A stretch of DNA of 64,000 nt, from the NCBI RefSeq assembly GCF_011927665.1, contig NZ_JAATJA010000004.1:62001-126000 (forward strand). Direction: 5' to 3'. A program made the translations under genes and the position numbers. The DNA is from Desulfobaculum xiamenense (lineage in GTDB: Bacteria > Desulfobacterota > Desulfovibrionia > Desulfovibrionales > Desulfovibrionaceae). Below, piece by piece: positions 1 through 64,000 of the stretch. The notes beneath the pieces are model-generated. The model was not told the DNA's origin. It worked only from the letters and a program-made list of their open reading frames with translations, and did no database searches. The stretch's first letter is position 1; every line of letters starts with the position of its first letter.

Positions 1-158
1 ACGCCGTGCGCGCGTCCCGTGCGCTTGGCCATGCCGCGCTCAAGGGCCTCGACGAACGGCCCCTCGGAGGAAATCCAGCCCGTTTCGATGCATTGGGCCA
101 GAAGCTCGCGCTCGCGCCCCTCGAAGACAGGGGTGCTGACGGGAATGAAGTCGTCCAT
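1..158 (-). CDS. DegT/DnrJ/EryC1/StrS-family sugar aminotransferase, N-terminal fragment
   Basis: Only the first 52 codons lie in the window; the gene continues beyond the left edge. The start is ATG at 158-156, behind a GGAGG four bases upstream, and lies 11 bp after the stop of the cupin gene, so the two look co-transcribed. The fragment begins MDDFIPVSTPVFEGRER and continues with GWISSEGPFVEALE, the typical N-terminus of PLP-dependent nucleotide-sugar aminotransferases (perosamine synthase/PglE/LegC type). Family enzymes transfer an amino group from glutamate to a 4-keto or 3-keto nucleotide sugar. The PLP lysine lies outside the window, so substrate and integrity cannot be judged. Confidence 0.75.
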   Translation of the reverse strand, partial: MDDFIPVSTPVFEGRERELLAQCIETGWISSEGPFVEALERGMAKRTGRAHG

Positions 159-169
159 GCCGCCTCCGT

Positions 170-616
170 TCAGGAACAGGGGTCGGGATCGCGAAGGATC
201 GCCTCGTTTGGCGCTATGCCCGCGTAGCGCGTCTTGTCTTCCTCGCCGGCGTAGGGACCCTGCTTCACCTCGATGAGCACGGTCTCTTCGAGCATGTGGA
301 AGCCGTGTCCGCCCTCGGCCAGCAGGATCACGTCTCCCGTGGCGAGGATGCGGCTTTCCCGGTAGACGCGCTCGTCGTCGTAGAAGTCCACCCGCATGCG
401 CCCGCGCTTCACAAACAGCACTTCCTGCGTGAGGTGGACCTCGCGCGGGACGGGGTTGTGCACGTGTGGTTCGATGACGTGCCCGGCCGGGCGGCGCATG
501 GCGGCCAACTGCTGGGAGAAGCTGTCCGGCGTGAAGAATTCGATACCCTCGGCCTCGTGCCCGGCGCGGACGATGATGGCCAGTATCCGGTTGGCGTGCA
601 TGACGCGTTCGACCAT
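170..616 (-). CDS. cupin-fold protein, possible sugar-modifying enzyme
   Basis: A 148-residue protein starting at ATG 616-614 with GGGAGG upstream. It contains a cupin motif (HVH near residue 50, a Glu about 13 residues on, then a Gly) and a later H-G-F-H stretch near residue 108 that would complete the metal site. Small single-cupin proteins beside DegT aminotransferases in glycan clusters are often sugar isomerases/epimerases or accessory proteins (WxcM/FdtA-like), but the sequence does not fix a reaction. It is upstream of, and probably co-transcribed with, the aminotransferase at the left edge. It is divergent from the gene at 963. Confidence 0.7.
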   Translation of the reverse strand: MVERVMHANRILAIIVRAGHEAEGIEFFTPDSFSQQLAAMRRPAGHVIEPHVHNPVPREVHLTQEVLFVKRGRMRVDFYDDERVYRESRILATGDVILLAEGGHGFHMLEETVLIEVKQGPYAGEEDKTRYAGIAPNEAILRDPDPCS

Positions 617-962
617 TGGGGCCTCCCGGCTTCGGGCTTTAGATTTTTATGGGTAGAAAAATAAAATGCTCCATTCCACCAAAAATACGCGAATCGGGGG
701 GAAGCGCAAGCATGGCGGCGCATTGCGCGACGCATGTCATGCGGTGGTGGCGACTGTGGCGATGCGGTGACGGCACGCTGTATGGCGTGTTTGGCGCTCT
801 GGCCCGCGCCGTGTGGATGCCGTGCTCCGGGTGGCGCGGTGGGAATGCATCGAGCAAGGCGTGCATCATCGCGGATTCCTTGTACCGTTTCGTGCACTGC
901 GATACGATGGCGGCAAACCGTGATCGACGCCCGGCACGGCGTCGTAGGACAAGGGAGGCAGG
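617..962. other. intergenic region between divergent genes
   Basis: 346 bp between the cupin gene (leftward) and the unknown gene at 963 (rightward). Positions about 640-680 are markedly A/T-rich against a GC-rich background and probably hold the leftward promoter. A possible rightward promoter lies at 880-908. No convincing ORF, RNA gene or terminator was seen. Confidence 0.5.
880..908 (+). promoter_or_regulatory. possible sigma-70 promoter for the gene at 963
   Basis: TTGTAC (880-885), a 17-bp spacer, then TACGAT (903-908). The -10 matches consensus at 4 of 6 positions, the -35 at only 3. It lies about 55 bp before the start codon. Read by eye; weak. Confidence 0.25.
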
Positions 963-1754
963 ATGACCAAGATTCTGAATTATCTGACGGATGATCTGAT
1001 GCAGGAGGCCATGGTCGAGGCGGCGGCGACTTTCTTTGGCACCCGGCGGCAGATCGAGGTGGAGAAGGAGGCCTTCGCGCAGAAGCTGGAGGAGCTGCGC
1101 GGCGTGCACGAGCGCGTGTTGGAGCGGGCGTCCGTGTTCAACGAATTGCTCATGGCGCCGGAGTACGTGGGGGCGTTCTATGCGGCCATTGGCGTGGAGA
1201 ATCCGGGGCGGCTCTTGCGTCCTGAACGCACGATGCCCGAGAAGTTCCTCGAACGCTGGATCAAGCGCCCGCTGACGCTCACCCGCCACGGCGCCTACGA
1301 GAAGATCGTGCACCTCGTCTACGCGGGATTGCAGGACCGTATCGACGAGTTTCACAACGGTCGGTTCTACGACGATCCCAAGGGCACCGGACGCAAGCTC
1401 GTCAAGGCTTACATGCTCCAGATGCGCAACTGGGTGGAGCGGCTCAACACAAAGATTACGCGCCTCAACACCGAGGCCCCGCCCTCGGAGACGCGTCGGT
1501 TCATCAAGAGCCTCGATCCGGATATGCTACGCAAGGAGTTCGTCATGGACGCCCCGCTGGACGGCCTGACCATGGACATGGACAAGACCATGGAGGTGGA
1601 GTGCGTGGATGCCTCGGTGCTCGACGGATTGGCCCTGCCCGTGCTGCCGCGTCCCCATGAGGTTCGGCAGGTGATCCGCGAGCAGTCGCGGGTGATCTTC
1701 GACGCGCACGAGGACCGCATTCGGGAGATGCTTGACGGCTGGGCCACGTGGTGA
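963..1754 (+). CDS. protein of unknown function (263 aa)
   Basis: Starts at ATG 963 behind AGGGAGGCAGG, a strong ribosome binding site. I do not recognise the family. The protein is soluble, with no signal peptide or membrane span. A charged helical stretch at about residues 28-55 (many Glu, Lys and Arg with heptad-like Leu/Val) could form a coiled coil. The C-terminal third is rich in acidic and Met residues (LDGLTMDMDKTMEVE). It stands alone between two intergenic regions of more than 340 bp, so context gives no function. Codon use and composition resemble the neighbours, which argues that it is a real gene. Confidence 0.7.
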   Translation: MTKILNYLTDDLMQEAMVEAAATFFGTRRQIEVEKEAFAQKLEELRGVHERVLERASVFNELLMAPEYVGAFYAAIGVENPGRLLRPERTMPEKFLERWIKRPLTLTRHGAYEKIVHLVYAGLQDRIDEFHNGRFYDDPKGTGRKLVKAYMLQMRNWVERLNTKITRLNTEAPPSETRRFIKSLDPDMLRKEFVMDAPLDGLTMDMDKTMEVECVDASVLDGLALPVLPRPHEVRQVIREQSRVIFDAHEDRIREMLDGWATW

Positions 1755-2130
1755 TGGTGGCACGCATGGATTCGTGATGGTCCACAGATGACGTTTGATG
1801 GTGTCTGCATGCATGGCGCGGCATGGAACGTGCAGAATTGCGTGCATGGCAGGCATTACGGGCGTTGCCCAAGTGTTTTAGCTGCGAAAGAGTCTGGCTG
1901 CGTTGTGAAAAACATGCGCTTTTGTGTAGAGTTGCATGAAGACCGTCGGCGTCGCGTGATGGTCCGTCGCGGCGTCGGGGAATCGACATCGGGCCGTTGG
2001 GAGGCGATATGGCGGGAAAAACCGCCGAGCGCGCAGTGGCGCGGGAAAGGGTGAGTTGCGGGAGCGTGTGGCCGGGGCGGGGCCGTCGGCGTTGCGAATG
2101 CGCTGAAGGTGAACGTCCGAGGTGGCGCGC
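1755..2130. other. intergenic region ahead of the glycan gene run
   Basis: 376 bp with no supportable ORF. It follows the unknown gene at 963 and precedes the 38-kb plus-strand run. It holds several copies of GCATGG (1764, 1811, 1821, 1843) and a possible promoter at 1903-1932. It is the only sizeable gap before 40.2 kb, so the main promoter of the run is expected here. Confidence 0.5.
1903..1932 (+). promoter_or_regulatory. possible sigma-70 promoter of the glycan gene run
   Basis: TTGTGA (1903-1908), an 18-bp spacer, and TAGAGT (1927-1932); each hexamer matches consensus at 4 of 6 positions. The surrounding 40 bases are more A/T-rich than average. This would give a leader of about 190 nt before 2131. 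Weak motif; its main support is position. Confidence 0.3.
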
Positions 2131-2592
2131 ATGATGGCCTCTCCGCATGCCCTGTGCGGGGCCGTGGCCGGGGCACGTTCGGGGAGCGTGGCCGTCGCGG
2201 CGGCGCTTGGTTTCGCCCTGCATCTGCTCGTGGACTGCGTGCCGAGCTGGGAACCGTGGTTCATCAATCCCGCCCAGTCGGCCGTGGTGCTTGGCGATAG
2301 CCTTCTGGCCCTCGTCCTCGTGACTGTGGCCTGCCGCCGTGCCGAGGGGGCGGTGCGCCTACGCATCGCCGTTGGCGCCGCCTTCGGCGTGCTGCCGGAC
2401 CTTTTGCATCTGGCCCTCGTCATCGGGATTCGTTGGAAATGGCTCGCGGCCTTCGAGGTCGTGCATCAGGGGGTGCAGCGGCCCGCTCCCCCGGAACTGT
2501 CGATGGCCCTGCAAGCCGTGGTGGTTCTTGCGGGGTGGATGCTGCTGCGCCGGGAGGCGCGGCGCAAAATCGCAACGGAGGCTGCCGCATGA
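2131..2592 (+). CDS. small integral membrane protein, unknown function
   Basis: About 153 residues. ATG 2131 has GAGGTG about 8 bases upstream; a GTG at 2122 is also possible. There are about four hydrophobic stretches: roughly residues 17-37, 50-67, 78-100 and 124-140. A conserved-looking HLLVDCVPSWEPW segment follows the first. It ends in an ATGA overlap with the sulfotransferase gene, so it is the first gene of the long plus-strand run. The H..D next to a membrane helix recalls YdjM-type membrane proteins, but the resemblance is too slight to name a function. A role in the membrane stage of glycan export or assembly is inferred only from position. Confidence 0.6.
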   Translation: MMASPHALCGAVAGARSGSVAVAAALGFALHLLVDCVPSWEPWFINPAQSAVVLGDSLLALVLVTVACRRAEGAVRLRIAVGAAFGVLPDLLHLALVIGIRWKWLAAFEVVHQGVQRPAPPELSMALQAVVVLAGWMLLRREARRKIATEAAA

Positions 2593-3710
2593 CACACGCT
2601 TCGTCCTCGCCGACTGAATTCGTTCTCGTCTCCACTCAGCGCTCCGGAAGCGCCTTCGTCGCATCCATTCTGGACGCCCTGCCTGGGGCGAGCGTGGGGC
2701 CGGAGGTCTTTTTGGGCCTTGGCATGCATTCTCCGGAGAATTTCTACCGCTACTGGGCAGGCATGATCCGCGCCGACGAACGCTGCCTTGCGCCGCCGCG
2801 CTTCGCCGAGGTCATCGACGCCTATCTCGACGGATTCTACTCCCGTGCGGAGAGCGCATCCGCCGTTGGTTTTTGCCTCAAGTACGACCAGATTCCCCTT
2901 GTGCCCGGCCTGCTCGACGCCCTTGAGCGGCGCGGGGTGAAGGTTGTGCACCTCGTGCGGGAGAACGTGCTGGAGACGCTCGTCTCCTCGGTGCGCAGCC
3001 GCGAGCGCGTGGCCCATGGTGGCAGGGCGCATGGCGATGGCCCCCAGCCGCCGGAGCGGGTGCGCCTGCGGGCGCAGGGCCTGTGCGACGCCCTTGCCGG
3101 ACGCATCAGGGAGATCGGGGAGTGGCGGGAGACCCTGTCCCGGCGTTTCGAGTGCCACGAATTGACACTTGAGCGCGCCGTGTGCGGGCGTTCCGACGCC
3201 GGAAGCATGAATCCGAAGCCCCTGCGGGAGGTGTGCGCCTTTCTCGGTATCGAGGTCGGGGAGCGGCCGCCGCGTACGACCCTGCGCAGCAGTGCGGCGC
3301 GTCCCCTCGCGGAGTTGGTGGACAATGCCGATGAGATTCGCGCGGCCCTTTCCGGTACGGACTACGGGCATCTGCTCGACCCCTGCGGCACGCTGGCGCG
3401 GCCCGCGTTGCGTCCGGGGACGGATTTCGGTCAGTGGCACGCCATGTGCGCCAGCCTCAACAGGGCGGAGGCCATGCTTGCCGTCGGTCGCGGGCGCGAG
3501 GCCGCCGTGCTACTGAGCGGCGTGCGCAGAATGTATCCGGATGAGCCGGCTGCCGCCGTGGCCCTTGGCGCGGTGTACGAGCACACGGGCGATCTGGGCC
3601 GTAGCGCGAGCATGTACCGCATAGCCCTGCATCTGGACCCGTGGGACGCCATTGCCGCGTCGCGGTTGCGGGCGCTGACGCCGGGCAGTCTGGAGAACGC
3701 TTCATCGTGA
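2589..3710 (+). CDS. Stf0-like sulfotransferase with C-terminal TPR region
   Basis: 373 residues from the ATG overlapping the previous stop (ATGA). The N-terminus carries a PAPS 5'-phosphosulfate loop, STQRSGSAF (about residues 15-23), and a later 3'-phosphate-binding type segment, VHLVRENVLETLVSS (about 119-133). This is the layout of soluble bacterial sulfotransferases of the Stf0 group, which move sulfate from PAPS to a sugar or lipid hydroxyl. The last ~100 residues contain helical repeats ending in a clear TPR-like unit (AVALGAVYEHTGDLGRSASM). The overlap with the following glycosyltransferase (GTGA) supports a glycan substrate. Sulfotransferase assignment is good; the acceptor is unknown. 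Confidence 0.75.
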   Translation: MTHASSSPTEFVLVSTQRSGSAFVASILDALPGASVGPEVFLGLGMHSPENFYRYWAGMIRADERCLAPPRFAEVIDAYLDGFYSRAESASAVGFCLKYDQIPLVPGLLDALERRGVKVVHLVRENVLETLVSSVRSRERVAHGGRAHGDGPQPPERVRLRAQGLCDALAGRIREIGEWRETLSRRFECHELTLERAVCGRSDAGSMNPKPLREVCAFLGIEVGERPPRTTLRSSAARPLAELVDNADEIRAALSGTDYGHLLDPCGTLARPALRPGTDFGQWHAMCASLNRAEAMLAVGRGREAAVLLSGVRRMYPDEPAAAVALGAVYEHTGDLGRSASMYRIALHLDPWDAIAASRLRALTPGSLENASS

Positions 3711-4861
3711 GAATCCTGCTGATCAGCCACGAGCTGCCCCCGGTGGGGGGCGGCGGCGCAAACGCCACGGCCAACCTCGCCCGTGAGATGGCGCGGGGCG
3801 GGGACGCCGTTACCGTGCTCACCGGGCGCTTCCGGGGCCAGCCCGCGCGGGAGGAGCGCGACGGCTACGCCGTGGTCCGCGTTCCGGTCCTGCGGCGGCG
3901 CATGGACCGCTCTTCGCCGCCGGAGATGGCGACTTTCGCCCTGTCGGCGGGCCTGCGGGCGCTGGTGGGGCTGGAGCGCCCCGACGTTGCCGTGGCGTTC
4001 TTCGGGTTTCCGGCCGGTCCTGTGGCTGCGGTCCTGCGTGCGCTACGTGGAGTGCCCTATGTCGTGTCCCTGCGCGGGGGCGACGTGCCGGGGCATCAGC
4101 CCGCGCAGCTCGCCACGGCGCATCGGTTGTTGCGACCGGCACTCGTGAGGCTGTGGCGCTCTGCCGCGGCGGTGGTGGCACCGAGTCACGGGCTGGCCGC
4201 GCTGGCGCGGCGTAGCGCACCAGAGCTTGACGTGCATGTGGTGCCCAATGGCGTGTCCTGCGAGGTCTTCGCGCCGCCCGCCGTTTCGACCGACGAGGGC
4301 ACCGCGCTGCGTCTTCTCTACGCGGGACGGCTCGGCGCGGAGAAGGGCTTGGGCATCCTGCCGTCCGTCCTTGCGCGGCTCGACGGTCTGCCGTGGATTC
4401 TCGACATCGTGGGCGACGGTCCCGAGCGTGCGCGGTTGCGGACGGCCTTCGACGCCGCAGGGTTCGATGGCCGGGTGCGCTTTCGCGGCTGGCTTGGGCG
4501 CGAGGCCATGCCGGACGCCTACCGTGCGACGGATGTCTTTCTCTTTCCGTCGAGCGGGGAGGGCATGCCGAACACGGTTCTCGAAGCCATGGCCAGCGGG
4601 CTCCCCGTGGTGGCCGTGCGCGCAACGGGTACGGACGAGGTCGTCGTCGATGGCGAGACGGGATTTCTGTGCGACGCTGGCGACGCTATGGGCCTTGCCC
4701 GGTGTGTCGACGTCCTCGCTGCCGACCGGGGGCTGCGCCTTTGCATGGGACAGGCTGCACGCCAGCGCGCGGCAAGGGATTTCTCGTGGCGAAGAGGCGC
4801 CGAAACCTACGCTGAATTGTGCCGGGCCGCAGTCCGGGAAGCCTTGCCCCATATGGCCTGA
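3707..4861 (+). CDS. family 4-type glycosyltransferase (GT-B)
   Basis: 384 residues from a GTG overlapping the previous stop. The N-terminus (VRILLISHELPPVGGGGAN) is the glycine-rich opening of GT4 enzymes. The C-terminal domain has the classic donor-binding E-x7-E region: EGMPNTVLEAMASGLPVVA. The protein is full length for the family, has no membrane span, and acts in the cytosol at the membrane face, adding a sugar with retention of configuration. Donor and acceptor cannot be read from the sequence. The stop is followed by a 45-bp gap before the ATP-grasp gene. Confidence 0.88.
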   Translation: MRILLISHELPPVGGGGANATANLAREMARGGDAVTVLTGRFRGQPAREERDGYAVVRVPVLRRRMDRSSPPEMATFALSAGLRALVGLERPDVAVAFFGFPAGPVAAVLRALRGVPYVVSLRGGDVPGHQPAQLATAHRLLRPALVRLWRSAAAVVAPSHGLAALARRSAPELDVHVVPNGVSCEVFAPPAVSTDEGTALRLLYAGRLGAEKGLGILPSVLARLDGLPWILDIVGDGPERARLRTAFDAAGFDGRVRFRGWLGREAMPDAYRATDVFLFPSSGEGMPNTVLEAMASGLPVVAVRATGTDEVVVDGETGFLCDAGDAMGLARCVDVLAADRGLRLCMGQAARQRAARDFSWRRGAETYAELCRAAVREALPHMA

Positions 4862-4906
4862 TAACCAATTCGCCCCGCGCGGAACCAGCCGCCGGAAGGA
4901 GCCGCG

Positions 4907-5911
4907 ATGCGCGTACTCGTTCCCACCGCAGGACGCCGAAACATCCTTCTTGATGCCGTGCGGCGTTGTCCGCAGGTGACGCGGCTGGTCACCACCGAGG
5001 TGGACTTCACCGCGCCGGGAGTCGTCTCCGCCGACGTGTGCTACCGCGTGCCGCGCTCGGCCGATCCCGCCTACATCGCCGCGCTGGAGCGCATCATCCG
5101 GCGCGAGCGCATCTCCCATGTCCTCCCGCTGGCGGACCTCGACCTCGTGGGCCTTGCCGGATGCCGGGAGCGCTTCGCTGCGCTTGGCGCGGCGCTGGTG
5201 GCCGTGCCGGACGCGACCATCGACCTGTGCATGGACAAGTGGGCGAGCCACACCATGCTCGAAGGCCTTGGCGTTCCGGTTCCGCATACCGTGCGCCTCG
5301 ACGAGTTGCCGCCGGACGGCCATGGCGCGACGTATCCGGCCTGCCTCAAGCCGCGTCACGCCGGGATGAAGAACTCGCCGTGGTACTTCTTTGCGCGGCT
5401 TGCCGGGCCGCAGGACCTCGCGGCGCAGCGCACGCGCTGTGCCGGGCGCGAGGGGGACTACCTCGTGCAGGAGCACCTTGAGGGGCGCATGGAGATCAAC
5501 GTGGATTTCTTCGCCCGCGCGGGCAGCCTGCGGCGGTTGGTGACCCTGCACCGGCGGGGCTTCGGAGCCGGTGGCGGCATCACGCGCGGCACCACCATCC
5601 CCTGTGATCCGCGCATCAAGACCATGACCGAGACCATCGTGAGCGCGTTGCACTACGACGGACCGGGGAATTTTCAGGTCTGGCGCGACGACGCCGGCGG
5701 GCTTGCCGTCACCGAGATCAATCCGCGCTTTTCCAATTCCTCGGCGCTGGTCTGCATTCCCGCCGGGGAGAACTATTTCGAGCTGCTGTTTCGGATGCTT
5801 GGCGGGGAGGACGTGCCGCCACGCTTTGACGCCTACGAGCTCTTGACGGTGACCTGCGCCTACGCGCCGGTGGTGGTGCGGGAGGACGCGCTGGTCGATC
5901 CCTTTGCCTAG
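4907..5911 (+). CDS. ATP-grasp ligase-like protein in glycan cluster
   Basis: 334 residues, ATG 4907 behind GGAAGGAG. The opening MRVLVPTAGRRN, the YPACLKPRHAGMKNS lysine segment, the LVQEHLEG strand with its acidic end, and the late VTEINPRFSNSS magnesium motif are the ordered landmarks of the ATP-grasp fold (carbamoyl-phosphate-synthase/PylC-like branch). Such enzymes activate a carboxylate with ATP and couple it to an amine or thiol. In polysaccharide clusters they are thought to attach amino acids or small acids to sugars, but few are characterised. It neighbours an enolase-superfamily enzyme and a tandem flavoprotein, suggesting a shared small-molecule step. Confidence 0.8.
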   Translation: MRVLVPTAGRRNILLDAVRRCPQVTRLVTTEVDFTAPGVVSADVCYRVPRSADPAYIAALERIIRRERISHVLPLADLDLVGLAGCRERFAALGAALVAVPDATIDLCMDKWASHTMLEGLGVPVPHTVRLDELPPDGHGATYPACLKPRHAGMKNSPWYFFARLAGPQDLAAQRTRCAGREGDYLVQEHLEGRMEINVDFFARAGSLRRLVTLHRRGFGAGGGITRGTTIPCDPRIKTMTETIVSALHYDGPGNFQVWRDDAGGLAVTEINPRFSNSSALVCIPAGENYFELLFRMLGGEDVPPRFDAYELLTVTCAYAPVVVREDALVDPFA

Positions 5912-5921
5912 AGGAGTGCCC

Positions 5922-7415
5922 ATGAGGATTCTGGGATTGGCGGGAAGTCTGCGTGGGGCGCTGACGCCGGAACAGGCGGCGCTACTCGTCGCCGAGTTGC
6001 CCCTGTTGTCGGACCGCGAGGCGATGGCGGTGTGGCTGCGCGGACTGTCCGCACCGGGCGACGCCTCGACGGGAACGGTTCCTGACGGGCTGCGCGAGGC
6101 GTTGCGCACGGCTGGCGCGCGGGGGGTGAGCAATTCCGAGGCCGCGCTGGCCGCCGGATTGTGGGCCGCTGCCGACGTGGGCGCAGGGATGGGCGTGGAC
6201 GTGGGCTTTCGGTCGCTGGCGTGGCACTTTCGGCCCGATGGCACACGGCAGGACATGGACGCGCTTAAGGCCGATCTGCTGGCGGCGGATGCGCTGCTGG
6301 TGTCCGGCCCCGTGTATTTCGGCGACCGGGGGAGCCTTGTGCAGGAATTGGTGACGCTTCTTCGCGAGGACGACTACCTGCGCGAGGCGCTCGCCGGGTG
6401 CCTGTACGGCGGCATCGCCGTGGGTGCCAAGCGCAACGGCGGGCAGGAGACGGCGCTGGTCTATCAGGTGCTGGACATGGTGTCCCTCGGGCTTCTGGCC
6501 GTGGGCAACGATTCCGAGACGACGGCCCAGTATGGCGGCACGGTGCGCGCCGGAATGGTCGGCTCCGCGTGCGAGGACGACTACGGTTTGGATACGGCCA
6601 TGGGCACGGGGCGCAGGCTGGCGCGGCTACTCATGGGCATGGAGGTTGGCGGGCACATCGCAGGGCCAGTGCGCGTCGCCTTCGTCATCCTGCAGGATGC
6701 GCGCGGGCGCGGGCTGGAGGCCGCGCGGGGGCTGGCCGAAGCCTTCGCCGACGAGGTCGAGTCCGAGATCATCGACGTGACGGGGATGCGCCTCATGCGT
6801 TGCCGCGCCTGCGACGTGTGCCCGAGCACTATCGGCCCGGACGAGGACTACCGCTGTGCCCTCGCCGGGCGCGACGACTTTTCGGACCTTCACCGCAGGC
6901 TTCTCGATCACGACGCGCTGGTGCCGGTGATGGTTTCCGCGCGCGAACAGAGCGTGGTTCACAGCGCCTATCAGGTGTTCATGGAGCGCACGCGCTACCT
7001 GCGCCGGGGCGACTACGCGCTGTCGGACACCCTGCTTGCGCCCATGGCGCTTGTGGAGCCGGGGGCGGACGAGAATCTGCATGTGCGGGCCATCACCTCG
7101 CTCATTCGGCACCACATGGTGGTGGGGCGTCCGGTGACGGTCATGCTGCGGCAGGGGGAGCTTACCGAGTCAGGGGCCGATGTGCTGGCGCGATGGTTCA
7201 CCTGCGTGGTGCGCCGGGCGCGGCTGACGGGCGCGGCGCGTCTTGCCGTTGCATCGCGGCTGGAGGGCGTCGTCAGCTACAATCCCGTGGGGTATGTGCT
7301 GCCGTCCGCAGCCAATGGCAAGGCCGAGATGGACGCGCGTAGGCGGGCGGTGGAGGAGCGTTGCGAGCGCTTGCGGACCCTCGCCCGCACGCGGCTTGCC
7401 GGGGGCGATGCATGA
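5922..7415 (+). CDS. tandem flavodoxin-fold FMN reductase-like protein with CxxCxxC
   Basis: 497 residues from ATG 5922 (GAGGAG upstream). Two NADPH-dependent-FMN-reductase/flavodoxin-like halves are fused. The first starts MRILGLAGSLRG and carries ALLVSGPVYFGDRGSLVQ (about residues 124-141). The second starts near residue 248 (RVAFVILQDARGRG) and carries a CRACDVC motif (about 294-300), as in iron-sulfur flavoproteins and related quinone/FMN reductases, followed by ALVPVMVSAREQSVVHSAY. The Cys triplet could bind metal or be redox active; the spacing is not a proven cluster motif. A redox step on a sugar or amino-acid intermediate is possible. It ends in an ATGA overlap with the enolase-superfamily gene. 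Confidence 0.7.
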   Translation: MRILGLAGSLRGALTPEQAALLVAELPLLSDREAMAVWLRGLSAPGDASTGTVPDGLREALRTAGARGVSNSEAALAAGLWAAADVGAGMGVDVGFRSLAWHFRPDGTRQDMDALKADLLAADALLVSGPVYFGDRGSLVQELVTLLREDDYLREALAGCLYGGIAVGAKRNGGQETALVYQVLDMVSLGLLAVGNDSETTAQYGGTVRAGMVGSACEDDYGLDTAMGTGRRLARLLMGMEVGGHIAGPVRVAFVILQDARGRGLEAARGLAEAFADEVESEIIDVTGMRLMRCRACDVCPSTIGPDEDYRCALAGRDDFSDLHRRLLDHDALVPVMVSAREQSVVHSAYQVFMERTRYLRRGDYALSDTLLAPMALVEPGADENLHVRAITSLIRHHMVVGRPVTVMLRQGELTESGADVLARWFTCVVRRARLTGAARLAVASRLEGVVSYNPVGYVLPSAANGKAEMDARRRAVEERCERLRTLARTRLAGGDA

Positions 7416-8497
7416 GCGCGCGCATTGTGTCCGTACGCTGCGGCGTGGTGCGTCGCGCTTTGCGCCAGCCGTATCGGCTGTCCTTCGCCACGCTGTCGCA
7501 CGTGGACAGCGTATGGGTCGGCGTGGTGTTCGAGGACGGGCGCTGTGGCGTGGGCGAGGCCGTGCCGCTACCGGGCTATGGCGGCGGGACGCTCGACGAG
7601 GTGCGCGACGCCGTGCGCGGGCTGTGCGCGGGGCTGGTCGGCCACACGGCGCGGGACGCCTTGAGCGGCGCTGTCGGACAGGCCGCGAGGGGGCCGCTTG
7701 CCGTGTCGGCCGTGGCGTCGGCGTTGGAATTTCCGGACTTGGCCGGGCGGTGTGCGGCTATCCTGCGCGTGCCGCTGGTTTTTCCGCTTGATCCGGCGGA
7801 CGGAGGAAGTGCGGTCCTGTGCGCGATGGAGGATGCGCTGTCCGAGGGATTCACGGAATTCAAGATGAAGATCGGACGCGATCTCGCCTCGGATGTGGCG
7901 GCGGCGCTTCTTGCGTTGGAACGGGCCGCCGATGTCGGCGCGATGGTGCGCTTCGACGCCAATCAGGCCTATACGCGTGCCGAGGCGCAAACCTTCTGCG
8001 AGGCCGTGAACGGTGGCGCGAGCGAGGAACTGCGCTGGCTGGAGCAGCCCCTTGCCCGCGAGGACTGGGAGGGCACCGCGATGCTGTGCGCATCGACGCG
8101 GGTGCCGATCATGCTCGACGAACCGATCTACGCCGAGGAGGACGTGGACCGCGCCGCACGCGTCGGCGCTGCGGCGGTCAAGCTCAAGCTGTGCAAGCAT
8201 CCCGGTCCGCAGGCCTGCGTTGACCTCGCGCGGCGGGCGGTGGGGGCGGGCCTTGCGGTGACGCTTGGCAACGGCGTGTCCACGGACATCGGCAACATCT
8301 GCGAGGCCATGGTCGCGGCGGAGCTTGGGGACGCGCTGACCGGAGCGCTGGAGTGCAACGGCTTCGCGCGGCTCGCCGCGCCTGCGCTTTTTTCCGGCCT
8401 GCGCAGCGATCGTGGGTGCCTGGTTGCCGATGCGCCGCGTTTGGACGAGGCGAAACTCGATGCCTTGGCGCGGGAGTCGTCATGGTTGGCGGGATGA
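7412..8497 (+). CDS. enolase-superfamily enzyme (muconate cycloisomerase/dipeptide epimerase-like)
   Basis: 361 residues from the ATG in an ATGA overlap. All superfamily landmarks are visible in order: the KMK motif (residues about 151-153, catalytic Lys), RFDANQAY (first metal Asp), RWLEQPL (Glu), IMLDEPI (Asp), and VKLKL (opposite catalytic Lys). This two-lysine arrangement is that of the muconate-lactonising/L-Ala-D/L-Glu epimerase branch, which abstracts an alpha proton from a carboxylate. Residues for a specific dipeptide are not diagnostic here. Next to an ATP-grasp ligase it may epimerise an amino acid or small acid used to decorate the glycan; that is inference. Confidence 0.75.
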   Translation: MSARIVSVRCGVVRRALRQPYRLSFATLSHVDSVWVGVVFEDGRCGVGEAVPLPGYGGGTLDEVRDAVRGLCAGLVGHTARDALSGAVGQAARGPLAVSAVASALEFPDLAGRCAAILRVPLVFPLDPADGGSAVLCAMEDALSEGFTEFKMKIGRDLASDVAAALLALERAADVGAMVRFDANQAYTRAEAQTFCEAVNGGASEELRWLEQPLAREDWEGTAMLCASTRVPIMLDEPIYAEEDVDRAARVGAAAVKLKLCKHPGPQACVDLARRAVGAGLAVTLGNGVSTDIGNICEAMVAAELGDALTGALECNGFARLAAPALFSGLRSDRGCLVADAPRLDEAKLDALARESSWLAG

Positions 8498-9810
8498 GAG
8501 GCCCGGCGGACGGCTCTGCGCCGCTACGGGTGTTCATCGGTCTGCGCAACATCGCAGGCTATGCCGGGGCGCTGGCCGAAGGTGTCTCGCGCCTCGGGCA
8601 TCGGCCTACGGTGGTGGAGGTCTATCCCGAGCCGTACGGCTTCGCCGGGCGTAGGCATCCGCTGACCCGCGCCTTCGCGCGGTTGGCGCGCCTGCGGGAG
8701 GCGAGCGCGGCGCGGGCGTGGCGGGCCGTGGTGGAGGCCATGGTGCGCGGGCTTCTGGCGCTGTCCTTTGTCTGGGCGGCGGCCACGCACGACGTGTTCG
8801 TCATGTCCTTCGGTTCGTCCTTCTGCCCGCTGGGTAGCCGCGTGGATTGGCGGATTCTGCGCCGCCTCGGCCGTAGGGTGGTCTGCATGTGCCACGGCAG
8901 CGACGTGCGCCCGCCCTATCTCGACGGCTTCGCGTTGGCGGCCTCGCCCCAGGCGTTGGCCCGCGCCAGCCGCCGCACGGCCCGCGCCTGCGCGGCCATG
9001 GAGCGAAGCGCCCATGCCGTGATCTGCAATCCTGCGTTTTCGCAGTTTTTTTCTTGTGATCTCGTCAATGTCTTCCGGGTGGGCATTCCGGCGGACGACC
9101 GTGAACGGCCATGTCGCGTTGCGGATGGCACCCGTCCTGTGCTGCTGCATTGCCCCTCGGCTCCGCAGGGCAAGGGCACCGTGCGCATCCGCGAGATGGT
9201 GGAGCGCCTGCGTGGGCGAGGCGTCGATTTCGACTACCGCGAGCTGTCCGGTGTGCCCCACGCCGAGGTGCTCGCTGCGCTGGCTCGTGCGGATGTGGCC
9301 GTGGATCAGCTGTGGTCCGACACGCCGATGCCCGGTTTCGCCACCGAGGCCGCGCTGGCTGGCGTGCCCTGCGTGGTTGGCGGGGAGTTCGCCGCCGAGG
9401 CCTCGCGCTGGATGCCGGAGCGCGTGGCTCCGACCTCGGTCTACGTGCGGCCTGCCGAGGTGGAGGATGTCCTTTTCGAGCTTCTGACCTCGCCTCGGGC
9501 GCGCACCATCGCCGCCGAGCGCGCCCTGCGCCATGCCGAGACCTTTCGCCTGCCCGAGGCCGTGGCCCGGCGCGTGCTGCGGGTGGCCATGGGCGACGTG
9601 CCCGCCGAGTGGCTGTTTTCCCCGGCCGCAACGGGCAGGCCCTGTGGAGCCGGGCTTGCGCGCGAGGCCCTTGCCGCGAGGATCCGCGGGCTGGTGGAGA
9701 CCTGCGGCATGGACGCGCTAGGGCTTGCCGGAAAGCCCGCGCGGCTGGCGTGGATGCTGCGCGTTGCCGCGCAGGAGGGACGTTTTGTCAAATCCGGGGA
9801 GGACGCATGA
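8482..9810 (+). CDS. GT-B glycosyltransferase
   Basis: About 442 residues; ATG 8482 has GGGAG five bases upstream, while ATG 8494 would give the usual ATGA overlap, so the start is uncertain by four codons. The N-domain opens LRVFIGLRNIAGYAGALAEG. It contains CMCHGSDVRPPY, and the C-domain has AALARADVAVDQLWSDTPMPGFATEAALAGVPCVVG, the acceptor/donor Glu region of GT4-like enzymes. The protein is soluble and probably membrane-associated. An extra C-terminal ~90 residues are rich in helices with no recognised domain. Followed by an ATGA overlap. Confidence 0.78.
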   Translation: MVGGMRGPADGSAPLRVFIGLRNIAGYAGALAEGVSRLGHRPTVVEVYPEPYGFAGRRHPLTRAFARLARLREASAARAWRAVVEAMVRGLLALSFVWAAATHDVFVMSFGSSFCPLGSRVDWRILRRLGRRVVCMCHGSDVRPPYLDGFALAASPQALARASRRTARACAAMERSAHAVICNPAFSQFFSCDLVNVFRVGIPADDRERPCRVADGTRPVLLHCPSAPQGKGTVRIREMVERLRGRGVDFDYRELSGVPHAEVLAALARADVAVDQLWSDTPMPGFATEAALAGVPCVVGGEFAAEASRWMPERVAPTSVYVRPAEVEDVLFELLTSPRARTIAAERALRHAETFRLPEAVARRVLRVAMGDVPAEWLFSPAATGRPCGAGLAREALAARIRGLVETCGMDALGLAGKPARLAWMLRVAAQEGRFVKSGEDA

Positions 9811-11549
9811 CCCGTGCCGGAGGACTGGTGCAGCAGGCCCGAAGCGTGGTGCGCGAGGGCAACGTGGTGCGCCCGCAGGGCGACGCACCCGCGTTGCCGG
9901 GGCTGACCAAGGCCTACCGGGCCGTGTTCGACGAGCTGGCCGAGGCCTCGCGCTACGCCGTGGCGGGCCTTGGCGAGTTCCTTGTGGACCGGGTGGGACG
10001 CGGTGAGGCCGGGCGGGTGAGCGTGGCCCTGCGCGTGGACGTGGACCCGGGCGGCTTTCAGTTCGCGGTGCCGCTGGCTCGGGAACTGAAGGCGCGCGGC
10101 CTTGGGGCGACGTTCTTCTTTCTCACGGACCCGGTGCGTCACTACGCGCTGTGGGGCAGCGGGGTGGCGGCCGAGGTGGCGGGTATGGGCTTTGAGGTGG
10201 GCGTGCATTCGGATCATCTCCATGCCCAGCTAACGCGCGGAGAGGATGGACTGGCCCAGCTTCGGGCCGACATCGACCGTCTGTCCGCCGAGGCGGGACG
10301 CCGCGTGCGCGGCGTGGTGGCCCACGGGCATCCGGGTATCGACCGCCTTGGACGCTCCAACCGCGATCTCTACTCCGGCATCGCTCCGGGGGCGCTAGGG
10401 CTGGACTACCACGACGGCGCGGGCGGCGGCTACGTGCGCGACACGCCGTCCGGTCCGCTTCCGCCCTGTGAGCTGTGGCTCATCGACTATTTCGGCTATC
10501 CCGGCGGCAGCGGCTGGACGCTTTGGCCCGCGTGGCCCATCGCCCGGCTACGGACCCTGCGCCCCGGCGACGTGGCGCATGTGGTGTTGCATCCGCTGAA
10601 CGCCTTTCGCTGGTGGGAGGGCTTCGACGCGCGCTACGGCGAGGTGGAGCGTCCGCGGCCGTCCCTGCCCGTGCGGGCGTGGCGCGGGCTCTCCGTGCGG
10701 GTGCGCCATGGCCTGCTGCGCGGACGCGGCCTGTCCTATGCGCTGGCCGTGGGCGCGGCGGACGCGCTGGCGTGGGTGTTGGCGCGGGGGCTTGGCCTCG
10801 TGTGGCCGCGCGGTGGACGCGAGGAGACGGACACCACGTGGGAGACCGGGCGTGAGGTCATCTTTGCGCGCGGGGTGGAGCACTGGCGGGAGCATCTGGA
10901 GCGCCTCGGCATGCCCGCGCCGGGCGGTCGGGTGCTGGAGGTCGGTTCGGGAGACGGACAGTGGCTTCTGGCCTACGCCCGCGACGCCGCCGAGGTGGTG
11001 GGCGTGGAGCCGGGGCGGCGCTTTCGCGAGGCGAGCCTTGTCACCATCGCCGCGCATCCCGCCGAGGCCTCGCGCATCCGGGTGCAGGACGCGGTGGCCG
11101 AGAGCCTGCCGTTTCCTGATGCGCATTTCGACCGCGTGCACTGCGCCGGGGTGTTCATGTTCACCCGCCAGCGCGAGGCCATGGCCGAGATGGCGCGGGT
11201 GCTTACGCCCGGAGGCAGGCTGTGCCTCACTGCCAACGGTATTGGCTGGTTCGTCATGTACTGCCTCGAAGGGCTGCGCCACCGCAGTGCGGCCAAGATG
11301 CGCTACGGCGTGAAGGGGCTTGCCGCCACGCTCCTCTGGTGGTGGTTCGGGCGCGAGACGGAATTTCCCCGTGCAGTGAGCGCGACGCGCATGCGTGCGC
11401 TCATGGACGCGCACGGGCTGGAGCTTCTGGGCGTCCGCTATTTTCAGGGGGTGCGCATGTACGCCGACGAATACGCTGGCCTGCCCGCGAACTATGCCTT
11501 CGTGGCTGTGAGGCGTGGGGACGGGGACGGCGCGGCGGAGGACGCATGA
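9807..11549 (+). CDS. fusion: polysaccharide-deacetylase-like domain + SAM methyltransferase
   Basis: 580 residues. The first half resembles the NodB/CE4 fold: RVDVD at 76-80, then FFFLTDP, then HSDHLH (134-139) as the metal His pair, then VVAHGHPG. The second half, from about residue 375, is a class I methyltransferase with VLEVGSGDGQW (SAM loop), VVGVEPG, and FDRVHCAGVFMF/LTPGGRL. One polypeptide would thus hydrolyse an amide (or be a catalytically altered relative) and transfer a methyl group. The separate halves also occur singly in this cluster (34855 and 36030), which makes the fusion notable. The start ATG overlaps the previous stop; the end overlaps wzm (ATGA). Confidence 0.78.
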   Translation: MTRAGGLVQQARSVVREGNVVRPQGDAPALPGLTKAYRAVFDELAEASRYAVAGLGEFLVDRVGRGEAGRVSVALRVDVDPGGFQFAVPLARELKARGLGATFFFLTDPVRHYALWGSGVAAEVAGMGFEVGVHSDHLHAQLTRGEDGLAQLRADIDRLSAEAGRRVRGVVAHGHPGIDRLGRSNRDLYSGIAPGALGLDYHDGAGGGYVRDTPSGPLPPCELWLIDYFGYPGGSGWTLWPAWPIARLRTLRPGDVAHVVLHPLNAFRWWEGFDARYGEVERPRPSLPVRAWRGLSVRVRHGLLRGRGLSYALAVGAADALAWVLARGLGLVWPRGGREETDTTWETGREVIFARGVEHWREHLERLGMPAPGGRVLEVGSGDGQWLLAYARDAAEVVGVEPGRRFREASLVTIAAHPAEASRIRVQDAVAESLPFPDAHFDRVHCAGVFMFTRQREAMAEMARVLTPGGRLCLTANGIGWFVMYCLEGLRHRSAAKMRYGVKGLAATLLWWWFGRETEFPRAVSATRMRALMDAHGLELLGVRYFQGVRMYADEYAGLPANYAFVAVRRGDGDGAAEDA

Positions 11550-12424
11550 GCGACGCGAACGCCGCACGCCGGGTGCCCGATGCGCAGGGCGAGTGGACCA
11601 CGGTCATCACGCCGAGGGCCGGATGGTTTGGTCTGGACCTCGCGGAGTTGTGGCGCTACCGCGACCTTGTTGTGCTCTTCGTGCGGCGGGACTTCGTGTC
11701 CCAGTACAAGCAGACGGTGCTCGGACCGGCATGGTTCGTCATCCAGCCGCTGCTTCTGACCGTGGTCTACGCGGTGATCTTCGGCGGGGTGGCAGGGCTG
11801 TCCACGGACGGGTTGCCGCGCCTGCCGTTCTACCTGTGCGGGGTGGTGGTCTGGCGCTACTTCGCGGAGTGCCTGACGCGCACGTCCAATACCTTCGTGG
11901 CCAATACGGCCATCTTCGGCAAGGTGTGGTTCCCGAGGCTCGCCGTGCCGGTGTCCGTGACCATCTCCGCGCTGTTCTCCTTCCTGTTGCAGTTCGGGTT
12001 CCTGCTCGCCTTCCTCGGCTGGTACGCGTGGCGTGGCGAGCTGCCTCTGCCGGGACCTGCCGCCCCACTGACGCTTTTTCTCGTGCCGGTCATGGCCTGC
12101 CTCGGCGTGGGGCTTGGCCTCGTGGTCTGCTCGCTTACCGTGCGCTACCGCGACCTGCGCTTTCTCGTCTCCTTCGGCGTGCAGCTCTTCATGTACGCCA
12201 CCCCGATCATCTATCCGCTTTCGGCCCTGCTCGAGCGCTGGCGGGGCATCGCCGCCCTCAATCCCATGGCCGTGGTGGTGGAGGCCTTTCGCGTGGCGTG
12301 GCTGGGCAGCGGCACCTTCGATTGGAATATGCTGGCCGTGGCCGTGGGAATCTCCGTCGCCGTGCTGTTTTGCGGGCTGGCGCTGTTCGGGCGGGTGGAG
12401 AAGACCTTCATGGATACGGTGTAG
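11546..12424 (+). CDS. wzm: polysaccharide ABC exporter, membrane subunit (Wzm-type)
   Basis: 292 residues, ABC-2 type permease. The N-terminal region LWRYRDLVVLFVRRDFVSQYKQTVLGPAWFVIQP is the amphipathic entry characteristic of Wzm/TagG proteins, followed by about six spans (near residues 68-90, 110-140, 145-165, 170-200, 210-235, 258-280). With the ATPase encoded 12 bp downstream it forms the inner-membrane exporter for an undecaprenyl-pyrophosphate-linked glycan completed in the cytosol (O-antigen or capsule). Confidence 0.92.
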   Translation: MSDANAARRVPDAQGEWTTVITPRAGWFGLDLAELWRYRDLVVLFVRRDFVSQYKQTVLGPAWFVIQPLLLTVVYAVIFGGVAGLSTDGLPRLPFYLCGVVVWRYFAECLTRTSNTFVANTAIFGKVWFPRLAVPVSVTISALFSFLLQFGFLLAFLGWYAWRGELPLPGPAAPLTLFLVPVMACLGVGLGLVVCSLTVRYRDLRFLVSFGVQLFMYATPIIYPLSALLERWRGIAALNPMAVVVEAFRVAWLGSGTFDWNMLAVAVGISVAVLFCGLALFGRVEKTFMDTV

Positions 12425-12436
12425 GGGAGGGAGCGC

Positions 12437-13780
12437 ATGGGCGAGACGGCGATCCGCGTTCGCGGGCTGTCCAAGCGCTACCGGCTGGGCATGGCCGGAA
12501 CCGGCTGGCTCGGGCGTGATCTCCAGAGCTGGTGGGCGCGGGTTCGTGGGCGCGAGGATCCCAACGCCCCGCTGGGCGTGGATGGGCCGGCGCTCTCGCG
12601 TGGGCACGTGTGGGCGCTTCGCGATGTGGACCTCGACGTGCGGCGCGGCGAGGTGGTGGGCGTCATCGGGCGCAACGGCGCGGGCAAGTCCACGCTGCTC
12701 AAGATTCTCAACCGCATCACCCTGCCCACTGCGGGCGAGGCGCGGCTCAAGGGGCGCGTGGCCGGGCTTTTGGAGATCGGCACCGGCTTCCACCCCGAGC
12801 TGACCGGACGCGAGAACGTGTTTCTCAATGGTGCCATCCTCGGCATGACCCGTGCCCAGACCGTGAGCCGCTTCGCGGCCATTGAGGAGTTCTCGGAGGT
12901 CGGGGCGTTCATGGACACCCCGGTCAAGCGCTACTCCTCGGGCATGTACGTGAAGCTGGCCTTTGCCGTGGCCGCGCATCTGGATCCGGAAATCATGCTC
13001 GTGGACGAGGTGCTGGCCGTGGGCGACGCAGCCTTTCAGAAGAAGTGCCTTGGCCGCATGGGTGATGTGGCCGGGCAGGGGCGCACGGTGCTTTTCGTGA
13101 GTCACAACATGGCGTCCATCCGCAGCCTGTGCACGCGCTGCATCGTGCTGGAGGACGGGCGCGTGGGCTTCGACGGCGCGCCGGACGCGGCTGTGGACCG
13201 CTACCTCGGCCATGCGCCGAGTGACGCCGCCGTGCTCGACGGCCCTGCGCTGGCATCGCGCGTGGACGAATACCGCCCCGGCCCGGCCGCGCTTCGCGTG
13301 CTGCGGGTGGCGGTGTGCGACGATGCGGGAACACCCCGGCGGGATTTCCGCTCCGACGAGGAGGTCACCGTGGCCGTGGACTACCAGTGCCTGCGCGATC
13401 TGCACGACGTCCGCGTGATCCTGCAACTGACCGACGAGGGCGACGTGCCGCTGGTGGCGGCGGACAGTACGGACTTCCTGCCGCCGGACGCGGGGACGGC
13501 CCTTGGGCGGGGCACGTACCGGACCACGCTGCGGCTTCCCGCGCGGCTCTTCGGCGAACGGCGCTTCTTCGTCACGGTCAACGTCATGGCGCATGGGGTG
13601 CATCATCTGCCCGTGCGTCGCGCTCTCGATTTTGGCGTGTCGTATCAGGGCTTCGCTCCAGCCAACATCGCCGTGAGCCGCAGGGTGGCCGGGGCCGTGC
13701 GCCCCGCGCTACGCGTGTCCACCACGCGGCTTGATGGCACGGACAGGGAGGATGGACATGGCGGCGACGGTAACCCTTGA
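12437..13780 (+). CDS. wzt: polysaccharide ABC exporter ATPase with glycan-binding tail (Wzt-type)
   Basis: 447 residues from ATG 12437, GGGAGGGAG upstream. Walker A GRNGAGKS (78-85), signature YSSGMYVKLAF, Walker B IMLVDEVLAVGD, then the SHNMASI H-loop. After residue ~280 comes a long beta-rich extension (PGPAALRVLRVAV...VDYQCLRDLHDV...) matching the position and length of the Wzt C-terminal carbohydrate-binding domain, which in known O-antigen systems recognises a modified non-reducing end before export. A terminal methyl or other cap made by one of the nearby methyltransferases would fit. It overlaps neuB by 23 bp. Confidence 0.92.
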   Translation: MGETAIRVRGLSKRYRLGMAGTGWLGRDLQSWWARVRGREDPNAPLGVDGPALSRGHVWALRDVDLDVRRGEVVGVIGRNGAGKSTLLKILNRITLPTAGEARLKGRVAGLLEIGTGFHPELTGRENVFLNGAILGMTRAQTVSRFAAIEEFSEVGAFMDTPVKRYSSGMYVKLAFAVAAHLDPEIMLVDEVLAVGDAAFQKKCLGRMGDVAGQGRTVLFVSHNMASIRSLCTRCIVLEDGRVGFDGAPDAAVDRYLGHAPSDAAVLDGPALASRVDEYRPGPAALRVLRVAVCDDAGTPRRDFRSDEEVTVAVDYQCLRDLHDVRVILQLTDEGDVPLVAADSTDFLPPDAGTALGRGTYRTTLRLPARLFGERRFFVTVNVMAHGVHHLPVRRALDFGVSYQGFAPANIAVSRRVAGAVRPALRVSTTRLDGTDREDGHGGDGNP

Positions 13781-14810
13781 CGGAACGGACATCGGCACCG
13801 GACGGCGGGTGTATTTCATGGCCGAGGTGGCCGGGAATTTCGCTGGCGAGGAGGAGGCCGCGCGCATCGTGGATTCGGCCATGCGCGCCGGGGCCGACGC
13901 CGTGAAGTTCCAGACCCTCGATCCGGAGACCATCACCACGCGCGCGAACCGCTTCGACATGCCCTCGGTGGGCACGCGCCTGCAACGCGAGGTCTTCGCC
14001 GAGAGCCGCACCCCGCCAGAGGTGCAGGCCTTCCTCGTGGACTACTGCAAGCGCCGGGGCGTGACGGTCTTCTCCGCGCCGAGCCACGTGCGCGACCTCG
14101 AATTCATGGAGCGCCTCGACCTGCCCGCCTACAAGATCGGCTCGGACCTCGCGACGCACATTCCGCTCCTCGAAATCGTGGCCGACACGGGCAAGCCCAT
14201 CTTTCTGTCCACGGGCATGTGCACCATGGCCGAGGTGCGCGATTCCGTTGAGGCCATCCTCGCGCGGGGCAACGACCGGCTGCTGCTTTTCCACTGCGTG
14301 TCCAACTATCCCGCCGATCCGGCGGAGCAGAACCTACGGGCCATGGTGGCTATGAAGCGTGAATTCGGCCTGCCCACGGGGTTCTCGGACCACACCGTGG
14401 GCATCGATTGTGCCCGCGCCGCCGTGGCCCTCGGCGCGGACATGATCGAGCGTCACTACTGGTGCGAGGGCAATGCCGAAGGTTCGGATCGCGCCCTGTC
14501 GTCCGACGAGGCCGAGTTTCGGCGGCTGGTGGACTACGCCGCCCATGTGCTGCCAGCCTTCGGTGACGGCGTGAAGCGCCCCACCCCGGCCGAGGAGCGC
14601 AACATGCGCACCAACAAGGTGAGCCTCATCGTCATGCGCGACGTGGCGGCAGGGGATGTCCTCGACGAGACGATCCTCGACGTGCGCCGCCCCGGCACGG
14701 GCCTTGCCCCCAAGTGGTGGCGCTCGGCCCTCGGCAGGCGCGTCCTCGTGCCCATCGCGGCGGAGACGCCCCTGCGGCCGGAACACATTGGGCTGGAGGT
14801 GGAGCCATGA
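13758..14810 (+). CDS. neuB: nonulosonic acid synthase (NeuB/LegI/PseI family)
   Basis: 350 residues; ATG 13758 is chosen because AGGGAGG ends six bases before it (ATG 13752 would sit directly on the Shine-Dalgarno). Family landmarks: AEVAGNF, DAVKFQT (Lys50), AYKIGSDL, FLSTGMC, HCVSNYPA, FSDHTVG, and a C-terminal antifreeze-like SAF domain from about 285. The enzyme condenses phosphoenolpyruvate with a 6-carbon 2,4-diacetamido or N-acetyl hexose to give a nine-carbon sialic-acid-like sugar. Which sugar (legionaminic, pseudaminic, neuraminic) is not certain. Neighbours supply the activation and precursor steps. Confidence 0.9.
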   Translation: MAATVTLDGTDIGTGRRVYFMAEVAGNFAGEEEAARIVDSAMRAGADAVKFQTLDPETITTRANRFDMPSVGTRLQREVFAESRTPPEVQAFLVDYCKRRGVTVFSAPSHVRDLEFMERLDLPAYKIGSDLATHIPLLEIVADTGKPIFLSTGMCTMAEVRDSVEAILARGNDRLLLFHCVSNYPADPAEQNLRAMVAMKREFGLPTGFSDHTVGIDCARAAVALGADMIERHYWCEGNAEGSDRALSSDEAEFRRLVDYAAHVLPAFGDGVKRPTPAEERNMRTNKVSLIVMRDVAAGDVLDETILDVRRPGTGLAPKWWRSALGRRVLVPIAAETPLRPEHIGLEVEP

Positions 14811-15829
14811 CGCTTGTGCTTATTGCCGAGGGCCGAAGGGAAATCGGGCTTGGGCACGTGTTCGCGTGCATGGCGCTGGCCGGGGCCGGACGGGCTGCGG
14901 GGATGCCCACGCGGCTTCTGGGCATTGGCGATCTTGCCCTCGCCACCATGCGCCGCTTCGGGGACGCCGCCAACGCCTATGACGCCGACGAGGAAACCCT
15001 CGCGGCCATGGGCGGCGAGGGTCCGGACATCGCCGTGGTGGATGTGCGCCGTCCCGAGGAGTTCGATTTTGCGCCGCTTGCGCGGGCCGGGTATCTGACC
15101 TGCGCGTTGGAGGAGTTCGGGGAGGGGCGGCCCGAGGCGATGGTCATGGTCAATCCCGCGCCGGTGCGCGCGTGGCACCGTCTGCCCGATGGTTACCGCG
15201 CTGTGCTCTCTGGCCTGTCGTATCTTCCTGTGCGCCCCGAATATGCCGAGGTGCACGAGCGGGCACGCGCGCCCATGCCGCAGGCGCGGCGGGTGCTGGT
15301 GACCATGGGCGGGGTGGACCGCACCGGGGCCACGCTGGTCATGGCGCGTGCGCTTGGCCTCGTGCATGCCGAACGCCCGGAATTGGTGGGCGTGGCGCGT
15401 TTCGTGTGCGGGCCGGGCTTCACCTACGCCGCGTCCCTCGACAGGCTCCTCGCCGAGAGCGACCTCAATAGTGAAGTGCTCACCGACGTGCCGGACATGT
15501 GGGAACGGTTTTTCGAGGCGGACCTCGTGATTTCGGCCGGAGGGAACACGCTGTTCGAGGCCGCCTGCTGTGGTGCGCCTTCTGTGGTGTTCTGGGAGGA
15601 CCCGCACGAGCGCGAGCGCGGCGAGGCGGCCGAGGCCGCAGGCTTCGCGCGGTGTTTCGGACGTGGGCAGGACACCGCGCCCGTGGACGCGGCCCGCATT
15701 CTGGAGGACGTCCTCGACGACGGGACGTGGCTGGCGCAGGCCGGGGAGCGCGGCAGGCAGGCCGTGGACGGGCGCGGTGCGTCGCGCATCGTGTCCGCGT
15801 TGGTCGGGCTTTGCGGGGGGCGTGAATGA
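14807..15829 (+). CDS. PseG-like UDP-sugar hydrolase / GT-B protein of nonulosonic acid pathway
   Basis: 340 residues, ATGA overlap with neuB. The start LVLIAEGRREIGLGHVFAC contains GLGH with the His at position 17, as in PseG, which removes UDP from a 2,4-diacetamido-trideoxyhexose. The C-domain has the MurG-like AGGNTLFEAACCGAPSVV segment. It sits between the synthase and the cytidylyltransferase, exactly where the hydrolase step belongs. The overall sequence is divergent from textbook PseG, so a transferase role remains possible. Confidence 0.75.
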   Translation: MTLVLIAEGRREIGLGHVFACMALAGAGRAAGMPTRLLGIGDLALATMRRFGDAANAYDADEETLAAMGGEGPDIAVVDVRRPEEFDFAPLARAGYLTCALEEFGEGRPEAMVMVNPAPVRAWHRLPDGYRAVLSGLSYLPVRPEYAEVHERARAPMPQARRVLVTMGGVDRTGATLVMARALGLVHAERPELVGVARFVCGPGFTYAASLDRLLAESDLNSEVLTDVPDMWERFFEADLVISAGGNTLFEAACCGAPSVVFWEDPHERERGEAAEAAGFARCFGRGQDTAPVDAARILEDVLDDGTWLAQAGERGRQAVDGRGASRIVSALVGLCGGRE

Positions 15830-16536
15830 TTGAGCGGGCGGGCATCGTGCTTCAGGCGCGCATGGGCTCCTCGCGCCTGCCGGGAAAGGTGCTGGCCGAT
15901 CTGGGCGGTAGGTCGCTTCTGGCGCGGGTGCTCGACCGGCTGCGGCTGGTGCGCGGCGTGGCGGTCATCGTGGTCGCCGTTCCGGACACGCCGGAGAACG
16001 ACGTGCTGGCCGATGCGGCGCAGCGCCTATGCGCGGAGGTCTTTCGCGGGCCGGAGGACGACGTGCTCGAACGCATCCGGGGCGCGGCTGCGGCCTATGG
16101 CCTTTCGCGCGTGATGCGCGCCACCTGCGACAATCCGCTGGTGTGCTTCACGCTGGCCACGGACGTTCTGGCCATGCACGAGGCCGAGGGACTGGACTAC
16201 GCGTCCAACCGCAACGAGTCCGGCAGCGGCATTCCCGATGGCGCGGGGGTGGAGGTCTACTCCATGGAAACTCTTGAGCGCATAGGCCGCGAGGCGCGCC
16301 TGCCCGAGGACCGCGAGCACGTCAACGAGTACGTGTTTCGCAATCCGGGGCTTTTCGCCACGCGCATCATGAGCGTTCCGCGCGAGGTGCGCATGCCGGG
16401 GCTGCGGGTCACAGTGGATACGCCCGAGGACCTCGAACGCATGCGGGCCATCTATGCGGAATTCTCGTGGCACGCGGGGCCGGTGCCGCTCACGCTGGTG
16501 GTGGCCCGTGCGCGGGAGGGCGCGCCATGGGCCTAA
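15826..16536 (+). CDS. cytidylyltransferase-family protein (SpsF/CMP-nonulosonate synthetase-like)
   Basis: 236 residues; ATGA overlap. The opening IVLQARMGSSRLPGKVLADL is the CTP-binding loop of the SpsF/NeuA-like nucleotidyltransferases; VRGVAVIVVAVPDTPENDVLA, DDVLERI, TCDNPLV and VTVDTPEDLERM follow in family order. It would activate the nonulosonic acid to its CMP form, or act as the SpsF-type protein that accompanies PseG-like enzymes. Cytosolic. Overlaps the next gene by 10 bp. Confidence 0.82.
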   Translation: MIERAGIVLQARMGSSRLPGKVLADLGGRSLLARVLDRLRLVRGVAVIVVAVPDTPENDVLADAAQRLCAEVFRGPEDDVLERIRGAAAAYGLSRVMRATCDNPLVCFTLATDVLAMHEAEGLDYASNRNESGSGIPDGAGVEVYSMETLERIGREARLPEDREHVNEYVFRNPGLFATRIMSVPREVRMPGLRVTVDTPEDLERMRAIYAEFSWHAGPVPLTLVVARAREGAPWA

Positions 16537-17273
16537 GCGTGTCCATTCAGCAGCCCGAGCACGCGCCGTGGCTTGGCTTCTTCCACAAGATGGACCTGTG
16601 CGCGGTGACGGTGCTCTTCGACACCGTGCAGTACAAGAAGCGCTACTTCGAGAATCGCAACCGCATCCGCACCCGCGAGGGCTGGCAGTGGGTCACGGTG
16701 CCCGTGGTCAGCCGTGGGCGCTTCACCCAGCGCATCGCGGATGTGGACATCTGCGGCGATGCGACGTGGCGGCGCAAGTACCTCGGGGCCATCGCGCACA
16801 ACTATTGCGGAACTCCGTTCCATGACGAGATTTTTCCATCCGTCCGTGCTATCGTCGAAGCCGGACACGTCCGTCTGGCGGACCTGAACATCGCGCTCAT
16901 CGACTTCGTGCGGAACTATCTGGGCATGGGCGGGCGCATGGTGCGGGCCTCGGCCCTGCCCCATTTCGACTCGCACTCCACCGGACTTCTGCTCGACATC
17001 TGTCTCCATTTGAACGCCACGGACTACGTGTGCGGCGTTTCCGGGCCGGACTACATGGACATGGCCCTTTTCGACGCCGCGGGGGTGGCTGTGCGCGCCG
17101 TGCGCTACGAAAGCTCCCCCTACACGCAGGCCTTCCCGGGTTTCGAGCCGGGAATGTCCGTCCTTGATGCGCTGTTCAACCACGGCCCCGCGACGCTGGA
17201 CATCCTGCGGCACAACGCCGCCGACGCGCCGGGGCGGGAGGAGACGACATGCCCGAGTCCCCCCACCGGCTGA
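16527..17273 (+). CDS. WbqC-family protein
   Basis: 248 residues from ATG 16527 with GGGAGGG upstream. The start LSVSIQQPEHAPWLGFFHKM and the next DTVQYKKRYFENRNRIRT are the hallmark of WbqC-like proteins found in O-antigen and nonulosonic-acid clusters. Their reaction is not established; they are suggested to be acyl- or aminoacyl-transfer enzymes on nucleotide sugars. Full length for the family (about 230-250). The 25-bp overlap with the next gene suggests translational coupling. Confidence 0.85.
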   Translation: MGLSVSIQQPEHAPWLGFFHKMDLCAVTVLFDTVQYKKRYFENRNRIRTREGWQWVTVPVVSRGRFTQRIADVDICGDATWRRKYLGAIAHNYCGTPFHDEIFPSVRAIVEAGHVRLADLNIALIDFVRNYLGMGGRMVRASALPHFDSHSTGLLLDICLHLNATDYVCGVSGPDYMDMALFDAAGVAVRAVRYESSPYTQAFPGFEPGMSVLDALFNHGPATLDILRHNAADAPGREETTCPSPPTG

Positions 17274-18283
17274 CGAGCAAGGCGGAGCGCGACGTCAACG
17301 TCTGCTGCCAGTTCCTCGACTTCAACGAGACATGGGAGCGGGACATGGGGCCCGCGTTCATGGCCTACCGCCACGACTGGCAGCGCTACAGCGCCGCCCG
17401 CGAGCTGCGGCCCTTTCCCATGCACCTCGATTTCGACCTCACCAACACCTGCACGCTGCGCTGCACCTTCTGTCCGCGCACGCAGATGGCGCGACGCGGC
17501 ACCCTGCCGCCCGCCTTCACCATGCCCTTCGACGTCTACGCCGCCGCCATCGACGAGGGCGCGCAGAAGGGACTCTACGCCGTGAACCTCAACGCCAGCG
17601 GCGAGCCGCTGTTGCATCCGGACCTCGTGCGCATGGTGACCTACGCCCGCGAGAGCGGCATCCTCGACATCATGCTGCACACCTCGGGCCTGTTCCTCGA
17701 CGAGCCCATGGCGCAGCGGCTCATGGACGCGGGGCTGACCAAGCTCATCGTGTCCTTCGATTCGCCGGACAAGGCGCACTACGAGGCGCTTCGCGTCGGC
17801 TCCAGCTACGACCGCGTGGTGGCGAACATCCGCACGGCGGCGCGGCTTAAGCGGCAGGCCGGGTCCATCACGCCCTTCATACGCATCAACATGGTGCTCA
17901 TGCGCGAGAATGCCCACGAGCGCGAGGCCATGATCGACATGTGGCGCGACGTGGTCGATGGCATGGGTTTCCTCGAATACATCAACTACTACCAGTGGGA
18001 CGAGGAGGATCGCTACCGCCACCGCGTGGCCTACCGCGAGGACTTCGTGTGCGAGAAGCCGTGGCAGCGCCTCGCCGTCACGCACGACGGCGGCATCAAG
18101 TTCTGCCATTTGGACGACGCGGACGAGGTGGTGCTCGGCAACCTCTCGTCCATGAGCCTTGAGGAGGCGTGGACCGGCGAGGTCATGACCCGTTACCGCG
18201 AATTGCAGAAGGCCGGGCGCATCCGCGAGATCGGCCTGTGCTCGCGCTGCTCCACGCCGATGATGCCGGTGGAGGGGGACTGA
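17249..18283 (+). CDS. radical SAM/SPASM-type protein
   Basis: 344 residues. The 4Fe-4S SAM-binding motif CTLRCTFC lies at residues 68-75, preceded by LDFDLTNT, and the GEPLL segment follows. The C-terminal end has further cysteines (FCHLDD, CSRCS) as in SPASM-type auxiliary cluster domains. Such enzymes use a 5'-deoxyadenosyl radical to modify sugars or peptides; the substrate is unknown. A second, similar but not identical, radical SAM gene starts 1 bp after this stop, and WbqC precedes it, suggesting a joint step on an aminosugar side group. Confidence 0.85.
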   Translation: MPESPHRLTSKAERDVNVCCQFLDFNETWERDMGPAFMAYRHDWQRYSAARELRPFPMHLDFDLTNTCTLRCTFCPRTQMARRGTLPPAFTMPFDVYAAAIDEGAQKGLYAVNLNASGEPLLHPDLVRMVTYARESGILDIMLHTSGLFLDEPMAQRLMDAGLTKLIVSFDSPDKAHYEALRVGSSYDRVVANIRTAARLKRQAGSITPFIRINMVLMRENAHEREAMIDMWRDVVDGMGFLEYINYYQWDEEDRYRHRVAYREDFVCEKPWQRLAVTHDGGIKFCHLDDADEVVLGNLSSMSLEEAWTGEVMTRYRELQKAGRIREIGLCSRCSTPMMPVEGD

Positions 18284-18284
18284 C

Positions 18285-19307
18285 ATGGCCGAGGAATCCG
18301 GACGCAGCAACGTGGACCGCATCCGCGACCACAGCGCCCTCGACGACGTGGACGCCACCCTCGGCGAGATTCTCGGGGAGCGTTTCGTCGAGTATCGCCG
18401 CCGCTGGCGCATGGCGGAGCGCGAACTCGTGGAGTTCCCGTTCCCGCTGTTTCTGGTCATGGAAACGGTGAACACCTGCAACTACCGCTGCATCATGTGC
18501 TTTCGGCACTCCATGCCCGCGCCGAAACCCCGCGTCATGCCGGACGACCTCTTCGAGTCCGTCATGGCCGAGGCCGCGGCCCACGGCTGCCCATCCCTGT
18601 CCGTGAACTGGAACAACGAGCCGCTCATGGACCCGAACCTTGTGCGCCGCGTGGCCCGCGCCCGAGAGAGCGGATTTGTGGACGTGCGCCTCAACACCAA
18701 CGCGAGCCTTCTCGACGGGGAACGCTCGCGCGGGCTGGTGCGGGCGGGGCTGACGCGGCTTTCGGTGAGCCTCGACGCCGCCACGCGTGAGACCTACGAG
18801 GCTGTGCGCGTGGGCGGTAACTGGGACCGCGTGATGGGCAACATCGAACAATTTCTGCGAATCCGGAAGGAACTCGGCGCGCGTCTGCCCCTTTTGCGTG
18901 TGACCTTTGTGCGCATCCGCGAGAACGCCCACGAGGTCGACGACTTCGTGCGGCGCTGGAAGGGCGTGGCGGACTACGTGTCCATCCAGAGCTACGTGCC
19001 GCACATTCCCGGCGAACGGGCCATGGCCCTGCACCCGGACGTACGCTCGCACATGGCGGACATCACCTGCTCCCAGCCTTTCGAGCGGCTGGTGGTGGGC
19101 GTGGATGGCGACGTCTATCCCTGCTGTTCTCCCGTGGGTACCGAAATCCACCTTGGCAACGTGCGTGAGACGCCACTGGCCGAGATATGGCGGGGGGCCA
19201 TGTCTCGGCGGCTGCGCACGATGATGCGCGAACGCACGTGGGACGGCTTCGACGTCTGCCGCCGCTGCCTGACCGGCACCTTCGGCGCGCCGGGGGAGGG
19301 CGCATGA
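18285..19307 (+). CDS. radical SAM/SPASM-type protein
   Basis: 340 residues. CNYRCIMC at 65-72, preceded by ETVNT; NNEPLMDP corresponds to the GGE-like SAM contact; C-terminal CSQPF, YPCCSPV and CRRC are the SPASM-type ligands for an auxiliary cluster. It is related in layout to the preceding protein but clearly diverged, so this is a pair rather than a recent duplicate. Ends in an ATGA overlap with a methyltransferase gene. Confidence 0.85.
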   Translation: MAEESGRSNVDRIRDHSALDDVDATLGEILGERFVEYRRRWRMAERELVEFPFPLFLVMETVNTCNYRCIMCFRHSMPAPKPRVMPDDLFESVMAEAAAHGCPSLSVNWNNEPLMDPNLVRRVARARESGFVDVRLNTNASLLDGERSRGLVRAGLTRLSVSLDAATRETYEAVRVGGNWDRVMGNIEQFLRIRKELGARLPLLRVTFVRIRENAHEVDDFVRRWKGVADYVSIQSYVPHIPGERAMALHPDVRSHMADITCSQPFERLVVGVDGDVYPCCSPVGTEIHLGNVRETPLAEIWRGAMSRRLRTMMRERTWDGFDVCRRCLTGTFGAPGEGA

Positions 19308-20266
19308 GCGGGCGTCGGCATACGGCAGCGTCCCTTGCCGAGGAGGCGCGGGCCTTCGATGTGCAGATGCGCGAGCGGCTGGCCGCCGGGCATGTGCCGG
19401 ACCTGCGCCGTTGCGGACGCTGCGAGTGGTTCGACAACAACCCGTGGCGCGATGAGGCCTTTGTGGACCTGACCTATGGCGAGCGCTTCCGCTTCGTCGC
19501 CGCGCGCCTCGCTCCGGCCTCGCGGGTGCTGGAGGCGGGCTGCGGGCCGGGATTTCTGTCCCTCGAACTGTCGCGGGCCGGGCACGATGTGACCGGGGTG
19601 GACGTCTCGCCGGTGGCCATCGACGCCGCGCGGGAAACGGCGGCGTCCTCGCCGCCCGTGCCGGGAGCGGGGGCGCTGCGCTACGAGGTGGCGGATTTTC
19701 TCGACCTCGCGGATGGGGGCTATGACGCCGTGGTCTTCTCCTCGTCGCTGCATCATTTTGCCAATCAGGACCGGGTGGCGGCCCATGTGGAGCGGCTTCT
19801 GGCTACCAATGGCGCGGTGTGTGTCATGGAGCCATGCCGGGAGCGGCTGGACCGCGCGGGCGCGGCGGTGTGGCTTCTGGCGGAGTCGCTGTTGTCCGCT
19901 GCCGGGGCGTTTTGGCGGGATGTGCCGCCGTGCCGGGAGCGCGAGGAGTTGGACGCGGCGCTCGATGCCTATCTGCGGCGCGGGCGCTGGCTTGGCGAGC
20001 GGGGCGAGCGCGTGCAGTCCCCCCACGACATGGAGGCCGGAATGGAGGATATGCTCTCCGCCTTGGGCGCGCGCTTCGCGCAGGAGGCATTCGAGTGGGA
20101 ATACGCCTTCTTCGGCAACGTCATCGGCGGAATGCGCCTTGGCGACAGGCGGCGCGAGGCCGCGCTCGCGCGGCATATGGCCCTTGTGGACGCCTGCCTC
20201 GTGGAGCTTGGGGCGCTGCCCGCCGTGGGCTTTCGCTGGTTCGGCCGCAAGGGGGGAGGGGCATGA
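19304..20266 (+). CDS. SAM-dependent class I methyltransferase
   Basis: 320 residues; GGGGAGGG upstream of ATG 19304. SAM loop VLEAGCGPGFLSLEL (about residues 68-82), VTGVDVSPVA (motif II), YDAVVFSSSLHHF (motif IV/V). N-terminal CGRCEWFDNNPW before the fold may bind a substrate or metal. The C-terminal half (from ~190) is helical and family specific. Target is probably a sugar hydroxyl or amine given the cluster; not provable here. Ends in an ATGA overlap with the PIG-L deacetylase gene. Confidence 0.82.
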   Translation: MSGRRHTAASLAEEARAFDVQMRERLAAGHVPDLRRCGRCEWFDNNPWRDEAFVDLTYGERFRFVAARLAPASRVLEAGCGPGFLSLELSRAGHDVTGVDVSPVAIDAARETAASSPPVPGAGALRYEVADFLDLADGGYDAVVFSSSLHHFANQDRVAAHVERLLATNGAVCVMEPCRERLDRAGAAVWLLAESLLSAAGAFWRDVPPCREREELDAALDAYLRRGRWLGERGERVQSPHDMEAGMEDMLSALGARFAQEAFEWEYAFFGNVIGGMRLGDRRREAALARHMALVDACLVELGALPAVGFRWFGRKGGGA

Positions 20267-20919
20267 CCCGAAGTGTTCTCGCCATTGGCGCGCATTTCGA
20301 CGACATCGAACTCGGCTGCGCGGGAACCCTCATCCGGCACGTTCAGGCGGGACACCGCGTGACCATGCTCGTGCTCACGCATTCCGGCTACACGCTTTCC
20401 AATAACGACTGGGAGCGCCCGGCGAAGTTGGCCTTTGCCGAGGGGCGCTCCGGGGCGGCCATCATTGGTGCCGATCTCGCCTGCCTCGGGCTGGAGAATC
20501 GTAGGCTGGCCTTCCAGCCGGACCTCATCTCGCTGATCGACGAGGAAGTGGTCCGCGTGGGGGCGGACACCATCTATACCCACTGGGACCGCGACGTGCA
20601 TCAGGACCACGCCGCCGCCGGTGCGGCGTCGCTCACGGCCGGGCGCAGGGTGGACAACGTGTTCATGTACCGCAGCAACTGGTACCAGAGCACTGAGGTC
20701 TTCCGCGAGAACTACTGCGTGGACATTTCGCGCCATATGGAGCGCAAGATCGAGGCCATCCGCGCCCACGCCTCGGAGGTGGAGCGGCGCGGCGAGGAGT
20801 GGATAGCCTTTTTCCGTGGGGAGAACGCCCGCACCGGTGCGCGCTGCGGCGTGGCCTTCGCCGAGGGCTTCCAACTGGTCAAGGGCGTGTGGAGCTACGC
20901 CGACGGAGGAATTCCATGA
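20263..20919 (+). CDS. PIG-L/LmbE-family N-deacetylase
   Basis: 218 residues. The zinc motif AHFDDIELG (His11, Asp13, Asp14) and the distal HWDRDVHQDH (His113, Asp115, His116) are both intact, so an active Zn-dependent N-acetyl hydrolase is expected. Family members deacetylate N-acetylglucosamine on lipids or nucleotide/thiol conjugates. Here it could free an amine on the glycan precursor for another acyl or amino-acid group. Overlaps both neighbours by four bases. Confidence 0.88.
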   Translation: MTRSVLAIGAHFDDIELGCAGTLIRHVQAGHRVTMLVLTHSGYTLSNNDWERPAKLAFAEGRSGAAIIGADLACLGLENRRLAFQPDLISLIDEEVVRVGADTIYTHWDRDVHQDHAAAGAASLTAGRRVDNVFMYRSNWYQSTEVFRENYCVDISRHMERKIEAIRAHASEVERRGEEWIAFFRGENARTGARCGVAFAEGFQLVKGVWSYADGGIP

Positions 20920-21926
20920 CCCTGCGCGAAAGCGACATCCGGCCCGACGAACTGCGATCCCGCCTCGCCGAGGCCGCTTCGGCGGATGCCCGCTGGCTGG
21001 CGCGGCGCGTGGGGAGCTTTGTGCTGGTGCCGTGTCCGGCCTGCCAATGCGTCGAGCAGGAGACGGCCATGCAGAAGGAGGGAATGACATGGCGGCGCTG
21101 CCTCGCGTGTGGCACGCTCTACGTCAGTCCTCGGCCGGACGAGGATCTGCTGGCCCGCTATTATGCGCGCTCCGAGTCATACCGCTTCCAGAATGCGGTG
21201 CTGTTTCCGGCGTCCGCCGCCGCGCGCGCGGAGCGCATTTTCGCGCCCCGCGCCAGACGCTGCGAGGAACTGTGCGAGCGCATGGGCCTTGGACGGGGGC
21301 TGACGCTGGTGGAAGTGGGGCCGGGCTTCGGACTCTTCGCGCAGGAGGTCCGAAAGCTCGGGCGCTTCTCGCGCATTGTGGTGGTGGAGCCGGTGCCGGA
21401 GCTTGCGGCCACCTGTCGGGCGCTTGGCGTGGAGGTGGTGGAGTCCACGGTGGAGCGCGCGGGATTGCCCGATGGAATGGCCGATGTGGTGGTCAGCTTC
21501 GAGTGCATCGAACACATGTTCTCCGTGGCCGGATTCTTCGAGGCCTGCCTGCGCGTCCTGCGTCCCGGCGGGCTGTTCGTTGTCACCTGCCCCAACGGCG
21601 AGGGCTTCGACATTTCCATCCTCGGGAGCCGGTCGGGCACCGTGAATCATCAGCATCTGAACCTTTTCAACACGCGCTCCCTGCCCTATCTGGCCCGCAG
21701 GTGCGGGTTCGAGGTGCTGGACGTGACGACCCCCGGCGAGCTGGACGTCGAACTCGTGCGACGCGAGGTGCTGGCTGGGCGCTTCGATCTGGATGATAGG
21801 CCCTTTTTGCGCTGGGTGCTGATGGACGAGTGGGGGCGCATCGGCGGGGCGTTTCAGCGTTTTCTGGCCGACAATGGCATGTCTTCGCACATGTGGATGG
21901 CCGCCCGTAGACCGGAGGCGTCATGA
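20916..21926 (+). CDS. zinc-ribbon + SAM methyltransferase
   Basis: 336 residues. An N-terminal CPAC...CLAC zinc-ribbon pair (around residues 38-41 and 60-63) precedes LTLVEVGPGFGLFAQEV (SAM loop, about 128-144), ADVVVSFECIEHMFS and RPGGLFVVTCPN. This two-part layout is typical of methyltransferases acting on deoxysugars and surface glycans. The enzyme is cytosolic. Ends in ATGA with the next glycosyltransferase. Confidence 0.83.
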   Translation: MTLRESDIRPDELRSRLAEAASADARWLARRVGSFVLVPCPACQCVEQETAMQKEGMTWRRCLACGTLYVSPRPDEDLLARYYARSESYRFQNAVLFPASAAARAERIFAPRARRCEELCERMGLGRGLTLVEVGPGFGLFAQEVRKLGRFSRIVVVEPVPELAATCRALGVEVVESTVERAGLPDGMADVVVSFECIEHMFSVAGFFEACLRVLRPGGLFVVTCPNGEGFDISILGSRSGTVNHQHLNLFNTRSLPYLARRCGFEVLDVTTPGELDVELVRREVLAGRFDLDDRPFLRWVLMDEWGRIGGAFQRFLADNGMSSHMWMAARRPEAS

Positions 21927-23986
21927 CCGTTCTCGCGCTGGCAGTGGACCGCAACGACGCGTGCTGGCTGCGTTCGAGGTTCCGGGCCTTCGGTGGGGAC
22001 GCCGTGGTCGCCGCGACGACGCTGGCGGCGCAGGACGCCCTTGCCGGGGCGGGCATTCCTTTCCGGATCTTCGAGGCCGAGGCATGGGATGTGGACAAGC
22101 AGGCCTTGTCCGACGCCGCACGCCGCATGGCCGCCACATGGCACCTGGCGGACGCGCTGCGTGGGCATCCGGACATGCTCACCGCGGCCACCCATCGTGA
22201 CATCCCCCTGTATCCCGTGCTGTTCCACACCGTGTTCCTTGGCATGTTCGAGGCCATGCAGGCGCATGTCTTCATGCGACGGGTGCTCGACACCGTGCGC
22301 CCTCGCCGGGTGGTCATGGCCGAGTGGGGAGATCCCTTCGCATCGGGACTTTACGGCGTGCTGGCCTCGGAGGAGGGGCTGGAGCGCGAAGCCTTGGCCG
22401 GGTTGTGCGCGAGTAGAGGCATCGCCGTGGAGCGCGTACCGTTTGTGCCCGAGGACGCCGCGATCGAAGAGGACGGAGTGTGCCCGGTGCGCGGAGTGCT
22501 TCCGGTGCTGGCGCGTAAGGTCGCCACCGTGCGCGCGGACCCGGCCAGCGTGTGGCGGCGGTTCAAGCGGGCCTTCGCCGGCGCGGACAGGGGGCGCATG
22601 ACGTGGGAATCCGACGGTCCGCCCGCAGGCAGTCCGTCCGTCCTCGTGCGGACGTGGGCGGGGCATTATCTCGATCAGGTCCTGCCGGTGGTGACGCTTC
22701 TGGCCGGACGCGGCGCGGCGGTGACCGTGGCCGTGGAGGGCGGTATTCCTTCGCGCTGGCAGGTGCGGCGGCTGCACAGAGTCGGTGCGCGGCTTGTGCG
22801 GTGCGCGTCCGGATTGCAGGTTCGCGCCGCGTTGCGCCTGCATTGGGAGCGGTTGGGACGCGCCGCGCTGCGGGCCGTGGAGGAGGCCAGCGCCGAACTG
22901 TTTGCCGACGGCAACGGGGAGAGCTTCGCCGGGCCCGCCATGGCCGTGATGCGTCACGCGCTCGTGCGGGGACTGCCCGACGCGGCCGCGGACATCGAAT
23001 GCGGGCGGGAGCTTCTGGACCGCGTGCGCCCGGACGTGGAACTTTCGCATTTCGCGGTGGCGGCGTCCGGCGTGGGCGGCGTGCTGCCCGCGCGGGTCGC
23101 TGGCGTGCCCACGCTGACCATCGGGCATGGTCTGCATGTGTACACGGAGGCGGAGCGGGACGTGTTCGCCACGCGGGTGTGCGCCACGGCCGGGACCGTG
23201 CATCGCGAGGCCGCCATGCATGCGCTGGGCTGCGCGGCGGAACTGCTGCCCACGGTGGGGGACTGTCGGCTCGATATGCTGGCTCCATCGGATGGACGAG
23301 CGCGTGCGGTGCGGCGGCTTGGCCTGTCGCCCGCGCACCCGGTGTGCGTGGCCTGCGTGACCGGGCCGTGGACGCAGGCCCGCGAGGCGCGCCATGCCGA
23401 TGCCCGGACTCTGCGCGGGGTGCTGGCGCTACGCCGCGAGGTTCCGGGCGTGCAGCTTGTCTACCGCATGCATCACGGGGCGGACGCCGCACCCTTCCGG
23501 GGCGCCGTCGAATCCCTTGGCGACGCGGGCGTGATCTTCCAGAGTGCGCCGAATCCGCCGCTGCCCGAGGTGCTGCGTGCGGCGGACGTGGTCATCGCGC
23601 ATCAGGGCAGCGCCATCGCCGAGGCCGTGCTGTGCGGGGTGCGTGTTATTTACCTGTGCGCGTTGGCCCCGGAGGAGCCGTCGAGCCTCGACTGTCCGGT
23701 CATCGTTCCGGTGCGGCGGCTGGAGGATCTGCCCGGTGCGGTGCGTGGGATGCTGGCCACGCCCATGTCCCGGCGCGAGGTCCGCGAACGCGCGCAGCCG
23801 TGGCTGGAGCGCGTGCTGTGCGGAGCGGACGGCGGCGCGGCGCGGCGCATGGCGGACCTTGTGCTTGCGCTCGCCGCGCGCGGGGACGAGCCGGGTTTCG
23901 AGGATTGGCTCGATAGGCAGCGCGCCAGCGCGGCGTTTTCATCCGCCTCGTGGCAGAAGACGTTTGGAACGGACGCGAAGACCTGA
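21923..23986 (+). CDS. large GT-B-like protein, probable glycosyl/glycerophosphotransferase
   Basis: 687 residues. The C-terminal ~300 residues look like a GT-B donor domain: VLRAADVVIAHQGSAIAEAVLCGVRVIYL near 553-581 resembles CDP-glycerol glycerophosphotransferases and capsule glycosyltransferases. The N-terminal half has alternating strand/helix pattern (RNDACWLRSRFRAFGGD) but no known motif; VPTLTIGHGLHVYT lies in the linker. No signal or membrane span. Product is inferred from fold only. A 9-bp gap separates it from the following sulfotransferase. Confidence 0.65.
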   Translation: MTVLALAVDRNDACWLRSRFRAFGGDAVVAATTLAAQDALAGAGIPFRIFEAEAWDVDKQALSDAARRMAATWHLADALRGHPDMLTAATHRDIPLYPVLFHTVFLGMFEAMQAHVFMRRVLDTVRPRRVVMAEWGDPFASGLYGVLASEEGLEREALAGLCASRGIAVERVPFVPEDAAIEEDGVCPVRGVLPVLARKVATVRADPASVWRRFKRAFAGADRGRMTWESDGPPAGSPSVLVRTWAGHYLDQVLPVVTLLAGRGAAVTVAVEGGIPSRWQVRRLHRVGARLVRCASGLQVRAALRLHWERLGRAALRAVEEASAELFADGNGESFAGPAMAVMRHALVRGLPDAAADIECGRELLDRVRPDVELSHFAVAASGVGGVLPARVAGVPTLTIGHGLHVYTEAERDVFATRVCATAGTVHREAAMHALGCAAELLPTVGDCRLDMLAPSDGRARAVRRLGLSPAHPVCVACVTGPWTQAREARHADARTLRGVLALRREVPGVQLVYRMHHGADAAPFRGAVESLGDAGVIFQSAPNPPLPEVLRAADVVIAHQGSAIAEAVLCGVRVIYLCALAPEEPSSLDCPVIVPVRRLEDLPGAVRGMLATPMSRREVRERAQPWLERVLCGADGGAARRMADLVLALAARGDEPGFEDWLDRQRASAAFSSASWQKTFGTDAKT

Positions 23987-23995
23987 TATGACGGT

Positions 23996-24913
23996 ATGGT
24001 GGACACTCTGCCTTCACGAAATGGGGCCTTGGCCCCCCTGCGCGGCGAGGACTTCGTCTTCGTCGTCGGCAGCCCGCGAAGCGGCACGACATGGCTGCAG
24101 CGTCTGCTGTCGTGTCATCCACTCGTGGCCACCGGGCAGGAGAGCGGGGTGTTCGATTCCTACATCGGCCCGCAACTTCGCGCGTGGCGGCGGGACATGG
24201 CCCCGGACTCCACGCGCCCGGTAGGCCTTGGCTGTCACATGACCGAGGCGGAGTTCATGGCGGCGCTCACGGCGCACATGGACGCGCTTCTGGCGTCCAT
24301 GCGGGTGAGGATTCCCGAGGGCGGGCTGTTCGTGGAGAAGACCCCGTCCCATGCGCTCTACATGCGCGAGATCGCGGAGCTGATGCCCGGCGCGCGCTTC
24401 GTGCATATGCTGCGCGACGCACGCGAGGTCATCACATCCATGGTGGTCGCCTCGCGCACGTGGGGGGAGGACTGGGCACCGCGCTGCGCGCGGGACGCGG
24501 CACTGTTGTGGGCGCGGCACGTCAACGCCGCGCTGGCCGCAGGACGCGAGCTTGGTCCCGAACGGGTGACGCTGGTGCGTCACGAGGACCTGCGGGCCGA
24601 CACTGCGGCCGTGTTGGCGCGACTGGTGCGCGGGTTTTTGCGCCTCGACTGGGAGGACGCCGCCGTGGCCGAGGCCGTGGAGCGCAATCTGCGCCGCAGG
24701 GGGCTCGACGGCATGGTCCGCCCCGGCGTGCCGCTTCCCCTTGGCGGTGAGTGGTCCAGACGACTGGGGACCGACGCCGCGCCGGAGCCGGAGGGCTTTG
24801 CCGGAGGCGGCGGGTGGCGGCCCGGATTCGTCGGGCGGATTTCGGCGTGGGTTGCGGCCCGGAGGGCCATGGAGCGTGCGGGCTATCCGTGGCGTCAGCC
24901 GTGGCGGTGGTAG
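23996..24913 (+). CDS. PAPS-dependent sulfotransferase
   Basis: 305 residues. The 5'-phosphosulfate loop VGSPRSGTTWLQRLL (about 24-38) and the 3'-phosphate segment FVHMLRDAREVITSM (about 132-146) are textbook for Sulfotransfer_1/3 proteins; FVEKTPSH carries the usual Lys-Thr-Pro. No clear Shine-Dalgarno precedes ATG 23996, so translation may depend on the upstream gene, whose stop is 9 bp away. It is the second sulfotransferase in the run and is unlike the Stf0-type protein at 2589. Acceptor unknown. Confidence 0.88.
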   Translation: MVDTLPSRNGALAPLRGEDFVFVVGSPRSGTTWLQRLLSCHPLVATGQESGVFDSYIGPQLRAWRRDMAPDSTRPVGLGCHMTEAEFMAALTAHMDALLASMRVRIPEGGLFVEKTPSHALYMREIAELMPGARFVHMLRDAREVITSMVVASRTWGEDWAPRCARDAALLWARHVNAALAAGRELGPERVTLVRHEDLRADTAAVLARLVRGFLRLDWEDAAVAEAVERNLRRRGLDGMVRPGVPLPLGGEWSRRLGTDAAPEPEGFAGGGGWRPGFVGRISAWVAARRAMERAGYPWRQPWRW

Positions 24914-24935
24914 GGCATTTCGCGGGAGGAGCGGC

Positions 24936-25937
24936 ATGCGGATTTCGGTCATCGTGCCCACCTATCGTCGTCCCGGCGAACTGGGGCGCTGTCTGCGCAG
25001 CCTCGCCGGGCAGACGACGCATGGTTTCGAGGCGCTGGTGGTGGACAACGCCGCCGATGCCGGGGTGCGCGCGCTGGTGGAGGGCATGGCCGCAGGCTTT
25101 CCCGTCCGGCTGGATTACGTTCCCGAGCCGCGTCTCGGGTTGCATTTCGCCCGCAATGCGGGCATCCGCGCCGCGCACGGGGACCTTCTGCTCTTCACCG
25201 ACGACGACGCGACGTTTGCATCCGGCTGGTGCGCGGCCTATGCCGAGGCCTTTGCCGCCCACCCGGACATGGCCGCCGCCGGGGGGCCGGTGCGCGCGGC
25301 GTGGGAGGTTCCGCCGCCGGACTGGCTTGTGGCCTTCATGGGCGGGGAGGGCACCTTCCCCATCCTGAGTCTGCTTGATGGCGCAGACGCCTTCCGCAAG
25401 GGCCGGGAAGTCTTCTACGGGGTGAACATGGCCGTGCGGCGCGAGGCCCTCGTGGCGGCTGGCGGCTTCAACCCCGAGGCCTTCGGCGAGGTGTGGCTGG
25501 GCGACGGCGAGACCGGACTCATGCGCGCCCTGTGGGCGGCCGAGCGGCCCGTGGGCTATGTGCCCGAGGCCGAGGTCTTTCACCACATTCCGCCCGCACG
25601 GATGACGCGGGCCTATTTCGAGCGGCGTATGGCCAACGGCGGAGCCATGGATGCCTACGCCCGCCACCGGGGGCGCGTTCCGGGGCGGCTACGGCTTCTT
25701 CGCAGTGCGGCGGGCATCGCCCTGCGCAGCCTCGGCGACTGGCTGGGGGCACTTGTGCGGCGGGGGACGGACCGCGAAAGCCTCGAACTGGCGCTTCGGG
25801 CCGCACACAGCCGCGCGCGCTGCGCCTATCTGCTGCGGCTGGCGGGGAGCGACGAATTCCGAAACCTCGTCAACCGGACGAACTGGCTGGAGAACGATGC
25901 TCACGCCGCGCCGGGGAATGGACACCGCACGGCGTGA
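24936..25937 (+). CDS. family 2 glycosyltransferase (GT-A)
   Basis: 333 residues, GGGAGGAG before ATG 24936. Opening ISVIVPTYRRPGELGRCLRSL, DNAADAG, RNAGIRAAHGDLLLFTDDDATF (DxD metal site near 90-94), then GVNMAVRREALVAAGGFN and GDGETGLMRAL as catalytic region. A C-terminal helical region (from 235) is basic and may bind the membrane. Inverting sugar transfer in the cytosol is expected. Followed by a 28-bp gap. Confidence 0.9.
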   Translation: MRISVIVPTYRRPGELGRCLRSLAGQTTHGFEALVVDNAADAGVRALVEGMAAGFPVRLDYVPEPRLGLHFARNAGIRAAHGDLLLFTDDDATFASGWCAAYAEAFAAHPDMAAAGGPVRAAWEVPPPDWLVAFMGGEGTFPILSLLDGADAFRKGREVFYGVNMAVRREALVAAGGFNPEAFGEVWLGDGETGLMRALWAAERPVGYVPEAEVFHHIPPARMTRAYFERRMANGGAMDAYARHRGRVPGRLRLLRSAAGIALRSLGDWLGALVRRGTDRESLELALRAAHSRARCAYLLRLAGSDEFRNLVNRTNWLENDAHAAPGNGHRTA

Positions 25938-25965
25938 GCGCGCGAAGGCGCGAGGAGGGAGGCGC

Positions 25966-26334
25966 ATGGGCTACCTGTTCATCCTCGGCACGGTGCTGAC
26001 CACCGTGTACGGCCAGATCGCCATCAAGTGGGGCGTGTCGCAGCGTGGTGGCCTTCCGGGCGGCGCGTGGGACAACGCCATGTTCCTCTTCGGTCTCGTT
26101 TTCGATCCGTGGATATTCTCGGGGCTTCTCGCGGCGTTCGTGGGAGCCCTGTTCTGGCTTGCCGCACTCACGCGTTTCCAACTCAGCTTCGCCTACCCCT
26201 TCATGAGCCTCAGCTTCGTCCTCGTCCTCGTCCTGTCGGCCCTCGTGCTCCACGAACCGCTGAATATCCACAAGATCGCCGGAGTGGCGCTCATCGTGGC
26301 GGGAATCGTGGTGTCCAGCCGGGGGCTTGGCTAG
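25966..26334 (+). CDS. small four-helix EamA/SMR-type membrane protein, possible sugar-lipid flippase subunit
   Basis: 122 residues with about four membrane spans (near 2-22, 38-62, 68-92, 98-118). The helical pattern and YGQIAIKWGVSQ start match half-size EamA/SMR proteins such as ArnE/ArnF, which flip undecaprenyl-phosphate-linked sugars. Strong GAGGAGGGAGG site before ATG 25966. GtrB-like transferases lie close by (27411 and 33921) and multi-span transferases follow, which supports a lipid-sugar flipping role. Family is sound; substrate is inference. Confidence 0.7.
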   Translation: MGYLFILGTVLTTVYGQIAIKWGVSQRGGLPGGAWDNAMFLFGLVFDPWIFSGLLAAFVGALFWLAALTRFQLSFAYPFMSLSFVLVLVLSALVLHEPLNIHKIAGVALIVAGIVVSSRGLG

Positions 26335-26385
26335 CGGCCGCATGGTCCGTGCATCCGGGGCGCGTGCCCCGGCAGGGGGAAAGAC

Positions 26386-27414
26386 ATGGCAACCGTTCTG
26401 GTCACGGGTTCGGGAGGCTACATCGGCACCGCGCTGGTGGACCGTCTGCTCGCGGACGGGCATCGCGTCATCGGCATGGACCGCTATTTCTTCGGCACCG
26501 GGCTTCTGGGCGACACCGTCGATCATCCGGGTTTCACGCTTGTGCGCGAGGACGTGCGCTCCTGCCGCGTGGAGCATTTCGCGGGCGTGGACGCGGTGTG
26601 CGACCTCGCCGCCCTGTCCAACGACCCCGCCGGGGATTTGGACCCCACCCTCACGCAGGACATCAATTTCCACGGCCGCGCCCATGTGGCGGCCACGGCC
26701 CGCCGCGCCGGGGTGCGGCGCTACGTGTTGGCCAGCTCGTGCAGCGTGTATGGCCGGGGCGAGGGCGTGCTCGACGAGGACTCGCCGCCGCGTCCCGTGT
26801 CCGAATACGCGCGGGCCAATCTCGCCGCCGAAAAGGCCGTGCTGGAACTGTCCTCGCCGGACTTCGCGGTGACGGCGCTTCGGCAGTCCACGGTCTACGG
26901 CCTGTCCAAGCGCATGCGCTTCGACCTCGTCATCAACCTCATGACCCTCAACGCCGTGGAGCGCGGGGTGCTCAACGTGCTGGGCGGCGGCACGCAGTGG
27001 CGGCCGCTGGTGCACGTGCTCGACGCTGTGGAGGCCTTTGCGCTGGTCCTCGGGGCGGACCCGGCCCTCGTTGGCGGGCGCGTGTTCAACGTGGGCAGCG
27101 ACGCCCAGAATTACCGCATCCTCACCGTGGCCTACATGGTGCGCGAGCGCCTGCCCTTTCCCGTGCGCGTGGACCTCACGCCCTCGGACCCCGACCACCG
27201 CGACTACAACGTCTCCTTCGTCCGCATCCGCGACGTGCTGGGCTTCACGCCCCGCCATACGCCGCACGAGGCCGTGGACGACATCTACGAGGCCATCAAG
27301 CTCGGGCGCGTGGACACGGGACCGCGTACCGTCACCGTGAAGTGGTACCGCTACCTGCTCGACGCGGACCGCGTGCTCTCCGAGGTCAAGCTCGACGGGA
27401 GGCTTCTGGCATGA
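26386..27414 (+). CDS. NAD-dependent epimerase/dehydratase (extended SDR), altered YxxxK motif
   Basis: 342 residues. Rossmann motif GSGGYIG (residues 8-14) and LASSCSVYG are typical of nucleotide-sugar epimerases. The catalytic YxxxK position reads Tyr141-Ala-Arg-Ala-Asn145, i.e. Lys is replaced by Asn; codons tac gcg cgg gcc aat leave no doubt about the reading. Another Lys (AAEK) lies six residues later. The protein is otherwise full length with the RWRPLVHVLDAVEAF segment. It may be a structural homologue with changed chemistry or a distinct subfamily. Ends in ATGA with the GtrB-like gene. Confidence 0.8.
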   Translation: MATVLVTGSGGYIGTALVDRLLADGHRVIGMDRYFFGTGLLGDTVDHPGFTLVREDVRSCRVEHFAGVDAVCDLAALSNDPAGDLDPTLTQDINFHGRAHVAATARRAGVRRYVLASSCSVYGRGEGVLDEDSPPRPVSEYARANLAAEKAVLELSSPDFAVTALRQSTVYGLSKRMRFDLVINLMTLNAVERGVLNVLGGGTQWRPLVHVLDAVEAFALVLGADPALVGGRVFNVGSDAQNYRILTVAYMVRERLPFPVRVDLTPSDPDHRDYNVSFVRIRDVLGFTPRHTPHEAVDDIYEAIKLGRVDTGPRTVTVKWYRYLLDADRVLSEVKLDGRLLA

Positions 27415-28385
27415 GCGGCAAATGCCCGCTGATCTCGGTGGTCACGCCGGTCTACGAGTCGGCGGGCTGCCTCGACGAACTCCACCGCCGCGTAGCGCAG
27501 GCCGTGGAGCCTCTCGACGCGGACTTCGAGCTGGTGATGGTGGACGACGGGAGCGCCGACGGCTCGTGGGAGGCCATCCGCGCCCTGAACGCGCGTGACC
27601 CGCGCGTGCGCGGGGTGCGCCTGTCGCGCAATTTTGGCCAGCACTACGCCATCACCGCCGGGCTGGACAGAGCGCGCGGCGAGTGGGTGGTGGTCATGGA
27701 CTGCGACCTGCAGGACAGGCCAGAGGAAATTCCCGCCCTGTACGCACGGGCGCTGGAGGGCCTTCGCATCGTGTTCGCGCGGCGCACGGATAGGCGCGAC
27801 GGCCTGCTGAAGCGCACCGGATCGCGGCTGTTCTACGTGGCGCTGCGCCATCTGGCCGGGGTGGACATCGACCCGCGCACGGCGAATTTCGGCATCTTCC
27901 ACCGTACGGTGGTGGAGAATTTCCGCCAGCTTCGCGAGCGCAGCCGGGCCTTTCACGTGCTGGTGCGTACGCTGGGCTTCCCGGCCGGGACTGTGGACGT
28001 GCGCCACGAGGCGCGCTTCGCCGGGCGCTCTGCCTACGACTTCGCACGGATGTTCGCGCTGGCTGTGGACATCATCGTTTCCCAGTCCGGCAGGCTGGCC
28101 ACGCTGTCCTTCGCGGTGGGCGTGGCGCTGGCGCTGTTCGCCTTCGGCTACGGGCTGTTCCTCATGGCGCGCAAGGTGCTGTGGGCCTATCCGGTGCCCG
28201 GATGGACCAGCGTCATGGTCTCCCTGTACCTCATCGGCGGGCTGGTGTTCATCAACCTCGGCCTTCTTGGCCTTTACCTCGGCAAGACCTTCGACGAGGT
28301 GAAGCGGCGGCCGCTGTACGTGGTGGCCGAGACCTGCGGCGAGGACACCGCAGAGGGGCGCGTCCGGCCCGAGGGGGTGGGCTGA
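27411..28385 (+). CDS. polyprenyl-phosphate glycosyltransferase, GtrB/DPM1-like
   Basis: 324 residues. GT2 start LISVVTPVYESAGCLDELH, VDDGSADGSWE, LSRNFGQHYAITAGLDRARGEWVVVMDCDLQDRPEE (metal site DCD). Two C-terminal membrane helices (about 220-247 and 255-283) place it in the GtrB/ArnC group, which makes undecaprenyl-phosphate-sugar at the inner membrane. A companion small flippase-like protein is encoded just upstream at 25966. A 1-bp TGATG overlap joins it to the next gene. Confidence 0.87.
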   Translation: MSGKCPLISVVTPVYESAGCLDELHRRVAQAVEPLDADFELVMVDDGSADGSWEAIRALNARDPRVRGVRLSRNFGQHYAITAGLDRARGEWVVVMDCDLQDRPEEIPALYARALEGLRIVFARRTDRRDGLLKRTGSRLFYVALRHLAGVDIDPRTANFGIFHRTVVENFRQLRERSRAFHVLVRTLGFPAGTVDVRHEARFAGRSAYDFARMFALAVDIIVSQSGRLATLSFAVGVALALFAFGYGLFLMARKVLWAYPVPGWTSVMVSLYLIGGLVFINLGLLGLYLGKTFDEVKRRPLYVVAETCGEDTAEGRVRPEGVG

Positions 28386-29419
28386 TGCTCGGCGTGGCGG
28401 TGGTGGGCTGCGGCTACTGGGGACCGAACCTCGTGCGCAATGTGGTGGCCTGTCCGCACACGCGGCTGGTGCGGGCATGCGATTTGGACGCCGGGCGTCT
28501 GGCGCGGGTGCTGGCCCCGTATCCCGGCGTGGACGCCTGTACGGACCTTGCCGAGGTATTGGCCGATCCGCGTGTTGAGGCCGTGGCCGTGGCCACGCCC
28601 GTGCATACCCACCACGCTGTGGCGCGGGCCTGTCTGGAGGCCGGGCGGCACGTGCTGGTGGAGAAGCCCATGGCCGCCTCCGTGGCCGAGGGGCGCGAGC
28701 TTGTCGAACTGGCCATGCGCAAGCGGCTGGTCCTCATGTGTGACCACATCTTCTGCTACGCGGGCGCGGTGCGGGCCATGAAGGGGCTGGTGGACGCCGG
28801 GCATCTCGGGGAGTTGCTGTATTTCGACTCCGTGCGCGTGAATTTGGGCCTCTTCCAGCGCGACGTGAACGTCATCTGGGACTTGGCCCCGCATGACCTT
28901 TCCGTGCTGGCCCTCGTCACGGGGCGGCGGCCCGTGGCCGTGACCGTGCACGCGGCGCGGCTGGCGGGCTGGCCGCAGGAGAACATCGCCTACGTGGCGC
29001 TGGACTTCGCCGATGGCTTCATCGCGCATCTGCATCTCAATTGGCTTTCGCCTGTGAAGATACGCAAGACCATCATCGGCGGCAGCGAGCGGATGATCGT
29101 CTGGAACGACCTTGACCCTGTGGAGACGCTCAAGGTCTACGACAAGGGCGTGGTGGTGGACGCCGGACCGGGCCGCGAGGAGCGCGACAGGATGCTCGTG
29201 TCCTACCGCACGGGCGGGGTGGCCTCGCCGCATGTGCCGCAGGGCGAGGCGCTGGCTGCCGTGGTGGCGGAGTTCGCGGCGGCCATTGCCGAGGGGCGCG
29301 AGGCCCTGACCGGCGGGCGCGAGGGGCTGGACGTGCTGCGCGTTCTGGAGGCGGCGCAACGCTCCGTGGAACGCGGCGGGGAACGGGTGCGGGTGGATGA
29401 CGCGGAGGAGAGGCCATGA
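28385..29419 (+). CDS. Gfo/Idh/MocA oxidoreductase, WbpB/WlbA-like
   Basis: 344 residues. N-terminal NAD-binding VVGCGYWGPNLVRN, ATPVHTH, and the conserved EKPMA; the C-terminal domain carries DLAPHDLSVL. With the acetyltransferase and aminotransferase that follow, gene order and families match wbpB-wbpD-wbpE / wlbA-B-C, which turn UDP-GlcNAc-uronate into UDP-2,3-diacetamido-2,3-dideoxyglucuronate. This enzyme would oxidise C3. Related Gfo/Idh enzymes also act on other 3-keto sugars, so the exact sugar is inferred. Confidence 0.85.
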   Translation: MLGVAVVGCGYWGPNLVRNVVACPHTRLVRACDLDAGRLARVLAPYPGVDACTDLAEVLADPRVEAVAVATPVHTHHAVARACLEAGRHVLVEKPMAASVAEGRELVELAMRKRLVLMCDHIFCYAGAVRAMKGLVDAGHLGELLYFDSVRVNLGLFQRDVNVIWDLAPHDLSVLALVTGRRPVAVTVHAARLAGWPQENIAYVALDFADGFIAHLHLNWLSPVKIRKTIIGGSERMIVWNDLDPVETLKVYDKGVVVDAGPGREERDRMLVSYRTGGVASPHVPQGEALAAVVAEFAAAIAEGREALTGGREGLDVLRVLEAAQRSVERGGERVRVDDAEERP

Positions 29420-29898
29420 CGCGCTTTTCGTGCATCGCGGCGGACGTGCGCCTTGGGGCCGGGGTGGTGCTGCGCGACTTCGTGAACCTCTACGGCTGCG
29501 AGGTGGGCGACGGCACGCGCATCGGAACCTTCGTGGAGATACAGAAGAACGCCAGCGTGGGCCGCAACTGCAAGATTTCGAGCCATACCTTCGTCTGCGA
29601 GGGCGTGCGTATCGGCGACGGCGTCTTCGTTGGGCACAACGTGAGCTTCGTCAACGATCCGCGCCCGCGCGCCGTGGGGGACGACGGCGAACCCCTCGGC
29701 GACGGCGAGTGGACCGTGGTGCCCACCGTGGTGGAGGACCGCGCGGCCATCGGCTCCGGCGCGGTGATCCTGTGCGGGGTGACCATCGGCCGGGGCGCGC
29801 TGGTCGGTGCCGGGGCCGTGGTCACGCGCGATGTGCCGCCCGGCGAGGTGTGGGTGGGCAATCCCGCCCGGTTCCTCAAGCGTGTGGAGGACATGTGA
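29416..29898 (+). CDS. left-handed beta-helix N-acetyltransferase, WbpD/WlbB-like
   Basis: 160 residues made almost entirely of hexapeptide turns (VRLGAGV, CEVGDGTRIGTFVEIQ, SVGRNCKI, VRIGDGVFVGHNV, VTIGRGALVGAGAVV). FVNDPRPRA and the final GNPARFLKRV match the WbpD group, which acetylates the 3-amino group of the UDP-sugar using acetyl-CoA. The start ATG overlaps the oxidoreductase stop; the stop overlaps the aminotransferase start (TGATG). Confidence 0.88.
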   Translation: MTRFSCIAADVRLGAGVVLRDFVNLYGCEVGDGTRIGTFVEIQKNASVGRNCKISSHTFVCEGVRIGDGVFVGHNVSFVNDPRPRAVGDDGEPLGDGEWTVVPTVVEDRAAIGSGAVILCGVTIGRGALVGAGAVVTRDVPPGEVWVGNPARFLKRVEDM

Positions 29899-31013
29899 TG
29901 CGCGTGCCGTTTTTGGACCTCGCGGCGCAGCATGCCCCGCTGGCCGGGGACATCCTCGCGGCGTGGCGCGGCGTGCTGGAGGCCGGGGCCTTCGTGGGCG
30001 GGGAGCACGTGGAGGCCTTTGAGCGCGAGTTCGCCATGGCTTGCGGTACGCGGCACTGCGTGGCCGTGGGCAGCGGCACGGACGCGCTGCGCTTCGCGTT
30101 CATGGCTCTTGGCCTTGCGCCGGGGGACGAGGTCATCGTTCCGCCCATGACGTTCATCGCCACGGCGGAGGCCGTGACGCAGGCCGGAGGACGGCCCGTG
30201 TTCGCGGACCTCGACCCCGCGACGCATACCCTCGACCCCGCGCGCTTCGAGGCGGCCATCACCCCGAAAACGCGCGGCGTGGTGCCCGTGCATCTCTACG
30301 GTCAGCCTGCGGATATGGAGCCGATCCTCGACGTGGCAGGGCGGCGCGGGCTGTGGGTGGTGGAGGACGCGGCGCAGGCGCACCTGGCCACCTATCGCGG
30401 ACGCATGGCCGGGAGCATGGGCCATGCGGCGGCGTTCTCCTTCTATCCCGGCAAGAATCTCGGGGCCTGCGGCGAGGCCGGGGCCGTGACCACGGACGAT
30501 GCCCGTGTGGCCGCCGCCGTGCGCGTGCTGCGCGACCACGGACAGGCGACCAAGAACGTGCACGAGCGCGAGGGCTATAACGGCCGTTGCGACGCGCTTC
30601 AGGCCGCGGCCCTTCGGGTGAAGCTGCCCCGGCTGGCGGCCTGGAACGCGAAACGTGCCGAGCTTGCCGTGCGTTATGGCGAGCTTCTGGCCGCAGTGCC
30701 GGGGGTGGACGTTTCCACCGAGGCCGAGGGGCGTTCGTCGAGCTGGCATCTGTATCCGGTCTTCGTGGAGCACCGCGACCGCGTGCGGGAATTCATGACG
30801 CGCATGGGCGTGGGCACCGGGGTGCACTATCCCGTGCCGCTGCACCTCATGCCGCCGTACGCGCACCTTGGGCATCGGGAGGGCGATTTCCCCGTGGCCG
30901 AGGACTGCGCCCGGCGGGTGCTGACCCTTCCGCTGTATCCGGAAATGAACGAGGCGCAGGTGGCGATCGTGGTGGAGGCCCTGTCGCGGGCCGTGGCCGC
31001 CGCCGCGAGGTGA
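29898..31013 (+). CDS. DegT-family aminotransferase, WbpE/WlbC-like
   Basis: 371 residues. VPFLDLAAQHAPL start, GSGTDALRFAFMALGL, VVPVHLYGQPADM, VVEDAAQAH, and PLP lysine in SFYPGKNLG (Lys186). These fit the 3-aminotransferases (WbpE type) that add an amino group to C3 of a 3-keto-uronic acid nucleotide. It completes a three-gene set with 28385 and 29416. UDP-GlcNAc 6-dehydrogenase and 2-epimerase, needed upstream or downstream, are not in the window. Confidence 0.88.
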   Translation: MRVPFLDLAAQHAPLAGDILAAWRGVLEAGAFVGGEHVEAFEREFAMACGTRHCVAVGSGTDALRFAFMALGLAPGDEVIVPPMTFIATAEAVTQAGGRPVFADLDPATHTLDPARFEAAITPKTRGVVPVHLYGQPADMEPILDVAGRRGLWVVEDAAQAHLATYRGRMAGSMGHAAAFSFYPGKNLGACGEAGAVTTDDARVAAAVRVLRDHGQATKNVHEREGYNGRCDALQAAALRVKLPRLAAWNAKRAELAVRYGELLAAVPGVDVSTEAEGRSSSWHLYPVFVEHRDRVREFMTRMGVGTGVHYPVPLHLMPPYAHLGHREGDFPVAEDCARRVLTLPLYPEMNEAQVAIVVEALSRAVAAAAR

Positions 31014-31041
31014 GGGACAACGAATCGCGCGAGGAGAGGGC

Positions 31042-32049
31042 ATGGAACTGGAAGGACGGCAGTGCCTCGTCACGGGCGGGGCGGGATTTATCGGCTCGCA
31101 TCTGGTGGACGCGCTGTTGGAGCGCGGAGCGAGGGTGCGCGTGCTGGACGACTTTTCCAACGGCAGCGCGGAGAACCTCGGCACGCAGGCCGGACGCGCC
31201 GGGCTTGAGATTGCTCGGGGTAGCGTGGTGGACCCCTTCGACGTGCGCCGCGCCGTGGACGGGGTGCAGGTCGTTTTTCATCTCGCCTGCCTCGGGGTAC
31301 GGCATTCGCTGGCCCATCCCTTCGCCAACCATCGCGTCAACGCCGAAGGCACGCTGTTGCTGCTTGAGGCCGCGCGGCGGGCTGGTTGCGCGCGCTTCGT
31401 GCACTGCTCCTCGTCCGAGATTTACGGCAGCGCGCGAAGCGTGCCCATGAGCGAGGCCCACTCCGCGCGACCGCGTACGGTGTATGGCGCATCCAAGCTG
31501 GCGGGTGAGGCCAGCGCACGGGCCTACCATTCTGCTTACGGCCTGCCGGTGGCCGTGGTGCGGCCCTTCAATGCCTATGGTCCGCGCTCGCACCACGCCG
31601 GGGACGCCGGGGAGGTCATCCCCAAGTCCATCGTGCGGGCCATGGCTGGGCTGGACGTCACCGTGCATGGCGACGGCACCCAGACGCGCGACTTTACCTA
31701 TGTGACCGACGTGGCCGAGGCGCTGGCCCTTGCGGCGGAATGCGACGCCTGCGTCGGGCTGACGCTCAACGTGGGCAGCGGACGGGAAATGGCCATTGGC
31801 GAACTGTGCGCGCGCGTGGTGCGGGCCGTGGGCAATCCCGAGGCCGTGGTGGCCCACACGCGCGAGCGCCCCGGCGATGTGCTCCGCCTGCTGGCCGACG
31901 CCTCGCGCTTCCGGTCCCTGACGGGGTGGGAGCCGAAGGTGAGCTTCGGCGAGGGGCTTTCGCGTACCGTGGAATGGTTCGCTCGGCATCCTGCCGGGGC
32001 CGAGGCGCTGGCGCGGCAGGCTCCGGAACGCAACTGGGAGGAATGGTGA
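31042..32049 (+). CDS. NAD-dependent nucleotide-sugar 4,6-dehydratase (LegB-like SDR)
   Basis: 335 residues; GAGGAGAGGG before ATG 31042. TGGAGFIGSHLVDAL, CSSSEIYG and YGASKLAGE (intact YxxxK) are clear. The acidic residue directly after the Ser triad (SSSE) is typical of dehydratases rather than 4-epimerases. With the next aminotransferase and NeuD-like acyltransferase it forms a LegB-LegC-LegH-like order for a 2,4-diamino-trideoxy sugar. A UDP-GlcNAc 4-epimerase function cannot be excluded. Confidence 0.8.
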   Translation: MELEGRQCLVTGGAGFIGSHLVDALLERGARVRVLDDFSNGSAENLGTQAGRAGLEIARGSVVDPFDVRRAVDGVQVVFHLACLGVRHSLAHPFANHRVNAEGTLLLLEAARRAGCARFVHCSSSEIYGSARSVPMSEAHSARPRTVYGASKLAGEASARAYHSAYGLPVAVVRPFNAYGPRSHHAGDAGEVIPKSIVRAMAGLDVTVHGDGTQTRDFTYVTDVAEALALAAECDACVGLTLNVGSGREMAIGELCARVVRAVGNPEAVVAHTRERPGDVLRLLADASRFRSLTGWEPKVSFGEGLSRTVEWFARHPAGAEALARQAPERNWEEW

Positions 32050-33287
32050 TGATACCCGTTGCCAGACCATGGCTTGGCGAGGAGGAGGCGGCCGCCGCCC
32101 GCGAGGCGATCCTGTCCGGATGGGTGACGCAGGGGCCGAGGGTTGTGGCCTTCGAGGGGGCCTTTGCTGAGCGCTGTGGGGCCACGCATGCCTGCGCGGT
32201 ATCCAGCTGCACCACGGCGCTACATATGGCGCTTCTGGCCGTTGGCGTGCGGCCCGGCGACGTCGTCGTCACCGTGAGCCATAGCTTCATCGCCACGGCC
32301 AACGCGGTGCGCCACTGCGGCGCGGAACCGGCCTTCGTGGACGTGGAGCCGGAGACCTTCAACATGTCGCCCGAGGCCCTTGAGCGCTTTCTGGAGGAGG
32401 ACTGCGCCCTGCGCGACGGCGTGCTGCGACACGATTTCGCCACGCGCGGCGGGCTGCCGTCCGAAAGCCCGCTCTGGGCCTGCGGGGGTGGGCGCGCCGG
32501 GCGGGTGGCGGCTGTGCTGCCCGTGCACCAGCTTGGCATGCCCTGCGACATGACGCGCATCCTCGCCATCGCCGGGCGCTTCGGGCTGCCCGTGGTGGAG
32601 GACGCGGCCGGCGCGGCGGGAAGCGCCCTGTCCGTGGACGGCGGAGCGAGCTTCGCCCCTGTGGGCAGGCCCCACGGCGCGGCGGCGTGCTTTTCCTTCC
32701 ATCCGCGCAAGATTCTCACCACCGGCGACGGCGGCATGCTGACCACGGCGGACGCGGCCTTGGACGCGGCCTTCCGACTGTACCGCCAGCACGGCATGAG
32801 CGTGTCCGACGCGGTGCGCCACAGCGCGCGCAGGGTGACCATCGAGTCCTACGTCACCACCGGCTACAACTACCGCATGACGGACATTCAGGCCGCCGTG
32901 GGCGTGGTGCAGCTCGGCAGGCTGGATGACATGATCGAGGGGCGTCGGCGTCTGCGCGCCCTGTACGAGCAGGCGCTTTCCGGTGTTGGCTGGCTGCGTC
33001 TGCCCTGCGAGCCGCGCCACGCCCGTTGGAACGTCATGAGCTATCCGGTGCGCCTCATGCCGGACGCTCCCGTCGGGCGCGACGAGTTCATGCAGCGCCT
33101 GCTGGACCGTGGGGTCGCCTCGCGGCCCGGGGTCATGAACGCCCACGCGGAGCCGCCCTACCGCACGGGGCTTCGCCTCCCGCATTCCGAGGATGCGCGG
33201 GAGCGTGTGGTGCTTCTGCCCATGTTCAACGGCATGAGCGAGGCGGACGTGGAGACCGTGGCGCGGGAGGTGCGCGGTGTCGGATGA
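32049..33287 (+). CDS. DegT-family aminotransferase (LegC/PglE-like)
   Basis: 412 residues; TGATG overlap with the dehydratase, Shine-Dalgarno GGGAGG inside the upstream gene. MIPVARPWLGEEEA, SSCTTALHMALLA, VVEDAAGAAGS and the PLP lysine in CFSFHPRKILTTGDGG (Lys221). The protein is about 35 residues longer than usual because of an insert around residues 120-150. It would aminate the 4-keto product of the dehydratase. Confidence 0.85.
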   Translation: MIPVARPWLGEEEAAAAREAILSGWVTQGPRVVAFEGAFAERCGATHACAVSSCTTALHMALLAVGVRPGDVVVTVSHSFIATANAVRHCGAEPAFVDVEPETFNMSPEALERFLEEDCALRDGVLRHDFATRGGLPSESPLWACGGGRAGRVAAVLPVHQLGMPCDMTRILAIAGRFGLPVVEDAAGAAGSALSVDGGASFAPVGRPHGAAACFSFHPRKILTTGDGGMLTTADAALDAAFRLYRQHGMSVSDAVRHSARRVTIESYVTTGYNYRMTDIQAAVGVVQLGRLDDMIEGRRRLRALYEQALSGVGWLRLPCEPRHARWNVMSYPVRLMPDAPVGRDEFMQRLLDRGVASRPGVMNAHAEPPYRTGLRLPHSEDARERVVLLPMFNGMSEADVETVAREVRGVG

Positions 33288-33924
33288 CGTGCTGCTTTTC
33301 CCCTTCGGCGGCAACGCGCGCGAGGCGCTGGCCTGCATGCTGGGACCGGGGGCGGTGGCGCGCCCGGCGGGCTTCGTGGACGATGACCCCGACACCCACG
33401 AGCGCGAGTGCTGCGGCGTGCCGGTTCTCGGCGGGCGGGAGTGGCTGTCGCGCATGCCCTACGTGCGGGTGCTGGCGGTGCCGGGTAGCCCGGCCACCTA
33501 TCGCAAGCGCGCTGACATCATCGACGGACTCGGCCTTGCGCGGGGGCGCTTCGCCACGCTGGTCCATGCCCACGCTAGCGTGGCGCGGGACGTGGAGCTT
33601 GGCGTCAACACGCTGGTCATGCCCGGGGCCTTTGTGGGGCCGGGGGCTGTTGTCGGCGACCACTGCCTGATCATGGCCGGGGCCGTGGTCTCGCATGATA
33701 CGCGGGTGGGAGCGTATTCCATCGTCGCGGCCGGGGCGGTGCTGGCCGGGTTCGTGACTGTTGGGCGAGGCTGCTACCTCGGTGCGGGCTGCCGCCTGCG
33801 CGAGGGTGTGCAGGTGGGCGACGGGGCGCTGGTCGGCATGGGCGCGGTGGTCCTCGCCGACGTGCCGCCGGACGAGACATGGGCGGGCATCCCCGCCCGA
33901 CGGCTGGCGGAGGCTGATGCATGA
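33277..33924 (+). CDS. NeuD/PglD-type acyltransferase (LegH-like)
   Basis: 215 residues from GTG 33277 with GGGAGG five bases upstream; overlaps the aminotransferase by 11 bp. N-terminal alpha/beta nucleotide-sugar-binding part (VLLFPFGGNAREALA, GFVDDDP, CGVPVLGG) followed by a left-handed beta-helix (VELGVNTLVMPGAFVGPG, VGDHCLIMAGAVVSHD, VGDGALVGMGAVV). This two-part build is that of PglD/NeuD, acetylating the new 4-amino group. The usual catalytic His may be the one in VVSHD; acyl donor not determinable. Confidence 0.85.
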   Translation: MSDDVLLFPFGGNAREALACMLGPGAVARPAGFVDDDPDTHERECCGVPVLGGREWLSRMPYVRVLAVPGSPATYRKRADIIDGLGLARGRFATLVHAHASVARDVELGVNTLVMPGAFVGPGAVVGDHCLIMAGAVVSHDTRVGAYSIVAAGAVLAGFVTVGRGCYLGAGCRLREGVQVGDGALVGMGAVVLADVPPDETWAGIPARRLAEADA

Positions 33925-34865
33925 GACTTTCGGCGGTCATCCCGGCCTACAACGAGGCCGCGAACATTCCCGTCACCGTGCCCGCGGTGCTGGGGATGCT
34001 CGATGCCGCCGCCGAGGGCTGCTCTGTGGAGGTCGTGGTGGTGGACGACCACTCCACGGACGGCACCTTCGGGGCCGTGGCCGCCCTAGGCGACGCGCGG
34101 GTGCGTTGCCTGCGTCTGTCACGCCGCTCGGGCAGCCATACGGCGCTTCGGGCCGGGCTGGCCCATGCGCGGGGGGATGCGGTGTTCTGCATCGCGGCCG
34201 ACGGGCAGGACGATCCGGCGGCCATGGCGGAGATGGTGGCCAAGTGGCGGGCTGGCGCGCAGGTGGTGTGGGCCCTTCGCGAGCGTCGCGACGAGGGCCT
34301 TGCGCGGGTGCTGACGGCGCGGGCGTTCTATCTGCTGCTGCGGCTTCTGACTGGTGGCAACGGCGGCATCGACCTCTCGCGGGCGGATTTCTACCTGCTG
34401 GACCGGGCCGTGGTGGACGCGGTGCGCACCTGCCGCGAGCGTAACACCTCGCTTTTCGGGCTGCTGGCGTGGATTGGCTTCGCGCAGGACAGCGTGGACT
34501 ACGTGCGCAGGCCCCGCGTCAGCGGACGATCCAAGTGGAGCCTTCGCACGCGCTGGCTTCTGGCCAAGGACTGGCTCATCGCCTTTTCCGGCCTGCCGCT
34601 CAAGGCGGCCACGTGGCTGGGGCTCGCCTCGTCGCTGGCGGGATTCTGCCATGCGCTGTGGGTGGTGTGGCTGGCGCTCGGGCAGGGGGTGCGGGTGGAA
34701 GGCTGGGCGTCGCTCATGGTGGCGGTGCTGGTGCTTGGCGGAGCGCAGCTCTTCATGCTCGGCGTGTTCGGCGAATACTTGTGGCGCAACCTCGACGAGG
34801 CCCGTGGGCGGCCCAACTGGTTCATTGAGCGCGACAGCGCCGGGGAGGGCGGTGATGTCTGCTGA
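33921..34865 (+). CDS. GtrB/DPM1-like polyprenyl-phosphate glycosyltransferase
   Basis: 314 residues; ATGA overlap. LSAVIPAYNEAANIPVTV, VVDDHSTDGTF, ARGDAVFCIAADGQDDPAAM, and SGRSKWSLRTR before two C-terminal membrane helices (about 225-250 and 262-290). This is the second GtrB-like enzyme in the run. It differs enough from the one at 27411 to suggest another sugar. It probably loads undecaprenyl phosphate for use by the following multi-span proteins. Confidence 0.86.
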   Translation: MRLSAVIPAYNEAANIPVTVPAVLGMLDAAAEGCSVEVVVVDDHSTDGTFGAVAALGDARVRCLRLSRRSGSHTALRAGLAHARGDAVFCIAADGQDDPAAMAEMVAKWRAGAQVVWALRERRDEGLARVLTARAFYLLLRLLTGGNGGIDLSRADFYLLDRAVVDAVRTCRERNTSLFGLLAWIGFAQDSVDYVRRPRVSGRSKWSLRTRWLLAKDWLIAFSGLPLKAATWLGLASSLAGFCHALWVVWLALGQGVRVEGWASLMVAVLVLGGAQLFMLGVFGEYLWRNLDEARGRPNWFIERDSAGEGGDVC

Positions 34866-36033
34866 CAGGCGATTTCGGGAATATTACGCGCTGGAGATCG
34901 TACCCGGACCGGCGCCCCTTGCGCGGGAGCTGTGGATGGACGGCATGCGGGCCTTCATTCCCTTCCGCGCCGGGCTGGTGGACCAACGGGCGGTTCCTGC
35001 CGACGAATCCCGCGTGGTCTTCTTCGGTGAATTTCCCACCGGCAGGCTGGCGCTGGTGTGGGAGAACGGCGAGGGCGGCGCGCAGTGCGCCTTTAAGCGG
35101 GATGAATGGGAACGCATGCTGCACGACGAGTCCTACCGTCCGGAGCATGTCCGTCCGCTCTCGGCGCGGTTGCCCTTCCACTACCACCGATTGCCGGGAC
35201 CGCTGCGCAATGCGCTGGCCGGGGCCGTGCTGGCTGTTCGGGGCCGGGGTTCGCACCGTGCGCATCCGGTTACGCCGCACAATCCGGGCTGCGCCTTGGT
35301 CCTGCGTGCGCTGCGTGGGCCGTCGGCCTTGGCGCGCACCGTGGTCCTCACCCATGATTGCGACACCGCCGACGGTCTCGCCCGTGCCCACGAGCTGGCT
35401 GCCGTGGACGAGTCGCTGGGGTGGCGCGCCCTGTGGAACGTTGTGCCGGGCACCGAGCCGGACCCATCGCGGCTGGACCACCTGCGCGGTCATGGGCACG
35501 AGATCGGCCTGCACGGGCTGACCCATGACAACGACGAGGCTTTTCTGGCGGCGGACGCCCTGCGTCATGCCCTCGACGCCCTTGCCCCTTTCCGCGAGCG
35601 CTACGGGATTCGGGGTTACCGGGGGCCGAGTTGGTACCGCACGCGGACCATGTTTGACGTGCTGGAGGAATTCTTCGACTACGACCTGACCTGCCTCGAC
35701 AACGACTTCGTGTGTCCGGGCGGGCATGGCGGGGTGGGTGATGTATGGCCCTTCCGCATGCGTCCCGGACTGGTGGAAATGCCCTGCACGTTGCCCTTCG
35801 AGGCGCCGCTGGTGGCGGGCGGGGTGCGGCCGCAGGCGCTGACCGACTGGTGGTGGCCCAAGGTGTGCTGGCTGGCGCGTTGCGGCGGGGTGCTCGTGAT
35901 CAACACCCATCCCGATGCCCACTACTGCGGGCGGCCCGAGGTGCGTGAGGCCTATCGCGCGCTGCTGGTGCGTTTGGCCGCCGAAGGCTGGATCTGCGCC
36001 TTGCCGGGGGATGTCGTCGGGAGGGTGCCGTGA
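34855..36033 (+). CDS. polysaccharide deacetylase-like protein (NodB/CE4)
   Basis: 392 residues; start ATG 34855 overlaps the previous gene by 11 bp. Metal motif VVLTHDCDT (about 161-169) and HEIGLHGLTHDND (about 215-227), then RGYRGPSWY, and VLVINTHPDAHY near the C-terminus: all CE4 steps are represented. No signal peptide is seen, so it probably acts in the cytosol on a precursor. The ~150-residue N-terminal part is unassigned. Ends in GTGA with a methyltransferase gene. Confidence 0.83.
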   Translation: MSADRRFREYYALEIVPGPAPLARELWMDGMRAFIPFRAGLVDQRAVPADESRVVFFGEFPTGRLALVWENGEGGAQCAFKRDEWERMLHDESYRPEHVRPLSARLPFHYHRLPGPLRNALAGAVLAVRGRGSHRAHPVTPHNPGCALVLRALRGPSALARTVVLTHDCDTADGLARAHELAAVDESLGWRALWNVVPGTEPDPSRLDHLRGHGHEIGLHGLTHDNDEAFLAADALRHALDALAPFRERYGIRGYRGPSWYRTRTMFDVLEEFFDYDLTCLDNDFVCPGGHGGVGDVWPFRMRPGLVEMPCTLPFEAPLVAGGVRPQALTDWWWPKVCWLARCGGVLVINTHPDAHYCGRPEVREAYRALLVRLAAEGWICALPGDVVGRVP

Positions 36034-36788
36034 GGGAGGAGCTGTACGACCGGTTGGCCGAGGTGGAGGACACGCACTGGTGGTTCGTGGCGCGTCGGGA
36101 GTTGGTGCGCGAGATGCTTCGCGGGCGCTGCGCGGCCGGGGCCTGCTGGGCGTTGGACCTCGGCTGCGGCACCGGTGGAAATCTGCCCCTGCTGGCCGGT
36201 CTGTGCGGGAGCGCCGTGGGGCTGGACCTCTGTGCCCATGCCCTGTCGCTGGCGCGTTCGCGTCAGCCGGGCGCGCTCCTCGTGCGTGGGGACGCCATGC
36301 GTGCGGCGTCGGTGTTTCGGCCCGGCAGCTTCGACGTGCTGACCATGTTCAACGTGCTCTATCACCAGTGGGTGGCCGACCCGGAAGAGGTCCTCGCGCA
36401 GGGGCGCGAACTGCTACGCCCCGGCGGCGCGCTGCTGGTGACGGAACCGGCCTTCGCCTGTCTCATGCGCGGGCACGATCGGGCGGGCATGGGCCAGCGG
36501 CGCTTCACCCTGCCCGCCATGCGCTCCATGCTGCGCCGGGCCGGGTTCGTGAATCTGCGCGGCACCTATTTCAACGCCGCCGGGCTTCTGCCCGCTCTCG
36601 TCCTCGCCTTGTGGGACCGCCTGCGCGGTGGAGACGCCCCCCGGACCACCGCCGAAATTTCGCACCCGCCGCGAGTGGTGGAGACGCTTCTGGGCGCGGC
36701 CATGGGCGGGGAGCGCTGGCTGGTGCGCCGGGGCCTGTCCGTGCCCGTGGGGCTGACGCTTCTGTGCGTGGGCGAGAGGCGGCGATGA
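36030..36788 (+). CDS. SAM-dependent methyltransferase
   Basis: 252 residues from GTG 36030 behind GGGAGGG. YDRLAEVEDTHWWFVARRELV precedes the SAM loop LDLGCGTGGNLPLL (about 43-56), VGLDLCAHAL, FDVLTMFNVLYHQW. The HWWF-containing N-terminus is typical of small methyltransferases in glycolipid and polysaccharide clusters. Its pairing with a NodB-like gene mirrors the fused protein at 9807. ATGA overlap with the next membrane protein. Confidence 0.84.
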   Translation: MREELYDRLAEVEDTHWWFVARRELVREMLRGRCAAGACWALDLGCGTGGNLPLLAGLCGSAVGLDLCAHALSLARSRQPGALLVRGDAMRAASVFRPGSFDVLTMFNVLYHQWVADPEEVLAQGRELLRPGGALLVTEPAFACLMRGHDRAGMGQRRFTLPAMRSMLRRAGFVNLRGTYFNAAGLLPALVLALWDRLRGGDAPRTTAEISHPPRVVETLLGAAMGGERWLVRRGLSVPVGLTLLCVGERRR

Positions 36789-38596
36789 CCGCTGCGGGAA
36801 TGGGCATACGCCGGGCGCTGCGGGCCGCGCTGTGGGTAGGCCTTGCGCTGGCGAGCCTCGCCGCGAGCTTCCTTTACGCCTACGAGCCGACCATCGACAC
36901 GCCAAACACCGCCGACGAAACCATGTCCATGACCATGGCCCTCACGGGCTTTCGCCATGGGCATCCGAGTTTCGGGTATCTCGCCGACGGCGAGCCGAGG
37001 CGCATGCCGCCTGCCGTGCTCATGCCGCTGACCCAGTACCTCTACGGTGCGCTCATGGATGTGACCCCGCCCATGGAGCGCATTCCCCGCGCCCGGCTGG
37101 TCGCGCGGGTTCTGAACGCGTGCGCGCTGTTTTTGTGCCTCGCCGCCGTGTGTGTGGCCGTGCCGCGTCCGCTGCGCGTGGCGGATGTGAGCGTGGCCGT
37201 GGTGGGTTGCGCGTGCGTGGGCTACATGTTCCTGTTCCTGCGCTCGTTCTGCTATGTCGGCTCCTCGGCGCGCTACGACGCCGCCGGGCTGGCCGCCGTA
37301 TCGGTCCTCGCGCTCATGACGGCGCGATTCATGGCGTGCGCTGGCCGTGGCAGGCTCGCCGCCGTGGGACTGTGGGCTGGGCTGTGCGCGGTGATCAACC
37401 ACATTCCCTTTCTCATCGGTATGGCGGGCTACGCGGCGCTGTGGGCGCTGTGGCTGTGGCGCGGGAGGATGCGCGGCTGGCGCGTGCTGTTTCGCGAATT
37501 CGCATGGGGCAATGCCGTGGCCGCCGCGGGCTGCGGCGTCGGGGCGCTGGTGGCCGCGCGGCTGCTTCTGGACATTGATTTCGACGCGGGCGGGCGCATC
37601 GCCGTGGATGGGCTGGCGGGCATGCTTGGGGAGCGCGTGGCCGATGTGTGGAATTCCGGGCTGTTCGGCTATCTGCGCCGCATCTGGCAGGTTCGGACGG
37701 CGGACATGATGAGCGCGGCGTGGGGCGCGGGGCTGGCGCTGGCCGTGGAGCGCCTTGTGCGGCGGCGTTTCGTCCGTGCGGGAGATGACGCTCCCCCCGG
37801 TGCCGGACGCACCGCCGAGAGCCTGACGCTTCTCGTCCTGTGGCCCGCCGGGGTGGCGCTGGCCGCGCGCGCCATGCCCGATCCACGCTTCACCTATGAG
37901 GCCATGCTGTTGGCGGCGGTGGTTCCTGTCTCTTTCGTGGCCCTTGTCCGTTCGCGCGGGAATGGGCTCCTGCGCGTGATTTTGGCCGTCATGCTGGCCG
38001 TGGTGCTGGTGATGCTGCATTCCAAGCACGATCTGGGATTCCGGGCGAATTTCCCCGGCGAGCATCCCGTGGCCGAGGGCTTCAGGGGCTACGCGCGGGC
38101 TGCGGACTGGAACATGCCCGATGTGCGTCGCAATCACGTTCGCGCCGCCCACCTGCGCGCCATGCTACGCATCGTCGATGCCGAGGGCGGCGGCGTGCTG
38201 GCCTTCGACCCCATGCTGGCCCTGCTGGACGGCGGGGGGCGGCGCTTTTTCTATCTGTGGGACACGGTGCCCGTGGGGGATGACGCACGGGTGCTCGCGC
38301 TGTTCATGCGCCGCCATGGCGTGCGACTGGTTGCGGTCACGCCCGCCGGTGGCGCGACGTGGCTCGAACCGGTGGGCCTGCCGCGCGTGGAGCGTCTGCT
38401 GCTCGATGCCGATGGCAGCGCACCTGTGACCCTCGGCGAGGTGGATGGGGAGCGCATCGTGGCGCAATTGGTGCGCGAGACGCGCTCCGACGATCCCGAA
38501 CTGGCGGACGAGACGTACGCCTACAGCCATGAGCCGAGCACTCCCGTGCGCGTGTTTGCGGTGCAGGCGCAGCCCGTGGCGGAGGGGGGCAGGTGA
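36785..38596 (+). CDS. multi-span membrane protein, GT-C/ArnT-like glycosyltransferase candidate
   Basis: 603 residues with an N-terminal span (about 10-30), then about nine further hydrophobic helices up to residue ~410, and a ~190-residue extracytoplasmic C-terminal domain. TPNTADETMSMTMALTGFRHGHPSFG after the first helix, with its acidic residues in the first periplasmic loop, is where GT-C enzymes keep their catalytic Asp/Glu. It would transfer sugar from undecaprenyl phosphate in the periplasm. Family call is by topology. Confidence 0.7.
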   Translation: MTAAGMGIRRALRAALWVGLALASLAASFLYAYEPTIDTPNTADETMSMTMALTGFRHGHPSFGYLADGEPRRMPPAVLMPLTQYLYGALMDVTPPMERIPRARLVARVLNACALFLCLAAVCVAVPRPLRVADVSVAVVGCACVGYMFLFLRSFCYVGSSARYDAAGLAAVSVLALMTARFMACAGRGRLAAVGLWAGLCAVINHIPFLIGMAGYAALWALWLWRGRMRGWRVLFREFAWGNAVAAAGCGVGALVAARLLLDIDFDAGGRIAVDGLAGMLGERVADVWNSGLFGYLRRIWQVRTADMMSAAWGAGLALAVERLVRRRFVRAGDDAPPGAGRTAESLTLLVLWPAGVALAARAMPDPRFTYEAMLLAAVVPVSFVALVRSRGNGLLRVILAVMLAVVLVMLHSKHDLGFRANFPGEHPVAEGFRGYARAADWNMPDVRRNHVRAAHLRAMLRIVDAEGGGVLAFDPMLALLDGGGRRFFYLWDTVPVGDDARVLALFMRRHGVRLVAVTPAGGATWLEPVGLPRVERLLLDADGSAPVTLGEVDGERIVAQLVRETRSDDPELADETYAYSHEPSTPVRVFAVQAQPVAEGGR

Positions 38597-40200
38597 TCGA
38601 GAACCGCAACGGACTGTGGCCATGGGCCGTGGCCGCCATCCTCGGTGTGGGCGTCGGGGCGCGGCTGGTGCAGGTGACCGGCGACGGCTTCGGCTACGAC
38701 GACTATGCGCTCATGGAGGGCGTGGACGGTCCCTTTGGGCAGTACGCTCGGGCCGGGGCCTATCTGCTGCCGACGCGGCTGGTCTGCTGGCTGGTGTATC
38801 GTTTGCTCGGCGGGGAACTGTGGTGTTTTCTCCTGCCTGCGGTGCTGGTCGGCGTGGGGACGCTTTTCGTCGTGCGCGAGGGGCTGGCCCGGCACTGGCC
38901 GGAGCGCTTCGAATTGCACGCCGTGGTCCTCGGGCTTCTGGCCTTCTCCACGCATGGCCTCTACGTGTCCGGCTATGCGAGCGTTACCTACGCGGTGAGC
39001 TTTTTCGTGGCCTGCTGGCTGTTCTTTGTGTTTCTGACCCTTGCGGAGCGCGATTTTGGGCGGAGGGAGGCCGTGGCCCATGCTCTGCTGTTCGTTCCGG
39101 CGGCCTTCTTTTCCAACGTGACCATTCTGGTGCCCGTGGGGGTGGGGGGAGCCGCAGCCCTTGCCGTGCGCCTCGTGCGCGAGCCCGGCATGCGCGGAGT
39201 GGGGCCGGTGGTTCGGGCGCTTGCATCCATGTGGCCGCTGGCCGTGTTTTTCGTGGTGCATGCCGCGCTGTGGTACGCCTTTCCCTTTGCGAACCTCGGT
39301 CACGATGCGCGCCCGGACATGCGTGCCTATTTCTTGGCCTCCTCCGGCTTTTCGGACGGCGGTGTGCTTGGCGTGGCGCGCTTCGTGGTGCATGGCGGGC
39401 TGATTATGATTCTGCAGGCCTTCCGCCAGAGTGTGGATGGCGTGCTGACCATGCGCGGGAACCTCATGATGCTCAAGATACTGGCCGGGGTGTGCGCGGG
39501 GTGCGTGGCTGTGGTCGCCTTTTCGCGCCTTGGCGATGGGCGGTTGAGCCGTCGTGCGCTTTTCGTGTGGGCGTATCTGATTCTGCTTTTCGTCGTCACG
39601 GCGGCGGGTGGCGTGGCCGGGGTGTTTCCCTATGGGAACCTGCGCTATGCCGATGCGTTGCTGTTGCCCATGTGTGTGGCGTTGGCCACCACGTTTTCGC
39701 CGGTCCAGCGCGTGCAGCCGGACGTCTCGCGCAGCACGGCCGCCGTGGTGTGCCTCGCGGTGGCGGCGTTTGGCGTCTTCCTCGTGTTTCGCAATCATGA
39801 TGAGCTTGTGCGCGTGCGCGAGAGCAATCACTCCGTGCTCACGGTGGTGCGCAAGGCCGATGTGCCGCATATCTTCTACGCGGCCTTCCAGCGCCCGGTG
39901 CTGCTGGCGCGGGCGCCGGAGATCGTGCGCGATGGCGTGCCCATGGGGTGGGGCGCGGTCTACGGGCAGACCGCTCCGGCCGAGGCCGCGCTGGCCGTGC
40001 TGGACGCCCTGCCCCCTGCCGTCATCGTCATCGCGCCGTCGCGCCACAGTTTCGACACGGCGTATTCGGCGTATGCCGAGGCCTTTGCCCAGCGCGGATA
40101 TCGCCTGACCAAGTACAAGGACGGGGCCAATATCTGGGCCGCTATGTTCGAGTGGATCGGGGATGAGCCGCCGGAGTGGAACGCCGCGCCGGGGCGCTAG
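38593..40200 (+). CDS. multi-span membrane protein, GT-C-like glycosyltransferase candidate
   Basis: 535 residues from a GTG overlapping the previous stop. About ten hydrophobic helices; GDGFGYDDYALMEGVDGPFG in the first periplasmic loop has the acidic cluster expected of a GT-C active site. A C-terminal soluble part follows residue ~390. It ends the 38-kb plus-strand run: its TAG (40198-40200) lies in CTAG and overlaps the TAG of the convergent gene on the other strand. Function inferred from topology and place. Confidence 0.68.
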   Translation: MIENRNGLWPWAVAAILGVGVGARLVQVTGDGFGYDDYALMEGVDGPFGQYARAGAYLLPTRLVCWLVYRLLGGELWCFLLPAVLVGVGTLFVVREGLARHWPERFELHAVVLGLLAFSTHGLYVSGYASVTYAVSFFVACWLFFVFLTLAERDFGRREAVAHALLFVPAAFFSNVTILVPVGVGGAAALAVRLVREPGMRGVGPVVRALASMWPLAVFFVVHAALWYAFPFANLGHDARPDMRAYFLASSGFSDGGVLGVARFVVHGGLIMILQAFRQSVDGVLTMRGNLMMLKILAGVCAGCVAVVAFSRLGDGRLSRRALFVWAYLILLFVVTAAGGVAGVFPYGNLRYADALLLPMCVALATTFSPVQRVQPDVSRSTAAVVCLAVAAFGVFLVFRNHDELVRVRESNHSVLTVVRKADVPHIFYAAFQRPVLLARAPEIVRDGVPMGWGAVYGQTAPAEAALAVLDALPPAVIVIAPSRHSFDTAYSAYAEAFAQRGYRLTKYKDGANIWAAMFEWIGDEPPEWNAAPGR

Positions 40201-42002
40201 AGCAGGAGCCTGTGACGGTAGGCCGTAAGCCACGCCTCGATGGCTAGCGCCTTCCAGATGGCGTCGGCGTTGTCGCGCCGGGGCGGGGCGTGGGTGTCGA
40301 GTGCGTGGGCCACGACGCTTGCGTCGAGGAGTGTTCCGGTCGCGATGGCGTCCGGGCCGAGGAGCGTTCGCCGCGTCCAGTCGGCCAGCGGTCCCGCGAA
40401 CCATGCGCCAAGCGGCGCGTTGAAGCCACGCTTGTCGCATCGCGCGGTAATGGTGGGCGGCAGGAGCGGGGCGAGGGTCTCGCGCAGGACGACCTTCAGT
40501 CTGGGCCCGCGAATGTGGTCCAATGAGTCGCGGGCGAGGACGTATTCCACCAGCCGATAGTCCAGCAGCGGCAGGCGCGATTCGATGGACCACGCCATGC
40601 TCGTGCGGTCCTCCACATGGAGCAGCGCGGGCAGATAGTGCAGCACGTCGTCTCGCAGGCGTTTGGCCATGCCCATTTCCGGGCGCGTCCAGCCATGGGC
40701 GGAGTTCGTCGCCGGAGCAACATCGTGCGCGAGCAGTCCGTGCGAGGCGTGTTGCCCGCGCAGACGGCGAAGCGCCGCGCCAAGGGCCTCGCGCAGGAAG
40801 GTTCCGCTTGTGGCGAGGCCCGCCAGTTCCCGGACGAGGCGGCCGCGCATTCCCCGCGTCGCGAGGCTTCGCAGGTGGCTTGGCACGTGGTGCCAGTAGC
40901 CGCCGAAGAGTTCGTCCCCACCCTGCCCGCCAAGCGACACCACTACCCCATTCTCCCGCATGAGCGCGTTGAGCAGATACTGGTTCACCGCGCCGGGTCC
41001 GGCCTCGGGATGGTCCATCACCCGGATCAGTTCGCCGAGGCTGCGTCGCCATGCCTCGGGCGTGATGAGGGTTTCGCGGTGGGCGAGGCCGAGGCGTTCG
41101 CGCATGGCCTGCACGTGGGGGCGTTCGTCGAGCTCCGGCGCGTCCGGGAAGTGGCCGGAAAAGGTATGCGGCGCGTGCCCAGCGCAGGCCGCGAGGGCCA
41201 CCACGCCCGAGGAATCCGTCCCCCCCGAGAGGTGGAAACCGAGCGGCACGTCGCTTCGCAGGCGCAGGCACACGGCGTCGGCGAGGAGGGCGCGCAGTTC
41301 CTGTGGGGTGGCGTGGGCACTGGTTTCCTCGGGGATGTGCCACCAGCGGCGGATGTCCACACGCAGGCCGTCCGGGCCGGGCGTCGCCGCGAGCCAGTGG
41401 CCGGGCGGGAGCTTTCGGATGCCGTCGAACCATGTGTCGTCCGAGTGGGAGTAGCCGCTGGCAAGCCATGCCGCCACCTCGGCGGTGTTGACGGCCACTG
41501 GCGCGTCGAGCATGGCGAGGATGGCCTTGGCCTCGCTGGCGAAGACGAGCGTGTCGCCGCGCCGCGCGTAGACGAGGGGCTTCACGCCGATGCGGTCCCG
41601 CGCGCAGATGAGTTGCCTTTCGCTTTCGTCCCACAGGGCGAAGGCCCACATGCCGTTCAGGCGCGGCAGGCAGTCGCGCCCCCACTGGGCGTAGGCCGCC
41701 AGCAGCACCTCCGTGTCCGTGCCGGTACGGAAGGTGTGCCCCAGCTCGCGCAGTTCGTGGCGCAGTTCGATGTAGTTGTAGATCTCGCCGTTGAAGACGA
41801 TGGTCAGATGGCCGAGGCGCATGGGCTGCACGCCTGCGTCGGAGAGGTCGATGACCGCCAGCCGCCTGTGCCCCAGCCCCACCTCGTGGGCGGTCCATAG
41901 GCCCTGCGCGTCCGGGCCGCGATGCGTCAGTGTCGCCAGCGCGGCGAGCATGCGCTCGCGGGGGATGCCGGAGCCGCCCACGTATCCCGCAATGCCACAC
42001 AT
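40197..42002 (-). CDS. asparagine-synthetase-like glutamine amidotransferase
   Basis: 601 residues. Starts MCGIAGYVG, keeping the Cys2 nucleophile of class II glutamine amidotransferases; HRGPDAQG, FNGEIYNY and FASEAKAIL complete the glutaminase half; LSGGTDSSGVV is the ATP-pyrophosphatase loop of the synthetase half. In glycan clusters AsnB homologues (WbtH/WbpS types) amidate the C6 carboxyl of uronic acids. With a diacetamido-uronate pathway in the same window this is a likely role, but true asparagine synthesis cannot be excluded. Start is 2 bp after the radical SAM stop. Confidence 0.85.
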   Translation of the reverse strand: MCGIAGYVGGSGIPRERMLAALATLTHRGPDAQGLWTAHEVGLGHRRLAVIDLSDAGVQPMRLGHLTIVFNGEIYNYIELRHELRELGHTFRTGTDTEVLLAAYAQWGRDCLPRLNGMWAFALWDESERQLICARDRIGVKPLVYARRGDTLVFASEAKAILAMLDAPVAVNTAEVAAWLASGYSHSDDTWFDGIRKLPPGHWLAATPGPDGLRVDIRRWWHIPEETSAHATPQELRALLADAVCLRLRSDVPLGFHLSGGTDSSGVVALAACAGHAPHTFSGHFPDAPELDERPHVQAMRERLGLAHRETLITPEAWRRSLGELIRVMDHPEAGPGAVNQYLLNALMRENGVVVSLGGQGGDELFGGYWHHVPSHLRSLATRGMRGRLVRELAGLATSGTFLREALGAALRRLRGQHASHGLLAHDVAPATNSAHGWTRPEMGMAKRLRDDVLHYLPALLHVEDRTSMAWSIESRLPLLDYRLVEYVLARDSLDHIRGPRLKVVLRETLAPLLPPTITARCDKRGFNAPLGAWFAGPLADWTRRTLLGPDAIATGTLLDASVVAHALDTHAPPRRDNADAIWKALAIEAWLTAYRHRLLL

Positions 42003-42004
42003 GG

Positions 42005-43153
42005 TCAGAACAACCCGCAGCAGCGCAGGCAGGCCGGAAACCGCCCGTGCGCCTTGAGTGCCGCCCGGAACGTGCGCATGGAGTCGCCGTTCCACAGGAT
42101 GGGCAGCGGGGTTTCGAACACGTTGCCGAAGCTGACATCGAAGCAGCGCGTGAGCACGGTGAGCCGCCCGTCGGCCAGCACCTGCGCATGCTTCCACGGT
42201 ATGAAGCAGGTCCGGTGCCCGAAGTGCCTGAACGGTTCGCGGTAGTAGGCGGCGATGTCGTCCGACGTCGTCAGTGGTGGGGTGAGGAGGACCGGCGCGT
42301 CGAGCGGCGCGGCGAGCATCTCGGCAAGCTGACTGGCGAGGGTGCCTGGGTCCACGTCGCGCGGGTTGACGCCCGCCGTGCACATGGGGCGGCTGGTCCC
42401 GATGCGCGAGAAGAGGCGGTTGTGCATTTCGGCCTGTTCGTCGGTCACGAAATTCATGTGCGACACGGTCACGAGGTCCGGACGCAGGGAGCGCAGATGC
42501 GGCATCAGAGCGGCGATGTGGGCGTGGCTGTCGGCGGTGATGGTGCAGTTGATGGTGATCTGCGGCCACGTGCGCCCGAGGCGGGCCTTTTCCTCCTGCA
42601 CGAGGCGGATGCCCTCCGTTGCGTGCTGGAAGGAATCCGCCACGCCACGCACGGCGTTGTGGATGCGCGGCGGCCCGTCGAGGGACACGCTGAGCGTGCG
42701 CAGGCCCACGCGTACGAGCATGGCCGCCATGCGCGGGAGCAGGTAGCCGTTGGTGGTGATGGCGGCGTGCATGTCGCGGCTGGCCACGTGGGCGAGGGCG
42801 GCTTCCAGATGCGGCCACAGGAGCGGTTCCGTGGACGTCAGCGAGACGAGCGGCGCGTGGTCGCACACCGAATCGACGAGGGCGCGAAATTCGTCGATGC
42901 CCATGTCGCGGTGCGGTCCGGCGAGTTTGTCGTGGAAGGGCGTGTCCGTCTCGCCAAGCCCCACGTCGCACATGCGGCAGCGCAGGTTGCAGCGCGAATT
43001 GACGGCCACGTAGACCACGCTTGGCGGCGGGGCCGTGAGCACGCCGGGCACGAAGTACCGGGCGCTGGCGAGGCGGTTTCTGGCGAAGCGCACCGCCTGT
43101 TGCGGGTCGCTCCACACGGCGCGGGCGAGGCGGGGCAGGTTCGGATGCGTCAT
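42005..43153 (-). CDS. radical SAM/SPASM-type protein
   Basis: 382 residues; AAGGAGGACATCGC precedes ATG 43153. CNLRCRMC at 55-62; TSTEPLLWPHL; C-terminal C-rich part (TCFIPWKHAQV, TRCFDVSFGN, CLRCC) fits an auxiliary-cluster SPASM-like domain. It is the third radical SAM protein in the window and differs from the pair at 17249/18285. It sits between a C5-epimerase-like gene (start/stop overlap) and an amidotransferase gene, suggesting action on uronic-acid residues or a shared modification. Confidence 0.84.
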   Translation of the reverse strand: MTHPNLPRLARAVWSDPQQAVRFARNRLASARYFVPGVLTAPPPSVVYVAVNSRCNLRCRMCDVGLGETDTPFHDKLAGPHRDMGIDEFRALVDSVCDHAPLVSLTSTEPLLWPHLEAALAHVASRDMHAAITTNGYLLPRMAAMLVRVGLRTLSVSLDGPPRIHNAVRGVADSFQHATEGIRLVQEEKARLGRTWPQITINCTITADSHAHIAALMPHLRSLRPDLVTVSHMNFVTDEQAEMHNRLFSRIGTSRPMCTAGVNPRDVDPGTLASQLAEMLAAPLDAPVLLTPPLTTSDDIAAYYREPFRHFGHRTCFIPWKHAQVLADGRLTVLTRCFDVSFGNVFETPLPILWNGDSMRTFRAALKAHGRFPACLRCCGLF

Positions 43154-44145
43154 GCGATGTCCTCCTTCGCGGCCGGGGGGCGCATTTCGCGCAGCTTGCG
43201 CAGGGCGAAGGCGGCAAGCCCTCCGCCGGGGCCGAGGGTGTGGCGGACGTTCGTGGTGTAGTAGGCGGCGAGGATGGCGGCGCGAAGTGCCGGGGATGTG
43301 CGGTGGCGCGTCCAGCCTTCGGCCACGGAACCAAGGCCGTGGCCCGGAGCGATGGCGTCCAGCGTGATCAGAAGCGCGTGGTTCAACTGGTGGTATTCGA
43401 GGGAACACAGCGGCCCGTGCGCGCCGTAGCGGCTCCAGCGTCCGCGCCAGTCCCAGACCGGCAGTAGTCGCGCCAGTCCTGCTATTCCATCGTCGAGTAG
43501 CGAGCTGTCGCCCGTGGTGTGGGCGAGGTCCGCGCAGGCGACGAGGGCGAAGAGAAAGCCGTCGAGCACCACGGTGGGCTCTGGGGTGGGGTATTCCTCG
43601 AAGCAGAGCGTGCCGTGCAGCTCGGTCCGCAGTCCGCCCTCGCGCAGGTCGATGCGCAGGGCGTCGAGGGCGCGGATGGCCAGCGCGGTGTGGTCCGGCA
43701 TGCCCGCAGCCCGCGCCGCGCGGAAAAGTAGGCTCGCCCCCAGCCCCTGCGCCAGTGCGCTGGCCCACGGGGCGCGAAGCGTCATGCCCATGTGTGACCA
43801 GTCGAAGTCGTAGGTCCATGCGGGAAATCCGTTGTGCTCGCGGGCGTTGGCGGCGAGCCACGCCACGGCGGCGCGGGTGCGGTCGAGGGCTTCGGCGTCG
43901 CCCCGCGAAAGTCCGATGGTGAGGTTTACAAGGCCCCACCATGCGGTGTGGGCCGGGTTCACCCGCCAGCCGATGCCGGGATAGTGCCGCTCTAGAGCAC
44001 CGTTTTGCATTCGAAGTCGCAGTCCGTGTCCCGAGGGGGTCACGCCCCACAGGCCGTCGGCCACGAGTGGGTAGCCCGGCGCGTCGTGCGGGCGAAGGGC
44101 GATGGCGTAGCCGGGGTCGAAGCTCGCGTTGAAGCCGAGAATCAT
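43150..44145 (-). CDS. D-glucuronyl C5-epimerase C-terminal-domain protein
   Basis: 331 residues; GGAGGCTCGCC before ATG 44145. Regions FEEYPTPEPTVVLDGFLFALVACADLA (about 175-201) and LCSLEYHQLNHALLI (about 240-254) resemble the catalytic C-terminal domain of heparan/heparosan glucuronyl C5-epimerases (Tyr and Glu residues in an (alpha/alpha) barrel). No signal peptide. C5-epimerisation of uronic acids in bacterial polymers is known but uncommon; here a diacetamido-uronate could be the target. The stop overlaps the radical SAM start codon. Confidence 0.75.
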   Translation of the reverse strand: MILGFNASFDPGYAIALRPHDAPGYPLVADGLWGVTPSGHGLRLRMQNGALERHYPGIGWRVNPAHTAWWGLVNLTIGLSRGDAEALDRTRAAVAWLAANAREHNGFPAWTYDFDWSHMGMTLRAPWASALAQGLGASLLFRAARAAGMPDHTALAIRALDALRIDLREGGLRTELHGTLCFEEYPTPEPTVVLDGFLFALVACADLAHTTGDSSLLDDGIAGLARLLPVWDWRGRWSRYGAHGPLCSLEYHQLNHALLITLDAIAPGHGLGSVAEGWTRHRTSPALRAAILAAYYTTNVRHTLGPGGGLAAFALRKLREMRPPAAKEDIA

Positions 44146-45335
44146 GGCGAGCCTCCAAGCAGGCGGGCGTAGAGCTCCGAAAGCCGCGATTCCTCGGCGG
44201 CCCACGAGAGTTCGTGCCCGGCCCGCGTCGCGGCCTCGCGCAGGCTGGCGGCGTGCGCGGCGTCGTCCATGATGCGTGCGAGCGCGCTCGCGATTCCCGC
44301 GCTGTCCGTAGGGTCGATCACCAGTCCGCAATGGCGCGGTTCGGCCACGGCGCGGATTTCCGGCAGGTCCGGGTACAGCAGGGGCAGCCCTGCGGCGAGG
44401 GACTGGAAGAGCGCGTTTGGCAGTGAGAAGCGGTAGTTTTGCGAAATGGGGGTGTAGAGGATGAGCGAGGCGTTGGCGCCGCAAACGAAAGGTACCACTT
44501 CCCAAGGGGCCACGGGCGGCAGGGCGTGTACGCGTCCGGCAAGGCCCGCCATGCGGGCGGCCGTGGCGATGGCCTCGTGCCCGCGTCCGAGCAGGGCGAT
44601 GTGGGCGTGCTCTGGCAGGGCTGTCAGCGCGGCGAGGGCTGCGTCGGTTGGGCGTCCGGCCTTGGCCTGCCCGATCACCGCCACGAGGAAAACGTCTGGC
44701 CCGACGTCGCAGGCATCGCGGATTCCCGTGGATGGCGCGACGTCGAGGCGGGCGTCGTGACAGTTGCGGATGACCGTGGCCTCGCGTCCGTAGCGCTCGC
44801 GGTAGAGGTCCGCCAGCCCGTCGCAGACCGTGATGAGGGCGGCGCAATGGCGCACGCAGGCGGCTTCCAGCCGGGCCAGCAGCGGGTGCAGGACGAGGCG
44901 TTCGGCCATGCCCGCCGCGTCGGGGCGTTCCATGGCCGTGTAGAAGTCGTGCGCGTCGTAGACGATGGGCGCGCCGGTGCGCCGGGCGCGGGCGTAGACC
45001 GCCGGGAACTGGTAGGGCGCGTGCAGGTGGTAGAGCGCGGCGTCTGGCGGGGTGGCGCGATAGGTGGCCGCCCCCAGCCGCCACAGGTAGCGCGAGGCCA
45101 CGGCCAGCGCCCCGCGCCCGGTGTCCGGCCGGGCGACGGCGGTGCGGGTGGCGAGGCCGAGAGACTGCGGGAGCGGCAGGCCGGGTGCGCCCTCGACCAC
45201 GACGGAGCGCAGGCTCAGCCGCGCAACGGTGGCGGCCTGCTTCATGGTCCGGCTGTCGCGCGAGAGCGGCAGCGGGGTGACGCTCGCCACCGTCGCGGGA
45301 CGTTGGGAGTGGTCTGAAGATGGATACTCGGCCAT
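44142..45335 (-). CDS. family 4-type glycosyltransferase
   Basis: 397 residues. SVTPLPLSRDSRTMKQA, then YDAHDFYTAM, VAVIGQAKAGRPTD, LLGRGHEAI and FSLPNALFQSLAAGLPLLYPDLPEI form a full GT4 layout. The ATG at 45335 lacks a strong Shine-Dalgarno; starts further in would remove the conserved TPLPLSRDSRT opening, so it is kept. First gene of the minus-strand group, divergent from the AsnB-like gene at 45574. Confidence 0.86.
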   Translation of the reverse strand: MAEYPSSDHSQRPATVASVTPLPLSRDSRTMKQAATVARLSLRSVVVEGAPGLPLPQSLGLATRTAVARPDTGRGALAVASRYLWRLGAATYRATPPDAALYHLHAPYQFPAVYARARRTGAPIVYDAHDFYTAMERPDAAGMAERLVLHPLLARLEAACVRHCAALITVCDGLADLYRERYGREATVIRNCHDARLDVAPSTGIRDACDVGPDVFLVAVIGQAKAGRPTDAALAALTALPEHAHIALLGRGHEAIATAARMAGLAGRVHALPPVAPWEVVPFVCGANASLILYTPISQNYRFSLPNALFQSLAAGLPLLYPDLPEIRAVAEPRHCGLVIDPTDSAGIASALARIMDDAAHAASLREAATRAGHELSWAAEESRLSELYARLLGGSP

Positions 45336-45512
45336 TCCCGTACGTTAGCACATGCGCACGATGCGGTTCAACAGTGGCGCGGCTGGCGTGGGACGTCCCG
45401 AACGTGGCGCGAAGCCGTCTTTCGTCCGGAAGTGCGCCTGACGCGGCGGCTGCCGGGAATCGGGGGGCGGTGCGACGCTGTCTCGGAAGCCCATGATTCG
45501 CGCCGGACCTCC

Positions 45513-45541
45513 TTGACCTGCCTCGGCCTGCCCGATAGTCT
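45513..45541 (+). promoter_or_regulatory. likely sigma-70 promoter for the AsnB/GT group
   Basis: TTGACC (45513-45518), 17-bp spacer, TAGTCT (45536-45541). The -35 is near perfect, the -10 keeps TA...T. It lies about 30 bp before ATG 45574 in the 238-bp gap between divergent genes. Confidence 0.4.
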
Positions 45542-45573
45542 GTGGAATCCTCCGAAATCTCTGGAGAGTGCGC

Positions 45574-47571
45574 ATGTGCGGGATTGCGGGAATCGTTTCC
45601 GACGGCGCGGGCTGGGCGCGCCTTGGCGGCATTACGGGCATGGCCGATGCGCTGGCGCATCGTGGCCCGGATGACGAGGGCTATGCCGTGTTCCGTGCAG
45701 ACGGAAGCGGTGTGTGTCTCGCTGGCGGTCCCGCCACGCCTGCTACGGCGTGGTCTCTCGATGCGCCGTACGCCCCGGCCGTGCGCCGGGAGAACCTTGG
45801 CGCACACGGCGCTGGCCTCGCACTGGGCCACCGCCGCCTGTCCATCCTCGACCTGTCTCCCGCCGGGCGCCAGCCCATGTGTACGCCGGACGGCCGCTAC
45901 TGGATCGTCTACAACGGCGAAATCTACAACCACGTCGAACTGCGCGAAGACCTCGAACGCGCGGGCGAAACCTTCCGCTCCACCTCGGACACGGAGGTGC
46001 TCCTGCGCCTGCTGGCGCTTCGCGGCGAGGCCGCCCTTGGTGAGCTGGAAGGCATGTTTGCCCTCGCGCTCTACGATTCCCACCGCCGCACGCTACTCCT
46101 CGCGCGCGACCCCTTCGGCATCAAGCCGCTGTACTGGTGCGCGTGGCCGGGGGGCATGGCCTTCGCCTCGGAACCGAAGGCCCTGCTCACCCTCGACGGC
46201 GTGGTGCGCGCGGCCGACCCGGAACAGGTGGGGCGGTATCTGGCTGGGCTACCCACGGACGGCGGGGAGCGGACATTCTTCGCCGATGTGCGACGCCTCC
46301 CGGCCGGACACCTGTTGACGGTCACCGTGCCTGCGGCTGTGGTCTCCGGTCCGTATCGCTGGTTCGACCCGACGCCCGCGCCACAGTCCACGATGGGCTT
46401 TATGCAGGCCGCAGCCGTGCTGCGCGGCATGTTCCTCGCGGGGGTGGCGCGGCACATGCGAAGCGACATTCCCGTCGGCGCGGCGCTCTCGGGCGGGCTG
46501 GATTCCTCGGCGGTGCTCGTGGCCATGCGTCATCATGCGCCGGACGCGGACCTCTCGGCCTTCAGTTTCGACGCCGGGAAGGATGCGCCTTCCGAGATTG
46601 GGCATGCCCGGACGGCCGCGCAGGCCGCAGCGGCGCGGATACATGTGGTGATGGCCGAACCAGCCGACCTTGGGCGGGACATGGCGGACCTCATCCGGGC
46701 GCACGACGAGCCGGTGCGTTCGGCCAGCGTTTACGCCCAGTACCGGGTCATGGCTGCGGCGGCTGATTCCGGGGTGCGCGTGCTCTTGGACGGACAGGGA
46801 GCTGACGAACTGGCCGCAGGGTATCGCCCCATGGTGGCGTCGCGCATGGCGTCGCTTGTCTCTCGTTGGCAAATTTTCGAGGCCGTGCGGCTGTGGCGGG
46901 CCGCGCTGGCTCTGCCGGACGTGAGCGGGGCGGCGCTTGTGCTTCGCGCTGGGAAGCTTCTGCTGCCGCCGTGGGCCGAGCGCGTGGCCCGCGCCGTTCC
47001 CGCCCTGCGCCTGCTGCCGCGCTGGGTCGATGCCTGCTGGCTGGCCGAGCGCGGGGCCTTGCCGCATCCCGCGCCTGCCCCGCACGGTCCGGACCACCTG
47101 CGCGCGGCATGTCTCGACGCGTTGACTGCGTCCTACCTTCCGGAACTCCTGCGCTATGAGGACCGCAATTCCATGGCCCATTCCGTGGAAAGCCGTCTGC
47201 CCTTTCTGACCCCGGAACTGGCTGGGTTCCTGCTCCATCTGCCCGAGGGGCACCTCGTTGGAGCTGATGCGCGGGGCAAGGCTGTGCTGCGCAGTGCTCT
47301 GCACGGCATCGTGCCGGACGCCATCCTCGACAGGCGCGACAAGATCGGCTTTGTCGCGCCGGATGCGGCGTGGCTTCGCGCCGCGCCGCATTGGCTGCGC
47401 GGAGTACTCCACGGCGACGGCCCGCCCATGTTCGACATGCCCGCCCTGCGCCGCGAGGCCGAACGCTTCCTTGGCGGTGGAGCCTACGCCGAACGTTTGT
47501 GGCGTGGGGCGATGCTCGCCGCGTGGGCGCGCGAACTCGGTGTGGAGTTCGACGGCGGAGGCGCGCGGTGA
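45574..47571 (+). CDS. asparagine-synthetase-like amidotransferase
   Basis: 665 residues. ATG 45574 is chosen over GTG 45568 because it places Cys at position 2 (MCGIAGIVS), the obligatory nucleophile. HRGPDDEGY, YNGEIYNH, RDPFGIKPLYW and FASEPKALL mark the glutaminase half; ALSGGLDSSAVL the synthetase loop; LLDGQGADELAAGY and YEDRNSMAHSVESRLPFL the rest. It resembles XrtA/exosortase-type or glycan-cluster AsnB proteins as much as amino-acid AsnB. A second such enzyme is on the other strand at 40197. Ends in GTGA with the next gene. Confidence 0.87.
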   Translation: MCGIAGIVSDGAGWARLGGITGMADALAHRGPDDEGYAVFRADGSGVCLAGGPATPATAWSLDAPYAPAVRRENLGAHGAGLALGHRRLSILDLSPAGRQPMCTPDGRYWIVYNGEIYNHVELREDLERAGETFRSTSDTEVLLRLLALRGEAALGELEGMFALALYDSHRRTLLLARDPFGIKPLYWCAWPGGMAFASEPKALLTLDGVVRAADPEQVGRYLAGLPTDGGERTFFADVRRLPAGHLLTVTVPAAVVSGPYRWFDPTPAPQSTMGFMQAAAVLRGMFLAGVARHMRSDIPVGAALSGGLDSSAVLVAMRHHAPDADLSAFSFDAGKDAPSEIGHARTAAQAAAARIHVVMAEPADLGRDMADLIRAHDEPVRSASVYAQYRVMAAAADSGVRVLLDGQGADELAAGYRPMVASRMASLVSRWQIFEAVRLWRAALALPDVSGAALVLRAGKLLLPPWAERVARAVPALRLLPRWVDACWLAERGALPHPAPAPHGPDHLRAACLDALTASYLPELLRYEDRNSMAHSVESRLPFLTPELAGFLLHLPEGHLVGADARGKAVLRSALHGIVPDAILDRRDKIGFVAPDAAWLRAAPHWLRGVLHGDGPPMFDMPALRREAERFLGGGAYAERLWRGAMLAAWARELGVEFDGGGAR

Positions 47572-49745
47572 CGGCATTCATGGATTGCCTTGTCATCGTG
47601 ACCCTCGGTTGGCTTGCCCTGCGTGGCTGGCGGCGCAAGGCCTTTTCCGAGGACGACGGCAACTGGTTCTTCCTCGCCGCGTTTCAGGGACGCGGGGCGC
47701 GGCTATGGCACGGCGGACTGCACACAGTGGGCTATTTCGGCATTGAGTGGCTGGCCGCGCAGGCCGCGCGCATCGCCGGACGCCGCGACGCCGCGTTTTT
47801 CTACGCCTGCAAGGCATGGTGGCTGACGGCCACTGCCTGCGCCGCGTATTTGGCTGCGGACGCCCTGTGGGGGCGCGCGGCCGGGCTTGGGGCGGGGCTG
47901 GCATTTCTCGCTGCCTGCGCCGCGCCGTCCACGCTATTCTCCCTCACCTACGGCGAACACGTCTTTCTGCTGCCGCTGGCGTTGTGCCTCACCCTTCTGG
48001 GCCATGCCGGGGACGTGGGCGCGTTGGCCTTCTTCGGGGCCGGGCTCATGGCCGGGTGGATGGTGCATATCAAGCTGACCGCGCTGGCGTGGGCGGTGGT
48101 AGTGCCGCTGGCCTTCCCCTTCTTGCCCGGCCCGTGGACGGCGCTGTGGACCTACGCCGTGGGCTTCGCCGTCATCATGCTCGCCCCGCTGGCGCTCATC
48201 CCGCTGGTCGAGAAGTGCTCGCCGCGCCAGTACCTTATCAACCTCGTGACGCCGCTGGCCGAGTACGCGGGTTACGTGCTGGAGCGCCTTGGCGTCATCG
48301 GCGCGCGGGAGCTGTGGAACCGCGCCTTCAACTCGTGGGAGTACGGCATCGCTGAGGCCGGGGACAGCTACCTCGGAGTGAACAGCGCCACCTCGCGCGG
48401 GCGGCGGGGGCTTCTCGCGTGGCGCAACCTGCGCTGGAGCCTTCGCGACCTGTGGGGTGTGCTGTGCGTTGCCGGGGCGTGGCTCGTGTGCTGGCCCCTG
48501 CGTGGTGACGGGGCCACGGCGGCGCTCATTGGCGTTGGTGCGGTGCTCGTTGGCATGCAGCAGGTGCAGCAGAACTATTTCACGCCGCATTTCAATCCGC
48601 TGTGGCTCCCCGTGGCGCTTCTGGCCGGTGCCGGAGCGCACTGGGCCGTTCAGACCGGGGGCATGGCGTGGTGGGCGCTCGTTGGCGTGGGGCTTGCGCA
48701 GGCGGGGTGGCTGGCGCTGCGCCTGCGGCGTTTCGCCGTCGAGGAGCGCGAAGGGCGAAATCCCGACGGGACCACCTCCATGTGGGGGCTTTTCGCTCTG
48801 GCGCGGGAGGTGGGTACCGCCGTTCGCGAACTGGCCCGCGAGGGCGAGCGGCTTCTGGTCTGGGGCGACCATCCGGCCCTGTATCTCTACGCGGACCGTT
48901 TCTACATCGGCCGGGCCACGTTTTTCCTCTACGGGCACGGGGCGCGGCTGCGCTATGCGGACTGGCTCGTCTCCGAGATGCGGCGCGATCCGCCGGAACT
49001 TCTGCTTTTCTTCACGTACCGCGTGCGCGACGAGTGGGACGCCGCCGCCGTGAGCCGCCGTACCGGCGCGGCCTACCTGCCGGAGCGGCTGTTTCGCGTG
49101 CCCGCCGCCGATCCGCAGGCTCCCCCGTACGATTTTGGCCTGTACCGGCTGGACGCCGCGCAGTGGCGGCAGGCGCTTGTGGAGGAGGCCCGCCGGACCT
49201 GCCAGCGTGAGGACCGCGACGCCGCGCGGGTGCGCCTTGAGCGTGTGCTGGCGCGTTATCCGGGCGATGCCGAGGCGTCCTTGCGCCTCGCCATGCTCGA
49301 CGTGGAGCGCGCCGCACGCGCGGCGTGGCTGGAGACGCGTCGTGCCGGGGCGCATGCGCCGGACGAGCGGGCCGCCGTGCTCTTTGCCATGGCGCAGGAA
49401 TCCGCGCGCGGTGGGGACCAGCGGGCGGCGGCGCGCATGCTCGACGAGGCGCTGGCCCTCGCGCCGGACGACGCTGGCATGCTCACCGCGCGGGGCGAGG
49501 CCGCATACGCGCGGGGGCGGGCGGCCGAGGCCGTGGCCTTCCTGCGCCGTGCCCTCGACATCAATCCGTATTCCGCCGACGCGTTGACGGACATGGCGGT
49601 CATTCTTGCCGGTCAGGGACGCCGGGACGAGGCCGCGACGCTTCTGCGCCGCGCCCTCGACGCCGTGCCCGACCATCGCGACGCCCGGCAGAGCCTTGCC
49701 GCCCTCGGCATTGCGCGGCACGAGGCCGCAGAGGGGGCGTCGTGA
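47568..49745 (+). CDS. membrane glycosyltransferase (GT-C-like) fused to TPR domain
   Basis: 725 residues from GTG 47568 (GGCGGAGG upstream). Roughly ten membrane helices fill residues 5-400, with EDDGNWFFLAAFQGRG near 28-43 as the acidic first loop of PMT/ArnT-like proteins. After a soluble linker, residues about 540-720 contain four to five TPR-like repeats (AVLFAMAQESARGGDQRAAA, ALAPDDAGMLTARGEA, ALDINPYSADALTDMA, RRDEAATLL). The combination recalls eukaryotic-type O-mannosyl/TMTC proteins by architecture. Substrate unknown. Confidence 0.75.
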   Translation: MTAFMDCLVIVTLGWLALRGWRRKAFSEDDGNWFFLAAFQGRGARLWHGGLHTVGYFGIEWLAAQAARIAGRRDAAFFYACKAWWLTATACAAYLAADALWGRAAGLGAGLAFLAACAAPSTLFSLTYGEHVFLLPLALCLTLLGHAGDVGALAFFGAGLMAGWMVHIKLTALAWAVVVPLAFPFLPGPWTALWTYAVGFAVIMLAPLALIPLVEKCSPRQYLINLVTPLAEYAGYVLERLGVIGARELWNRAFNSWEYGIAEAGDSYLGVNSATSRGRRGLLAWRNLRWSLRDLWGVLCVAGAWLVCWPLRGDGATAALIGVGAVLVGMQQVQQNYFTPHFNPLWLPVALLAGAGAHWAVQTGGMAWWALVGVGLAQAGWLALRLRRFAVEEREGRNPDGTTSMWGLFALAREVGTAVRELAREGERLLVWGDHPALYLYADRFYIGRATFFLYGHGARLRYADWLVSEMRRDPPELLLFFTYRVRDEWDAAAVSRRTGAAYLPERLFRVPAADPQAPPYDFGLYRLDAAQWRQALVEEARRTCQREDRDAARVRLERVLARYPGDAEASLRLAMLDVERAARAAWLETRRAGAHAPDERAAVLFAMAQESARGGDQRAAARMLDEALALAPDDAGMLTARGEAAYARGRAAEAVAFLRRALDINPYSADALTDMAVILAGQGRRDEAATLLRRALDAVPDHRDARQSLAALGIARHEAAEGAS

Positions 49746-49788
49746 GTCTGACGGGGAATCGGTTACAGGTGGCGGATGGAGGCGAAGG

Positions 49789-50931
49789 GTGCGCGTAGCT
49801 CATGTGTCCTTGAGCGTGGAATACTACCCCGGCGTGGCACGGCAGCGGGCCGACGAGGCCGTGGCCGCGCGGCTGTTGGACGGCGACGCGTGGGACGTGT
49901 TCGTGGTCTCGGGGCAGGAGGGCTACGGGCGCGACGGCGTGCGGCGTATCGCTCCGGACGTGCCGGGGTGGTTGACGGGGCTGTTTCCGCCGGGGCGCGG
50001 CGGGGTGGGGCGCATTGGCATGGCCGGGCGCGCGCTGACCCTGAATCTCGCCCCGGCGCGGGGGGCCTTCAACCGTGTGGTGGACGCGCTGGCTGGGGAG
50101 TACGACGTGGTGTTGGCTCGCTATTACCCCGGCGAGATATGGGCGCGGCCCATGCGCAGGCGGGAGAACGTGCTTTTCGTGCATCACACGCTGGCCGTGC
50201 GTGAGCTGGGGCTTGAGAGTCGGATGGGGGCGCTGATCGAGCGTGTGACCGGACCCCGGCGGCAGCGGGGATGCCTCGGCGTGGTGGGCGTCACCCCGGA
50301 GATAGCACGGGCCGAGGCGTTACGCGCTGGCGGGCTGGCGTGGCTGAGTATGCCCAACGCCATCCACGCGCAGCGCGTCCGGCTGGCTGGTGACGTGCGA
50401 GGGGACGCCCTGCGGTTGGTGATGGTGGCCGGACGCTTTCGTCCGTGGCACGGGCTGGACGTGGTGCTCGCGCGTATGGCGGAGTACGCCGGGCACGAGC
50501 CGTTCGAACTGCATCTGGCCGGGGCGCTGGACGCGGACCTGCGGCGATTGGTCATTGGAACGCCACGCGTGGCGTGGCATGGAATTCTTGAGCCTGCGCC
50601 TCTCGATGCGCTTTTGTCCACGGCGGACGTGTGCTTCGGCAGTATGGCCATGCATCGGGCTGGGCTGGCCGAGGCCTCGTCCATCAAGGTTCGCGACGCC
50701 CTCGCCCGGGGGCTGCCAGTGGTGGCCGGATGCGCGGACCCGGCATTCCCGGCGGATTTCCCGTGGTACATGCCCCTTGAGCGGGACTGGGCGTGGGGCG
50801 AGGCGCTGGAGCGGGCGCGTCGGGCACGCGGCGCGTCGCGCGCGGAGGTGGCAGCCGCCGCGCGCGAACACATCGACTATCTTCCCGTCATGCGGAGATT
50901 CCTCGCCGATTTGCGGGGCCTTGTGCCCTAG
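49789..50931 (+). CDS. GT-B glycosyltransferase
   Basis: 380 residues from GTG 49789; GGAGGCGAAG precedes it and the conserved opening VRVAHVSLSVEYYPG starts there. VLFVHHTLAV, VVGVTPEIARAEALRAGG, LVMVAGRFRPWHGLDVVLARM and LAEASSIKVRDALARGLPVVAG follow as the GT4-type donor-binding half. It is soluble. 43 bp separate it from the previous gene. It ends 33 bp from the convergent hflX gene. Confidence 0.82.
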   Translation: MRVAHVSLSVEYYPGVARQRADEAVAARLLDGDAWDVFVVSGQEGYGRDGVRRIAPDVPGWLTGLFPPGRGGVGRIGMAGRALTLNLAPARGAFNRVVDALAGEYDVVLARYYPGEIWARPMRRRENVLFVHHTLAVRELGLESRMGALIERVTGPRRQRGCLGVVGVTPEIARAEALRAGGLAWLSMPNAIHAQRVRLAGDVRGDALRLVMVAGRFRPWHGLDVVLARMAEYAGHEPFELHLAGALDADLRRLVIGTPRVAWHGILEPAPLDALLSTADVCFGSMAMHRAGLAEASSIKVRDALARGLPVVAGCADPAFPADFPWYMPLERDWAWGEALERARRARGASRAEVAAAAREHIDYLPVMRRFLADLRGLVP

Positions 50932-50964
50932 GGCTTCGTGTCGTCCCTTCCTGCGGTGCGCGTT

Positions 50965-52734
50965 CTAGCGGCCGTGCTCGTCAGCTGTTTCGTCGTCCGA
51001 CGGAAGCTCCCGTTCCCACTGCTCGGTTTCGTCGTCGCCCTCGTCCACGGCGGTGGCCTCCTGCGCCCAGTCCTCGGCGTCGGCCTCGTGCCAGCCCGGG
51101 AAGGCGGCGGTGAGGATGGCCGTCACCAGCGGGCGCAGGCTCGGGCGGTCGATGGCTGAGGCGGGGATGCCCTCGGGGTAGATGTTGCCCACCAGCATGC
51201 GTTGTTCGTCGTCGAGGCTGTCCCACTTGTTGAGGACCATGATGCGCGGGATTTCGTGCAGGTCCATTTCGCGCAGGATGTCCTCCACGGCGGCGACGTG
51301 GGTTTCAAGCTCCGGGTGCCCCGCGTCGGCCACGTGCAGGAGCACGTCGGCGGCTTCCAACTCTTCGAGGGTAGCCCGGAAGGCCTCCTTCAGTTCGTCG
51401 GGAAGCTGGCGGATGAAGCCCACGGTGTCGGTGATGATGATCTCGCGCTCCTCGGGGAAGCGCAGCCTGCGGGTGGTGGGGTCCAGCGTGGCGAAGAGTT
51501 TGTCCTCGGCCAGCACGGTGCTGCTGGTGAGGGTGTTGAGCAGGGTGGATTTGCCAGCGTTGGTGTAGCCCACCAGCGCTACCACGGGCAGCCCGGCCTT
51601 GGCGCGGCGGGTGCGCGTGGCCTTGCGGCGCTTGCGAAGCTCCGTGAGGTCCTTCTTGATGCGGGTGATGCGCTCGCGCACGCGGCGGCGGTCCACTTCG
51701 AGCTTCGTCTCGCCGGGTCCGCGTCCGCCGATGCCGCCCATGAGCCTGTCCATCGCCCGGTTCTTTCCCACCAGCCGGGGCAAGGTGTACTGCAACTGGG
51801 CCAGCTCCACCTGCAGCTTGCCGGAGCGCGAGGTGGCGTGCTGGGCGAAGATGTCGAGGATGAGCTGCGTGCGGTCGAGGATGCGGCGTTCGGTGATGTC
51901 GGCGAGGTTTCGCATCTGGGCCGTGGTAAGTTCCTGATCGAAGATGATCACGCCCGCGTTTTCCTGAAGGGCCATGACCTCAAGCTCGGCGAGCTTGCCC
52001 TTGCCGAGGATGGTCTTGGGATTCATGACGCGTACGCGCTGGATCATGGTGCCGCCCACGTCCACGCCCGCCGTGGACGCGAGGTCCGCCAGTTCGCGAA
52101 GGGAGATTTCCTGCGCGGCGCGGGCCTCGGTGGATACGCTGACGAGCATGGCCCTGTCGCGGCGTCCGCCGGATTGCGTCGAGCCGGATGCGGCTGCGCC
52201 CGCGCGACCCATCTCGTCCTCCAGCGCCTCGATGCGCGAGAGGTAGTTGGTGGTGACGCGGTGGTAGGGCGTGGGGCCGGTGATGTCGTAGGCGCGGCCT
52301 TCGGGATTGGGCGGCAGGAGCGTGGCCTCGTGCACGTCGCGCGGGGAGCCCATGTCGTCCACGGTGAGGGCCGTGACGGCGTCGAGCCGCAGGAAGACCA
52401 TGTCCATGAGGTCTTCCTCGGTGAGCGCCTCGTCCGTGAGGTGGGTGTGCAGCAGGCGCAGCCCGCGCAGCCTGCCGGGGCTGCGGCGTTCGCCGGAAAT
52501 GTCGGGGATGAAGATGCCGCCCGGTTCGCCGACGATGACCATGGACGGCTTGCCCTGACGGTCGATGAGCACGCCGATCTGGCGGCCGATGCCGCGCGAG
52601 AGCACCGCGAGTTCGCGGGCCTGGTCGTTGGTCATGCCGCCCTCGTGGGGGTAGCGGCGCTGGTAGAGGCGGGCGACGGCCTTGAGCTGGCTGGGCTTGA
52701 GACTCTGGGTGTTGCCGAGGACTTTCGAGGCTAT
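50965..52734 (-). CDS. hflX: ribosome-associated GTPase HflX
   Basis: About 589 residues. GTPase motifs: GYTNAGKSTLLN (G1), DPTTRRL (G2/G3 region), TDTVGFIRQLP (G3), NKWD (G4). The GGRGPGETKLEVDRRRVRERI helical linker and N-terminal HflX domain (GNTQSLKPSQLKAVARLYQRR) are typical. HflX splits stalled ribosomes under stress. The start is unusual: the conserved N-terminus begins before the first in-frame ATG, and a perfect AAGGAG lies seven bases before an ATA codon at 52734. The 30-residue C-terminal tail is very acidic. Confidence 0.88.
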   Translation of the reverse strand: MASKVLGNTQSLKPSQLKAVARLYQRRYPHEGGMTNDQARELAVLSRGIGRQIGVLIDRQGKPSMVIVGEPGGIFIPDISGERRSPGRLRGLRLLHTHLTDEALTEEDLMDMVFLRLDAVTALTVDDMGSPRDVHEATLLPPNPEGRAYDITGPTPYHRVTTNYLSRIEALEDEMGRAGAAASGSTQSGGRRDRAMLVSVSTEARAAQEISLRELADLASTAGVDVGGTMIQRVRVMNPKTILGKGKLAELEVMALQENAGVIIFDQELTTAQMRNLADITERRILDRTQLILDIFAQHATSRSGKLQVELAQLQYTLPRLVGKNRAMDRLMGGIGGRGPGETKLEVDRRRVRERITRIKKDLTELRKRRKATRTRRAKAGLPVVALVGYTNAGKSTLLNTLTSSTVLAEDKLFATLDPTTRRLRFPEEREIIITDTVGFIRQLPDELKEAFRATLEELEAADVLLHVADAGHPELETHVAAVEDILREMDLHEIPRIMVLNKWDSLDDEQRMLVGNIYPEGIPASAIDRPSLRPLVTAILTAAFPGWHEADAEDWAQEATAVDEGDDETEQWERELPSDDETADEHGR

Positions 52735-52741
52735 GGCGGTT

Positions 52742-52747
52742 CTCCTT
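52742..52747 (-). promoter_or_regulatory. ribosome binding site that points to an ATA start for hflX
   Basis: On the minus strand AAGGAG (52747-52742) is followed by seven bases and ATA (52734-52732). No ATG, GTG or TTG lies in frame between here and the ATG about 34 codons downstream, inside the conserved N-terminal domain. Confidence 0.55.
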
Positions 52748-52838
52748 GCGGCGGCGGACGCCGTCTGTGCTTTTCGGAAGATATATGCCCGCCATTGGAA
52801 GCAGGCAACATGTTCCGGCAGGGGACGCGCGCGGAGAA

Positions 52839-52866
52839 CCCCGCGGCCGCGTCGGCGACCGCGGGG
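52839..52866 (-). terminator. hairpin after the IMP cyclohydrolase gene, possible terminator
   Basis: Perfect 8-bp inverted repeat CCCCGCGG/CCGCGGGG around a 12-nt loop, starting 18 bp after the stop codon. On the minus strand it is followed by TTCTCC, a poor U tract, so termination may be weak. Confidence 0.35.
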
Positions 52867-52883
52867 GAATCGTCGAAGCTGGC

Positions 52884-53483
52884 CTATGCCTCGTGGGATT
52901 CGAGGTAGTCGGCGATCATTCCGTCGTAGCGGTTGGTCTGGCGGAAGGTGAGGGCGGCCATGTCCTTGCGCAGGGCGAGGGGGGCCTTCATGCCGTTGGC
53001 TTCCAGCTCTTCGCGGATGCGCGCGTAGTGCTGCGGACCGGGGGCCACGAGGACGGAGTGGAAGTTCTTGGCGCTGGCGCGCAGCATGCAGGGACCGCCG
53101 ATGTCGATCTGCTCGACGGCGGCCTTGAGGTCCAGCCCGCGGGCGGCGGCCTCGGCGAAGTTGTAGAGATTGACGCACACGAGATCGAAGGGCGCGAGGT
53201 CGAGCTTCGCGAGGGTCTCCATGTGCTCGGGGTTGTCCTTGTCGGCGAGGATGCCGGCGTGGATGTGGGGGTGCAGGGTCTTGACCCTGCCGTTCATGAT
53301 TTCGGGGAAGCCGGTCACCTCACTGACGGAGGCCACACGAAGGCCAGCGTCGAGGAGCATTTTCCGGGTTCCGCCGGTAGAGAAGAGTTCCACGCCGTTC
53401 TCGGAGAGAAAGCGTGCGAAATCGACCAGTCCCGTCTTGTCGGTCACGCTCAGGATGGCGCGCCGAATGGACACAAGCTCCAT
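52884..53483 (-). CDS. purH: IMP cyclohydrolase (PurH N-terminal MGS-like domain, stand-alone)
   Basis: 199 residues from ATG 53483 (GCGAGG upstream). RRAILSVTDKTGLVDFAR, ELFSTGGTRKML, FPEIMNGRVKTLHPHIHAGIL and IDIGGPCMLRASAKN are the conserved stretches of the cyclohydrolase half of bifunctional PurH, which closes FAICAR to IMP, the last step of purine synthesis. The AICAR transformylase half is absent, and the gene ends cleanly, so the other activity must be encoded elsewhere, as in other deltaproteobacteria and archaea. Not part of the glycan or flagellar groups. Confidence 0.9.
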   Translation of the reverse strand: MELVSIRRAILSVTDKTGLVDFARFLSENGVELFSTGGTRKMLLDAGLRVASVSEVTGFPEIMNGRVKTLHPHIHAGILADKDNPEHMETLAKLDLAPFDLVCVNLYNFAEAAARGLDLKAAVEQIDIGGPCMLRASAKNFHSVLVAPGPQHYARIREELEANGMKAPLALRKDMAALTFRQTNRYDGMIADYLESHEA

Positions 53484-53591
53484 GTCGAAACCTCGCTTCT
53501 GGGGGTTTGGGTTCGGGAGGGCTGTGCCAGAAAACGGGGGTTTAGGCAAGGCGAGCGGGCGTCCCCTTCGCGCACGACGAGATGCCCGGCC

Positions 53592-53623
53592 CCCGGCCCG
53601 GCGCGAATCGCGCCGGAGCCGGG
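53592..53623. repeat. GC-rich hairpin between TPR gene and IMP cyclohydrolase gene
   Basis: Inverted repeat of 14 bp with one bulge (CCCGGC + CCGGCGCG pairing with CGCGCCGG + GCCGGG, loop AAT). It lies about 90 bp after the TPR gene stop on the minus strand. No U tract; could be a weak terminator or an extragenic palindrome. Confidence 0.3.
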
Positions 53624-53715
53624 AAACCAGGCAGGGGAGGGGAGATCATTGCGTCATCGGCAGCCGCGCGACGGATGGCCGGGAGGGATCCGAAGCCCGC
53701 GCCGCGCCGGAGCCG

Positions 53716-54279
53716 TTATGACCTGAGCTGTTCGAGCAGCTCGCGCGCCGCCTCGTGCGAGGGGTCGTTGGCGAGAATCTGCTCCAGATGCGCCATGGCC
53801 TCGTCGGTCCTGCCGAGGCAGGACAGGCAGCCCGCCAGAGAGTATCTGACGTCGTGCTTGAGCGGGGAGATGGCGAGAAAGTTTTCCATGTGGGGCAGGG
53901 TTTCCTCGATGCGGCCGAGGGTGTGCCCCAGCTGGACCATCATGAACACGGCGATGAGGTTTTCGGGGTTGCGCTCCAGCGCGCCCGCGAAGTGCCCGAA
54001 GGCCTCCTCGTGCCTGCCCAGTTCCATTTCCACGAGACCCATGCCCGCCAGCGACTTGTCGTCGGCATCGATGGACGCGGCCTTCGTGTAGAGTTGAAGG
54101 GCGTCATCGAGGTCGCCGCGCTGTACGGCGATGGTGGCAAGCCCGAGATAGGGATCGGGATGCACGCCATTACAGGTGACGGCCTTGCTGTAATACTCGT
54201 GGGCCTTTTCCAGATCGCCCATGAAGAGATAGCACTCTCCAAGTTCCTTGTTGATCTCGTAATCAAGATGGCTGCTCAT
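53716..54279 (-). CDS. tetratricopeptide repeat protein
   Basis: 187 residues from ATG 54279; GAGGAGGGG lies upstream. Four to five TPR units fill the protein: YEINKELGECYLFMGDLEKAHEYYSKA, PYLGLATIAVQRGDLDDAL, GMGLVEMELGRHEEAFGHF, and YSLAGCLSCLGRTDEAMAHLEQIL. No signal peptide. Function unknown; divergent from and adjacent to the flagellar operon, so it could have a flagellar or regulatory link, but nothing in the sequence proves this. Confidence 0.8.
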   Translation of the reverse strand: MSSHLDYEINKELGECYLFMGDLEKAHEYYSKAVTCNGVHPDPYLGLATIAVQRGDLDDALQLYTKAASIDADDKSLAGMGLVEMELGRHEEAFGHFAGALERNPENLIAVFMMVQLGHTLGRIEETLPHMENFLAISPLKHDVRYSLAGCLSCLGRTDEAMAHLEQILANDPSHEAARELLEQLRS

Positions 54280-54302
54280 CTCATTCCCCTCCTCTGGGAA
54301 TT

Positions 54303-54319
54303 CCGGGAACCGTTCCCGG
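54303..54319. promoter_or_regulatory. palindrome upstream of the TPR gene, possible operator
   Basis: CCGGGAAC-C-GTTCCCGG is a perfect 8-bp inverted repeat about 24 bp ahead of the TPR start codon on the minus strand. Could be a repressor site or a leader hairpin. Confidence 0.3.
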
Positions 54320-54505
54320 CACGAAAACACGATGCGCTCCGGCCGTTGGTCCGGCCGATCGGTGCGGCACATATGACCGCCCGCCCATCGTCATGCAATG
54401 CGTGTGCCACGGTGTGGGCGCAAGGGCATGGCGCGGGGGCGGCGTTGGTTTGTTTTCGCGGTAGGCTGGGGGGTTATGGGCGGGTGCGCCGTGGCGGCGA
54501 GGCGG

Positions 54506-54522
54506 TTGGCACAGGCGTTGCT
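54506..54522 (+). promoter_or_regulatory. sigma-54 promoter of the flagellar operon
   Basis: TTGGCAC (54506-54512), five bases, TTGCT (54518-54522) is a full match to the -24/-12 consensus with correct spacing. Expected transcription start near 54534, about 75 bp before flgB. Sigma-54 control of class II flagellar operons is well established, so RpoN and an FlrC/FleQ-like activator are expected. Confidence 0.85.
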
Positions 54523-54609
54523 TTATCCCCTGTGCGCACCGGGGCGGGGTCGGAACCCCGACGGGCGCACCGCGGCGCGATGCAGCGGGAAATGCAGGAG
54601 GAACGTGGG

Positions 54610-55020
54610 ATGAAGAGCCTTTTCGGATCGCATATCAACCTTACCGCAAAGGTACTGGACATGCGGCTCATGCGTCAAAATGTCGTCATGAGCAACCTGT
54701 CCAACATCACGACCCCGAACTACAAGGTCCAGCGTCTGGAATTCGAGAAGGATTTGCAGGCGGCCCTCGACCTCGACGCCCGGGGCAAGATGACGCGCAC
54801 GCAGGCCGACCACATCCCGCATGTTTTCGAGGCGGGGCAGTTCGGCCCCGATCTCGCCTCGAACCTGAAGCACCGCGTGATTCACGGCGAGGACAACGTG
54901 GACCTCGACAAGGAAATGTCCATCATGGCCAAGAACAGCCTTGCCTACAACGCGTTGACCACCGTCATTAAGAAGAATTTCGAGGGGATGACCAACATCA
55001 TCTCCGAAGGAGGGCGATAG
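54610..55020 (+). CDS. flgB: flagellar proximal rod protein FlgB
   Basis: 136 residues; AGGAGG eight bases before ATG 54610. VLDMRLMRQNVVMSNLSNITTPNYKVQRLEFEKDL is the N-terminal rod-protein motif, and DNVDLDKEMSIMAKNSLAYNALTTVIKK the C-terminal one. Forms part of the rod that joins the MS ring to the distal rod; secreted by the flagellar export apparatus rather than Sec. First gene of an operon that runs to fliI. Confidence 0.95.
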   Translation: MKSLFGSHINLTAKVLDMRLMRQNVVMSNLSNITTPNYKVQRLEFEKDLQAALDLDARGKMTRTQADHIPHVFEAGQFGPDLASNLKHRVIHGEDNVDLDKEMSIMAKNSLAYNALTTVIKKNFEGMTNIISEGGR

Positions 55021-55023
55021 ACC

Positions 55024-55464
55024 ATGATGGATTTCATGACCGCACTCGACATCGCCGCGTCCGGACTGTCCACCGAACGCACGAGCATGAACATCACGTC
55101 CATGAACCTCGCCAACGCCAAGACCACCCGCACGCCGGAGGGCGGTCCCTACCGCCGCCGCGCAGTGGTCCGCGCCACGGCCGACGTGGATTCCCCCTTC
55201 TCCAAGGTGATGCAGGACTCCATGAGCCGCGAGCTGAAAGGCTCCCGCGTGCTGGGCATCGCCGAGGACTCCCGTCCCATGAAGCGCGTCTTCGAGCCGG
55301 GACACCCCGATGCCGACCCGCAGGGCTACGTGTCCTACCCGGACATCAACGTCGTCGAGGAAATGACGAACATGCTGACGGCATCGCGCGCCTACGAGGC
55401 CGGGGTGACCTCCATCCAGTCCATCAAGGGCATGTACTCCAAGGCCCTTGAGATAGGCCGCTAG
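55024..55464 (+). CDS. flgC: flagellar proximal rod protein FlgC
   Basis: 146 residues, three bases after flgB; GGAGGG lies nine bases upstream. ALDIAASGLSTERTSMNITSMNLANAKTTRTPEGGPYRR and the C-terminal DINVVEEMTNMLTASRAYEAGVTSI are diagnostic. Length is usual for the family. Rod component exported with FlgB and FliE. Confidence 0.96.
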   Translation: MMDFMTALDIAASGLSTERTSMNITSMNLANAKTTRTPEGGPYRRRAVVRATADVDSPFSKVMQDSMSRELKGSRVLGIAEDSRPMKRVFEPGHPDADPQGYVSYPDINVVEEMTNMLTASRAYEAGVTSIQSIKGMYSKALEIGR

Positions 55465-55483
55465 GCGAAGGGGGAGATTCATC

Positions 55484-55921
55484 ATGGTCGATATCCGTAG
55501 CGCAGCGCTTTCCGCATACCGCACCGCCATGCAGAGCGGCAGCATCAACGGCGTGGGCGGCGTGAAGCCGCTGTCGAAGGCTTCCCCCGCGTCGTCGAGC
55601 TTCGCCCGCGCGGTGGACACCGAGGTCCGCCGTCAGCGCATGGACGATCCTATCGCCACGGCCCGCGCCGAGGAGACCGCCAAGCATTTCATGAAGGTCC
55701 AGAAGCCCTTCACCGAGACGGTCACCGACTCCCTGCATAAGGTCAACGAGCTCGACGCCGTCAAGACGTCCATGATTGAGGAGTTCGCCTCGGGACGCTC
55801 GCAGAATGTGCATGAGCTGATGATCAGCCTCCAGAAGGCGGGCCTTGCCATGCGCATGACCTCCGCCGTGCGCAACAAGGTGCTGGAGGCCTACAAGGAA
55901 CTTTCGCGGATGCAGTTCTAG
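55484..55921 (+). CDS. fliE: flagellar hook-basal body protein FliE
   Basis: 145 residues, longer than the ~105 of enteric FliE because of an N-terminal extension with a Gly/Ser-rich stretch (SGSINGVGGVKPLS). The conserved C-terminal half (SRSQNVHELMISLQKAGLAMRMTSAVRNKVLEAYKELSRMQF region) is intact. It joins the MS ring to the rod. GGGGGAG precedes ATG 55484. Confidence 0.93.
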   Translation: MVDIRSAALSAYRTAMQSGSINGVGGVKPLSKASPASSSFARAVDTEVRRQRMDDPIATARAEETAKHFMKVQKPFTETVTDSLHKVNELDAVKTSMIEEFASGRSQNVHELMISLQKAGLAMRMTSAVRNKVLEAYKELSRMQF

Positions 55922-55953
55922 CCGCATCCTGACACGTCATCCACGGAGCGACC

Positions 55954-57564
55954 ATGCCCCCGTTTCTGAACGACACACTCGACAGGGCCAAATCCTTCTG
56001 GGGAAGGACCACCGTCTCCCAGCGCGTCCTCATCGCCGGGCTGACGGTGACGGTCATCGTCACCTTCTTCCTGCTTATCTTCTGGCTCAACCAGCCCGAC
56101 TACCGCGTGCTGTACTCGCGCCTGTATCCCGAGGACGCGTCCAGCGTGGTGCAGATGCTCCAGAAGGAAGGCGTGAAGTACAAGCTCGGCGAGAACGGCT
56201 CCACCATCATGGTCCCCGCCGATCAGGTCTACGACCTGCGGCTCAAGGTCGCTGGCGAGGGCAAGATCCACGGGCAGGGCATCGGCTTCGAGATTTTCGA
56301 CGAGGTCAAGGTCGGCCAGACGGACTTCGTGCAGCGCATCAACTACCAGCGCGCCCTGCAGGGCGAACTGGCGCGCACCATCAGCGAGTTCCCACAGGTG
56401 GAGCGCGCACGCGTGCATCTGGTCCTGCCGCAGAAGACGCTGTTCCTCGAAGAGAAGTCCGAGCCGTCGGCCTCCGTGGTGATCAAGCTCAAGCAGGGCG
56501 AGAAGCTCACCCCCGAGGAAGTCAACGGCATCGTCAATCTGGTGTCCATGGCCGTGGAAGGCCTCTCGACGGAACGCATCACCGTGGCCGACACCAAGGG
56601 CGAGATCATCTATTCCCCCAAGGAGTCGTCCGACTCCCTCTCCACCACGCAGCTCGAACAGAAGAACAGCGTGGAGCACGCCCTTGAGCTGCGCATCGAG
56701 GAGATGCTGTCTCCGCTGTACGGTCCCGGCCGTGTCATCGCCAAGGTCAACGCCGATCTGGACTTCAGCCGGAAAACGACGCACAAGGAGGAATACGACC
56801 CCGAGAGCGCCGTCATCCGCAGCGAACAGCGCAGCGAGGAAACCCAGCAGGGTGCCGCCAACCTCCAGTCCGGCGTTGCCGAACCGAATTTCCGTGGCGA
56901 CGGCCCGGGCGGCGCGGTCTCCAACCAGCAGGCCACCCGCGAGACCAGAACCACCAACTACGAAATCAACAAGATCGAGCAGGAGATCGTCTCCCCCATC
57001 GGCGAGCTGGACCGGCTGACCGTGGCCGTCATCGTCGATGGCGTGTACACCGACGTGCTCGACGCCGATGGCAAGACCACTGGCGAATTCTCCTTTGCCC
57101 CGCGCGATGCGCAGGAACTGGCGCGCATCCGTCAGCTCGTTTCCAATGCCGTGGGACTGGACGAGGTGCGCGGCGATACCATAGAGGTATCGAGCATCTC
57201 CTTTGGCGGACCGGAACAGGAAATCAGGGCCGACCTCGCGCAGATCATCCTTGAATACGTGCAGCGGCTGGGCAAGCCGTTCCTCAACGGACTGCTGATC
57301 TTCCTGTTCCTCGTACTCGTGGTGAGGCCCGTGGTCATGGCCCTCATTCGGCCCAAGACCGAGGTCGAGGGCGTGGAGGGCATCGCCGGACTGCCCGAGG
57401 GCGAGGGCCGCATCGCCCTTTCCGAGGGCGAGGAAGAGGAGGAGCTGGAGGCGCTGCGCAAGCTCGATGACATTCGCGCCCACGCCCTGCAACTTTCCGA
57501 GCAGAACATGGACGGCGCGATGGCCATCATCAAGACCTGGCTCAAAGAGGAGGCCACCACGTAA
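55954..57564 (+). CDS. fliF: flagellar MS-ring protein FliF
   Basis: 536 residues. Two membrane helices bracket a large periplasmic part: about 24-46 (VLIAGLTVTVIVTFFLLIFWL) and about 445-470. YRVLYSRLYPEDASSVVQMLQ and FVQRINYQRALQGELARTISEF are the ring-building motifs. The acidic C-terminal tail (EEEEELEALRKLDDIRA) is the FliG-binding region. TAATG overlap joins it to fliG. Confidence 0.97.
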   Translation: MPPFLNDTLDRAKSFWGRTTVSQRVLIAGLTVTVIVTFFLLIFWLNQPDYRVLYSRLYPEDASSVVQMLQKEGVKYKLGENGSTIMVPADQVYDLRLKVAGEGKIHGQGIGFEIFDEVKVGQTDFVQRINYQRALQGELARTISEFPQVERARVHLVLPQKTLFLEEKSEPSASVVIKLKQGEKLTPEEVNGIVNLVSMAVEGLSTERITVADTKGEIIYSPKESSDSLSTTQLEQKNSVEHALELRIEEMLSPLYGPGRVIAKVNADLDFSRKTTHKEEYDPESAVIRSEQRSEETQQGAANLQSGVAEPNFRGDGPGGAVSNQQATRETRTTNYEINKIEQEIVSPIGELDRLTVAVIVDGVYTDVLDADGKTTGEFSFAPRDAQELARIRQLVSNAVGLDEVRGDTIEVSSISFGGPEQEIRADLAQIILEYVQRLGKPFLNGLLIFLFLVLVVRPVVMALIRPKTEVEGVEGIAGLPEGEGRIALSEGEEEEELEALRKLDDIRAHALQLSEQNMDGAMAIIKTWLKEEATT

Positions 57565-58559
57565 TGAGCCTTTCCGGACCGCACAAGACAGCCATCCTGC
57601 TGCTGGCCATGGGCGAGAAGTTCACCTCCGAGGTGTTCAAGCGGCTCGATCGCACCGAGATCGCCCAGATTTCCAAGGCCATGGTGGAGATGGAGACCAT
57701 ACCCAAGGAGCAGGTGGAAGAGGTGCTTCGCGAGTACCACCACCAGCTCATCCTCAACGCCGAGATGCTCATGGGCGGTCCCGACACCGTCAAGAAGCTG
57801 CTCATGAAGAACCTCGACTCCGAGACCGCCAAGTACATCCTCGACGCGCTCGATCTCGACACCGGCCCGGCTCCGTTCCGCGAACTGGAGAACGTCAGCC
57901 CGCGCATCCTGTCGCAGATTCTGCGCAACGAGCATCCGCAGACGCTGGCCCTCATCCTCGGCCACCTGCACCCGGATCAGGCCGCCGACCTGTTGCAGGC
58001 GCTGCCCGCCGGTGTGCGGCCCGAGATTCTCATGCGTCTGGCCCGGCTGGAGGCCGTGGCCGAGGAAATGCTCCTCGAAGTGGACAAGGTGCTCCAGAGT
58101 CAGCTCATCGCCATGGGCGGCAAGGAAGGCAAGAAGGTCGGCGGCGTGCAGGCCGTGGCCGAAATCCTCAACGCCGTGGACCGCGCCACCGAGGAAGAGG
58201 TCCTTTCCGAGATCGAGGAGGAATCCTCGCAGATGGCCGAGGACATCCGCAACCTCATGTTCGTGTTCGAGGACATTCGCGCGCTGGACGACCGCTCCAT
58301 CCGCGAACTGCTCAAGGAGGTCTCCAACGAGGACCTGACCAAGGCCCTCAAGGGGTCTACCGAGGATCTTCAGGAAAAGTTCTTCAAGAACCTGTCGGAA
58401 CGCGCCGCCACCATGATTCGAGAGGATCTCGAAATCATGGGCCCGGTGCGCCTGTCCGAGGTCGAAAGCTCGCAGCAGAACATCGTCAAGATCGTTCGCA
58501 GGCTGGAGAGCGAGGGACGCATCATGATCGGCCGCGGAGGCGGAGATGTCTTTGTCTGA
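57564..58559 (+). CDS. fliG: flagellar motor switch protein FliG
   Basis: 331 residues, usual length. Starts LSGPHKTAILLLAMGEKF; middle-domain EHPQTLALILGHL; C-terminal torque helix region MIREDLEIMGPVRLSEVESSQQNIVKIVRRLE keeps the charged residues that interact with MotA. Couples stator torque to the MS ring. It overlaps fliH by 14 bp. Confidence 0.97.
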   Translation: MSLSGPHKTAILLLAMGEKFTSEVFKRLDRTEIAQISKAMVEMETIPKEQVEEVLREYHHQLILNAEMLMGGPDTVKKLLMKNLDSETAKYILDALDLDTGPAPFRELENVSPRILSQILRNEHPQTLALILGHLHPDQAADLLQALPAGVRPEILMRLARLEAVAEEMLLEVDKVLQSQLIAMGGKEGKKVGGVQAVAEILNAVDRATEEEVLSEIEEESSQMAEDIRNLMFVFEDIRALDDRSIRELLKEVSNEDLTKALKGSTEDLQEKFFKNLSERAATMIREDLEIMGPVRLSEVESSQQNIVKIVRRLESEGRIMIGRGGGDVFV

Positions 58560-59277
58560 CGGACAGGGCAAGCGGCAGGGGCGCATCGTCGTGGGCCTTG
58601 GCGGCAACGGCCTCTCGCAGGAGACGCTGGAGCGCATGCAGGGCACCTCGCGCGGGTGGTCGGCGCATACCGAAGAGGAATACATGCGCCGCGTGCAGGA
58701 AAAGGCCGCGGACCGTGCCCGCGAGATCGTTGCCGATGCCATGCGCGAGGCGCAGGAGATTCGCGAGCGTGCCTTTCACGAGGGACTGAACGAGGCCGCG
58801 GCGCAGTGTCAGGCCCAGCTCGACGCCGCCGTGGACCAGTCTGCCATCACCCTTGCGCAGGCCATGAGCGCCGTGCAGGAAGGCAGCGACGCCATCTGGC
58901 AGCGCCACCGTCAGGACATTGTCACTCTCGTTCGCCTTGCGGTGGAGCGCCTTTTGGCCGTGGAACTCGATTCCCGCCGTGAGGAGGTGCTTGCCGCGCT
59001 GCTCGATCAGGCCCTTGACGCCATCGACACGCACAAGGGCCTCGTCATCCGCATTCGGCCCGAGGACGAGGAAATCATGCAGGCGCTACTTGAACGCGCC
59101 AAGGCCGCGCATCCGGACCTCGAACGCTGGGGACTGCGGGTCGATCCCGCCCTCGCGCAGGGCGGCATGGTCCTCGAAAGCGAGGAGGGCATGGTGGATA
59201 ATTCCGTGTCCGGGCGCTTCGCGGCCGTTGCACCGGTCTTCGATCAGCTCGGCATCGTCAACGGAGACAACCGGTGA
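58546..59277 (+). CDS. fliH: flagellar export ATPase regulator FliH
   Basis: 243 residues. A long charged helical segment (about 45-110) holds spaced small/charged residues (RVQEKAADRAREIVADAMREAQEIRERA), followed by a C-terminal part that binds FliI (DIVTLVRLAVERLLAVEL, WGLRVDPALAQGGMVLESEEGMVDNSV). Position between fliG and fliI supports the assignment. Ends in GTGA with fliI. Confidence 0.9.
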   Translation: MSLSDGQGKRQGRIVVGLGGNGLSQETLERMQGTSRGWSAHTEEEYMRRVQEKAADRAREIVADAMREAQEIRERAFHEGLNEAAAQCQAQLDAAVDQSAITLAQAMSAVQEGSDAIWQRHRQDIVTLVRLAVERLLAVELDSRREEVLAALLDQALDAIDTHKGLVIRIRPEDEEIMQALLERAKAAHPDLERWGLRVDPALAQGGMVLESEEGMVDNSVSGRFAAVAPVFDQLGIVNGDNR

Positions 59278-60653
59278 GCCTCGATCCGCGCGGCTGCATA
59301 GCCCTGCTTCGCGATACCAACCCCTGCCAGACCTACGGCAAGGTCAGCAAGGTGGTCGGTCTCATCGCCGAAGGGCGCGGCATCAAGGCCCCCCTTGGCG
59401 CGGTGTGCGAGCTTTTGCCCGACGGCCGCGCCGAGAACGCCATCTACGCCGAGGTCGTCGGCTTCCGCGAGGGCGCGAGCCTGTTCATGCCCTACGGCGA
59501 GATGCGCGGCATCCGGCCCGGCTCCCTTATCCGCAATACGGCTACCCCGCCCCTGTTCCCGGTGGGTCGCAATTTTCTCGGCCGCGCCGTGGACGCCTTC
59601 GGCGCGCCCCTCGACAACGGCACGCCCATTGCCCCGGCCGCCTACTATCCTCTCTACGCCAATCCGCTCAACCCGCTGGACCGTCCGCGCATTCAGGAGC
59701 CGCTGGACGTGGGCGTGCGCGCCATCAATGGCCTGCTCACTCTCGGCAAGGGGCAGCGCGTGGGCATCATGGCCGGTTCCGGCGTGGGCAAGTCTACCCT
59801 CATGGGCATGATGGCCCGCTACACCCGCGCCGACGTCAACGTCATCGCCCTTGTCGGCGAACGCGGCCGTGAGGTGCTGGAATTCATCGAGAAGGATCTC
59901 GGTCCCGAGGGTATGGCCCGTTCCGTGCTCGTGGTCGCCACGTCGGACATGAGCCCGCTGGTGCGCATGCGCGCGGCCTACGCCGCCTCGGCCATGGCCG
60001 AATACTTTCGCGATCAGGGCAAGGACGTGCTGCTCATGATGGACTCGGTGACCCGCTTCGCCATGGCCGCCCGCGAGGTTGGCCTCGCCGCCGGGGAGCC
60101 GCCCACCACGCGCGGCTACACACCGTCGGTCTTCGCCGCGCTGCCGAAACTTCTGGAACGCGCCGGGCGCTCGGTCAACGGCACCATCACCGGCATCTAC
60201 ACCGTGCTCGTGGATGGCGACGACTTCAACGAGCCGGTGGCGGACTCCGTGCGCTCCATCCTCGATGGACACATTGTGCTCACACGCGATCTGGCCGATC
60301 AGGGCCACTATCCCGCCATTGATGTGCTGAAAAGCGTGTCCCGTTTGCGTTCCGATGTGACCCCACGCGACATGCTGCGTGTGGGGCAGGACTTTATCCG
60401 CCTGCTCGCCACGTACAACCGTGTGGAGGACATGGTGAACATCGGCGCGTACGCGCGCGGTTCCAACGCCGAGATCGACGCGGCCCTCGACATGATCGGT
60501 CCCCAGCGGGCCTTTCTGCAGCAGGAAGTGGGCAGCGGATCGACGCTGGAGGAAAGCTTCGCGAATCTCGCCGCGCTCATGGGGGGCGCGGGCAAGCTGG
60601 CCCCGGCGCAGGCCCAGAACGCGCGCGCCGGTCGCGGCAACGCCCGGCGCTGA
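59274..60653 (+). CDS. fliI: flagellar protein export ATPase FliI
   Basis: 459 residues from GTG 59274. Walker A GSGVGKST (about 166-173), VGERGREVLEFIEKDLG, Walker B DVLLMMDSVTRFA, and the GSYTA-equivalent GIYTVLVDGDDFNEPV. F1-beta-like ATPase that energises type III flagellar export with FliH. The protein is full length. A strong terminator follows, so the operon ends here; fliJ is not the next gene in this window. Confidence 0.97.
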   Translation: MSLDPRGCIALLRDTNPCQTYGKVSKVVGLIAEGRGIKAPLGAVCELLPDGRAENAIYAEVVGFREGASLFMPYGEMRGIRPGSLIRNTATPPLFPVGRNFLGRAVDAFGAPLDNGTPIAPAAYYPLYANPLNPLDRPRIQEPLDVGVRAINGLLTLGKGQRVGIMAGSGVGKSTLMGMMARYTRADVNVIALVGERGREVLEFIEKDLGPEGMARSVLVVATSDMSPLVRMRAAYAASAMAEYFRDQGKDVLLMMDSVTRFAMAAREVGLAAGEPPTTRGYTPSVFAALPKLLERAGRSVNGTITGIYTVLVDGDDFNEPVADSVRSILDGHIVLTRDLADQGHYPAIDVLKSVSRLRSDVTPRDMLRVGQDFIRLLATYNRVEDMVNIGAYARGSNAEIDAALDMIGPQRAFLQQEVGSGSTLEESFANLAALMGGAGKLAPAQAQNARAGRGNARR

Positions 60654-60677
60654 AGCGCATCCGCCAATGCATATTTC

Positions 60678-60719
60678 AAAGGCCCGTTCCTCTCGTGGGG
60701 GAACGGGCCTTTGCATTTT
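60678..60719 (+). terminator. Rho-independent terminator after fliI
   Basis: 13-bp perfect stem AAAGGCCCGTTCC (60678-60690) / GGAACGGGCCTTT (60700-60712), 9-nt loop, then GCATTTTC. Ends the flagellar transcript. Confidence 0.85.
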
Positions 60720-60728
60720 CGGACGCCG

Positions 60729-60767
60729 AAAAACAGAGCCCCCGGCATAAAGGGGGGTGCCGGGGGC
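60729..60767 (-). terminator. Rho-independent terminator after ald
   Basis: On the minus strand a 10-bp stem GCCCCCGGCA/TGCCGGGGGC (60767-60758 and 60747-60738) is followed by TCTGTTTTT. It lies about 50 bp past the ald stop and faces the fliI terminator. Confidence 0.8.
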
Positions 60768-60816
60768 CATGGTGCGGGAGGTATACCGCAAAACAGGGAT
60801 GATGTGAGAGTACGCT

Positions 60817-61920
60817 TTAGAGGATGACCTCTGGTGCCGATGCAGGGAGGCCAAAAGCCTCGCCAACGGCGGGGCACGTCAGTGTGCCCTTGTATGTATT
60901 CAATCCACCCCGGAGTGCGGCGTCGGCGCGCAGGGCATCAAGGCCGGCGTCGGCGAGCTTGAGCACGTAGGTGATGGTTTGGTTCGTGAGTGCGAACGTG
61001 GAGGTGCGGGGCACGGCTCCGGGCATGTTCGTCACGCCGTAATGCACCACGCCATCGATCTCGTAGATCGGGTCGGCATGGGTGGTGGGCTTTATGGTTT
61101 CGATGCAGCCGCCCTGATCGATGGCCACGTCCACGATGACCGATCCGGGTTTCATGGTCTTCACCATGTTGGCCGTGACCAGCTTCGGGGCCTTGGCGCC
61201 GGGAATGAGTACCGCGCCGATGAGCAGGTCCGCGTACTGCACGGCCTGACGGATGTTGTGCTCCGTCGAGGTCATGGTGATCAGCCGTCCGCCGAACACG
61301 TCGTCCATGTACACCAGCCGGTGGTGGTTGATGTCGATCATGGTGACCTGCGCGCCGAGGCCGAGGGCGATCTTGGCTGCGTTGGTGCCGACGATGCCCG
61401 CGCCGAGGATAACCACCGCGCCCGGAGACACGCCGGGCACGCCGCCAAGCAGAATGCCGCGTCCGCCCTGCGAGCGCTCCAGATAGCGTGCGCCCACCTG
61501 TGCGGCCATGCGGCCAGCCACTTCGCTCATGGGCATGAGTAGCGGCAGGGTGCGGTCCGGAAGCTGGACGGTCTCGTAGGCGATGGCCGTGCAGCCGGAA
61601 TCGAGCAGTGCCTTGGTCAACGGTTCGTCCGCGGCAAGGTGGAGATAGGTGAAGAGGATCAAATCCTCCCGCAGGTACCCGTACTCGGAGGCGATGGGTT
61701 CCTTGACCTTGACCACCAGCTCGGCGGCCCAGGCTTCGGCGGTGCTGACGATGCGTGCGCCGACGGCGGAGTATTCCTCGTCGGTGATGCCGCTGCCGAG
61801 ACCGGCCCCGCGTTCCACGAGCACCTCGTGGCCACGCTTGGTCAGGCTCTTCACGCCGCCGGGGGTCATTGCGACCCGGTTCTCCAACGTTTTGACTTCC
61901 TTGGGGACACCGATGATCAT
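60817..61920 (-). CDS. ald: alanine dehydrogenase
   Basis: 367 residues from ATG 61920. MIIGVPKEVKTLENRVAMTP, GAGLGSGITDEEY, the Lys-containing VVKVKEPI, and the NAD loop VVILGAGIVGTNAAKIA are all present; AIDQGGC and TNMPGAVPRTSTFAL follow. Converts L-alanine to pyruvate and ammonia with NAD, cytosolic. The Lrp-type gene 107 bp upstream, same strand, is its probable regulator. A 7-bp inverted repeat TTCCGCC/GGCGGAA (61953-61970) lies in the leader. Confidence 0.95.
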   Translation of the reverse strand: MIIGVPKEVKTLENRVAMTPGGVKSLTKRGHEVLVERGAGLGSGITDEEYSAVGARIVSTAEAWAAELVVKVKEPIASEYGYLREDLILFTYLHLAADEPLTKALLDSGCTAIAYETVQLPDRTLPLLMPMSEVAGRMAAQVGARYLERSQGGRGILLGGVPGVSPGAVVILGAGIVGTNAAKIALGLGAQVTMIDINHHRLVYMDDVFGGRLITMTSTEHNIRQAVQYADLLIGAVLIPGAKAPKLVTANMVKTMKPGSVIVDVAIDQGGCIETIKPTTHADPIYEIDGVVHYGVTNMPGAVPRTSTFALTNQTITYVLKLADAGLDALRADAALRGGLNTYKGTLTCPAVGEAFGLPASAPEVIL

Positions 61921-62027
61921 GGGCACAATCCTCGTGTTGGATGTTGGCTCATTTCCGCCTTGGGGCGGAACCGGTAACGATAAGGCGCGCGGGCGGAACC
62001 CGTTTGCTCCGTCCACGCTCGTCTTCG

Positions 62028-62510
62028 CTATCTTTCCCCGCTGTCCCGTGCGCCTTGCGGCAGCAGTATCCACTTGCGACGGGCCTGCATCACCACGAAG
62101 GACTCCGTGTTGGTGATGCCGCCGATCTGGGACAGCTCTTCATTTATGAAGTGATAGAGGTCGTCTATGCCGTCGGTGAGTACGATTTCGACCAGCAGGT
62201 CGTAGCGGCCGGTAATTACGGCCACCCAGTTCACCTTCTCCAGCTTCGATATCTGCTCCATCTTCCGGTCAAGCTTGTTGTGGCTCTCCACGCATAGGCC
62301 CACAAGCGCCACCGTCAGCCCCTTCACGCGGAAGGGATCGACCAGCGCGGCCACGCGCAGCATTCCGGAAGTGATGAGATTCTTGAGTCTCGAACGAATC
62401 GTCGGGCCGGTCACGCCGAGACGCTCGGCAAGCCTGCCCGTCGACTGCTGGCCGTCTTCGGTCAGCGCCGCTACGAGTCTGGCGTCCGTCTGGTCGAGCT
62501 GTCTCTTCAT
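62028..62510 (-). CDS. Lrp/AsnC-family transcriptional regulator
   Basis: 160 residues from ATG 62510; an in-frame ATG at 62558 is possible but lacks a ribosome site. N-terminal winged helix-turn-helix (DQTDARLVAALTEDGQQSTGRLAERLGVTGPTIRSRLKNL) and C-terminal RAM domain (VAVITGRYDLLVEIVL) are complete. Such regulators sense amino acids; next to ald, alanine is the likely effector. The AT-rich upstream region with a long dyad suggests autoregulation. Confidence 0.92.
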   Translation of the reverse strand: MKRQLDQTDARLVAALTEDGQQSTGRLAERLGVTGPTIRSRLKNLITSGMLRVAALVDPFRVKGLTVALVGLCVESHNKLDRKMEQISKLEKVNWVAVITGRYDLLVEIVLTDGIDDLYHFINEELSQIGGITNTESFVVMQARRKWILLPQGARDSGER

Positions 62511-62548
62511 GTGTTGTGTTCCGCTTCTCTCCCCGTCAGGGGTGATGT

Positions 62549-62573
62549 GAAAATTCATGATGCAGGAATTTTC
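62549..62573. promoter_or_regulatory. dyad near the Lrp-type gene, possible operator
   Basis: GAAAATTC, nine bases, GAATTTTC: a perfect 8-bp inverted repeat in an AT-rich window, between the predicted transcription start and the start codon at 62510. Lrp/AsnC proteins bind such AT-rich dyads; autoregulation is the likely reading. Confidence 0.45.
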
Positions 62574-62598
62574 CGATTCGTCAATTCGCGAAGCAGTA

Positions 62599-62626
62599 AA
62601 TATCGAATTCGCAAATTATCTGTCAA
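62599..62626 (-). promoter_or_regulatory. promoter of the Lrp-type gene
   Basis: Minus strand TTGACA (62626-62621, perfect -35), 16-bp spacer, GATATT (62604-62599). Expected start near 62592, giving a leader of about 80 nt that contains the dyad. Confidence 0.5.
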
Positions 62627-62816
62627 TGTTTTTTCTCGGTGCCCCAGCGCCATTACAGCGTGACGTCTTTGCGATGATGCGCGCGGCCGCAGGGCCTGCG
62701 GCGCACTGCGATACGTGTGGCGCGGGTGGGGAAGCGGTATGATGGGCTGGGGCGGATTTCGCGCAGTGGCTGGGGCGTATCGTTCATTGACAGGCGCAAG
62801 CCGTAGGCTCCGCCGG

Positions 62817-62845
62817 CCAAGGGGCCGCCGGCCCCCTGGACCCCC
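62817..62845 (+). repeat. REP-like palindromic element, copy A
   Basis: Starts GCTCCGCCGGCCAAGGGG, then folds back (CCAAGGGGCC / GGCCCCCTGG, loop GCC) and ends in GGACCCCC. Shares its layout with copy B in reverse orientation. Confidence 0.55.
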
Positions 62846-62906
62846 GACATGGGGACAGCGGCAAAGCCGGAACGCACGCAATGGGGACGCGGACAATCGC
62901 CTATTC

Positions 62907-62946
62907 GGGGATCCAAGGGAGCCGCGCTCCCTTGGCCGCCGGAGGC
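62907..62946 (-). repeat. REP-like palindromic element, copy B (inverted)
   Basis: Read on the minus strand it begins GCCTCCGGCGGCCAAGGGAG and ends TTGGATCCCC. The core CCAAGGGAGC/GCTCCCTTGG is a perfect 10-bp stem with a 3-nt loop. It matches copy A in order and spacing of parts, forming an inverted pair 61 bp apart, as in REP doublets. Confidence 0.6.
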
Positions 62947-63012
62947 CGCGTCTTGCATCGGGCCGCGAACGACAACGTCCATTCACGGCACCCCCTTCGC
63001 CGCGCGGAACGC

Positions 63013-63042
63013 AAAAAAGCCCCCGGCCTTGCGGCCGGGGGC
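63013..63042 (-). terminator. Rho-independent terminator after the 81-aa gene
   Basis: Stem GCCCCCGGCC/GGCCGGGGGC (10 bp, 4-nt loop TTGC); on the minus strand followed by TTTTTT. About 43 bp past the stop of the small gene at 63085. Confidence 0.85.
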
Positions 63043-63084
63043 GTGTCGTGTGCGTTCATCTGCTATGTTGAGACGGCGTACCGT

Positions 63085-63330
63085 CTAGAAATCGTACCAG
63101 GGCCAATCCTGTTCCTGACGCATTTCCCGCAGGGACATGGCGTCCTTGTTCTTCTTGCGGCGGCGGGATTCGGAAACCCGGGTGGTTCCGAGCTTTCCGC
63201 GAAGGCGCATGGCCTCGTCGTCGCTCAGTTCGCCGGTGATCCTCTTGATGTGGGGTGCCTGCTCGCTGTGCCAGCGGAGCAGCTTCATGCCAATGCGCCG
63301 TCTGTCTGCAAGTCTTTCCCTATCGATCAT
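63085..63330 (-). CDS. small basic protein of unknown function (81 aa)
   Basis: ATG 63330 follows a near-perfect AAGGAGGACCC site, the best start in the frame. The protein is rich in Arg, Lys and Glu (MIDRERLADRRRI, TTRVSESRRRKKNKD) with no span or signal, ending DWPWYDF. Not recognised. The strong ribosome site and its own terminator indicate a real gene; size and charge would suit a nucleic-acid- or ribosome-associated protein, but this is speculation. Confidence 0.7.
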   Translation of the reverse strand: MIDRERLADRRRIGMKLLRWHSEQAPHIKRITGELSDDEAMRLRGKLGTTRVSESRRRKKNKDAMSLREMRQEQDWPWYDF

Positions 63331-63510
63331 GGGTCCTCCTTGTCCGTTAGCTGTTGAACCATTGGAACCCTTTCCCGTTAGCTTCAAGATAGGAATCCCC
63401 ACGGGAATTGTCTATGTCCGAACATCCCGTTCTGACACGATTATTCCTATCGGCATGCGTGCAGCCCGTCGGCCGATGGCGCAATCTCCACCGCTTGCGA
63501 TTTTCCTCAC

Positions 63511-63553
63511 AAAAAGACGCACCGACGGCATTGGAAAATGCCGACGGCGCGTC
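63511..63553 (-). terminator. Rho-independent terminator after the 101-aa membrane gene
   Basis: 17-bp stem with one mismatch and one G-T pair (GACGCACCGACGGCATT at 63516-63532 against 63537-63553), loop GGAA; on the minus strand followed by TTTTT. About 45 bp past the stop at 63598. Confidence 0.85.
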
Positions 63554-63597
63554 GTATTATCCCGCGTCATCGAAAAAGGGCTTTGGCCCGATCCCGC

Positions 63598-63903
63598 CTA
63601 GAATCCTCCGGCGCTGCGAAAGCGCGACTCGCGATAACTCAGGAAATCATGCCGCCGCCATGTGGCGTAGATGCCCGCCGCAACAAGGGCCGCGCAGGCG
63701 ACGGCGACAAGCCCCGGACTGTCCCAGACGACATGCGCCCGCCATTCCCCGCCCGGCAGCACTGCCGTGCGCACGAACAGGCCCGGCCACGAGCGCCCCT
63801 GCCCGAGAAGCTGATAGACGATCACCGGCATGGAGCCGACGTAGCACACGGCACACAGCGACCACAGGAAATGGCGCATCCAGTTGCGTAGGACAGGACC
63901 CAT
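63598..63903 (-). CDS. small two-span membrane protein, unknown function
   Basis: 101 residues from ATG 63903, GGGAGGG seven bases upstream. Two hydrophobic helices, about 12-34 (FLWSLCAVCYVGSMPVIVYQLL) and 67-84 (GLVAVACAALVAAGIYA), with a periplasmic loop between and a basic, cytoplasmic C-terminus (WRRHDFLSYRESRFRS). It follows the partial gene at the right edge by 14 bp, so they are probably co-transcribed. Family not recognised. Confidence 0.65.
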   Translation of the reverse strand: MGPVLRNWMRHFLWSLCAVCYVGSMPVIVYQLLGQGRSWPGLFVRTAVLPGGEWRAHVVWDSPGLVAVACAALVAAGIYATWRRHDFLSYRESRFRSAGGF

Positions 63904-63917
63904 GCTCACCCTCCCGG

Positions 63918-64000
63918 TCAGAATTTCAGATACAGCCAGTAGCCCAGCCCAAGGGCCACGATGAGAATCATCTCGATTACGGTGAACTTGACGAGAAACA
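63918..64000 (-). CDS. C-terminal fragment of a small membrane protein
   Basis: Reading leftward from the window end gives FLVKFTVIEMILIVALGLGYWLY and LKF before a TGA at 63920-63918. This is a single hydrophobic helix. It may be the end of a larger protein or nearly a whole short peptide (an ATG could lie at the edge). Too short to assign. Confidence 0.4.
   Translation of the reverse strand, partial: FLVKFTVIEMILIVALGLGYWLYLKF

Follow-up and report, generated by a model that had tools for sequence, protein, structure and literature searches.

The window analysed here, a stretch of 64,000 nucleotides from Desulfobaculum xiamenense, contains three genes in one operon-like run on the + strand, encoding an ATP-grasp ligase, a tandem flavodoxin-fold protein (hereafter Flav) and an enolase-superfamily protein (Enol). 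The window sequence confirms the positions given for this trio in a preliminary description of the region, and the following features are relevant:

3641..4861, + strand: GT4 glycosyltransferase, an upstream neighbour outside the core (Glyco_trans_1_4, 3.6e-32)
4907..5911, + strand: ATP-grasp ligase (PRK12767/PylC-like, by Pfam and NCBIfam matches), proposed to join an acid to an amine
5911..5916, + strand: GAGGAG, by sequence the likely ribosome-binding site of Flav, upstream of its ATG at 5922
5922..7415, + strand: Flav, with a WrbA-like domain (about residues 1-243) and an Isf/flavone-reductase-like domain carrying C-x2-C-x2-C-x11-C
7412..8497, + strand: Enol, an MLE-subgroup enolase-superfamily enzyme (K150xK152, D181, E210, D235, K258)
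8533..9810, + strand: possible glycosyltransferase, a downstream neighbour outside the core (Glyco_transf_4, 0.003, below cut-off)
13731..16536, + strand: nonulosonic-acid genes (NeuB/PseI-like, PseG-like, CMP-sugar synthetase)

The Enol start codon (7412-7414) overlaps the Flav stop codon (7413-7415) in an ATGA arrangement. Around the trio lies a surface-glycan cluster with genes for a GT4 enzyme, a Wzt-type ABC ATPase, NeuB, a cytidylyltransferase, WbqC and PIG-L, as expected from the polysaccharide setting originally proposed; the match of the PseG-like protein in this cluster is below cut-off. The nonulosonic-acid genes are a possible source of an amine acceptor, and the putative link of the trio itself to glycans is drawn solely from gene neighbourhood. 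Assignment to a standard sugar pathway or a named enzyme was rejected, as no protein of the trio reaches any NCBIfam cut-off.

Searched once with a Flav profile, a genome collection of 84,980 species yielded 74 loci, or 75 with the window (L029 and L030, which duplicate the records of L067 and L063, were left out of all counts; the near copies L097 and L099 were both counted). Enol lies near Flav in 37 of the 75 loci, window included, and an ATP-grasp gene is found at most 6 kb away in 34/37 of these compared to 2/38 loci without Enol (Fisher p 1.8e-15, a value that overstates independence because two changes of the type label suffice on the Flav tree and the five independent pairs are not enough for significance, with a median p of 0.25). 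In the two exceptions, L034 and L101, an Enol orthologue (E 1.2e-96 and 6.3e-96) is encoded on another contig, its start lying 125 and 116 bases away from the contig end, and in L056, where no ATP-grasp gene was found, an AMP-ligase gene adjoins Enol and Flav. The trio is thus complete in 34 of the 75 Flav loci, settling in its favour the question, raised by the preliminary description, of whether it is ever found together elsewhere. It occurs in all six possible gene orders and, judging by record titles and ranks, in ten named phyla, and its neighbours largely belong to glycan-type families, according to Pfam counts that are rough since neighbouring genes were called as longest ORFs. Loci that, like the window's, combine ATP-grasp and Enol are referred to as type I and those without Enol as type II (126/131 and 123/130 neighbouring ORFs used, respectively). 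For the alphaproteobacterial Flavs L038, L055 and L058, no Enol above 130 bits was found in the genome, and glycan genes were not recognised by eye among the Flav neighbours.

Enol belongs to the MLE subgroup by sequence and predicted fold. It matches the Pfam models MR_MLE_C (5.9e-26) and MR_MLE_N, and its AF2 model (mean pLDDT 95.3) has the expected capping domain and barrel (Z 39.1 to 3dgb, rmsd 2.7, 348 aligned). The diagnostic residues of the subgroup—KxK on strand 2, D/E/D metal ligands and a lysine on strand 6—are present and line up with their counterparts in 1jpm and 2p88. K150-x-K152, K258, D181, N183, E210, D235 and E236 are invariant in 37/37 aligned Enols, meaning that the two lysines noted earlier are real. 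Among solved structures, the Enol profile is closest to N-succinyl-Arg/Lys racemase (7.6e-45) and L-Ala-D/L-Glu epimerase (5.1e-41). Enol shares the KxK and K lysines, the metal ligands and the fold (Z about 39) with these enzymes, muconate cycloisomerase and OSBS, but differs from known members of the subgroup by E-x-N-G on strand 8, GNGV on strand 7 and Y-x-L-[SA]-[FY] at the 20s loop, the last being present in 38/38 readable rows of trio Enols and 0/10 catabolic Enols. It also stays below every NCBIfam cut-off compared: among the dipeptide epimerase, NSAR, OSBS and MLE models the best score is 77.6 bits (cut-off 334.95), and the model nearest to its cut-off is TIGR01927 (67.2 versus 130.55 bits). 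These scores, together with the largely glycan-type neighbours of the trio, speak against Enol as a menaquinone (OSBS) or cell-wall recycling enzyme. Dipeptide epimerases carry a DxD motif at the end of strand 8; this column reads E-x-N in 33/37 Enols, with the printed 1jpm alignment stopping short of the motif. A two-lysine site is equally compatible with racemisation, beta-elimination and cycloisomerisation, and the term 'epimerase' used in the preliminary description is an interpretation of a putative activity rather than something visible in the sequence.

Flav matches FMN_red in two stretches (Pfam, 3.2e-10; AF2 mean pLDDT 91.3). Its first domain shares the flavodoxin-like fold (Z 19.8, rmsd 2.0, 167 aligned) and the GGQET motif of WrbA/PnpB NAD(P)H:quinone oxidoreductases, from which Flav differs by an insertion after the first strand, seen in the alignment, and by its second domain; scores against the WrbA-type models TIGR01755 and PRK03767 are 12.7 and 16 bits, below the cut-offs of 132.5 and 141. 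The fold search rows mostly represent residues 1-243 and barely cover domain 2. There, the CxxCxxC triplet described earlier proved real but lacked its fourth cysteine, the full motif C294-x2-C297-x2-C300-x11-C312 being invariant in 46/46 aligned Flavs and predicted to be a probable [4Fe-4S] site. Because the usual FMN phosphate loop is absent from the alignment of domain 2, FMN binding in this domain is uncertain. This compact cysteine motif and the flavodoxin fold are also those of the iron-sulfur flavoproteins and of flavone reductase FLR (7d38), with which domain 2 aligns at identical cysteine spacing. Flav departs from both in the WrbA-like domain fused in front and in conserved motifs of its own (YQxFxERTRYxRRGDY, IRHH and YNPVGYVL). 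FLR is an ene-reductase that cannot directly use NAD(P)H (PMC7862272), a shortcoming for which the fused NAD(P)H-type domain of Flav could make up; the available parts of the FLR description make no mention of an iron-sulfur cluster. A search of known plasmids (E 1e-10) and phages (E 1e-5) returned no match to Flav.

The ATP-grasp ligase of the window matches PylC-like_N (6.5e-14) and ATPgrasp_Ter (6.1e-10) in Pfam as well as PRK12767-type 'carbamoyl phosphate synthase-like' models in NCBIfam, the best of the latter at 1.2e-39 and below cut-off. Its core has the conserved Lys and the Glu/Asn metal site of ATP-grasp carboxylate-amine ligases: across 20 aligned proteins, K111 and N272 do not vary and E270 is kept in at least 90%. 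While the trio ligase has its N domain and ATP-grasp core in common with PylC and PRK12767-type ligases, 19 ligases from trio loci or trio genomes are only 16-23% identical to that of the window. Across 28 of the 34 trio loci (L044, L045, L047, L054, L063 and L097 were left out), median identities fall from 40.9% for Flav to 29.2% for Enol and 18.6% for ATP-grasp, a gradient that fits a fixed acid and variable acceptors. In the same loci, ATP-grasp distances follow neither Flav nor Enol distances (rho -0.06 and -0.04).

Type II loci contain other acid-activating machinery. A carrier protein is encoded in 26/38 of them compared to 1/37 loci with Enol, an AMP-forming ligase in 22/38 compared to 2/37 and a DltB-like MBOAT protein in 17/38 compared to 0/37; the 17 MBOAT loci all encode a carrier and 15 of them a ligase, while some loci without Enol have an AAC(3)-like protein instead of MBOAT. 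A Dlt-like set for carrier-dependent acylation (adenylating ligase, carrier and MBOAT) is therefore found in type II loci only. In L069, for instance, the carrier matches DltC (2e-6; 27.7 versus 68 bits) and the MBOAT protein DltB (6.9e-33; 114.4 versus 375 bits), both below the NCBIfam cut-offs, and a further type II protein appears DltD/SGNH-like by eye only, with a Pfam match in 0/4 scanned. Among solved structures, the L106 ligase comes closest to the adenylation domain of a gramicidin synthetase (1.5e-51), and the L073 and L106 ligases match an amino-acid adenylation model below cut-off. The A3 motif could be read in 20 type II ligases, and in 19 of these the 75 residues that follow it contain no FDxS; FDKS of L078 and TDLS of L070, placed by eye, lie off the A4 place. 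By sequence comparison, Flav is demonstrably the constant element, with two predicted acid-activating machineries serving it. As these machineries are unrelated to each other and the redox enzyme is one and the same, the acid would be their common product.

Enol cannot serve as a module-specific marker: the best Enols (at least 292 bits) come from 11 of 395 genomes of the phylum, and eight of these 11 lack Flav. Seven of the eight Flav-less loci adjoin genes for GlmE homologues, for transporters of the TctA, DctM or DctP kind, or for both; in the remaining one, L131, an MFS transporter is accompanied by a partial GlmE homologue. Overall, a GlmE homologue lies beside Enol in five (L127-L131). 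The classical glutamate mutase/methylaspartate operon has the order glmS-glmL-glmE-mal, and methylaspartate ammonia-lyase is itself a member of the enolase superfamily. The GlmE-neighbouring cousins give a hint of an aspartate-like acid, and methylaspartate ammonia-lyase over cut-off was found in none of the eight Flav-less genomes (0/8). In contrast to this operon, the 75 Flav loci contain no homologue of GlmS, GlmL, GlmE or LUD at E 1e-10, so the hint is not directly transferable, and the substrate of the Flav-less homologues may differ from that of trio Enols.

The explanation we favour, with a probability of about 0.48, is that the trio forms a recurrent module that prepares one small carboxylic acid and attaches it as an amide to a surface-glycan building block. 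The synthesis of an acid and its attachment to a sugar, already suggested in the preliminary description, gain support from the glycan-cluster setting and from the second acid-activating machinery that replaces Enol and ATP-grasp in other Flav loci. NAD(P)H electrons would enter Flav at the WrbA-like FMN domain and pass via the four-cysteine cluster of domain 2, reducing an unsaturated (enoate-type) acid or precursor, a step modelled on C=C reduction by the related flavone reductase. Using Mg2+ and its two lysines, Enol would take the alpha-proton from the acid—which may be dicarboxylic or aspartate-like—and either epimerise the product of Flav or, by beta-elimination, introduce the double bond for Flav to reduce. 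The ATP-grasp ligase would then activate the carboxylate as an acyl-phosphate and couple it to an amine, in the window probably an amino group of the nonulosonic acid or of some other amino sugar in the glycan that is exported; its wide diversity would reflect differing acceptors. Points against this reading are that type II loci do without Enol, which is thus not always needed, that Enol homologues are common without Flav, that the Flav loci gave no glutamate-mutase homologue, that the three alphaproteobacterial Flavs stand without an Enol above 130 bits or recognised glycan genes, that FMN in domain 2 is uncertain and that the passages on FLR speak of no iron-sulfur cluster.

Alternatively, the trio could make and attach an amino acid or dipeptide, with ATP-grasp forming a peptide or aminoacyl amide, Enol epimerising the alpha-carbon by dipeptide-epimerase or N-acylamino-acid-racemase chemistry and Flav oxidising or reducing the residue. 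The nearest solved relatives of Enol, the PylC-like N domain and the adenylation-domain matches of the L073 and L106 ligases all fit this idea, and a synthetic pathway yields L-Cys-D-Val from an ATP-grasp enzyme plus an enolase-family dipeptide epimerase (PMC13338154). Yet type II lacks Enol, no clear FDxS is seen in the readable type II ligases and the Enol cousins sit with glutamate-mutase genes. Since E-x-N moreover appears to occupy the DxD position, we consider an amino acid or dipeptide unlikely, if worth keeping in mind. Still less probable is a sequential eliminase and ene-reductase, whereby Enol would strip an aspartate- or malate-like acid of ammonia or water, Flav would reduce the resulting enoate of the fumarate or mesaconate type and the group attached would be succinyl- or methylsuccinyl-like. 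GlmE homologues next to Enol cousins whose genomes lack methylaspartate ammonia-lyase over cut-off, the membership of that lyase in the enolase superfamily and the motif that domain 2 shares with a C=C reductase argue for it; the lack of Enol in type II, the lack of glm and LUD homologues in Flav loci, a 20s loop so distinct from that of catabolic Enols that substrates may differ, and the availability of succinate from ordinary enzymes argue against it.

Finally, the three genes might be independent passengers of variable glycan clusters, in which ATP-grasps and reductases are common, that met by chance. The fast divergence of the ATP-grasps and their uncoupled distances, the occurrence of Enol in catabolic settings and the mere two label changes on the Flav tree would be in line with this, but the contrast of 34/37 to 2/38, the six gene orders, the ATGA coupling of Enol and Flav in the window and the different constant partner set of other Flav loci make it highly improbable.

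The module we favour would be of interest because non-sugar substituents help to decide how bacterial surfaces are recognised by phages, hosts and grazers, and the enzymes for unusual surface substituents are mostly not known. With a constant redox enzyme and exchangeable attachment machineries, such a widespread module would put the missing acid within direct reach, and the trio would offer new acid-amine ligases for synthesis. Within a literature coverage that was incomplete, neither a published description of a trio pathway (ATP-grasp, enolase superfamily and flavodoxin with polysaccharide) nor a publication joining glutamate mutase, methylaspartate ammonia-lyase and the enolase superfamily was found.

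More tentatively, and at somewhat less than even odds, Flav may found a family of two-domain FMN/[4Fe-4S] reductases in at least ten phyla that make a new glycan-decorating acid, delivered interchangeably, either by cytosolic amidation through Enol and ATP-grasp or via a loaded carrier protein, from which MBOAT export acylation or AAC(3)-like N-acylation would proceed. If so, the route by carrier and MBOAT would join Dlt as the second MBOAT pathway that depends on a carrier, and the type II form would take carrier-dependent extracellular acylation beyond D-alanine. Many type II loci share an AMP-ligase, a DltC-like carrier and a DltB-like MBOAT protein with the Dlt pathway (DltA-DltC-DltB-DltD) of teichoic acid D-alanylation. 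They differ from it in the addition of Flav and in ligases without a clear FDxS, whereas the window locus, being type I, has ATP-grasp and Enol instead; in a further difference from Dlt, Flav hosts are, by record titles, mostly Gram-negative.

Three genes of the window lie contiguously and encode an ATP-grasp enzyme, a tandem flavodoxin-fold protein (Flav, with a WrbA-like first domain and a second domain carrying a Cys motif) and an enolase-superfamily enzyme (Enol):

4907-5911, + strand, ATP-grasp
5922-7415, + strand, Flav
7412-8497, + strand, Enol

GAGGAG lies upstream of the Flav ATG, and the stop codon of Flav overlaps the start of Enol as ATGA. The trio is surrounded by genes for glycosyltransferases, a methyltransferase fusion, a Wzt-type ABC ATPase, WbqC and PIG-L, and further by NeuB/PseI-like, PseG-like, cytidylyltransferase and radical SAM/SPASM genes; these neighbours probably mark a cluster for an exported surface glycan, nonulosonic-acid genes included. 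The preliminary description of this block was accurate overall, except that the Cys motif it gave as a triplet has four cysteines (C-x2-C-x2-C-x11-C) and that calling Enol an epimerase was an assumption. Two adjacent radical SAM/SPASM-like genes, the first with a Pfam match and the second assigned by eye, occupy 17249-19307 in the nonulosonic-acid part of the cluster.

Most likely, the trio readies a small carboxylic acid and joins it to the amine of a sugar. We give a general role in acid tailoring and attachment a probability of about 0.7, while the specific steps as stated fall just short of even odds. Acyl or aminoacyl decoration of glycans is known already; the trio is a variant with a putative redox enzyme family, and no description of it was found in the literature searched.

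The trio is real and recurrent. Among 198 genomes of relatives, Flav occurs at E 1e-100 or better in three, the window's genome included, and 25 more contain weak matches only; in the other two strong-Flav relatives (L029 and L030), Enol adjoins Flav and ATP-grasps are nearby. Scanning an 84,980-species collection with a profile of these three Flavs, using two peptide patterns and tblastn confirmation, yielded 74 loci from Pseudomonadota, Thermodesulfobacteriota, Planctomycetota, Bacteroidota, Nitrospinota, Nitrospirota, Verrucomicrobiota, Acidobacteriota, Spirochaetota, Myxococcota, Bdellovibrionota, Elusimicrobiota and others. With the window counted, Enol is near Flav in 37 of 75 loci, and a cleaned ATP-grasp profile finds this enzyme within 6 kb in 34 of these 37 versus 2 of the 38 Enol-negative loci (Fisher p 1.8e-15, to be read with the kinship of the Flav loci in mind). 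The genomes of both Enol-negative exceptions, L034 and L101, have an Enol orthologue on a different contig (E 1.2e-96 and 6.3e-96), starting 125 and 116 bases from its end; since the L101 Flav reaches a contig end and the L034 Flav lies 2.6 kb from one, assembly breaks likely account for the separation. ATP-grasp is missing from three Enol-positive loci, namely L039 (on a 9.3 kb contig), L049 and L056, the last of which has an AMP-ligase beside Enol in its place. All six orders of ATP-grasp (A), Enol (E) and Flav (F) occur (AEF 12, AFE 9, FEA 8, FAE 2, EFA 2, EAF 1; variants counted). Because the loci are related, with just two changes of type label on the Flav tree and five independent pairs (median p 0.25), these rearranged gene orders weigh as much in the case for linkage as the p value.

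Enol belongs to the MLE subgroup by sequence and fold. Across 37 aligned Enols, 25-47% identical to that of the window, K150, K152, D181, N183, E210, D235, E236, K256, K258, K261, GNGV, E297 and E313 are invariant, a pattern that supports alpha-proton abstraction and that racemisation, elimination and cyclisation would fit alike.

In the AF2 model of Flav (mean pLDDT 91.3, pTM 0.92), the predicted fold of residues 1-243 matches WrbA/PnpB (Z 19.8, rmsd 2.0, 167 aligned), and the GGQET motif of WrbA-type proteins is present. The second half, in which four cysteines are invariant (46/46 aligned) and the usual phosphate loop is not seen in the alignment, resembles flavone reductase 7d38 with identical Cys spacing (whole-sequence E 6.4e-4, stretch 0.0014). 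Flavone reductase is an FMN ene-reductase unable to use NAD(P)H directly (PMC7862272); in Flav, the fused WrbA-like domain could be the electron supplier. As searching the text of that paper for iron-sulfur, Fe-S and cysteine gave no hit, the putative Fe-S cluster of Flav is predicted from the Cys pattern alone. The Flav genes of L038, L055 and L058 lie outside recognisable glycan clusters, and their genomes hold no Enol orthologue above 130 bits.

Flav loci without Enol mostly have a second set of partners (type II, as opposed to type I with Enol and ATP-grasp), comprising an AMP-forming ligase (22/38 versus 2/37 Enol-positive loci), a carrier protein (26/38 versus 1/37) and an MBOAT protein (17/38 versus 0/37), with the carrier accompanying all 17 MBOAT loci and 21 of the 22 ligase loci. 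Judged by record titles, the hosts are mostly Gram-negative. L069 reads Flav, carrier, ligase, a DltD/SGNH-like protein (labelled by eye; no Pfam match in the four of four such proteins scanned) and MBOAT; compared with Dlt, its carrier is DltC-like (2e-6) and its MBOAT DltB-like (6.9e-33), both below the cut-off. L069:3557-9719, L106:8499-16123 and L102:9689-14180 resemble carrier-protein-dependent MBOAT acylation systems, beside the Dlt pathway. According to a 2025 paper, a carrier protein is absent from MBOAT/SGNH pathways other than Dlt, to which type II would be an exception (PMC12148441). The main argument for the acid as the common product of type I and type II is that two unrelated acid-activating systems serve one redox enzyme.

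The A3 motif is readable in 20 of 22 type II ligases, and FDxS is absent within 75 residues after it in 19 of these 20; FDKS (L078) and TDLS (L070) fall off the A4 place as judged by eye. Under adenylation rules, such a lack of FDxS would argue against an alpha-amino acid substrate. However, among relatives of solved structure, the one nearest to the L106 ligase is a gramicidin-synthetase adenylation domain, and the amino-acid adenylation model hits this ligase too, below the cut-off; both would speak for an amino acid. In L073, ligase and carrier are accompanied by an AAC(3)-like protein (Antibiotic_NAT 4e-29), whose cluster has members in L076 and L083. The trio loci L046, L053 and L063 share an extra set of an amino-acid-type AMP-ligase, reading FDLS, and formyltransferase-like, AAC(3)-like and DUF4910-like clusters (by eye).

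Across 28 of the 34 trio loci, median identity is 18.6% for ATP-grasp, 29.2% for Enol and 40.9% for Flav. ATP-grasp distances follow neither Flav nor Enol distances (rho -0.06 and -0.04), and the latter two correlate weakly (rho 0.22). Such ATP-grasp diversity fits one acid being placed on differing acceptors or, alternatively, repeated ligase recruitment. A further family of ~275 aa proteins, related to part of the ATP-grasps (hhalign, prob 92%), is clustered in eight trio-type loci (L037, L043, L051, L057, L060, L064, L067, L088); its member at L067:11556-12377 has no Pfam match at 0.01.

Of 395 genomes of the phylum, 16 encode an Enol-family protein with E 1e-40 or lower, and in 11 the score reaches at least 292 bits; Flav attains that threshold in only three of the 395, all of which belong to the 11. 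The other eight best-Enol loci (L124-L131) are Flav-less and include genes for the transporters TctA (L124, L129), DctM (L125) and DctP (L126) and for LUD-domain proteins (L125, L127, L128, L130). GlmE homologues adjoin Enol in L127, L128, L129, L130 and L131 (partial in L131), and GlmL and GlmS homologues occur in L128, L129 and L130. GlmS exceeds the cut-off in six of these eight genomes, sharing the Enol-bearing contig in G360, G383, G246 and G216 (in G216, that of a second, 225-bit Enol); canonical methylaspartate ammonia-lyase exceeds it in none of the eight. The 75 Flav loci contain no glm or LUD homologue (E 1e-10). In the Enol tree, 9 of 10 catabolic rows form one group nested among the trio Enols (support 92, unstarred); 38/38 readable trio rows, but 0/10 catabolic ones, show the Y-x-L-[SA]-[FY] loop. 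These Enol cousins point to substrates of an aspartate-like or dicarboxylic type, as a lead rather than a result. Those beside glutamate-mutase genes possibly represent an alternative glutamate catabolic route:

L128:3107-9644, Enol cousin with glutamate-mutase genes
L130:3267-8861, the same
L129:121-6126, the same
L127:275-3510, the same

The order in L130 is glmS-glmL-glmE-LUD-Enol; L129 is arranged likewise without LUD, and L128 likewise with an IS630 transposase separating glmS from glmL.
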